Assembly: GCA_031177355.1 (NCBI GenBank)
Contig: JAPSGR010000020.1
Span: 1 to 35,315 of the forward strand
Direction: 5' to 3'
Length of the DNA stretch: 35,315 nt
From: Candidatus Nitrosocosmicus sp.
GTDB taxonomy: Archaea; Thermoproteota; Nitrososphaeria; Nitrososphaerales; Nitrososphaeraceae
Positions 1 through 35,315 of the stretch are shown here, one piece after another. Positions within the stretch are counted from its first letter, which is position 1; each line of letters begins with the position of its first letter. A program made the translations under genes and the position numbers. A model generated the notes under the pieces. The model saw only the letters and a program-made list of their open reading frames with translations, was not told where the DNA came from and ran no database searches.

Positions 1-478
1 TGGATCTACCCTTAATTAGGCCTTTTTCTAGAGCTTTCTTATAGTGCAAAAGTGCTTCTTCGATACAAAAAGATGTCAATGATAACTTGTCTTTGATTCT
101 ATTTAGCAAATCTATAACTATTTTTAGGTTCCTATTTCTGTTTGAGCAGCTAATAACTTTAGTCAGGAATTCAATTTTGTTGTGTTCCTTTCTGCTAGAA
201 AATCTCTTCGAGCTTGTACCATAATATTCTCCTATGGAGGTTGACATTCCCCTATCATTTAAAATTAATGAATGAGGCATTACCGTGTTCATACCACTTG
301 TATGTTTATAAAAATTAGTATCTAGTTCAGTATCATATAGTTTGTCCTGAACGACCGTACCACATGTTTTGCAAAGCTTTTCACCCATCGTAAAGTCATA
401 AATCACTGAATGTTGATGTGGTAAACCACGACACTGGATATTACTTAAATTATTAACAACTAAAATATTAGACATCAT
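1..478 (-). CDS. tfb: Transcription initiation factor IIB (TFB), C-terminus cut by window edge
   Basis: TFB bridges TBP bound at the TATA box and RNA polymerase during archaeal initiation. Translation from the ATG at 478 gives a zinc-ribbon-like N-terminus (residues 16-40, ending CKTCG), then a B-reader/linker containing DRGMSTSIG, then the first cyclin fold ending in YKKALEKGLIKGRS at the window edge, which is the classic TFB core signature. The ribbon is odd: after C16 the expected second cysteine is missing and only H21 or H23 is available before C36 and C39. A second ATG at 475 is an alternative start. About 159 residues are visible of roughly 300 expected. Thaumarchaea usually carry several TFB paralogues, and the divergent ribbon suggests a specialised one. 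Family call is firm; paralogue role is unknown. Confidence 0.88.
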   Translation of the reverse strand, partial: MMSNILVVNNLSNIQCRGLPHQHSVIYDFTMGEKLCKTCGTVVQDKLYDTELDTNFYKHTSGMNTVMPHSLILNDRGMSTSIGEYYGTSSKRFSSRKEHNKIEFLTKVISCSNRNRNLKIVIDLLNRIKDKLSLTSFCIEEALLHYKKALEKGLIKGRS

Positions 479-853
479 TAGTATCAGTTAGTATGATATA
501 ATAAGTGGGTGTTTACATAAGGTTACAAATAACTACATTTATAATTATTCCTTTTTCAAATTATAATATGAATAACAGCATAATTACAATCGAAAAATTA
601 AGAGGATGGAGTGGATGGAGTATTGGTCTATAATGGCTATTTGTATTATATCCGCGTAAAGTTACACCAAACTTCTTCTCAATGGTAATTTTATAGCATA
701 AATCATTATCTCATTTGAATTGTAACTTGTTAAGGCAATTGATTCATTAATACATGTTTATAGGCCGGACGTCTTTGTAGATTCTATTAGTCACATACCT
801 TTCCATTATATTTTAAAATCTATAGGAAATTAATTTCCTCTAAATCATGTGAA
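479..853. other. Intergenic, no gene seen
   Basis: Apart from the TATA-like box there is no supportable frame. A 9-base unit, GGATGGAGT, is repeated twice in tandem at 604-621. The function is unknown. Confidence 0.5.
496..505 (-). promoter_or_regulatory. TATA-like box for TFB gene
   Basis: The minus-strand sequence CTTATTATAT lies 18-27 bases before the ATG at 478, the spacing expected for a leaderless or near-leaderless archaeal transcript. Confidence 0.5.
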
Positions 854-1003
854 TTATTGGCATTTGCAAACCAAACATCGGTGATCATAAAATTTTGGGC
901 CCATAGGTTCATATCTGTGCTCACTCTTAGCATGAATGCAATTTTTACAAACTAGTAATTCTATACATCTAAAAACTTCATAACTTATAATATCCCTAAT
1001 GAA
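854..1003 (-). pseudogene. Zinc-ribbon microprotein remnant or gene with unidentified start
   Basis: A minus-strand open frame of 49 codons reads as protein. It contains VCKNCIHAKSEHRYE near its middle and ends HRCLVCKCQ, so two CxxC knuckles are spaced as in a small zinc ribbon. No ATG, GTG or TTG lies between the upstream in-frame stop and the first cysteine. An ATG in another frame (MKFLDV then stop) begins near 978, so a frameshift may have broken the gene. It resembles the other zinc microproteins of this window in size and composition. No function can be assigned. Confidence 0.45.
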
Positions 1004-1271
1004 TTATTAACCATTGCAATAAATCCATTACAATCTTATACTTCTAGAATTCGTTGTGACTATAATATTAATACAGAGAATCATCAGATCCTACGTATAC
1101 ATCGATTCAATATCTACGTTGTAATAAGCCTCCCACGTTGACCAATCCCTATACATTCATCTGGTCGCTTTTTGTTTCTATTTAGTTATTACACTTCCTT
1201 GGCGTGTGTTTTAAACTCCACGATAAGTTTTATACTACTAGGTTTTTAATAAGCCATGATGATCAGTTTCA

Positions 1272-1413
1272 CTATATTAGGCGTGTTAACCAACCTCTGC
1301 TTGGAATATCAATATTTTACTTGATGTTTATTGCTTTAACACCTTTTCCATCTTCTCCACTGGGTAGTTTGGCAATCGACAACTTTCATTCCTTGCGTAT
1401 AGAATCAATCTGA
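1272..1413 (-). pseudogene. Possible gene remnant with in-frame stops
   Basis: One minus-strand frame gives QIDSIRKE, a stop, KLSIAKLPSGEDGKGVKAIN and IK, a second stop, then NIDIPSRGWLTRLI and a third stop. The composition between stops is soluble-protein-like and unlike random AT-rich translation. No family is recognised. The plus-strand open frame over the same bases looks like its shadow. Weak call. Confidence 0.25.
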
Positions 1414-2052
1414 ATAATGGTTATTTTTAAAATTATTCATATTGATTTTATGAGACTGGAAAATCATATATACTAGTTGATAAAGATCGATCCAACTTTC
1501 ATAAGGAGAGAATTGAGGCCATACTAGATTAGTACCTTCATGTATATTATTGCAATTCTGGTGGCTTTTGTAAATATTAATTTAGGTACCATGCTATTTG
1601 TTACATCCCCTCTATATTATTTATTACACTTTGAAAAAAATAGATATATGGTTTGGAGAAAATAATGGCAGATCATTACTTATTGTCAATTTTTTTTGCT
1701 AAAAATTAATAATATTGCTATATCATACTCAGATATTTGAGATTTAGTATTAAAACTAAAAACAAATTTACTAGATGATTGATATGAGAGCTAATACTCT
1801 AAAACCTTAATTCGGAAAGATTAAAATTTCAAGTTAAATATACTTTAAGTGTAAATTTCTCTTTATTCTCATCATCATAACATACCTCTTTGAAATTAAA
1901 TGATTTGTTAAAACATTGGCATGAACAAAGGTAGTAAGATATTCAGTTTGTCTTTACATCAAAACAATCAATGAATGACAATTCATTCTTCTCACATTAA
2001 TAATAATAACCAAGACACTACCATAACAGGTTTCAAATCAAAAACTGGCTTT
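1414..2052. other. Long AT-rich intergenic region
   Basis: No supportable gene, RNA or repeat is seen. A short plus-strand open frame running into the next gene is its antisense shadow. Confidence 0.5.
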
Positions 2053-2400
2053 TTATTTACTGTTCTCAAAAAATCTTCTGGCAAATTCCTTGGAGATTTC
2101 TTCTTCCTTTATAATTTCTCCTCTGCGCCCAGGTGTTCTCATCATTTGCTGTCTTACACTTCTTACCTCATCATCTAATTCTTTAAATCCTCTATCGTTA
2201 TCATAAATTTGTTGTTTTTTTGACTTTAGCTCACTAGCATAGCTTAAACGAAATGATGCCTCTTTATCCAGTGGCGACTGTTCTGCAGAAAGGTTTACAA
2301 TGACATTGGATATATCTTGTTTAATAGTATTATCATTATAAGGTGATCCTGAAATCTTGGTGGGAGTTAAACTTTTGGTATATTTTTTTATTATTGACAT
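2053..2400 (-). CDS. Hypothetical charged protein, 115 aa
   Basis: The predicted protein is hydrophilic with no membrane segment or signal peptide. The C-terminal half (about residues 55-115) is rich in K, E, R and Q and predicted helical, with ELDDEVRSVRQQMMRTPGRR in its middle, as in a coiled-coil or nucleic-acid-associated protein. The ATG at 2400 fits a TATA-like sequence (GATATACTTA) about 27-36 bases upstream. I do not recognise the family. Even codon use and absence of stops support a real gene more than the plus-strand alternative over the same bases. Confidence 0.6.
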   Translation of the reverse strand: MSIIKKYTKSLTPTKISGSPYNDNTIKQDISNVIVNLSAEQSPLDKEASFRLSYASELKSKKQQIYDNDRGFKELDDEVRSVRQQMMRTPGRRGEIIKEEEISKEFARRFFENSK

Positions 2401-2735
2401 GCTTATATATACACTTTGTTTCTATTAAGTATATCATAACGAATATCGATTTCAAATGGAATTAACCGCTTTAGAATCCATGATTGCGAATGATTCCTTC
2501 TATTGAGTCAATAAAAATTACATCATACTCCACAAACACACCTAATTATTTCTTCAGTTGATTACATTTCTCATTCTATTATCATCGTTATATGTTAGTT
2601 ACCCTATATAATACCATTGAAATAGCATTCTTATGAGTGTATAAGAAAAATTCCGCCTTTATGGACATTACCATTCAATAGAAACTCTGGGTAAACTGGG
2701 ATTTACAAATGCGATAGAGAAATACTACAATAAAC

Positions 2736-2921
2736 TCATCGAGAGAAACAAAGATTATTGTGGTTGATCCTAGTTTGTAATTATTAGATAATGTATTTAA
2801 AACTCATATTACACCAGGCGATATAATGGGATTAGAATATGACTGTGGTATTAAATATTACATTCTAAAAACAACTGGTATATGGGATAAAAATTCTAAA
2901 GCTCACCACACTCCCTGTTGA
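2736..2921 (+). pseudogene. Possible remnant of a small soluble protein
   Basis: A plus-strand frame reads ETKIIVVDPSL, a stop, LLDNVFKTHITPGDIMGLEY, then DCGIKYYILKTTGIWDKNSK and a terminal stop at 2919-2921. The residues look like real protein interrupted by one in-frame TAA, with no start codon upstream. I do not recognise the family. Confidence 0.3.
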
Positions 2922-3377
2922 TTTTTCAAGAGAAATTATTTTCTTATAGTTATGATTAATGTTAATTTAGGTTTAATTGACCATAAGAATTATCTTGAAG
3001 CAATTCAAAGAAACAAACCATTTTTTTTGAATATTTATATTGTATATAGAATTTATGTTGTATGTTCTACATAAGTGGAAGTGGAGTATTAACAAATATA
3101 TTATTTTGGCTCAGGCGAAAGGGGTCGGAATATCTTTGGTAAGTTTATTGATACCAATCTTATACCATTTCTCTATTCACTTATAATCATAGTTAGAATA
3201 TTGTTACGGTAGGTTATTACCATAGAAGGACACGAGTCATGCAAAGTCAGAGAGTGATATGATATTGCGGTAAGCAATGCTACAATCCATAAATCGAACC
3301 AAATTCAGATTTCTTGCTCAGATAATTTCATCTCGTTCATAAGATTTACCTATTCCCCTAAATCTACTACAAACTGA
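2922..3377. other. Intergenic, nothing supportable
   Basis: AT-rich sequence between a gene remnant and the 3' end of the peptidase gene. I see no open frame with protein-like composition and no clear terminator. Confidence 0.45.
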
Positions 3378-3848
3378 TTACAAAATGTTGAAATTCTTGA
3401 TCTCTAATGTTTCAAAATCGGTCCATATATTATATCCTGTGAAGACGAATACCTGAAAGTGTAAATGTGGAGTATAAGTATATCCTGTCATACCAACTTT
3501 GGATATAACTTCGCCTGTACGGACTTTTTGATTTAATTTGACAGTTGAGCTTTTATAATCAAGGTGGTCATATCGAGAATACTCTCCATTTGAATGCCTT
3601 ATTGTAATAAAATTAGTATAAAACCAGTATGATGGATCAGGTCCTCCAACATTCGAATCATCTTTGATATAGGTTATCACGCCTTCTTTTGCAGCGAGAA
3701 CAGGTGTATTTTTAGGAACAATAAAATCTATCGCGTGACGGAGCTTACCTACATGTGCAGGAGAAGAACGTCTATCAATCCTTTGTAACATTTCTTTAGG
3801 TACAGGAATCGTATACGAGTTCTTTGCCTTCATTTTTGGAATATTCAA
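3378..3848 (-). CDS. M23-family (LytM-like) metallopeptidase, 156 aa
   Basis: M23 enzymes are zinc endopeptidases that usually cut glycine-containing or peptidoglycan peptides. The zinc ligands are visible: H38 and D41 in RHAIDF, and HLH at 128-130 in the PHLHFQVF motif, with the accessory H95 in RYDHL. The core G-x-V-I-x-Y and VGMTGYT elements of the beta-sheet fold also fit. The protein is a bare catalytic domain: no signal peptide, membrane anchor or LysM domain is seen. Translation may start at TTG 3848 or ATG 3833; TATA-like sequences lie at fitting distances for either. Archaea of this group lack peptidoglycan, so the substrate is unknown. It might be a host protein, a competitor's wall, or a structural role. 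Confidence 0.82.
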   Translation of the reverse strand: MNIPKMKAKNSYTIPVPKEMLQRIDRRSSPAHVGKLRHAIDFIVPKNTPVLAAKEGVITYIKDDSNVGGPDPSYWFYTNFITIRHSNGEYSRYDHLDYKSSTVKLNQKVRTGEVISKVGMTGYTYTPHLHFQVFVFTGYNIWTDFETLEIKNFNIL

Positions 3849-4018
3849 TTTACATTGACTATAATAATAACCTATAATCGCATCATCTTTATCTTTTTAA
3901 CTTTGGCGGATAAGGGTCATACATTTCATATGGTCTGTCAGCCTTATCCCCGAAAACCTTCGTAAGCTTTACTGAATTAAAAGGATTGATTGCACATTAC
4001 TATTGTAAATCCTATCTG

Positions 4019-4645
4019 CTATGTTAATGATGGGGTAGAGTATGTAGTAGCAGTAGTATTCGATCCATTTAGGTTAGAATTGACTGCTGCTGCTGATGCT
4101 AAGCCTTTGACTTCTACTGCTAATTGTCTTGAATTTTGTTCAAACACTCTTGCGGTATTTACACCAGTATTGGATATGTGTCTTGAGATATCTTTTGCTT
4201 GTTGTAGTGCTGGCTTCCATGCATCAAGGGTTGAGAAAATAACGTTGTTTGAAAGTCTCATAGACGATACGGTGCTGTCTGCAACAGTACTTACAAATGT
4301 TGTGTATGCTTTAACTGCTGCATCAGGTGAAAAGAAGTTGTTAACGAATCCGTTAAAGGCATCAGTGTATGGTCTCCATGCGGATTGGAGAGAATTAACA
4401 ACTTGTTTTTGAGAGTCTATATACTCTTCTGAAATCTCTTTTGCAGTTTGCAGTGATTGCTCTTGATAACTATTTACAATACTATTGATTCTTGGAATTT
4501 GATTTCTTGATTCATCTATTGACCTATTGATATTATTCTTGGTCTCATCGAATGATCTGTTAACTGTTTGATTGAAATCATCATTATTGTTATTGTTATT
4601 GGTATTATTTGAATGAGTTTGATTAGTTTCTGTTTTCTTTGACAT
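4019..4645 (-). CDS. Phasin-like coiled-coil protein with Asn-rich N-terminus, 208 aa
   Basis: Residues 8-30 form a low-complexity N/T-rich stretch including six consecutive Asn. Residues 30-180 are predicted mostly helical with heptad-like spacing and no membrane segment, and include WRPYTDAFNGFVNNFFSP near residue 90. The tail is S/T/N-rich. The size and amphipathic helices resemble phasins, proteins that coat polyhydroxyalkanoate granules, and relatives of this group of archaea carry PHA synthase genes. No synthase is in this window, so the role is inference; a generic structural coiled-coil protein is the alternative. A strong TATA box precedes it. Confidence 0.6.
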   Translation of the reverse strand: MSKKTETNQTHSNNTNNNNNNDDFNQTVNRSFDETKNNINRSIDESRNQIPRINSIVNSYQEQSLQTAKEISEEYIDSQKQVVNSLQSAWRPYTDAFNGFVNNFFSPDAAVKAYTTFVSTVADSTVSSMRLSNNVIFSTLDAWKPALQQAKDISRHISNTGVNTARVFEQNSRQLAVEVKGLASAAAVNSNLNGSNTTATTYSTPSLT

Positions 4646-4664
4646 ACTATCTATTAGTCAGCGT

Positions 4665-4675
4665 ACTATATAAGC
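4665..4675 (-). promoter_or_regulatory. TATA box of phasin-like gene
   Basis: Minus-strand GCTTATATAGT lies 20-30 bases before the ATG at 4645, near-ideal for a leaderless archaeal transcript. Confidence 0.65.
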
Positions 4676-4855
4676 ACTGGTATTAAACGGTTTTTTATGC
4701 CAAATATTGACATTTATTGACTTGTAAATTATATAAATTGTGCAGCAAGCTAGGGAGTATATACATTTGAAAAGACATTTCTATACATTAAAACAGACGA
4801 AATATTTTTGTATATATAAGACAAATTATTAGGTAATGGATAAATAACATATTAT

Positions 4856-5101
4856 TTACTTAAAAGAGATTCGTACCATAGAATCTAAGTTAAGTCGAAA
4901 ATTAGTCTTTACTTGGTTTATTCTTTCAAATGATATCTCTTCTTGTGTTACTTGTACTTCAATAGTCTTTGTTTCGGTATATTCTTTTGTAATACCATCC
5001 TGGTCTCTTTCTATTATACCATTTCTACTTTTTCTTAGATCGAATGGATTTGTTATAAAAACAATGATACTAACTTTTAAAATTATATGTAAGTTCCTTA
5101 T
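4856..5101 (-). pseudogene. C-terminal remnant of a DUF2382 (YsnF/AvaK-like) protein
   Basis: A minus-strand frame with no start codon after its upstream stop encodes ITNPFDLRKSRNGIIERDQD, GITKEYTETKTIEVQVTQEE, then ISFERINQVKTNFRLNLDSM and VRISFK. The stretch TKTIEVQVTQEEISFERI matches the repeated IEVPVTxEEVxxER pattern of DUF2382 stress proteins, which often follow PRC-barrel domains in this group. Only the end of the domain is present, so this is most likely a truncated gene. An unrecognised start is the alternative. Confidence 0.5.
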
Positions 5102-5377
5102 CTACGTGAAAATCAATAAAGTTAGGATATGGATATTTGGATATATAGTTTGTAGTTAAAAATTTGAATTAATATGTCGTAAGCAATGAATGGAACACGT
5201 TTTTCACAAGACAAATACACAATTTCCGCCTATAGATTTCACCTACTATTTCTTTCTCTATTGAACCCTTAGCATCCGAAGTAAATAATAGATTTGGATA
5301 AATACTCATCGGTATGGTTAGACATGACAGTTTTATAATACGTTAAATAATTTATTGAACATTGTTAATCAGATCAA

Positions 5378-5881
5378 GTGAAACCACTAACTGAAAAAAT
5401 AAACGGATTTTTCGCAAAAAGTTATCAAAAGTATTATAATACTATCTCTCTAAATAAAAATCTATTAATTTCAGGTATTGCGGGCTTTCTATCCAGCATA
5501 ATTATTGCGCACTACTTTGCAGGATTTTCTGCCAGTTATGTTCTAAATTCTGCAGTAACTGTAATCACAGGATTTTTGACGTACAAGATAATTTTTGCGA
5601 TCCTTTTTCATATTGACAATAAGCCAAAATATACAAAGAGATTAACGGGAAAAATCAACTTTATTGAGTTAAAACGAATTTTAATTAAAATGATATTTGC
5701 TAGCACTGTATTTGATACTATTAATAATGTAACAAGGTTTCTTCTCATAATACAATTACTAAAATTAGAATACTCTGCCGTAGAGGCTGCTACCATTTCA
5801 TCTCTTATAGCATCGGTGCTTTCATATTTGATAATAAACTTAATTGTAAAATATATTCATTTATTTAATCAAAAAAGGTAA
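5378..5881 (+). CDS. Small multi-pass membrane protein, 167 aa
   Basis: Four hydrophobic segments are visible at roughly residues 28-48, 53-77, 100-125 and 135-158. Between the second and third is a basic cytoplasmic-type loop (HIDNKPKYTKRLTGK). Translation starts at GTG 5378, with a TATA-like AATAATTTATT 22-32 bases upstream. The first membrane hairpin resembles the protein at 6566: both share a G-rich start, an IIA-[HY]-[YF] turn followed by GF, and an NS pair further on. I do not recognise a named family. It may belong to a lineage-specific group of small membrane proteins. Confidence 0.65.
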   Translation: MKPLTEKINGFFAKSYQKYYNTISLNKNLLISGIAGFLSSIIIAHYFAGFSASYVLNSAVTVITGFLTYKIIFAILFHIDNKPKYTKRLTGKINFIELKRILIKMIFASTVFDTINNVTRFLLIIQLLKLEYSAVEAATISSLIASVLSYLIINLIVKYIHLFNQKR

Positions 5882-5935
5882 CAGAATTTAAACATGTCGA
5901 GATAAGGATTCCATGATAATTCTGCAAGGTTTTAT

Positions 5936-6064
5936 TCACATTCGATACCTTCTGCATGCTTTTATGACATCAAATATATCATAATTTTGAATAAATATTA
6001 CATCTCCACTTTTTGAACATCTAAATACAACTTGAGTTTTAACTATCTCCCTCCATCTGTCTTT
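5936..6064 (-). pseudogene. Short remnant of a soluble protein
   Basis: One minus-strand frame reads KDRWREIVKTQVVFRCSKSG, then DVIFIQNYDIFDVIKACRRY and RM before a TGA at 5936-5938. It has no start codon after the upstream stop at 6065-6067. Composition is protein-like. The family is not recognised, and chance cannot be excluded for 43 codons. Confidence 0.25.
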
Positions 6065-6565
6065 TTAAGACTGTGATTGTGATAACAATATTTTCTGCCA
6101 TTAAATAAATTGTAAACAAAGGATTTACTCGACCAACTGCATTTTAATCGATAAGAATTCTTTGTTATGGAAACATGAAATCAGAGCCCATGTTTGACAA
6201 AGACACACCAATTCTATTAAGGATTAATATTGCATGATAATTGTCCTGGCCTAAATTTATTCGATTACATTAGCACCTAAAACAAATGAATGGAGAGAAT
6301 TGCTAATCCTGGAGTTATTTCAAATGGTCAACGATGGTGCAGTACATTAATAAAGAATGATAAAAACAAGAAGAGAAGCAAAAGAATGTGAACCTCTGAG
6401 ACACACAGGAATTAAAAAGGTGGAGTACATTGAGATGTCGATTTGGAATTAAATAAATGGGTTAGTTTCACACGGAAAGAGTGTAGCACGTAGCAACAAA
6501 ATAACGTTTCCAAATCCCATACCCATATTATAAGATGTGCTCTACATGTACATATAGCGAATTTT
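6065..6565. other. Intergenic, possible short coding scraps only
   Basis: A 20-codon plus-strand frame begins at about 6175 (MKSEPMFDKDTPILLRINIA), too short to call. No RNA gene or repeat is seen. Confidence 0.4.
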
Positions 6566-6787
6566 ATGGATGCATTGTTGAAAAAAACCCTCAAGCGTCA
6601 TATGCCTTATCTCATTGGCGGTACAATAACTGGAACAATTATTGCATATTATTATGGTTTTCTGTTCCCGATTATAGTAAACAGCATCATCTGGATTGTG
6701 ATATCAGCTATAGTTAACAAATATTACTGGAACTATACTGGTTTTAAGGATGAGATGCAACTCATTTCTAAAAATCTCATTCACTAA
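6566..6787 (+). CDS. Small two-segment membrane protein, 73 aa
   Basis: After a basic N-terminus (KKTLKRH), two hydrophobic segments span about residues 14-33 and 35-52, followed by a short polar tail. It resembles the first membrane hairpin of the protein at 5378-5881, so the two look like distant paralogues. After its TAA at 6785-6787 the same frame stays open through protein-like polar sequence (PEANDVNGYSRMRKEDDG, then MTSNQ) to a second stop at 6869-6871. The gene may therefore have lost its C-terminal tail to a nonsense mutation. The TATA-like box upstream is weak. Function unknown. Confidence 0.5.
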   Translation: MDALLKKTLKRHMPYLIGGTITGTIIAYYYGFLFPIIVNSIIWIVISAIVNKYYWNYTGFKDEMQLISKNLIH

Positions 6788-7233
6788 AAAGGTTCTATAC
6801 CCGAAGCCAATGATGTAAATGGTTACAGCAGAATGAGAAAAGAAGACGACGGTATGACATCAAACCAATAATATTCACACTACTATTTCAAATAAATAGA
6901 TGACAACATTCAGAATAATATCGGAGATCCTATTAGATGGAGTTGGACTAGATCAGGAGTGTTAATCCTTAACAACATTTTGTACCAATATTTTCATAAC
7001 TTAGTTATGTGATTATTTACTTACAAGCACCAGTCTATTTGACCCGAATTAGAACTCGCTTCCATCCTATTACTATAATTACCATGGACGTGGATTGTTG
7101 CTACTGATAAAATAGTGGTATTGATTAGATTGATCGACTTACTTGTGCTATATTGGATTATTACTTCTCTACAACTGAATGTCTGATATTAAATAATTGA
7201 AATGATTCGAAATTAGATAAGAACCAAATTAGG
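6788..7233. other. Intergenic; first 84 bases look like a lost coding tail
   Basis: Bases 6788-6871 continue the reading frame of the upstream membrane protein past its stop. The rest is AT-rich with no supportable gene. Confidence 0.4.
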
Positions 7234-7614
7234 TTATTTTCTTGACTTTGAAACATTAACCAATTCTAATAATTTTGGTTCAACAAGACTGAAAGCCTTA
7301 AAACCATTTACAAAAATTACTGCCTGCTTTCCTTCTAATTTCTTTAGAATATTTTTTAGCCTGAAGACCGTTATTTCTGTTTTTTTCGGTATGTTAGATT
7401 CGGTTGTAGACAGATGTAGGGATATCTCGTCTATGGACCAGGTGTTTTTTTCGGGAAGCACTACAGAACTCAGCTTATATAATTCATAAATAATCTCATC
7501 ATCTTCTTCACGACTGTTTATCATTATATTATTTGTATGCAGCAAAATACTTAATATCACTAAATCTAACTGCTGAGTTAAACCATTGTAGGAAAGCAAT
7601 ATTATCTTAGGCAA
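7234..7614 (-). CDS. Hypothetical protein, 126 aa
   Basis: A soluble alpha/beta protein with no signal peptide and no cysteine motif. The C-terminal half has a helix-rich stretch (WSIDEISLHLSTTESNIPKK then TEITVFRLKNILKKLEG) ending in a short hydrophobic strand (AVIFVNGF). This pattern could be a winged-helix DNA-binding fold, but no family is recognised. Translation starts at TTG 7614, with a TATA-like AATTATAATC about 25-35 bases upstream. It stands alone between long non-coding stretches. Confidence 0.55.
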   Translation of the reverse strand: MPKIILLSYNGLTQQLDLVILSILLHTNNIMINSREEDDEIIYELYKLSSVVLPEKNTWSIDEISLHLSTTESNIPKKTEITVFRLKNILKKLEGKQAVIFVNGFKAFSLVEPKLLELVNVSKSRK

Positions 7615-8106
7615 ATGTGATTAATTATAAAAATGTTAATTATAATCAAGTATTGATAGATAATTTTGTTAATGATGCAATAAAAAAATATAGAAATTCA
7701 CAACAAGCCCATATCAAAAAAATAATATAGATTATAAAAACTAGAAGTTGATTTTGCACTTCCTATCTACAATAACTCATTGGCTAAAGATTTATTATCA
7801 GATTCTAAACTTCTAGAATGTCAGTGCATTGGAGTTAAACCTCATCTTTCAGACAAAACGTGAGATGTATGCACACACACATATAACTAATCGTGATATA
7901 TATCTAACAACATACTCAAAGGAGAATATTTATACAAAAAAGTTCAAACCTAGTCTTATCCGACATTGGAGTTTGATTTTTCATTGGTATTACTACTTGA
8001 CTATAATTTAATACTCATGTTCAGAAAATTATGATATTCTATATCAGAAACACGTAAAGTTAATAGCAAGTCTTGTCTATAAAGAATATGGGAATTATGA
8101 AATAGT
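7615..8106. other. Intergenic with a small inverted repeat
   Basis: A 9-base perfect inverted repeat, CTAGAAGTT at 7741-7749 and AACTTCTAG at 7808-7816, flanks 58 bases. Short open frames here have no protein-like character. A TATA box at 8077-8084 serves the next gene. Confidence 0.4.
8077..8084 (+). promoter_or_regulatory. TATA box of zinc microprotein gene
   Basis: CTATAAAG lies 23-30 bases before the ATG at 8107, the usual archaeal leaderless spacing. It supports this short gene being expressed. Confidence 0.6.
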
Positions 8107-8280
8107 ATGCCTATGCTGATGCTAAAATGCAAGACTTGTGGTAATATTTTCAGTGCATTATATGTAGTAGATACAGAGGGATTTAAGGAGAAATTCAAAA
8201 TTGATTCGAATGTGGAATACTATTGCCCTAGAGGTCACTCAAATCAATATGTGCTAGAAAATTATATAGATTTGTCTTAA
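8107..8280 (+). CDS. Zinc-ribbon microprotein, 57 aa
   Basis: Translation from ATG 8107 gives MPMLMLKCKTCGNIFSALYV, then a charged middle, then YYCPRGHSNQYVLENY near the C-terminus. C8 and C11 form one zinc knuckle; C40 and H44 form the other (CPRGH). This is a compact treble-clef or zinc-ribbon fold of the type seen in transcription-related and orphan archaeal microproteins. Further ATGs at codons 3 and 5 are possible starts, but the TATA box favours the first. There is no neighbour in an operon. The partner and function are unknown. The minus-strand open frame over these bases lacks protein character. Confidence 0.7.
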   Translation: MPMLMLKCKTCGNIFSALYVVDTEGFKEKFKIDSNVEYYCPRGHSNQYVLENYIDLS

Positions 8281-8748
8281 ATTTTATATACAAACTTGGT
8301 ACCTAATTTGTATTGATTACCGATTCTAGATAGAGACACAATTCTTTTCATATCACTATTTATCAATTATTTTTCTAAAATATCCTGATTTATCAGTGAA
8401 ATACTAGATGTATACAGCTGTAAAGGAATTCACCGATTCACTGAGATGTTCGATATAATTTAAAATGTGATGGTGTTTAATTATTATTCGTAGATATCTA
8501 CGGGATGGTGAATATCCTACATAATAGAGATCTGTTTGCTCATTTTATTATTCGCAATTATTTGTATTAGACTCCTAGTATTACGTATAACTTGATTCCC
8601 ACAAATGGAAATTGTTGCTAATGTGTAAATACGAAATTACTAACCTTTGGGTATAACCTTAGATGTATAACCTTAGATAGACTATATCTCAAGAAAATTT
8701 TATTAGTCAATTGTTTAACCTAATAAAATATAGTGTACTAAAATAATT
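8281..8748. other. Intergenic upstream of the F420 oxidoreductase
   Basis: No gene is seen. It holds a 14-base palindrome at 8489-8502 and a 14-base tandem duplication at 8651-8678, listed separately. TAATAAAATATAG at 8720-8732 is a plausible TATA region for the GTG at 8749. Confidence 0.45.
8651..8678. repeat. Perfect 14-base tandem duplication
   Basis: GTATAACCTTAGAT occurs twice head-to-tail, 71-98 bases before the GTG start of the F420-dependent oxidoreductase gene. It may be slippage or a duplicated regulator site. Confidence 0.85.
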
Positions 8749-9759
8749 GTGTCAAAATTAACAGAGGATAAAACAAGATTAAGCATTCAAGCAGCTCATG
8801 AACAAGTTAATCCTCTCGAATTGTTAGATGATGTTATGTATTTAGATAAAAAGGAGATCGAACGTTGTTGGACCAGTGATCATTATATGCCTTGGTGGGA
8901 TTCTGGGGCGTCGGGGGGTGCTGCGTGGCCTTGGATGGGAGCAGCTTTAGCAAGGACTTCAAAATTGGCCATTGGTACTGGAGTAACAGCTCCTATTCTA
9001 AGATATCATCCTGCAATAGTAGCACAGGTATTTGCAACCTTAGCTTATATGTTTCCACAAAGAGTGTTTTTAGGAATAGGAAGAGGAGAAGCGTTAAATG
9101 AAGTACCTTCAGGAAATAGTTGGCCAACCAATAAAGAAAAATTTAGACGATTAAAAGAGTCTATCAAGTTAATAAAAAAATTATGGACAGAAGATTGGGT
9201 AAATTTTAATGGAGAATTTTATTCTGTTAAAGATTCTAAGTTATATACCAGACCTACGTATCCGATTCCCATATATATTGCTGGCCTAGGAGAACAATCG
9301 GCTCAGTTAGCAGGGAAAGAGGGAGACGGATATATAACCAATGAATTAGACATAAACAAAATAAAAGATACTCTCTTACCTGCTGTAAAGAAAGGGTGTG
9401 CTAAATCAGGAAAAGACTATGAGCAGCTAGAAAAGATATTGTTTATTCCTGCTTCATATGATGAAAACAAACAAAAAGCAATAGAGTCGATTAGATTTTG
9501 GAGAGGATCTATGATTAAAGCATTCTTTGACGTTGATGTACATGATCCAAGAAAGATTGAAGAAAATGGTCAGGCTATTGACGACGATTCTTTGGAAAAA
9601 AAATTATTTGTAATATCTGATGAAGAAGAAGGAGTTAAGAAACTAAAACCATATCTAGATATTGGATTTACTGAAATTGTTTTTACCAATTCTAGTCCTA
9701 ACCGAAAGAAGTTTGTAGATATTTTAACAAGGATCTCTGATATTATCAACAATCAATAA
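8749..9759 (+). CDS. F420-dependent oxidoreductase, Fgd-like luciferase-fold family, 336 aa
   Basis: Members of this TIM-barrel family transfer hydride between an alcohol or sugar phosphate and coenzyme F420. The N-terminal AAHEQ (15-19), the WTSDHYMPWW segment (41-50) with D44-H45 and W49, and GIGRGEALNE (109-118) with E114 correspond to the Asp-His, Trp and Glu active-site residues of F420-dependent glucose-6-phosphate dehydrogenase. The phosphate-binding region around IYIAGLGEQSAQLAGKEGDG is also present. Length is normal. Start is GTG 8749. The real substrate in archaea is not known; glucose 6-phosphate should not be assumed. The gene is monocistronic and carries a tandem repeat in its upstream region. 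Confidence 0.85.
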   Translation: MSKLTEDKTRLSIQAAHEQVNPLELLDDVMYLDKKEIERCWTSDHYMPWWDSGASGGAAWPWMGAALARTSKLAIGTGVTAPILRYHPAIVAQVFATLAYMFPQRVFLGIGRGEALNEVPSGNSWPTNKEKFRRLKESIKLIKKLWTEDWVNFNGEFYSVKDSKLYTRPTYPIPIYIAGLGEQSAQLAGKEGDGYITNELDINKIKDTLLPAVKKGCAKSGKDYEQLEKILFIPASYDENKQKAIESIRFWRGSMIKAFFDVDVHDPRKIEENGQAIDDDSLEKKLFVISDEEEGVKKLKPYLDIGFTEIVFTNSSPNRKKFVDILTRISDIINNQ

Positions 9760-9834
9760 GTAGATCGAATATTTGTATGAGTAACAAAGTCGCTCCTAAG
9801 TTATACAAATATATCATCTTTTATTATTCTCCGA

Positions 9835-9981
9835 TTAATATAAAAGAAACTCTTGCTTTTCATCCCATTCTTTGCTGTACAATGATTTTGATTTTGCACG
9901 GTTTACTTCGACCAACTTATAATATCTAAAAATATTGTCACAATGCTTACATTTACTAAAATATATATTTTGATATATCAT
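9835..9981 (-). CDS. Small CxxC protein, 48 aa
   Basis: Translation from ATG 9981 gives MIYQNIYFSKCKHCDNIFRY, then a basic segment ending SLYSKEWDEKQEFLLY. Only one zinc knuckle (C11 and C14) is visible. Its CKHCDNIF motif closely parallels CKTCGNIF of the 57-residue protein at 8107. It may be a half zinc ribbon that dimerises or a C-terminally truncated relative. It lies convergent to the F420 oxidoreductase gene, 75 bases from its stop. An AT-rich TATA-like element occurs about 18-25 bases upstream. Confidence 0.5.
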   Translation of the reverse strand: MIYQNIYFSKCKHCDNIFRYYKLVEVNRAKSKSLYSKEWDEKQEFLLY

Positions 9982-10414
9982 AAAATATCAAAAAGTGAAT
10001 TAAATTCGTATGAATTTATGAAACCAATAACCATAAAATTATAGCGGCCTATTGACTCGGGAAGTTAATCATCAGATGGGAATCTGTTACTAATACTTAT
10101 GCTATATCTAATTTTTTTTGATATTCAATCATAATAATCAAATCTATATTAAAAAATTTGTTATTATAGAAGATACGGAAGCTCATCTAACTCATGACTA
10201 TGGGTATTACCAATTCTGGTTATATTTGAAATGGAATATAACATGCATGGATTTTAGGTAATCATATATTTATGCCAGGGTTTCACATTGTTATTTACTT
10301 TAAGTTTTTTACACATCGGTAGATTGAGGTATAACTGTTATCCAAACCCTCTCTAACTTTTCATCTATTTTTACATAACATGCTTATAAGATATTATAAA
10401 TAATAAAATCTGAA
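9982..10414. other. Intergenic with weak coding trace
   Basis: A plus-strand frame ending at 10261 reads VIIEDTEAHLTHDYGYYQFW then LYLKWNITCMDFR, protein-like but without a start codon; possibly a gene scrap. GCTTATAAGA at 10382-10391 is a good TATA box for the glutamate dehydrogenase gene at 10415. Confidence 0.4.
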
Positions 10415-11770
10415 ATGGCCGACTCAGATTCTTCTTTATCGCCCTCTAATTTAGGATCTAATGTGGAAAAATACCAAGGGGAGAGGAGTTCCGGATGGTC
10501 AGAAATAGACGAATGGGGGCCAGAAAAAGTATTGCAGGTATACGATCCTGACACAGGTATGACAGGTGTATTGGTTATCGACAATACCTCTACTGGTCCT
10601 GGCAAAGGAGGAATACGGTTTGCAGATAGCGTTACTCCTACAGAGGTATTTAGGCTCGCAAGAACAATGACTTGGAAATGTGCGTCAGCAGGCTTACCAT
10701 TTGGTGGTGCTAAAGGAGGGATTATAGCAAATCCAAGTAAAGTAAACCAAGTAGAATGGGTTAAATCCTTTGCCAAAATGATAAGACCATATTGTCCATC
10801 TCAATATATTGCAGCCACTGATGTTGGTACCACCGAATTGGATATGGCGGTGTTTGCACATGAAATAGGAGATATGCAGGCATGTACAGGTAAGCCACAG
10901 GAACTTGGAGGAATTCCTCATGAATTAGGTACAACTGGGTACGGTGTAAGTATTGCACTAAGAACTACGCTAGATTTTCTAAAAGATGTCAAACGTAAAG
11001 GATTCAAGGCTTCTAGGCCCCTACTTGATCTTACATACAGTTTAGATATAAAAAGAAATGATATCAAAGTAGTTATTCAGGGATTTGGCAATGTAGGTTC
11101 ATTTACTGCAAAATTTCTAAATGATTTGGATATAAGAGTTGTAGGCGTTAGTGATGTCTCTGGATTTGTATTTGATGAGAACGGCTTGAATATTCCCCAA
11201 TTAATGATTGATATGAAAGACAAATCTAAATTAAGTGATCTATTAGTAGATAATCAACATCATCAACAACAATACTCTTATGATATTTTAGATAAAGACG
11301 AAATTTTTAACGTAGATTCTGATATTTTTATTCCTGCAGCATTGACTGGAGTTATCAATGATAATACTGCTCATCAGTTATTAAAACATAATGTGAAGAT
11401 AATCGTAGAGGGTGCAAATATTCCTACTACGCCATCAGCTGATGATTATTTAGTGGATAATAATGTCTTAATCATACCAGATTTTCTTGCAAATTCTGGC
11501 GGCGTAATCGGATCATTTGTTGAATATCAAGGTCGGACAGAAAAAGAAGCCTTTGATCTAATTGAATATAAAATTACAAATAATGTTAAACGAGCACTAT
11601 ACAACTCACTTTCATCAACAGATAAGGAAGGTGATACGTCAAAACTTAATGTTAGAAAGGTTGCGATGGAAACAGCAAAACAAATAGTATATAGAGCAAT
11701 GTTGCTAAGAAAGGGTGCAATTAGTGTCGCAAGAGAAGCTTATGCAAGAAAGGAACGAGTTATTTATTAA
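10415..11770 (+). CDS. gdhA: Glutamate dehydrogenase (Glu/Leu/Phe/Val family), 451 aa
   Basis: This enzyme interconverts glutamate and 2-oxoglutarate plus ammonium using NAD(P)H, linking ammonium assimilation to carbon metabolism. The substrate-binding lysines are visible: K64 in GKGGIR, K88 in MTWKCA and the catalytic-motif K100 in FGGAKGG; the conserved Asp is in ATDVGTTELD (134-143). The Rossmann fold begins at GFGNVGSF (223-230) with D247 after the second strand. The C-terminal NSGGVIGSF motif is intact. About 20 extra residues (190-215) sit just before the Rossmann domain. Amino-acid specificity and cofactor choice cannot be decided from sequence alone. Start is ATG 10415 with a TATA box 24-33 bases upstream; the gene is monocistronic. 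Confidence 0.93.
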   Translation: MADSDSSLSPSNLGSNVEKYQGERSSGWSEIDEWGPEKVLQVYDPDTGMTGVLVIDNTSTGPGKGGIRFADSVTPTEVFRLARTMTWKCASAGLPFGGAKGGIIANPSKVNQVEWVKSFAKMIRPYCPSQYIAATDVGTTELDMAVFAHEIGDMQACTGKPQELGGIPHELGTTGYGVSIALRTTLDFLKDVKRKGFKASRPLLDLTYSLDIKRNDIKVVIQGFGNVGSFTAKFLNDLDIRVVGVSDVSGFVFDENGLNIPQLMIDMKDKSKLSDLLVDNQHHQQQYSYDILDKDEIFNVDSDIFIPAALTGVINDNTAHQLLKHNVKIIVEGANIPTTPSADDYLVDNNVLIIPDFLANSGGVIGSFVEYQGRTEKEAFDLIEYKITNNVKRALYNSLSSTDKEGDTSKLNVRKVAMETAKQIVYRAMLLRKGAISVAREAYARKERVIY

Positions 11771-12050
11771 ATATATAGATAGATATAAAGATTGAATTGT
11801 CATCTCTTTTAAACATATTAGAAAAGTTATGATTCAAATAAATTCACTCGTACATTTGTCTTAGTCAAACTAAACATTGATTATATCAAAAAGAAAAAAA
11901 TTCAAGTCATTTTAATAGCGGCTTTTTATTGATTGCCGGCATTTCGGTATAAAAATTTTTACTGTTTCTTATATTAGTAAATATTTTCTATGGTTTAGTT
12001 GCAATAACATCTTACTTGGTCATTACTCTTGCAATATGAATATTGGATCT

Positions 12051-13103
12051 TTAGTTCTTGCTATTTTCCGTCGTGGCATTCTGCAACATTCTTGTAAGGT
12101 TCTCTTGCCAATCAACCATTTTCACAGGTTTTGTAATCGCAATATCTTTTCCATCTATGAGACTAGGCGTAGGCTCCGATACGTTAAAGTAGCCAATAGC
12201 GCCCCTGTCCTCAGGAATACCATGTTGGTGAAATACATATTTTCCCTCCCATGACCATTTCATTTCAAATATTGCGGCATCACCTGAAGATGTTGCCCAT
12301 GTTTGAGTGTGTATGGGTTCATTCATCCAGATACCCGAAATCCATGTCTTGAAGAGAGTTCCATGAACATGGTATCCATATGCTGGGAGTTGCGACAGAT
12401 TAATCATATATACTCTTGCTGTTTCATTGGTGTAAACTGGTAAGGGATTATCGTAGTAAATGTTTTCGTAGCCATTGTAGAAAGCACTTTCAGGATCCGA
12501 GGTGTGTATATCCTTTGTATCATAGTCACCAAATACTACCACAAATTCCTTGGCGGGTGGTAAAGGTGTCTTCGGGTCAACAATAAAAGCACCATATAAT
12601 CCCATTCTAACGTGCTCAACCACTGGCATCACATGGCAATGGTACATAAGAGCTCCTGATGGTGCCGCTGTAAACTCATAAGTAAATGTTTTGTTTGGTG
12701 CAACAATCTCAAATACCCCATCCATTGTGCCATTATGCCCACCATGAAAATGAATTGTGTGAGGTAAATCTAACTTGTTTATAAAATGGACTATTACCTT
12801 ATCTCCCTCTGTCACACGCAGGGTGGGTCCTGGAATGCTTCCATTGTATGTCCAAGCCTTTATTTTTTTGCTTGGAGATATATCAAGTATAGTTTCTTCG
12901 GCAATTAAGGTGAATTCTTTCGTATTTGAATCAGCAGTATCTATATTCGTGCTTGGGCCTGTTTGATTGTTAATTGTACTTGCTATTGCTTTATAATTAT
13001 CCAAATTATTAAGAGATAAGGTAATTAAAGAAAAACTTATCATTGCTATCAGCATTATTGCTTTTAACTTGTGAACGCCAATTGATAGAAACATACTATC
13101 CAT
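12051..13103 (-). CDS. Secreted two-domain multicopper oxidase (NirK/laccase-like), 350 aa
   Basis: An N-terminal hydrophobic segment (residues 13-31) directs the protein to the outside or anchors it. Two cupredoxin domains follow. Four HxH motifs are visible: H118/H120, H155/H157 (in HCH with C156), H245/H247 and H292/H294. C156, H164 and M167 give a type 1 copper site. Four HxH motifs suit a trinuclear copper cluster as in two-domain laccases. Thaumarchaeal nitrite reductase NirK belongs to the same broad family, so nitrite reduction, NO or hydroxylamine chemistry, or copper oxidation are all possible. The likely start is ATG 13103 or ATG 13094. It lies convergent with gdhA, 280 bases away. 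Family certain, substrate not. Confidence 0.88.
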   Translation of the reverse strand: MDSMFLSIGVHKLKAIMLIAMISFSLITLSLNNLDNYKAIASTINNQTGPSTNIDTADSNTKEFTLIAEETILDISPSKKIKAWTYNGSIPGPTLRVTEGDKVIVHFINKLDLPHTIHFHGGHNGTMDGVFEIVAPNKTFTYEFTAAPSGALMYHCHVMPVVEHVRMGLYGAFIVDPKTPLPPAKEFVVVFGDYDTKDIHTSDPESAFYNGYENIYYDNPLPVYTNETARVYMINLSQLPAYGYHVHGTLFKTWISGIWMNEPIHTQTWATSSGDAAIFEMKWSWEGKYVFHQHGIPEDRGAIGYFNVSEPTPSLIDGKDIAITKPVKMVDWQENLTRMLQNATTENSKN

Positions 13104-13622
13104 CAGAACAATTGAAACCAGAAGTTAATAACATGAACGTATTGTTTGCGTGTTGATGCATTCAAATGTATTTATATGTATTCGTATTAGAATTCATAAT
13201 CTCTTAAAAATAAGGATTTTAATTAAATTCTAACCTACATTACTTGCTAAAACTTTTCCTTCAAAGTGCAGTTAAAAGGGTTTGTGCTTTTTTTAGACAT
13301 TCAGGCGGAACAGGCAGCTCTGACTGTTACCTTTCTATATAACCTTAAAGTACAATATTTGATACTATATATAGTAAAAAAACATATTTTCTATAGAGAT
13401 AATGCTGGATGAATCTTATATACATTAATGATGATCAAACTAATTATACAAAATAGTTTATTGAAAATTTTATCACCTTTAATCGATTCTATGTGAGGAG
13501 ATATGTAGTAAATAGATTCAAAAGTAGTATTAAAATTACTTTATTAATTACAACAAAATTCTTTTGTCCTTCAGGTTTTGATTTTTGTTAAACTATAGAA
13601 AATAAAAAAGATACTAAAAAGC
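13104..13622. other. Intergenic with a G+C-rich hairpin
   Basis: No gene is seen. Bases 13307-13331 (GGAACAG, 10-base loop, CTGTT-A-CC) can form a seven-pair stem with one bulge in a locally G+C-rich patch. The rest is AT-rich. Confidence 0.4.
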
Positions 13623-14576
13623 TCAAATCAAAAATAGTTTTTTCATTGGCACCATTAGCCCATAATAAGCCAAATTATAGAATGCTGCTAATGCAGCTAC
13701 TTCTGTTCCAAAGAATTGAGATGCAAATACAACTACAAGTGTGTTATTTATATAGCACATAACTACGAAGCCAGCAATTCTAGATGATTTATCCTTTTTC
13801 CCTATAACATATGATGCGTAATATCCCGTTACTCCATATATAATGAATAAAACAAATGCTGCAAGAAGCATTGTTATCACAAATGAATAATCAGAAATAA
13901 AGTAGTCAGAGAATTTTGCATATATACCTAAATTCATAAACGATATTAGAGTAACTGAAGGAATGAAAGAGTTAACTTCAATTTTTTTTGCCATCTTTGG
14001 AGCTTTGGCTTTTACTAACCATCCTGCAAATAAAGGCAGGAAAAGAGCCTTAGCTAACAATATTATCATATCTATAAGAGGGATTTTGAATTTTTCTACG
14101 TCGACCAAAATGTAAACCAGAGAAGGCAAAACAAACGGAACGATAATAGATGATGAAATTATCATTCCCACAACTAGCGGCAATTGACTACTTCTCTCAA
14201 AAACATTGATTACAAATGGTGCTCCTAGGCCTGTAGATATTCCTGAAAGGAGTAATACAGGAATAGCAAGTGATGGATAAATTATATTTGTAACTGCATA
14301 TAAAATAAGAGGAATTATCAAAAGCTTGATTGCAGTCAACAATATAATAGGAATAGGTTTTTTAAACTGTGATCCTAGATGTTGAGGATCCATTTTTATT
14401 AAATTTAAGAATAACAACAATCCTAGTAGAACCAAAAGATAAGGTTCAAATAATATTCCAAACGAGGGTGCCAATATACCGGTTACTGTCGACATAGCAA
14501 TCGCAATAAGGAGAACCACTTCGTCTTTTTCTAATCCGAATACCTGTGAATATGTAGATGCTCTACTTTTTGGCAC
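13623..14576 (-). CDS. Bile acid:sodium symporter (BASS/ACR3-like) family transporter, 317 aa
   Basis: The protein is almost entirely membrane-embedded with about nine or ten segments in two inverted halves. Residues 30-60 resemble the BASS N-terminal region, with a conserved LFLNLIKMDP turn, and the crossover regions contain SGISTGLGAPFV (111-122) and CYINNTLVVV (about 276-285), the polar breaks where BASS proteins bind sodium and substrate. Family members move organic anions; the ACR3 branch exports arsenite. The cysteine of ACR3 is not clearly placed, and no ArsR or ArsC gene is nearby, so arsenic transport is not supported. Start is ATG 14576. Function: transport of an unknown anion, probably sodium-driven. 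Confidence 0.8.
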   Translation of the reverse strand: MPKSRASTYSQVFGLEKDEVVLLIAIAMSTVTGILAPSFGILFEPYLLVLLGLLLFLNLIKMDPQHLGSQFKKPIPIILLTAIKLLIIPLILYAVTNIIYPSLAIPVLLLSGISTGLGAPFVINVFERSSQLPLVVGMIISSSIIVPFVLPSLVYILVDVEKFKIPLIDMIILLAKALFLPLFAGWLVKAKAPKMAKKIEVNSFIPSVTLISFMNLGIYAKFSDYFISDYSFVITMLLAAFVLFIIYGVTGYYASYVIGKKDKSSRIAGFVVMCYINNTLVVVFASQFFGTEVAALAAFYNLAYYGLMVPMKKLFLI

Positions 14577-14795
14577 TATACTTGCTCTTTTTTCTTTCTA
14601 TATAATGTATTATAAGAATATAATTTGATGAAAATTAATTGATTTGCATTTGATGTTAATATTGTATATACAAATTTTCGACGATTAACATTTCCTAGGT
14701 TGGATAAAGAATCTAAAGTCAAGAAAATGAAGGTAATAAAATAATTAAAAGGATTTAATTGATAAGTTAAAGAAAGGTAATAGAAAGAATGAAAA

Positions 14796-14918
14796 ATTTC
14801 TATAATTCATTCAAAAAAATTAAGATCAGGGTTACCGTAGCTTTTGTCATGATAACATAGAATAGATAACAATGGATGGAATGCCAAATGTTGAAAAAAT
14901 ATGCCGTTGAAATCAGTG
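14796..14918 (+). pseudogene. Partial, frameshifted copy of the NTF2-like gene at 27478
   Basis: Bases 14796-14890 match 27506-27601 at about 96 percent: one deleted A in the poly-A run and two or three substitutions. Similarity then fades to about 14918. The deletion shifts the frame and a TAA follows, so the copy cannot encode the protein. Neither end of the gene is included. The source gene lies in the same orientation 12.7 kb downstream. The flanking 14577-14795 and 14919-15141 hold nothing supportable. Confidence 0.85.
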
Positions 14919-15141
14919 GATATGACAAGATTGTATCTAATAATTGATAATCAAATTCCGTTACAGATAAAGTATGATTCACTAAACTTTACAAAATTGA
15001 ATAGATTTACTTTCTCATAACGACATAATGGATATATTTCCTAATTTGATAGCCTCATTATTGATATAAATTTTAATCCTTAGGAAATGGTATAAGTAAA
15101 CAAAAAAAAATTAAAATAAAAACAACCTCTTTGTCACATAA

Positions 15142-15534
15142 ATTGCAATAGTAGCCACACTAGCTTTGCTAGCAAGCCCTATTGGCTATGAATAATGATG
15201 TCTGCTTAACCAAAATAAAAAGAAATAAGGCCACCCAGTCAATAGAGCAGTCACAATCATTGGTACAAAACTATCTGTGCACTTCTGGTGTAACTACCTT
15301 TATCTCGTGTAATAACTAGATTTTAAAACCAAAAACATGCCGGAAAAAAAGCCTTGGCACAACAATATGATGATGACAACGGGTGACAACTTCGCAGAAC
15401 AAAGCAACATCCAATCACAATCATCAAATCAAAACAGCCCGGTAATTTATGGTGGTTAAATAATAGGCGCTGGTAACGACATAAAAATTCAGAACCAAGA
15501 AACCTCTGGAAATGACGCATTAGCACAAAGTTAA
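15142..15534 (+). pseudogene. Decayed secreted Asn/Gln-rich repeat protein
   Basis: A signal-peptide-like stretch (IAIVATLALLASPIGYE, 15142 onward) is followed in the same direction, across several frames, by ATQSIEQSQSLVQNYLCTSG, then ALAQQYDDDNG, then DNFAEQSNIQSQSSNQNSPV, then IIGAGNDIKIQNQETSGNDA and LAQS. At least two in-frame TAA codons and two frameshifts interrupt it. Two repeat units are visible, each running from an EQS-IQSQS-QNS start to an ALAQ end. Thaumarchaeal genomes carry secreted proteins with such polar repeats of unknown role. The broken frames make an active product unlikely. Confidence 0.6.
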
Positions 15535-15644
15535 AACACCACGACTAATTTTCTATTTATCTTTTTACTAGATTACATTTTGATCCTATAACAAACCAGG
15601 ATTGGAGGGTATTTCTAAATATGATATGTTCTAAATAAGAATAT

Positions 15645-16844
15645 ATGATCGATAGAGAAAAGATAAATAACAATTCTTCTTACCGTTATGTAGGCTTAGT
15701 AACAGACATTAAAAGTGGAGTGTCTAAAAGTTATACTATTAGAACCGACGGTGAACAACATTTAGATATAGCAGTTTTTAATATCAATGGAAAGTTTCAT
15801 GCTATTTCTGATTCTTGTGCCCATAAAGGAGGGCCACTTAGTAAGGGGTTCCTTGAGGGAGATATAATCACATGTCCTTGGCATGGGTGGAAATACTCTG
15901 TGAAAACTGGTAAATCTGCTCATGAAGGCGGAGATAGCGTTAATTCATATGAAGTCAAGATAATAAAAAACAAGATATATGTAAATTCGATTCCCTCAAA
16001 TGTTGGAAAAAGAATATTTAAATCCTCTGAAGCCTATTTGAATTTAAAAAAATCTGTAGATGATTATTTAATTCTCAAGTCCAATAATAATATACTTCCT
16101 GTAGACGATAAAAAAGTAAGATTCCTTGGAATATCTACTACAAATTCAAATGATAAAGTAGCACCACGTAAAAGCACATCAGAAGATGCATTACATTTTG
16201 CATTAGAATATGCCAAAAAAAATTTAGAGGCAGAAACTGTCATGATTAAACTTCGTGATTTAGAATTTAATCACTGCGAAGGGTATTATTCAAAGAACCC
16301 TAATGCCTGTATTTTTCCCTGCACAATTTCAGAAAGAGATAGTGAAGATCAGATGATCCAAATTTATGAAAAAGTAATCCTGTGGGCTGATATAGTATTA
16401 ATTGCCACTCCAATAAGATGGGGTAGTGCCAGCTCATTATACTACAAAATGATTCAAAGAATGAACTGCGTTCAAAATCAAATAATTTCACATGATCGAT
16501 ATCTCATAAGAGATAAAGTTGCTGCTTTCATAATTACAGGAGGTCAGGATAATGTTCAACATGTCGCTGGGGAACTAATGTCATTTTGGTCACAATTGGG
16601 CTTTGTATTTGGTAAATTTCCATTCGTTGGTTGGACCAGAGGATGGTATGCTGAAGATACAGAAAATAATTATGATGCAATGACCTCAAGCTTAAAGAAC
16701 AACACTAGTGTCTCAAAAGAATACCAAAATTCTAAAATGTATAACGATTTGGTCAAAACAATAAATGGTGCATTGGAAATGTCTTTACTTGTAAAACGAA
16801 ATAAATATGATCAAACCGTTTTACACAGATCAAATAATGCTTAA
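15645..16844 (+). CDS. Rieske [2Fe-2S] domain fused to an NADPH-FMN-reductase-like flavodoxin domain, 399 aa
   Basis: Residues 12-113 form a Rieske ferredoxin: C58 and H60 in CAHKGGPLSKGF and C77 and H80 in CPWHGWKYS bind the cluster. After a linker of about 45 residues, residues 157-385 form a flavodoxin-like oxidoreductase. It has IATPIRWGSASSLYYKM (253-269) and FIITGGQDN (295-303), which form the FMN pocket, and a cysteine group C211, C222, C226 (HCEGYY and NACIFPC) seen in a subset of these flavoproteins. The stand-alone flavodoxin-like enzymes are widespread. The fusion would let electrons pass between FMN and the Rieske cluster. Start is ATG 15645. The gene is monocistronic. Donor and acceptor are unknown. 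Confidence 0.88.
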   Translation: MIDREKINNNSSYRYVGLVTDIKSGVSKSYTIRTDGEQHLDIAVFNINGKFHAISDSCAHKGGPLSKGFLEGDIITCPWHGWKYSVKTGKSAHEGGDSVNSYEVKIIKNKIYVNSIPSNVGKRIFKSSEAYLNLKKSVDDYLILKSNNNILPVDDKKVRFLGISTTNSNDKVAPRKSTSEDALHFALEYAKKNLEAETVMIKLRDLEFNHCEGYYSKNPNACIFPCTISERDSEDQMIQIYEKVILWADIVLIATPIRWGSASSLYYKMIQRMNCVQNQIISHDRYLIRDKVAAFIITGGQDNVQHVAGELMSFWSQLGFVFGKFPFVGWTRGWYAEDTENNYDAMTSSLKNNTSVSKEYQNSKMYNDLVKTINGALEMSLLVKRNKYDQTVLHRSNNA

Positions 16845-17149
16845 AAGAATACATCTACTTTTATTCGTCTTCTGAATGAGATAAAAAAGATTATTGAAGA
16901 AAATTTTAATTATCAAATTGTAATCTATAAAAACATGATATCACATACATATTTACATTTCATTGTAACGTCGGATAAAAATTTTTTGAATTGTCATCTC
17001 AGGGCTAGATCTTTTACTCATGAGAAGTTATTTGTGTTATAGCCGGAAAGAGTGATCAAGAGAAATGGTAATAGATAAATAATTTCTATTTTTGATATTG
17101 CTCAATGAATCTACTAGGTAATTAATGAAAAACAACTCTTGATACTTAT
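16845..17149. other. Intergenic
   Basis: AT-rich with no supportable gene. ACTTATAATG at 17144-17153 could be a TATA box for the structured region that follows. Confidence 0.4.
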
Positions 17150-17171
17150 AATGATAGAGAGGCTATTATGA

Positions 17172-17250
17172 GCCAGTTCCGTGTTTGGCCTTTCCCCTCT
17201 ACCATAATAATGACCTTCGGTGAACGGAACAGAAACCCGGGTCATCCTTT
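17172..17250 (+). ncRNA. Candidate structured RNA with pseudoknot potential
   Basis: About 78 bases at 17170-17247 are roughly 53 percent G+C in surroundings near 30 percent. GTTCCGT (17176-17182) pairs with ACGGAAC (17224-17230), and ATGACC (17210-17215) inside that loop pairs with GGTCAT (17240-17245) outside it, an H-type pseudoknot arrangement. A TATA-like box lies about 20-28 bases upstream of the proposed 5' end. The stretch AATGACC followed by ACAGAAACCCGG resembles the 3' part of RNase P RNA, but no matching 5' conserved region with a CCGGG partner was found upstream. Strand and identity are uncertain. Confidence 0.35.
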
Positions 17251-17676
17251 GTAATAATAGGTCAACATTTTATTTAAACCATGGTTATCGATATTTCATG
17301 GGGATTTATTAATTCAAATCCTAGGTAACAAATTGTTGATGTCTCTTTTCTATTTATTTAAAATTAAAGTATTAACAGCTTGTAAATATTGTATATAAAG
17401 CATTTGATTGTTGCATTATCATCATAAAAAACACTTAGTTTAACATGTGCTAAGCAATAGTTACGTTTGTTGTTTTTTCTTAATCCGTATTTTGATTGTC
17501 TCAAAATAAACAAATTCTGTCATTACTCTTAGACACTTTGTTCCTATGATCTGTTTCCTGATGAATATCATATTCAACGGTAATAAATTTTGAAAAATTG
17601 TCAAGGTTGATTACTTAGAAAAAAGACGCGAGAAAATTATCTATTGTGAATGATAAAAATTTATTGAACTTAAATA
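17251..17676. other. Intergenic, nothing seen
   Basis: AT-rich sequence between the candidate RNA and a broken gene. No open frame with protein character, repeat or RNA signature is seen. Confidence 0.45.
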
Positions 17677-17934
17677 ATGTTGCAATTGATATCCATTGAA
17701 ACAAAAGAGCCAATTAATGTTGTGTCGGCCAAGAATAAAAAGATAAGACAAGACACTTTCAATACATACGAACCAAAGGGCCTTGATTTTACAAGGAGGA
17801 GGTTTTTTGAGATAATATGAAATTGGGATGTTGCAATCCTTGTGTAATATTTGTTCAAGGAAACCTCTGTAACAGGAGGTCGCGCTAAAGAATATGAAAT
17901 AAAATCGATCCCAACCAAAAATAAGTTATTATAA
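17677..17934 (+). pseudogene. Small gene with two in-frame stop codons
   Basis: From ATG 17677 one frame reads MLQLISIETKEPINVVSAKN, KKIRQDTFNTYEPKGLDFTR, RRFFEII, a TGA, NWDVAILV, a TAA, then YLFKETSVTGGRAKEYEIKS, IPTKNKLL and a final TAA. The frame never shifts over 86 codons and the composition is protein-like throughout, so this is a small basic protein inactivated by two nonsense mutations. The family is unknown. The open frame on the opposite strand is its shadow. Confidence 0.6.
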
Positions 17935-18151
17935 TATTCAAAATGTCTATCAAAGCGTTATTAAATAAAACCAATCCCCTTAATAGTGCCCTGTACGACA
18001 TACACATTTTTTTATATCATAGTAGTTACTTCTAAATGGTAAATATTTATCATAAAATGAACCTATTACAAAAAAGTGGTATACCTTTATGAAAGAAGAT
18101 AAGACAAATAGGTTAAAGAGCGCATATATCCAATATTTGAGCATCTCTTGC

Positions 18152-18158
18152 AGGTGAT
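18152..18158 (+). promoter_or_regulatory. Shine-Dalgarno site of the CxxC microprotein gene
   Basis: AGGTGAT sits 8 bases before the ATG at 18167 and is fully complementary to the usual archaeal 16S rRNA tail. Such sites are rare in this window, so it fixes this start. Confidence 0.7.
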
Positions 18159-18166
18159 AATAACAT

Positions 18167-18331
18167 ATGAAGATAACAGATGAAATGTTAAAGGCCAGAG
18201 ACAAGAATGGCAATCTAGTTAATTTTATATTTTGTAGTAAATGTGTTAAATTCTATGACCTTGATGGTTGTAAAGATGGGGATGAATTTTGTTGTCAATC
18301 TTGTGGAACTGGTAAGTATTTGATTGGATAA
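18167..18331 (+). CDS. Zinc-ribbon microprotein, 54 aa
   Basis: Translation gives MKITDEMLKARDKNGNLVNF, then IFCSKCVKFYDLDGCKDGDE and FCCQSCGTGKYLIG. C23/C26 and C43/C46 form two CxxC knuckles about 16 residues apart, a standard zinc ribbon; C35 and C42 are extra. The Shine-Dalgarno site at 18152 suggests translation of a leadered message, unlike most neighbours. No operon partner is seen: the response regulator lies convergent 129 bases downstream. Function unknown; possibly a nucleic-acid or protein-contact module. Confidence 0.75.
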   Translation: MKITDEMLKARDKNGNLVNFIFCSKCVKFYDLDGCKDGDEFCCQSCGTGKYLIG

Positions 18332-18460
18332 TCATTTATATCATTAGTGACTGTCACAAGACGTGACGGTTCTATCTACGGTCATTATGTAAATAAAGGG
18401 ATAGGGTGCGCATTTATCATCGTACGCCCCAAAATAGTCTCAGGTAGTGATTTTTTTGTG

Positions 18461-18856
18461 TCATTGGGTAGTTACGTTGGAATAACATAATTCATTTACG
18501 CGTCTTAGTAATTCTTTTAGATTTACAGGCTTACGCAACACCTCTGATATGCGTGCTTGTTTAAAATCATCACTATTGAGATATTCGTCATCAAAAAATC
18601 CAGTAATAAGGAGAATTTTTACAGATAAGCTGTTCTTTCTAATTCTATTTGCAAGATCTATACCGTTCAGGTTAGGCATTTTTAAATCTGCAATTACTAA
18701 CCAATAATCTTGAGGATTATCCTTAAATTGCTCTAAAGCTAATATAGGGTCAGAAAAAGACACAGAATTATAACCAGACCCTTTTAGCAACTCTCTAAAA
18801 AGACGTGCTAGTTCTTCATCATCGTCCACCACCATGACTGTTGGGGGTGTCGACAT
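18461..18856 (-). CDS. Stand-alone response-regulator receiver domain, 131 aa
   Basis: A CheY-type receiver that is phosphorylated by a histidine kinase. All key residues are visible: acidic pocket D11-D13, phospho-acceptor D57 in IADLKMP, T85 in LLITGF and K109 in LRKP. There is no output domain; the C-terminal helix ends about 10 residues after the fold. No kinase gene is in the window, so the partner is elsewhere. Start is ATG 18856 with a TATA-like element 20-30 bases upstream. Orphan receivers of this kind are common in soil thaumarchaea, where they may act through protein contacts. Confidence 0.92.
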   Translation of the reverse strand: MSTPPTVMVVDDDEELARLFRELLKGSGYNSVSFSDPILALEQFKDNPQDYWLVIADLKMPNLNGIDLANRIRKNSLSVKILLITGFFDDEYLNSDDFKQARISEVLRKPVNLKELLRRVNELCYSNVTTQ

Positions 18857-18900
18857 AATCTATGATTGTAACCATAGTATTTAAGAATAACAACTGTTTG

Positions 18901-19032
18901 CTAATTGATTGGGTTAATCTCTGTTGTGTATAGTTTATCAACATCATTTTTGATTTTGTATGTTAATTCGTTTACTGCTAATAGTGATAATAAAAGACCT
19001 GATATGACTATTACCCTGAAATAAAGATACAA
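18901..19032 (-). CDS. Possible single-span membrane microprotein, 43 aa
   Basis: From TTG 19032 the frame reads MYLYFRVIVISGLLLSLLAV, then NELTYKIKNDVDKLYTTEIN and PIN. Residues 3-20 form one membrane segment followed by a charged amphipathic tail. A TATA-like TATATCTATATG lies just upstream, slightly close to the start. It ends 44 bases before the receiver gene in the same direction, so it may share a role with it. The call rests only on composition. Confidence 0.35.
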   Translation of the reverse strand: MYLYFRVIVISGLLLSLLAVNELTYKIKNDVDKLYTTEINPIN

Positions 19033-19919
19033 CTCAAATTCATATAGATATACTCTAGTTGAAATCTTGTTTTAAGAATTCTTTGGGATTTTACAAAATT
19101 AATGGAACTTTAGAAAATCAATGTGTAATAATGTTTTCAGATATCCAAGTTATAATATATTACAATATCCCTGCAGTGAATGGTACCACTTTAATATGCT
19201 ATGAGCAAGTCATTATAAATTGCCAACACAAGTCAATTGATAATCAGTTGCCCAAAAATGTTTTTCTTAATTATGTAACCACCAAATACAATAATAAGTT
19301 AAATTGAGAATACATAATATTATCTGTCAATAACTAAAAATTTGTGCAATTTTATGCATATCAGTCTATTCTACATCTATTGAATAATTTTTTTACAGTG
19401 ATATTGTGACTGCTACCCTTAAGAGATCTCCGAACCTTACCATAATGACCTTTAAAAAGGATTTTCTTTATCTATTTATATATCAATTATTCGATAGTAG
19501 ATTGCATCAAGCCTTGAACCATATCCAAAGATATTAAAACTGTTCCTATAGACCACATTTCGTAAATCAAATATAGAACACAAATAGAATTCGATTTTGG
19601 TATAATTGTCATATTTATAATGAAAGAAACCAGAACGTAACGCTAACCCTAAATTTTGATGCCTACAAGATAAAGATTTTGTTTAACTATTAAATTTACT
19701 CAGTCGTTAATCTAATGACCATTCTCTATTTTCCTTATTCTTTCTAATGTCTGTTCCCTCTTTCGTTTAATTTCTTTGGGTTACATTAAGTTCAATCAGG
19801 TTTTATTTTAATAGTTGGCTTTTAAATGATTTATTAACTACACAACATATTTAAAATATAATTTATTCAGAGCATGTGTCTATCTATGCCTATTAAGGTT
19901 TGATATTTGAATAATTGTA
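19033..19919. other. Long intergenic region with low-confidence small frames
   Basis: The best frame is minus-strand 19487-19612, 41 codons from an ATG: MTIIPKSNSICVLYLIYEMW, then SIGTVLISLDMVQGLMQSTI and E. It could be a microprotein or a gene tail, but its TATA-like sequence is too close to the ATG. A plus-strand 82-codon frame from TTG 19059 is odd in composition and not called. No RNA gene is seen. Confidence 0.35.
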
Positions 19920-20738
19920 TTGTCAAATGAAAAAAATACTCAATTTATTGGCCATACGAAAAGACTCGAAAATCGCATTGCCATTGTTACAGGATCTGAT
20001 TCTGGCATAGGTCAAGCTATAGCTATTGCATTTGCAAAAGAAGGTGCGGATATAGTGATAACAAAACATAAAGATTCAAAGGGCATAGAAGAAACTAGAA
20101 AAGCCATACAAAATGCTGGACAACAAGTAATAATTGTCGAACTTGATCAAAAGAATTTGTCTGATATAGAAAAGGTCTATAAGGAGACAAAAGAAAAACT
20201 TGGGGTTCCCACAATTCTGGTAAATAACGCCGCAACAGATAGTACTGGAAAGCAAGTAAAGGATATGTCTATTGAAGAATGGGATGAAAAAATACGCACC
20301 AATTTATACGGACCATTTTATTTCTGCAAAAACTTCATAAAGCAATTAGAATTGTCTGACGAAAAGAGCAATGCATCAATTATAAACATAACAAGTGTAC
20401 ATCAGGAAATCCCTAGAGTTGGAGCATCAGATTATTGCGCTGCAAAAGGCGCTCTAAGAAATCTTACTTACTGTATAGCGTTGGAGGTAGCGGAAAAAAA
20501 CATTACAGTAAATAATATTGCTCCAGGAATGGTTTTAACTCCGATGAATCAGGAAGCGATAGACAATCCCAAGGTAAAACAGGAGCAGGTGCAGTCGATT
20601 CCAATAAAGAGAGCAGGAGAGCCAAACGAAATTGCGCATGCTGCAGTATTTCTAGCTTCTGATGATGCTAGGTACATTCATGGCACGACCTTATTTATCG
20701 ACGGAGGGTTAATGCTTTATCAGGGACAAGGTGCTTAA
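19920..20738 (+). CDS. Short-chain dehydrogenase/reductase (SDR), 272 aa
   Basis: A classical SDR with a Rossmann fold. The cofactor motif TGSDSGIG is at 24-31, NNAA at 102-105, and the catalytic tetrad is N128, S159, Y172 and K176 (YCAAK). The C-terminal IDGG near 260 is also typical. The residues after the second strand (TKHKDS) are basic, hinting at NADPH. It resembles glucose-1-dehydrogenase-like or 3-ketoacyl-ACP-reductase-like SDRs, but the substrate cannot be assigned. Start is TTG 19920, giving an N-terminal extension of about 15 residues before the fold. Monocistronic. Confidence 0.9.
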   Translation: MSNEKNTQFIGHTKRLENRIAIVTGSDSGIGQAIAIAFAKEGADIVITKHKDSKGIEETRKAIQNAGQQVIIVELDQKNLSDIEKVYKETKEKLGVPTILVNNAATDSTGKQVKDMSIEEWDEKIRTNLYGPFYFCKNFIKQLELSDEKSNASIINITSVHQEIPRVGASDYCAAKGALRNLTYCIALEVAEKNITVNNIAPGMVLTPMNQEAIDNPKVKQEQVQSIPIKRAGEPNEIAHAAVFLASDDARYIHGTTLFIDGGLMLYQGQGA

Positions 20739-20848
20739 TTATAACTTTTTACCTGGATTTACCGTTATTATATTACTATGGTTAAATATTTTCTGTAACC
20801 TTGTAGAATTCACACCAATTACATAGATCGATAGAATCGTATAACAAT

Positions 20849-20992
20849 ATGAAAACTAATAGCCATCCCGACCAAAACATCTTTGAACGTATAAAGATTA
20901 CGGACGTGAATAAAGATCATTTAAATTTAATTTATTTTAATTTGGTAGACCGTTCTTCATATAAAAGTAAGTTACCTGATTATAATTTATAA
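20849..20992 (+). CDS. Possible small soluble protein, 47 aa
   Basis: ATG 20849 opens a frame reading MKTNSHPDQNIFERIKITDV, then NKDHLNLIYFNLVDRSSYKS and KLPDYNL. Composition is protein-like, hydrophilic, without cysteines. It lies between the SDR and DUF4185 genes in the same direction. There is no clear promoter and no known family, so this is a low-confidence call; a gene fragment is equally possible. Confidence 0.3.
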   Translation: MKTNSHPDQNIFERIKITDVNKDHLNLIYFNLVDRSSYKSKLPDYNL

Positions 20993-21088
20993 TTTATAAC
21001 GTTGGTTACCCGTCATTTACGTTGGACTGTAAGTGATTCTCTTATAAATACTATTATTTGCAATATTTGAATAGGTCAAAGAAAATTA

Positions 21089-23209
21089 ATGCTTAGTGAG
21101 AAATTTGAACTAAAGAAAACCTTTGCTGAAAGTTATAATCCTTTATGTATTGGGAATCCTGGGCCTCCAAAATTGAATGGTACTTGTAAAGTAATTCAGC
21201 TAACGGGAGATACCGATAGGGAACGAAATTGCAAAACAAATAATCAAACAGCCAGCAGATACAAAATATATGGAACTGATTTAGGAGTCTCTTTTCCTTA
21301 TGATGGAAAATTATATTTCCTTTTCGGAGATACTACTAGACGGGGACCAGAAGAAGGTCTTCCGCAGACAGCTTTACCTGGCACGCATTTTAATGAGGAT
21401 GAAACTGATTATGATGCGATTGCATATTCTACAAGTGAGAGTGCCCAACTAGGAATATCATTGACATTTAATTCATCGCCGCCAATAGTAGATAATATTT
21501 CCCAATTAACTGCAGAACATCCAATTGAAGGTCTTGGTATTGGTAATGAAATGTATGTTTATTTTACAACTGATATGTATAAAGAGAAAAGAATTATGCC
21601 TACACGCACAGTATTGGCAAGGTCGGTAGATGGAGGATACTCATTTGGAAATTCATTATATACTCTATCAACCAATAAATTTATTCACGTTTCGGTTCAA
21701 ATAATTGAAAATAATAAAATAAATGGCTTACCAAAAAAAACTGGATATGGATTACTAATATGGGGAACAGGAAAATATAGACAAAGTGATCTTTACTTGG
21801 CCTATATGCCATTAGAGGATCTTGCGACTAGATCTTCGATCTTTTACTTTGCTGGATTTCAAGAAAATTCTAACGAACCTGATTGGAAATTAGATGAGGT
21901 TCATGCCAAAGAATTATTTTCGGCTGGATGTATAGGAGAACTTTCCATAAGATGGAATTATTTTTTAGACAAATGGGTTATGCTATACAATTGTGATCTT
22001 TGTAACCTGAGTGGAATAGTTGTTAAAACTGCTGATAAACCGTGGGGTCCATGGTCTCCTTCAAAAATCGTGTTTGAAAATTCAGATGCATATGGACATT
22101 TTATTCATAAGCCTGGGTTTGATAAACTCCATGATAAAGACCGTGATCATGAGACTAATCCATTTGATATAGGATATGCTTATGGTCCTTATCAAATTGC
22201 TCCTTATGCTTCTGGTATTCGAGGACGCTATACAAAAATTTACTATACATTATCCACATGGAATCCTTATCAGGTTGTCCAGATGTCATCAATTCTTCTC
22301 AGTGAACAGGAGGAGAGAAATCCTTTGCCTTATGCATCTACTGTATTTGATAGAAATGATAGGAAGTTTGCCTATGTATCTGTTTTGATAACCCATTTGG
22401 CCAAAACAAAAAAAATTACTTTTGATGACGTCATAGATAAAAGCATCTTTATCGCAGATCAAATAGAATGGGCTCAGTTTCATGATTATAGACAATTACG
22501 TTCTGCATTGAAAAAGAAATTTGACACATTATTTACTAATTTGGTTTCTGTAGGGGATAAGGCCGAAGCATTTGCTGCCATTGCTTCAGCAGTTCTTCGA
22601 TTATCATTTGATTATGAATCATTTAGAAATACAGTAAATATAGAGGTGTATAGAAAGTGGGCTTTACGACTTATTACTAGCGGAAAAAAACACCTTTTAG
22701 TAGAGGAAATAAATAGATATATAGATTCGAGAGGATTTTTACCTGACCATAATTATTTATGTTATGCATATGATTATAATGATCCAAATGAATTTAAATA
22801 TGCACGGCTATGTGTTTTAAAAGATAAACTATTATCTGGTAAATCAAATAACAAAATGGAATTTGAATGTGATTTTTCAACAACTATTTCATACATTACA
22901 TGGGCTCGTTTTAGGCATAAGTCAGAGTTACAAATGGACTTGATGACAAAATTTAAAGAAATGTTTAATTCATTTTCAAATAAGTCTGATATAATCCAGG
23001 CATATAGTCAAATTGTAAAAACAATAAAAGACTTATCTTCTAACAATAAATTGATCGAACCTGTTTCTGATTATTACAACTGGGCATCAGATATTGCTCA
23101 AAGTCACAACTTGGACTTGATTATCAATAATCTATCTAATTATATTTATGATGAAGAATTCCTTGTTTTTTGTCCATCTAACAATATTCCTAATCAAAGG
23201 AGATCATAG
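21089..23209 (+). CDS. DUF4185-like beta-propeller protein with an unknown helical C-terminal domain, 706 aa
   Basis: Residues about 35-410 resemble DUF4185, a five-bladed-propeller family related to glycosidases: TGDTDRERN (39-47), YGTDLGVSFPYDGKLYFLFG then DT (61-82), an Asp-box-like SVDGGYSFGN (179-188), a WGTGKYR motif, and YAYGPYQIAPY late in the domain. Residues about 430-706 are predicted mostly helical, polar, with two tyrosine-rich stretches, and match nothing I recognise. There is no signal peptide, so it is probably cytoplasmic, which is unusual for a carbohydrate-active propeller. Start is ATG 21089. Enzymatic activity is unproven for DUF4185 in this lineage. Confidence 0.75.
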   Translation: MLSEKFELKKTFAESYNPLCIGNPGPPKLNGTCKVIQLTGDTDRERNCKTNNQTASRYKIYGTDLGVSFPYDGKLYFLFGDTTRRGPEEGLPQTALPGTHFNEDETDYDAIAYSTSESAQLGISLTFNSSPPIVDNISQLTAEHPIEGLGIGNEMYVYFTTDMYKEKRIMPTRTVLARSVDGGYSFGNSLYTLSTNKFIHVSVQIIENNKINGLPKKTGYGLLIWGTGKYRQSDLYLAYMPLEDLATRSSIFYFAGFQENSNEPDWKLDEVHAKELFSAGCIGELSIRWNYFLDKWVMLYNCDLCNLSGIVVKTADKPWGPWSPSKIVFENSDAYGHFIHKPGFDKLHDKDRDHETNPFDIGYAYGPYQIAPYASGIRGRYTKIYYTLSTWNPYQVVQMSSILLSEQEERNPLPYASTVFDRNDRKFAYVSVLITHLAKTKKITFDDVIDKSIFIADQIEWAQFHDYRQLRSALKKKFDTLFTNLVSVGDKAEAFAAIASAVLRLSFDYESFRNTVNIEVYRKWALRLITSGKKHLLVEEINRYIDSRGFLPDHNYLCYAYDYNDPNEFKYARLCVLKDKLLSGKSNNKMEFECDFSTTISYITWARFRHKSELQMDLMTKFKEMFNSFSNKSDIIQAYSQIVKTIKDLSSNNKLIEPVSDYYNWASDIAQSHNLDLIINNLSNYIYDEEFLVFCPSNNIPNQRRS

Positions 23210-23616
23210 AATTATTTAGTATTGCAATAAAGATTTTTTTATATCCTCTAGGGTAGTATTACGTTTAATTTGGGATAATTCTGAATGCAGAATAGTCCTA
23301 TCAATAGAAAAATATAAACCTGCTGTTTATTATTTCAATAGAAAGATTACTCTGCCCACTATAATTTTTATTGGTTAATATAATCAAATTGGATAACAAG
23401 GTTTTTGTTTGTCTATTGCATTTGAATCTTGCTGCTAGCGGAACATTATTCTTTGTATGGAGTATTTTTACAACATTGATAGTATTGTAAAATATAAATC
23501 TAGATTCGCTGTGACCTTTGATATGAATTTTTATAATATGCCCATAAGAATTTGAACCTGTGAACGGAGCTATAGAATAAGAAGCGTCTAGTATAATTGG
23601 TTATTTAAAATACGTT
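23210..23616. other. Intergenic
   Basis: No supportable gene. A tRNA-like T-loop string near 23551 was examined and rejected. Confidence 0.4.
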
Positions 23617-24169
23617 TTAACTGTCACATTGTAAATTTCCTTTTTTATACGTTTTGTTTATGTATGATTGGTATTCTCCGACTGTACTTTTGAGATATTC
23701 CAAATCTCCTGTTGAATTTGCATCAAGGAATGCAGTACCCAGTCTTTGGGTTGTGTTGCCCATTATATTTGCTCTATCCTTAAAGGAACAACTAGAGCTA
23801 CCATTATGAGAAACAAATAGTGCTCTACTAAATAATAGAACTAATACCATCTTCTCTCGGGTTTATAATGGCATCACCTGTAGTAGCTATTTCCATACCG
23901 TTTAAAGTTCCTTTACCTGCGAATGAATGTGGTTTATTATTAGACATTGCATTGTCTTCGTTATCTATACCCTGATTTGAGGACACCTTATATATTTCTG
24001 TATAAATTGGCCTGTCTGATGTTAGAATGACATTTGAGTGATGTCTACACTTATAAGATTGTTTTTTTTCTGTTGTTGGGTATAAACTATATTTGCAGAA
24101 TAAAAAAAGTTAAACAGACATTGCTAATATTATTGTTAAAATCATTTTGAAAAATAGTAATGTTTTCAT
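23617..24169 (-). pseudogene. Decayed secreted protein of a thaumarchaeal family
   Basis: From ATG 24169 comes a signal peptide (MKTLLFFKMILTIILAMSV) ended by a TAA. After a frameshift, another frame reads SFAGKGTLNGMEIATTGDAI then INPREDGISSII and two stops. After a third shift come RALFVSHNGSSSCSF, ANIMGNTTQRLGTAFLDANS and TGDLEYLKSTVGEYQSYINK before the TAA at 23617. Read together, the pieces form one continuous extracellular beta-rich domain (GTLNG start, ATGDLEYL near the end), a pattern I associate with secreted proteins of soil thaumarchaea. Only the last 77 codons remain open from an ATG. Confidence 0.6.
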
Positions 24170-24427
24170 AAATAATATCTGATAAGATAAATATGTAGTG
24201 TATTCAATATTCCTGCGATGTCTAATAGTTTGTAGGCTATAATTACCAATGATGTTAATTCCTTCGGATGACAATATTTGTCAAAAATCAAAAAGGTAGC
24301 AGTTACGTATTCATCCATGTCTATTATACTTCGCTTTGAGTACTTGGGGTAGGTTAACTTCTTTGAAAGTTTATGATGAGATCCTCAACAAGAAAAATTT
24401 TTAGAGGTTAGGGATACAAATACTATT

Positions 24428-25189
24428 ATGAGCAGGGCTGTAGACCATTTTTCTTCAACTTCAAAGGAGTATTCGTTTTCTAGACCCACATATCCAGATA
24501 TTCTTTATAAATTTTTGAGTGATGTAACACCAAACAAGGATATCGCATGGGACTGTGCCACAGGCAATGGACAGGCTGCTATAGGGATTTGCAAATACTT
24601 CAAAAATGTAATAGCAAGCGATGCAAGTAAGGGTCAGTTGAAATATCAATTCAACAGAAATAATATAAGGTATGAAATGTTCCCTGCAGAGAATCCCAAT
24701 ATACCGGATAACTCTATTGACTTGACGATTGTTGCTCAGGCTGCACATTGGTTTGACCTTGATAAGTTCTATAAAGAGGTAATCAGAATAAGTAAAAGTA
24801 ATAGTGTATTAGCTATTTGGTCATACGGTATGCATAAAATTGACAATAACATTGACAAGATTAGTGAAAAGTTAAATGTAGGTGGGGATATCCTTGGAAG
24901 GTATTGGCCCGGTGAAACGAATTATGTCAAAGAAGACTATAAAACAATTCTTTTCCCTTTCCAAGAGATCCCATCTCCAAAATTTGAGATGACCGTAAAT
25001 TGGAATCTTAATGACCTAGTTAATTATATGCAAACTTGGTCCGCAGTAAAAAGGTTTAGTATAGAAAATAAGTACAATCCACTGGATTTGGTCATGGATG
25101 ATCTAGAAAGATCGTGGGGGGAGCATGACAAACGAAAAGTTGTGAAATGGGATATCAGCATGAGAGTGGGAAAAATTCAAAGTCGGTAA
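24428..25189 (+). CDS. Class I SAM-dependent methyltransferase, 253 aa
   Basis: Transfers a methyl group from S-adenosylmethionine. Motif I is WDCATGNGQA (41-50), the acidic residue after strand 2 lies in ASDAS (63-67), and AQAAHWFD (103-110) is the motif IV region typical of trans-aconitate-methyltransferase-like and yeast Crg1/TMT1-like enzymes. The N-terminal YSFSRPTYPDILYKFL segment also fits that group. The C-terminal region with W-rich helices caps the active site. Start is ATG 24428. The substrate is unknown, perhaps a small carboxylic acid. It stands alone between two pseudogenes. Confidence 0.88.
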   Translation: MSRAVDHFSSTSKEYSFSRPTYPDILYKFLSDVTPNKDIAWDCATGNGQAAIGICKYFKNVIASDASKGQLKYQFNRNNIRYEMFPAENPNIPDNSIDLTIVAQAAHWFDLDKFYKEVIRISKSNSVLAIWSYGMHKIDNNIDKISEKLNVGGDILGRYWPGETNYVKEDYKTILFPFQEIPSPKFEMTVNWNLNDLVNYMQTWSAVKRFSIENKYNPLDLVMDDLERSWGEHDKRKVVKWDISMRVGKIQSR

Positions 25190-25414
25190 TAATCATGTAA
25201 CTGGAAAACCTAGTTGTCTTACTAGTAAAGACTTAAAATATTAATACAATTATTATAAGAAATCTTTATTATTTAATTGCATTAGGCTCTGATTAATATT
25301 TTGGAACTTAATTCTCGCACGTTAACTGTGACTTTTGATGAATTGGCAGGCAAATGTATAGATTTGAATATAGTCAATAGTTGGGGGGCCCAAAAATAAT
25401 AATAAGTATTGATA

Positions 25415-26269
25415 ATGTCGTTTATCATGCCTGTAAAAATCAGATCCCTTGAAGAAGGTGATGCAAAAATCTGTGACGGCATAGGCTTTAAAGATCATAG
25501 GACAGTCTCTTCCGCCTATGGATATCCTTCCGAATAACCCTCTGAGGAATATGCAAATTTACTAATCACAATACTTTTAAATAATTCTAACATATGGGGT
25601 ATCTTGGTGAAGATGGACGCCCAGATTCTTGGTAGCATTTTCCTTCATCACCAATAGCAGTTATTGGACCACTAACTGTCAACCCTTCTGAAGATAGTGA
25701 TGAAAGGCAGGTATTAATGGATGTTGAGATAGCTCTCGCTTACAATCAAAGTTACGACCAAATTAGGTTTGTGCAATCGCCAAGCCATATTCGTTCCTTT
25801 GTTTATATACAAAGTCAGGCTTTACTATACGCGAACCACTTTCTTTAATACCTAGAAATTTCTTAAACGAAAATCCAAATATAAAGATTCAGAGTTACGC
25901 CAAGTTGAAACCGATAAAGACGTTTTGAAGTCTAATGAAATATGTATGCAGGCGCATAAGTTAACAAGAGAGGGAGAGATGTGTCAAGGCGTTGCTATAG
26001 AAATAGAAGAGAGTGGTATAATACATGGATACTCTGCAAGATTGGGACCATTGGACCATTATGTCGCTTCTTCAAACGAAGACCTCAAAACATTGATTAT
26101 AGGAACATCCGCAATTATAGGACCGGGCTTTTTTGTACTTGCAAGAAAGAGAGAAATTGTGATGTGGTTACTCGAACAAGGCTTTATAATATAATGGCGG
26201 GCCCTTCTAATGACATTGGAATCATACGAAGAACCGATTATGCCATTTCTTCTATCTCTGGCATACTGA
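25415..26269 (+). pseudogene. Decayed GNAT-family acetyltransferase
   Basis: From ATG 25415 the frame reads MSFIMPVKIRSLEEGDAKIC and continues to a TAA at 25535. Later frames give NIWGILVKMDAQILGSIFLH, then AVIGPLTVNPSEDSDERQVL, then FTIREPLSLIPRNF, then GVAIEIEESGIIHGYSARLG and PGFFVLARKREIVMWLLEQG, and finally LESYEEPIMPFLLSLAY before a TGA at 26267. The order matches a two-domain GNAT protein: acetyl-CoA domain, then a second domain ending with an EEP-FLPSLAY-like tail. At least three stops and three frameshifts break it. The last intact part is 25925-26194. Confidence 0.75.
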
Positions 26270-26526
26270 TTCTACTAATGTTCATTATACCTTGACTTGA
26301 ACACATGTAGAGAATTTTACTTGCATAAAAAAAACAACTGGTAACAAAAACGAATTATTTCAAATCAAACCTATAATGAATAAAAGATTCAGATAGATAT
26401 GCGCTTACTTATGGTGACCGTAATAAAGTGAAGGACTTTAATAATATTGATAAGGGGTGATAAGAATAGTTTGATATTTCTTGTTTCATTGGAAATTACT
26501 TTCTTTGGCGGGTACCAAACGTGAGT

Positions 26527-26631
26527 ATGAACCTATTCAACAATATGTCGTCTGTTGAAAAAATAGGAAATAAAGTAACATGTATTATGGGGGAGAGGAG
26601 GGTGGTAGAGGATTCTTTTTTCAAAAAGTAA
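26527..26631 (+). CDS. Possible very small protein or gene tail, 34 aa
   Basis: ATG 26527 opens MNLFNNMSSVEKIGNKVTCI then MGERRVVEDSFFKK. Composition is protein-like but the frame is too short for certainty, and no TATA or Shine-Dalgarno site stands out. Confidence 0.22.
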   Translation: MNLFNNMSSVEKIGNKVTCIMGERRVVEDSFFKK

Positions 26632-27477
26632 CTCAAATTGCTATATATAAGTCGTTGTTACTGCCTCCTTTTGAATACACGTACATGGTATATGATGATA
26701 TCATCAAAAGGATTGTATTGTGTTACCAAAAAGATAACAATATTGATAAATCATCATAAGAAAGTTAAAAAATCAATAACTTGTTGCAACAACAATTGAA
26801 ATAATAACTTACATTAAGTACATAATTAAGCTTTAGAATATGACAACACCTTTTATATCCATCAATTGTATTATAACCCTATTATGTCATGATATGAATT
26901 TTTACCTACATAGACCATTATTATATGATAATTTTTATGAGATATTGCATCATAAGAAAACTCGAGTCATCCTATCTTATTGTAATATACTAGATAGAAT
27001 TTTTTACAAATCCTTTGAATAATATTGCCATCCCAAGGGTATTCCACAGGTAAAAAATACTGAGTGGTAGGAACATATTCAAGGTTGTTGTTGTTAAACC
27101 AGTGATGTTAATGGTCATTTTTAAATTTGCTCAAATAATTCTAGTCAACATTATTTATATAATGTTTATAAAAATATTTTATTGTTTGTCACACCGCCAA
27201 ACTTGGATGTTTAGAGTAGAATTTACCTTTTATGTTTAAAATCGAAAACCGAATAAATCCATTATCAATCCGATTTAATTCGTTTGATGTATTAGTACAT
27301 ACTAACACTAGAAATTTAATCCACATGGAGACTGACTGTAACCAATCTATTAGGATAGCTCAGACCTCTTTATTTCAAGATAGCATGAAAAAGAAAAAGT
27401 TAACAAAATCAAATTCAGTCCTATTCATAATGGTTAATTAACAGAGCTTAAATTGATAAAGATAAATAAGAACGAGT
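26632..27477. other. Long AT-rich intergenic region
   Basis: No supportable gene. A 14-base palindrome occurs at 26693-26706. Short open frames at 26840-27022 and 27232-27441 lack protein character and recognisable promoters. Confidence 0.45.
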
Positions 27478-27867
27478 GTGCAAGATAAAGAGCAATTAGT
27501 AAAAGATTTCTATAATTCATTCAAAAAAAATAAAGATCAGGATTACCGTAGCTTTTGTCATGATAACATAGAATGGATAACAATGGATGGAATGCCAAAT
27601 GGTGGAAGGTACGTCGGATTGAAATCAGTATTTGAAGAATATTTTCCAAAGATGTTGTCAAATTTTGAAGAATTCCATGCCAATCCAACCGAGTTTCTAT
27701 GTATAGATGATAGAGTTATTGTTCTTGGAAGTTATCTAGGCCAAACAAAAATAAGAAGAAATTTTATTGTTCCTTTTTGCCATCTGTACACAATAAAAGA
27801 TGCCAAAATCTCTCAATTCAAACAATATACAGATACTCAAAAAATACATCAAGCCATCGGGGGCTAA
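27478..27867 (+). CDS. NTF2/SnoaL-like (ketosteroid-isomerase fold) protein, 129 aa
   Basis: The length, the N-terminal helix (LVKDFYNSFKKNKDQDYRSF), the HDNIEWITMDGMPNGGRYVG segment and the C-terminal strand ending DTQKIHQAI match the small alpha+beta-barrel SnoaL-like family. Members may be isomerases, hydrolases or simple ligand binders. Start is GTG 27478. The gene ends directly against the convergent cupin gene, with no base between the two stop codons. A degraded copy of its first third lies at 14796. Confidence 0.8.
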   Translation: MQDKEQLVKDFYNSFKKNKDQDYRSFCHDNIEWITMDGMPNGGRYVGLKSVFEEYFPKMLSNFEEFHANPTEFLCIDDRVIVLGSYLGQTKIRRNFIVPFCHLYTIKDAKISQFKQYTDTQKIHQAIGG

Positions 27868-28296
27868 TTAACTCCAATGTTTTGTGTCATCAAGAAAAAC
27901 CTGACCATACTTTTTTCCTATACTTGATTCTTCTTCGTATGAAATACGTCTCTTAACTAGTAATTCACTGACTTTGAAAAAATAAAACTCCAGTTCTGGA
28001 GGGCTGATTACAATAGCATGTCCACCTTTAGGACCTACCTCAAATCGATGTGGCGTTTCCTTTGGGACGAAGATTGTATCTCCAGACTTGCCTACTATCG
28101 ATTTTTCATTTAAAGTAAAGCGATAGTCTCCCTCAATTATGTAAAAAGTTTCTGAACCTTTTGGATGTGTATGTAATGCTGGGCCCAGGTTGGGTGGGTG
28201 AAATATATCTAAAACTGTGTATTTATGGTCTGTTTCAGAGCTAAGGACCTTTATAGTGAACTTTGCACCATGAAAATCAAATGGCTGATCCTTCAC
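27868..28296 (-). CDS. Single-domain cupin protein, 142 aa
   Basis: Cupin motif 1 is visible with metal ligands H42, H44 and E49 (LHTHPKGSETFYIIEGDY) and motif 2 with H83 (GDTIFVPKETPHRFEVG), so a metal-binding beta-barrel is intact. The C-terminal 50 residues add a helical tail. Such proteins include dioxygenases, isomerases and sensor domains; the substrate is unknown. Its stop abuts that of the NTF2-like gene, so the two transcripts must overlap at their 3' ends. Confidence 0.88.
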   Translation of the reverse strand: MKDQPFDFHGAKFTIKVLSSETDHKYTVLDIFHPPNLGPALHTHPKGSETFYIIEGDYRFTLNEKSIVGKSGDTIFVPKETPHRFEVGPKGGHAIVISPPELEFYFFKVSELLVKRRISYEEESSIGKKYGQVFLDDTKHWS

Positions 28297-28696
28297 TAAA
28301 GCACTTGGGATTCTGAGAATTTATTTGTTTCAATTCATTATGATTCTACCTTTGAAAAAATATATAATTGTCTTGAAATGACATATTGCCATTAAATTGT
28401 ATCAGGAGCTTATTTTTACTACAAACCTTATCCCGACTGTGGATGAATCATGTTACCATTATTGATATAATAAATTGGACTTTGTATTACGAATAATTAA
28501 TTTAATGAACCTCTTGCACATTAAGCTGCCTCTATTTTGTTAACGAGCTGTATCAAAATCTGACAATGTTTGCCGATTTTCATAGCAATAAGATGATGTT
28601 ATGAGCCTGTAAAAAGTAAAGAAAAAGCAAAAATATTGATTTAACAATGACCTTCATAATTCATTAATGAATTGGACAAATTCCTATAAAGATTAT
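28297..28696. other. Intergenic
   Basis: AT-rich; upstream of the cupin gene and downstream of the DHH gene. No gene or RNA is seen. Confidence 0.45.
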
Positions 28697-29692
28697 TCAT
28701 GCCAAAGCTGTCTGTATAGCTTTCAAAACATCTTGTATTCTTATTTTTCCAAATTCTTTATCTTCCTGGCCACTATTTGACTTTATGGTTCCAGCTGCTG
28801 CGTAACTGTGTCCTCCTCCATTCAATTTCTGTGCAACAAGATCACATCTTATTTCTGAGTCTGATCTTCTTCTAATACTTATTTTTCCATCAGGTGAAAA
28901 TAGAAATATAATATCCAAATCGTCATATCGTTTGAATATTATTTCTGATAGTATCCCTTTTGATAATACCCTTGGAGATTCAGTTATCCCTACTTTGTAA
29001 TTATAGACAAACGTTACCATAAGTGATTTCAATGCTTCTTTTATTGCTGATTCTTTTAGAGGAAGATATTTGCTTTCATATTCATCTTTTAATTCACTAT
29101 CCCATAAGATGCCTTTAGAAGCTTTATTGATTATTGATTGCAACTTTTTATAATAATCTGGAAATGTAAGGTAATATCTAACCATTTCTGGTAGAGGAGG
29201 CATATTATTTATCTCAGGTAATCTAAAGTCGGCTATGTGTGCAAATTTTGCCATTCTCATACAGGCAGTTCTTTTAATATTCAATACTTCACATACAAGT
29301 TCAGAAGCACATTTTTGTTCCTTTTCTTTTGCTAACACTACACTCGCAAAAGATTGTATTAGGTCTTTTATTTCGGGTCTCCAAATATGATGATCAATCC
29401 AAATCAAATTCCAGCCCTTGTTCTTTGCCATGGTTCCAGCAGTCTTTATGACAGACGCTTCTTCTTCATTGTCAATTGATAGATCACTTATTATTATTGT
29501 ACCTTGTTTTTTTGACTTTATAATATTGGTCTCTATTGTCTTTGCAATTTTGAGAATATTTTCAAGTCCATAATTGGTAAGGTAAACAAAAGTATCTGGA
29601 AAAGCATTTTTTAATATCGCACCACAGAATAACCCATCAATATCTTGTTGATGGGTAATAGATAAAATTCGTTCTTTCTTGGAATTTAGCAA
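28697..29692 (-). CDS. DHH-family phosphoesterase, 331 aa
   Basis: DHH/DHHA1 proteins hydrolyse phosphodiesters such as nano-RNA, cyclic dinucleotides or single-stranded DNA ends, using two Mn ions. Visible ligands: H14, D17 and D19 in HQQDIDG, D70 in ISDLS, and D100-H101-H102 in WIDHH. The C-terminal DHHA1 domain ends with GGGHSYAAAG (292-301), which holds the substrate. Length suits archaeal RecJ-like/NrnA-like enzymes. Start is ATG 29692. It is divergent from the zinc microprotein gene at 29822, so the 129 bases between them hold both promoters. The exact substrate cannot be told from sequence. Confidence 0.88.
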   Translation of the reverse strand: MLNSKKERILSITHQQDIDGLFCGAILKNAFPDTFVYLTNYGLENILKIAKTIETNIIKSKKQGTIIISDLSIDNEEEASVIKTAGTMAKNKGWNLIWIDHHIWRPEIKDLIQSFASVVLAKEKEQKCASELVCEVLNIKRTACMRMAKFAHIADFRLPEINNMPPLPEMVRYYLTFPDYYKKLQSIINKASKGILWDSELKDEYESKYLPLKESAIKEALKSLMVTFVYNYKVGITESPRVLSKGILSEIIFKRYDDLDIIFLFSPDGKISIRRRSDSEIRCDLVAQKLNGGGHSYAAAGTIKSNSGQEDKEFGKIRIQDVLKAIQTALA

Positions 29693-29821
29693 TTCTCTAC
29701 TCTTTTATTATTACAACATAATTTTTTAGCATATTATAAACTGTGATATATCGCACCCTGTTGCAAATCCATCATATCATTAATTTTTTATACAATTAAA
29801 ATCTATTTTACATCTGATCTA

Positions 29822-30049
29822 GTGGATATGAATGTACGAGAATGTTGTGATGGAATGAAAACTATGCTATCTGAAAATACCTTTGCGATATCAAACATTA
29901 GTCAAAAAGGGTGGTTAAAGGTGATAGAGCATGATGGGACTATGCATTTGGGTAAAGATCCAAAACTCCATAACTATGACATTACTCATTGTCCTTTTTG
30001 TGGACTTTTTATAGAAGCACAAGTAAATCCGTTTAGCAAATCAGATTGA
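29822..30049 (+). CDS. Small zinc-binding protein, 75 aa
   Basis: C8-C9 near the N-terminus and C57/C60 in ITHCPFCGLF suggest a zinc site; H56 is a further possible ligand. Between them lies a WLKVIEHDGTMHLGK strand pair, as in rubredoxin-like or treble-clef folds. GTG 29822 is favoured by a TATA-like TTTTATAC 28-35 bases upstream; ATG 29828 is the alternative. No family is recognised. One of several zinc microproteins in the window. Confidence 0.65.
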   Translation: MDMNVRECCDGMKTMLSENTFAISNISQKGWLKVIEHDGTMHLGKDPKLHNYDITHCPFCGLFIEAQVNPFSKSD

Positions 30050-30224
30050 TACCAAAAGCACTAAATTATTTTGGATTCTATTAAAGCATTACTGCATAAT
30101 CCCGGGCGAATATCTTTCTATTCAATGTTGCTTTCTTAACAAATTATACTAAAGTAGTTATCGTTTAATCAAAAATCCTAAAAAATGGTGAATAGGCGAT
30201 ATTATTTTTTTACTAACTTCTTGA

Positions 30225-30347
30225 TGGGTCCATTTCTCAATCCCGCAAAATACCCACTATAACATTACTGTGACTTTTCATTATTCGGATCAACTCCATA
30301 TCAATGGTCATGATCATAACGACCCAGTTCACATCCATTTATCCTAA
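30225..30347 (+). pseudogene. His-rich C-terminal remnant of a secreted protein
   Basis: After an in-frame TGA the frame reads WVHFSIPQNTHYNITVTFHY, then SDQLHINGHDHNDPVHIHLS and a TAA. Alternating hydrophobic and polar residues suggest a beta-strand followed by a histidine tail (HGHDHNDPVHIH-like) that could bind metal. There is no start codon. It sits 277 bases before the CHRD gene. The family is not recognised. Confidence 0.4.
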
Positions 30348-30596
30348 TCCTTGGACTTGTTCATGGTATCTTTACAAGATTTTGATGCCGTATCATATAT
30401 TCACTAATGATTAATGAGGGCGCCGGAGCGATAGATAATGTATCAAAAGCAAGTGCTAACTAATTTATTTAAATTTCTATAAACTCTATTGATATGGTCC
30501 TACAAGACATTTAATTTTTTATATAAAGTATAAAATTTTTTAAAATTCCTAATATTAATAGATTATTTTCATATGATTATACGTTGACAAAAACAT

Positions 30597-30606
30597 CTTA
30601 TATACA
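30597..30606 (+). promoter_or_regulatory. TATA box of CHRD gene
   Basis: CTTATATACA is 18-27 bases before the ATG at 30624, supporting that start over the TTG 12 bases earlier. Confidence 0.6.
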
Positions 30607-30623
30607 AGTGTTTGGTGAATTAT

Positions 30624-31136
30624 ATGATGAAAATCGGTAAAAGTTTAATGATTTTATTCGTGCTTTCAATGACAACAGCAATTGCTGGAGTTGCGGCAGT
30701 ATCAACAGGTGCAAATCCGCCTATTGTATTTGCAAACCATGAATTTGCAGCTAATCTTACAGGCCAAGAAGAAGTCCCACCAGTTGACACTCAAGCCGCA
30801 GGCCAAGCAATATTTGTCCCAATTCAACCAACAAATGAGACAATTGATTTCTATGTGAATGCTACAGGAATTCAAGCTGTAACACAGGCTCATATACATA
30901 GCGGTAGTCCTGGAGAAAATGGACCAATAGTAGTGACTCTATTTACATTGAACCCTGTTCAAAGTGGTGTTTCCATAAATGGTAGTATAGCTGCAAATAA
31001 CTTAGAAGGTCCAATGCAAGGAAAGACAGTGGCTGAATTAATAGATGCAATTAAGAGTAATACTACATATGTTAACGTTCATACCGAACAAAATCCAAAC
31101 GGAGAGATAAGAGGACAACTAGTAGACATACCATAA
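30624..31136 (+). CDS. Secreted CHRD-domain protein, 170 aa
   Basis: A signal peptide (MMKIGKSLMILFVLSMTTAI) precedes a single CHRD domain, a beta-barrel module first seen in chordin. Hallmarks are the N-terminal ANLTGQEEVPPVDTQAAGQA, the central HIHSGSPGENGPIVVTLF and the C-terminal YVNVHTEQNPNGEIRGQL. In microbes CHRD proteins are extracellular; a role in metal or surface binding is suspected but not shown. The HIH and NVHT histidines are family features. Start ATG 30624 (or 30627) fits the TATA box. A terminator-like repeat follows at 31153. Confidence 0.9.
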   Translation: MMKIGKSLMILFVLSMTTAIAGVAAVSTGANPPIVFANHEFAANLTGQEEVPPVDTQAAGQAIFVPIQPTNETIDFYVNATGIQAVTQAHIHSGSPGENGPIVVTLFTLNPVQSGVSINGSIAANNLEGPMQGKTVAELIDAIKSNTTYVNVHTEQNPNGEIRGQLVDIP

Positions 31137-31152
31137 TAAACCCTTAAGGAAT

Positions 31153-31190
31153 TCGTAATAACATCTACTTTTTTTCAATAATTATTACGA
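31153..31190 (+). terminator. Inverted repeat with T-run after CHRD gene
   Basis: TCGTAATAA (31153-31161) and TTATTACGA (31182-31190) are perfect 9-base complements around a loop containing seven T residues, 17 bases after the CHRD stop. Archaeal termination depends on T-runs, so this is a likely end point. Confidence 0.4.
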
Positions 31191-31703
31191 TCCTACTCTT
31201 TATTAAATCCACAATTATTATAAAGATCATGAATTGAGAGTTATTCTTTAATTTCAATTGTTTGTATTGGCAGAGTGTGTATTAATTTGTAAGTTTTACA
31301 GAATTTATGTTATTCTCGATCGTTACCAATAGCAATTTTAGCATCTCAAAAAGGTAGTTGATTAGAGCTATTGATAATATAGAAGAAAATAATCGTCAAA
31401 AAAAAAACACAAAGCGAAAAACTTTTATGAAACAAATCTATAATATCTTATTTTTCATATGTTTAAAAATTAAATATATCAGTATATTTTATAGTTATAT
31501 TCTTTATGATCAAGAATTTTGAATTACATAATCGTATCATAATCCTTTTGTCTTAAGAACTTGGCTCAATGGATGAAAAATCTCGCTAACTTTTGGTTAT
31601 TACAGCATAATAATTTGTTTGTTCTCCTTTGAGTCAATTAAAAGAATCATTTTATAATATATCTAAGAGAAAAGGTAACAATCCAAGACTTTTGATTCAG
31701 GGG
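31191..31703. other. Intergenic, nothing supportable
   Basis: AT-rich region between the CHRD gene and the convergent helicase gene. Several poly-A and poly-T runs are present; no protein-like frame is seen. Confidence 0.45.
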
Positions 31704-33575
31704 CTATCTAGAATGACCTTTGATTGCCTTAATAAACCACCTTGGTAACATATTTCCATTCTTTTTTATAAAATAACTAAAGGCCGAGTCTAAAACATAT
31801 GTTCTTGCCCAATCGTCTTTTGATCTAATTGACCTTCCATATGCTTGTATCAATCTTAAAGCTGTCTGCCAATAATACCATTCTTCATCAACTTCTCTTT
31901 TTGCGTTAGTCCATCTATCACTCTTATTTGGATATGGCACTTTAGTTATAATCTGAAATCTCGACAGGTCGTCCTTTAGATCAAGGCCTGTGTGAAGTGA
32001 TGGTGAAATAAGTACAGATGGTTTTGAAGTGGTAGTGTGCTGAGATATTATCTCATCTCTTTGTATTTCTGGGTCAGTAATTAAAAGCCTTCTTGCATTT
32101 TCGTTAGATAAGTTTTCTTTGATAAAATTAATCTGCTCATAGGACGTCGTATGGATTATGCCCTTGTCATTTTTGTGAGTAGACATTAAATTATCAACAG
32201 CAATGGATATTTTAGACATGATATCAATGGACTGTAACTTACTATAGTTAAGATAGGCTATATTTAGGGGATAAATAGCTCTATGTTCGATGGGAAAATC
32301 AGATTCTACTTGGATAAATTTTACATCATTTGGATCCAAACCAATACTTTTACAATATGTATTGTTATTTAGGATAGTAGCACTCATTATTAGGGCTTTG
32401 GTTCCCTTTTCAAAAACCGCATTACAATATGGTGAAATATCAAGTGGTTTTAGTTCCACTTTCTGCACTTTGTAATTATCTTTTTTAATATCTGAGACTA
32501 TCCAATTTTTTGGATTTGCAAGTATGCTATTTATAGTTCGAGTCAATCTTTCTGTATCTTTAATAGCATCAACCGCTAGCTCGTCACCCAGAGTTCTTTT
32601 CATATCTTTTGCTGTACTTTCAACGTTAGCATATTTTCTTGCTATGTCCTCATCACTTTCGAACAATTCAGTTGCAGAAATTATCCTCTTTTTGCGATCT
32701 TGGTTTTCTGACGAGCTCTTTCTTAACTTATAATATTCAAATTTGATATTTCTTTCCGTCTCTAATAAGGACACCACCGAATCATTGCCAATTGCAGATA
32801 ACATTTTGGCTTCAAGATCTATTAAGAAATCAATCCATCTTTCTATACTATAATATCCATAATCCACAAGATCAAAATTACCTAAATACCGTTTCCATCT
32901 ATTTTTAGATATTGACAATCCCCTAAATTTTACAATTTCTGTTTCTAAAAGATGTCCTTCATCCAATACTAAAAGTTCTCTTTTAGTGAGGCGCTTATTA
33001 TATGGTAAGAGTGCAAGAAAAATGGAATAATTAAATATAGAATGACTGGAGGCCATTGCGATATTTAATTGATCAAAATATTCACAGGGCTTCCACTGCT
33101 TTCGCATGCTTAGTTTACTTATTGGCAACCATTCAGAATATTGTTTTTGGTAATTTTGTTTGGTATCGACATCAATAAATATTTCTTCATATTTTGTTCT
33201 TTCATAAATTATTTTGTAGTCTTTTGCAAACGTCTTGTACTTACAACCATCCTCCTTAAAGGACTCATTAGTCATACAATGTCCATATTCAACTGTTGTA
33301 TGATAACATTCACTTGGATTAGATGCAGTGCACATTCCACATTGATATACTCCATTATCTACAAAGTCTTGTTTAAGTAAACAAGGAAAGTTACTTTTTC
33401 CCTTTACTGCCTTAACATAAGGAAAATCATTGGAATATTGAGTCTGCAAGTCTTTGGTAGATGTGCAAATATAACTTGAGCCTAAGCTTAAAGCAAGTGC
33501 AATCGCTACCGCACTTTTTCCAAATCCTGTTGGAGCTTCTAATATGACATACCTATAGCCAGAATTAAATGCCAT
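31704..33575 (-). CDS. XPD/Rad3-DinG-like (DEAD_2) superfamily 2 DNA helicase, 623 aa from first ATG
   Basis: An ATP-driven 5'-3' DNA helicase likely acting in repair. Walker A is APTGFGKS (14-21), Walker B is DEGH (205-208, with G in place of the usual A), and motif VI is QAYGRSIRS near residue 576. An iron-sulfur cluster domain is probable: C65, C79, C82 and C164 (in PCEYF) occupy the expected places; C90, C100 and C111 are extra. The C-terminus is complete. The Q-motif that precedes Walker A lies upstream of this ATG in the same frame but without a start codon (next entry), so this ATG is probably not the natural start. The gene may be frameshifted. Confidence 0.82.
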   Translation of the reverse strand: MAFNSGYRYVILEAPTGFGKSAVAIALALSLGSSYICTSTKDLQTQYSNDFPYVKAVKGKSNFPCLLKQDFVDNGVYQCGMCTASNPSECYHTTVEYGHCMTNESFKEDGCKYKTFAKDYKIIYERTKYEEIFIDVDTKQNYQKQYSEWLPISKLSMRKQWKPCEYFDQLNIAMASSHSIFNYSIFLALLPYNKRLTKRELLVLDEGHLLETEIVKFRGLSISKNRWKRYLGNFDLVDYGYYSIERWIDFLIDLEAKMLSAIGNDSVVSLLETERNIKFEYYKLRKSSSENQDRKKRIISATELFESDEDIARKYANVESTAKDMKRTLGDELAVDAIKDTERLTRTINSILANPKNWIVSDIKKDNYKVQKVELKPLDISPYCNAVFEKGTKALIMSATILNNNTYCKSIGLDPNDVKFIQVESDFPIEHRAIYPLNIAYLNYSKLQSIDIMSKISIAVDNLMSTHKNDKGIIHTTSYEQINFIKENLSNENARRLLITDPEIQRDEIISQHTTTSKPSVLISPSLHTGLDLKDDLSRFQIITKVPYPNKSDRWTNAKREVDEEWYYWQTALRLIQAYGRSIRSKDDWARTYVLDSAFSYFIKKNGNMLPRWFIKAIKGHSR

Positions 33576-33690
33576 GCGTATATCCTCTAATATCCTTTCC
33601 TGAGTCTCTCGTTTAATTAAAAATGGAAAATTGCTTATCAGGTCGGATTTCGTAAGTGATTGTGAGGGAAGGTTATTCAGATGAAGTCAT
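33576..33690 (-). other. Out-of-frame N-terminus of the helicase gene
   Basis: The helicase frame extends upstream of 33575 as NNLPSQSLTKSDLISNFPFL then IKRETQERILEDIR, a typical Q-motif region, to a TGA with no ATG, GTG or TTG. An ATG at 33690 in another frame reads MTSSE then TAA. Removing one base near 33676 would join it into MTSSDNLPSQSL. A TATA box lies 18-27 bases before 33690. This points to a +1 frameshift, either mutation, sequence error or recoding. Confidence 0.6.
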
Positions 33691-33707
33691 TTAATGTTAT
33701 CATTTCC

Positions 33708-33717
33708 ATATTATAAG
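33708..33717 (-). promoter_or_regulatory. TATA box of helicase gene
   Basis: Minus-strand CTTATAATAT lies 18-27 bases before the out-of-frame ATG at 33690 but more than 130 bases before the first in-frame ATG, supporting the upstream start. Confidence 0.5.
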
Positions 33718-34234
33718 TTTCCATTCTTTATTTACTCAATACCAAAGAAATTGGCAGTTTGAGACAGTTTAATTCAGAGGAATGTTTTGTCAAAGGTCTT
33801 TTTATGCATGACTTTGTGTGTTGGAATAATTAAATCCACATCATCACCTAATTAATTTATATCAATCCATATATTTACAAAAACATTTGATCTTCAGATT
33901 GAATAAATGCCACATAGGTTTTAATAATACAATGCTTTAGGCCAATATCTAAGATGATAATACTTTAACGATTTAAAGCCGTTGGAGATATCATTCCTGG
34001 TTTATGAGGAATGGCGTAATATGACAGTCTTATTTATAGTATAACGAATTTAATATTCAATGTTCGTTACATCTCATTACATCGATTGTACTGCTATCAT
34101 TAGTCAGTGAACGATGTCGATAAGATATATCTATGCCGAAGAAACCTTGATTTTTTCCCCATATCAATATTCATTATTTCTTGATATCGATGATCTGGTT
34201 CAAAAGACAAAAAATATGGAGCATCTACTATAGT
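33718..34234. other. Intergenic
   Basis: No supportable gene. A plus-strand stretch ending at about 33827 is open for some 35 codons, but has no start or family resemblance. Confidence 0.4.
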
Positions 34235-34477
34235 CTAATCTTCTGTTTTTATGAATGGATCAATTTTTTGCTCCGCTGAAAATTTATTATCTGTGTTGCT
34301 AGGATCTTTCTGTTTATGGGCATGTTTAATGTGATCTTCTAGTTCAATGTTGTTGCGTGCAATTAAACCGCATATATTGCATCTTTCTCCACCGCTCTGT
34401 TCTCTATATTCTGAATCTATTTTAGATGAAAGTCCTTGCTCTTTTGTTGGTAAATTTGATCCTGGATCTGACCCCAT
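34235..34477 (-). CDS. C2H2 zinc-finger protein, 80 aa
   Basis: A single classical C2H2 finger is visible: C33 and C36 in CNIC, then H49 and H54 (or H52) in DHIKHAH, spaced C-x2-C-x12-H-x4-H. The flanks (residues 1-30 and 55-80) are polar and probably disordered. C2H2 fingers are uncommon in bacteria but recur in Nitrososphaeria as small proteins of unknown role, possibly DNA-binding regulators. A TATA-like TTTAATATTC lies 21-30 bases upstream of ATG 34477. The gene stands between a helicase and a nuclease gene. Confidence 0.82.
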   Translation of the reverse strand: MGSDPGSNLPTKEQGLSSKIDSEYREQSGGERCNICGLIARNNIELEDHIKHAHKQKDPSNTDNKFSAEQKIDPFIKTED

Positions 34478-34745
34478 GTCTAAAAGTATCGTAGTCTGAA
34501 TATTAAACCCTTTTTTAATAGTTGTGGTACATTCTACAATATGATTCGCTTAGACTTTTAGGACATTATCCACACAATAAGAGATTTTATATCTCTTAAT
34601 ATATTGTTAATAGATTTTGTAGAAAAATTACATTCAATTTTAAAGTATATACATAGTCCTATAACGATGAAAAATATGTGTCTAGCTTTTAAAAAGCATA
34701 ATTAAAAATAGTTTTACATTAGTCTATACTATAAGATATTTTATA

Positions 34746-35315
34746 GTGACGATAACTATACGCCAGGACAATGAATTTACGGAATTGTTAAAGAAATCTC
34801 TTAAATTAAGATATGAAAATAGGAGAAGAGATGAAAAAGAGGTACATGTTTCAGATATATTGCCCTCTGGCTGTCTAAGAAAACAATACTATGGACGTAA
34901 ATTTCCCGATTTTGAACCTATTTCAGAAGAATCGATGCATCATTTCATAAGAGGAGAAGCCAGTGAATTCGTAATAACAAATTTGGCTAACATGGGAGTA
35001 TCACAAGCAGACTTAGAATTTGATGGTTTGATAGCTCATCCGGATATCCTAGACAAAGAGGTTATTATAGAATTGAAGGATACTCAAAGTAATCAAAGAT
35101 TGGATATAACCGATTACAGATTTAGATCATATCTTAGACAATTGTTATATTACTTAACCATTACAGGAATTGAAAAAGGGATCATATCAATAAGATATAG
35201 CAACAGTGAAATGAGATATATCAGGTCGGATGATAAAGGTGACTACTTCTTTAAGCCTTTTGATGGTAAAGGTCCTAGGATTGAAAGTTGGTCTATCCTT
35301 TTACCTAAAGATGAT
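34746..35315 (+). CDS. Cas4-like PD-(D/E)XK nuclease, C-terminus cut by window edge
   Basis: From GTG 34746, 190 residues are visible. The order matches Cas4/RecB-type nucleases: HVSDILPSGCLRKQYYG (34-50) with C43 as the possible first cluster cysteine, RGEASE with E71, the catalytic D93 in EFDGLIAHPD, E109 and K111 in IIELKDT, and QLLYYL with Q132. Later cysteines of a Cas4 iron-sulfur cluster would lie beyond the window. No cas genes or repeats are visible, so this is more likely a DNA-repair nuclease than a CRISPR adaptation factor. GTG is the only acceptable start before the conserved region; a TATA-like CTATACTATA lies 13-22 bases upstream, rather close. Confidence 0.8.
   Translation, partial: MTITIRQDNEFTELLKKSLKLRYENRRRDEKEVHVSDILPSGCLRKQYYGRKFPDFEPISEESMHHFIRGEASEFVITNLANMGVSQADLEFDGLIAHPDILDKEVIIELKDTQSNQRLDITDYRFRSYLRQLLYYLTITGIEKGIISIRYSNSEMRYIRSDDKGDYFFKPFDGKGPRIESWSILLPKDD

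Follow-up and report, generated by a model that had tools for sequence, protein, structure and literature searches.

Does a gene of Candidatus Nitrosocosmicus sp. (GenBank assembly GCA_031177355.1, contig JAPSGR010000020.1) truly join a Rieske iron-sulfur domain to an FMN-reductase-like flavodoxin domain, and if it does, what would the resulting protein do? The initial annotation of this stretch of DNA, which we analyzed over its full length of 35,315 nucleotides (the window), had proposed such a one-polypeptide fusion. Our results reveal that the Rieske-FMN_red fusion is real and conserved (Table 1). Specifically, Pfam matched PF00355 to residues 16-93 of the window protein (E 3.2e-15; 56.3 bits against a gathering cut-off of 20.3) and PF03358 to residues 175-321 (E 1.9e-11; 44.2 bits against a cut-off of 24). 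The residues that had been singled out (C58, H60, C77, H80, C211, C222, and C226) are where they were said to be and are invariant in 33 of 33 aligned full-length homologues, and both the Rieske ligands and the FMN-pocket motifs are intact and conserved across phyla. Across genomes, 43 distinct homologues have the same domain order in a single frame. With this many homologues carrying both domains in one frame, an annotation artefact made of two separate genes is ruled out. Furthermore, when three Nitrosocosmicus orthologues were each compared with the fusion gene, dN/dS came to 0.115, 0.157, and 0.125 and changes predominated at third positions, a pattern (dN/dS of 0.12-0.16) that indicates purifying selection across the whole reading frame. 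AlphaFold2, run on 33 sequences, recovered both folds (mean pLDDT 81, pTM 0.75), joined by a linker whose length is reduced in the aligned proteins from bacteria and Nitrosopumilaceae.

Table 1. Positions of the fusion gene and its parts in the window
Feature	Position	Strand	Evidence
Rieske-FMN_red fusion gene	15645..16844	+	one uninterrupted ORF, ATG to stop, 399 aa
Rieske [2Fe-2S] ferredoxin domain, aa 16-114	15690..15986	+	PF00355, phmmer, Foldseek
Rieske box I, C58-A-H60	15816..15824	+	invariant in all homologues
Rieske box II, C77-P-W-H80, without disulfide Cys	15873..15884	+	invariant in all homologues
Linker, aa 115-156, with predicted helix at aa 129-147	15987..16112	+	model secondary structure, alignment
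FMN_red/flavodoxin-fold domain, aa 157-350	16113..16694	+	PF03358; Foldseek to RosB, SsuE, WrbA, AzoR, NQO
Three-cysteine loop, C211-EGYYSKNPNA-C222-IFP-C226	16275..16322	+	invariant in fused family; aligned with four-Cys relatives
P256-I-R-W-G-x-x-SSL flavin-site loop	16410..16439	+	invariant alignment columns
G299-G-Q-D-N303 flavin-site loop	16539..16553	+	invariant alignment columns
C-terminal helix and subfamily-specific tail	16695..16841	+	model, alignment

Full-length homologues of the fusion occur in Nitrosocosmicus, other Nitrososphaeraceae, a few Nitrosopumilaceae, Omnitrophota, and Alphaproteobacteria. One is encoded on a Methylocystis plasmid and is annotated publicly as no more than "Rieske 2Fe-2S domain-containing protein." The carriers comprise soil ammonia-oxidizing archaea (AOA) and scattered bacteria. 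Members of the window protein's own archaeal subfamily are about 57-80% identical to it, and those of a second archaeal subfamily about 45%. The Rieske linkage of this flavin subfamily is obligate. In a survey of 300 Nitrososphaeria genomes, 289 class-mates of an alphaproteobacterial carrier, and 193 phylum-mates of an Omnitrophota carrier, no intact stand-alone version was found. Scores of the flavin half in these genomes were bimodal, with intact strong matches at E<1e-99 in frames of 348-419 aa and the next matches, broken-copy fragments apart, at ~1e-20; all of the intact strong matches that were checked have the Rieske motif. Among the 300 Nitrososphaeria genomes, flavin-half profile matches of fused strength, broken or truncated copies counted, were found in ~26 of 45 Nitrososphaeraceae and in only 7 Nitrosopumilaceae. 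Broken copies (L011, L016, L017, L018, L102, L134, and L135) could mimic two genes in some assemblies. Those interrupted by frameshifts or stops (L102, L134, L135, and L018) include copies in single-contig, near-complete genomes, and the occurrence of several broken copies, two of them in such genomes (G109 and G132), shows that some lineages can do without the gene. In a maximum-likelihood tree, a branch with 100/99 support sets all fused flavin halves apart, and the tree of the Rieske halves is weakly compatible with a single origin (support 72/87). There is no clean split between archaeal and bacterial members, a pattern suggestive of horizontal transfer.

The cluster had initially been described as high-potential, a description that the Rieske half does not bear out. 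Its loops follow the pattern CxHx16-20CPWH across the fused family (CxHxGGPL ... CPWHGW in the window protein), and the disulfide cysteines of bc1/b6f-type proteins (CTHxGC ... CPCHGS) are absent from the window protein and from all homologues checked; on this basis the Rieske half is of the ferredoxin type. From a loop of this type, a cluster of low potential would be expected, at around -100 to -160 mV. In agreement with this assignment, phmmer matched the Rieske half to the CarAc ferredoxin 1vck (E 1.3e-10), and Foldseek placed the first half of the model with the Rieske ferredoxins CarAc and BphA3 (4nbb/2de5/1vck). The contrast between the two types is real, since a bc1-type loop (CTHLGC...CPCHGS) is present elsewhere in the same genome, in the C-terminal Rieske domain of a 577-aa DAO-family FAD oxidoreductase (L161:1574-3304, contig C52). 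In one Omnitrophota carrier genome, the fused protein was the only Rieske protein found, indicating that it needs no other Rieske partner.

The flavin half retains a set of invariant flavin-site motifs in the full-length homologue alignment (R175/S177/S179, P256-I-R-W-G260, S263-S264, and G299-G-Q-D-N303), and conservation of this pocket suggests that the fused protein binds FMN. In the full-length model, Foldseek matched this half to RosB; modeled alone, it reached a pTM of 0.68 and was matched to RosB, then to SsuE, WrbA, AzoR, and NQO. It also holds the cysteine group that had been noted as extra. The three cysteines are indeed present, and they are invariant, with CX10CX3C spacing, in all 43 distinct fused-family ORFs, where the loop has the consensus C-[EG]-G-[YF]-Y-S-x4-A-C-x2-P-C. 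Yet they are not merely extra, for the triad sits at an Isf-type [4Fe-4S] motif minus one ligand. In iron-sulfur flavoproteins (Isf), the [4Fe-4S] ligand set is CX2CX2CX5-7C (PMC3164229). Distant stand-alone homologues from other Thermoproteota have four cysteines in the same loop, either as PCxGC(V/L/A)SxxxxxCxxPC, that is, CX2CX7CX3C (L130, L132, and L136-L150), or in the compact form CX2CX2CX5C (L151-L154, L157, and others). The fused family does not match the compact Isf motif (CX2CX2CX4-7C); at the position of the second cysteine (214), the 43 ORFs have Tyr (34) or Phe (9) and never Cys. In these alignments, the fused protein keeps ligands 1, 3, and 4 of an Isf-type [4Fe-4S] site, with ligand 2 replaced by an aromatic residue. 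D232, D235, Y215, and S216 are as invariant as the cysteines, and retention of an unvarying triad argues against simple loss of the site. In both models, full-length and flavin half alone, the loop is among the least confident regions.

What, then, might the protein do? With a probability that we put at roughly 0.55, the protein works in the cytosol as a soluble flavoenzyme that moves electrons along the path NAD(P)H→FMN→Rieske, is the product of a single-origin fusion, and has a remodeled third redox site. An FMN-reductase domain of the Isf/WrbA-like kind would have acquired, once, a low-potential Rieske-type ferredoxin at its N-terminus. From there, we infer cofactor binding, electron direction, donor, and acceptor as follows: NAD(P)H, or some other donor of two electrons, would reduce the bound FMN, single electrons would pass from FMN to the Rieske cluster, and the cluster would hand them to an external acceptor or, in the reverse direction, serve as the point of electron entry. 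The three-cysteine loop, which would lie next to the FMN, could hold a site-differentiated Fe-S cluster with one non-cysteine ligand, or it could be an Fe-S site whose relay role has passed to the Rieske domain. Other AOA genomes encode a second Rieske fusion, in which an N-terminal Rieske ferredoxin precedes an FNR-type reductase (L160:999-2108, L162:1090-2289, and L163:811-1923). This independent fusion is a parallel way of wiring NAD(P)H and flavin to a Rieske cluster, and its existence in related archaea makes the same route the most economical mechanism here. A search of the window's own genome hit Rieske domains only and no copy of this second fusion. The patchy presence of the Rieske-FMN_red gene, along with its broken copies, suggests an accessory reductase, perhaps related to stress or detoxification.

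An argument can be made against the electron-transfer reading from the surroundings of the gene, which point to no consistent pathway: neighbor clustering over 31 loci found no conserved neighbor. That the gene lacks an operon partner, as had been stated, is true in the window, where no same-strand neighbor is near enough for an operon, and it is true of most loci elsewhere; it fails for two alphaproteobacterial metagenome-assembled genomes (L020:264-5984 and L021). There, a tight row of genes encodes a type 2A encapsulin (SrpI-like), a class V aminotransferase that is cysteine-desulfurase-like with a long Ala/Met/Pro-rich N-terminus, a Coq4-like protein, the Rieske-flavoprotein, and pterin-4a-carbinolamine dehydratase. 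On the plasmid of Methylocystis sp. MJC1 (L082:10112-12711), the fusion gene directly follows a gene for NAD-dependent formate dehydrogenase, amid transposases. Isolated neighbors, each found at one or two loci only, include MsrA/MsrB (adjoining in L087, three to four genes off in L092), rubrerythrin-like proteins at Omnitrophota loci (L019/L120 and L121), and a ChrB_C protein with an MFS transporter (L088). Such neighbors are suggestive, being compatible with a part in stress or redox processes without establishing one. Upstream in the window, the opposite strand encodes an SBF-family transporter. Between it and the fusion gene (15127-15531) is a small gene for an N/Q/S-rich repeat protein, decayed by stops and frame changes, which is intact just upstream of the fusion orthologue in two other Nitrosocosmicus genomes (L085 and L086). 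Two genes away from the fusion gene, the opposite strand of the window encodes a multicopper oxidase (350 aa; 12051-13103), and a DUF4185-domain protein of 706 aa is encoded at 21089-23209. A scan for sigma-70-type promoters, which is not applicable to archaea, gave results near chance, and no Rfam or tRNA hits were obtained in the window.

The loop leaves room for two other accounts of the third site. The Rieske domain may have replaced an ancestral, O2-labile [4Fe-4S] cluster within the flavin domain when the lineage became aerobic, so that the remaining three cysteines would serve a structural or thiol-redox purpose or bind a metal (e.g., Zn). AOA carriers are aerobes, and exactly one of four cysteines was lost on the same branch on which the Rieske domain was gained. 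However, the Omnitrophota that carry the gene probably live without oxygen, the triad does not vary in any copy, beyond what a relict would need, and the tree fixes neither a root nor an order of cysteine loss and Rieske gain, leaving such a swap possible at best. Alternatively, the triad could bind a [4Fe-4S] cluster, with D232, Tyr, or solvent as the fourth ligand, or a [3Fe-4S] cluster, placing FMN between two Fe-S sites and offering an open iron as a possible substrate site. This three-cluster relay would explain the invariance of C211, C222, C226, D232, D235, Y215, and S216, and the position of the triad coincides with the Isf-type [4Fe-4S] motif, CX2CX2CX5-7C (PMC3164229). Its evidence comes from sequence, though, for a loop that the models place with low confidence and that has no three-cysteine counterpart in any solved relative; we regard it as tentative, with the odds against it. 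The broadest version, a previously undescribed three-centre enzyme in which a Rieske [2Fe-2S] cluster, FMN, and a site-differentiated three-cysteine Fe-S cluster share one soluble, obligately fused chain common to aerobic AOA and presumably anaerobic Omnitrophota, is doubtful.

The remaining alternatives give the protein a different task altogether. That the Rieske half is nearest to the ferredoxins of ring-hydroxylating dioxygenases raises the idea of a one-chain ferredoxin and reductase supplying electrons to a Rieske non-haem iron oxygenase. A scan for PF00848, the C-terminal domain of ring-hydroxylating oxygenases and the only such C-terminal family covered, found nothing in any of 17 archaeal genomes, of which 15 carry the fusion. 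This absence speaks against a role as reductase of an oxygenase; several PF00848 proteins occur in one alphaproteobacterial carrier, none adjoining the fusion gene. We consider such a supply role improbable. RosB, the best match of the flavin half in both sequence and fold, uses flavin as a substrate and not as a redox cofactor, which, for the closest solved structure, counts against the electron-transfer reading. By analogy, FMN could be the substrate of a flavin-modifying enzyme whose Rieske domain supplies or accepts electrons. Yet the similarity to RosB is low (17-20% identity, TM about 0.6), the cysteine loop is absent from RosB-like plasmid proteins, and the surroundings of the fusion gene showed no genes of roseoflavin type, all of which make a RosB-like activity very improbable.

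In the open literature searched, nothing was found on a Rieske plus FMN-reductase/flavodoxin architecture, and the protein is apparently undescribed there, as a novel combination of known building blocks and not a categorically new system. It adds a conserved, uncharacterized redox enzyme to the AOA, a group in which little is known about soluble electron-transfer proteins, and if the triad does still bind a cluster, the cofactor arrangement would be new. With the Rieske ferredoxins of dioxygenase systems (CarAc, BphA3, HcaC, and NirD) the fused protein has in common the CxHx16CxxH loop, fold, and sequence, whereas it is covalently joined to a flavodoxin-fold reductase and has no PF00848 partner in the archaeal carriers. 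RosB (PDB 5mji), the best-matching solved structure, resembles the flavin half in the ADI-ATPI and KVA-GG/GNxD motifs through a partial sequence match (E 2e-8, 17-20% identity), but it lacks the cysteine loop and the Rieske domain and takes FMN as a substrate. The Rieske-FNR fusions likewise combine an N-terminal Rieske ferredoxin and a flavin/NAD reductase in one chain, although their reductase half has an unrelated FAD_binding_6/NAD_binding_1 fold. No Isf model or structure directly matched the fused protein. Isf and other Cys-loop FMN_red proteins nevertheless have the same FMN_red fold and a cysteine cluster in the same loop, ahead of DD/aD-P-x-x-W motifs, and the stand-alone Thermoproteota relatives align with the fused protein through that loop. 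Compared with Isf, the fused protein has three of the four cysteines (Tyr or Phe in place of the second, giving CX10CX3C) and an added Rieske domain, and it offers a natural case in which the four-cysteine loop of a flavoprotein lost one ligand on the same branch as the fusion to a Rieske ferredoxin.
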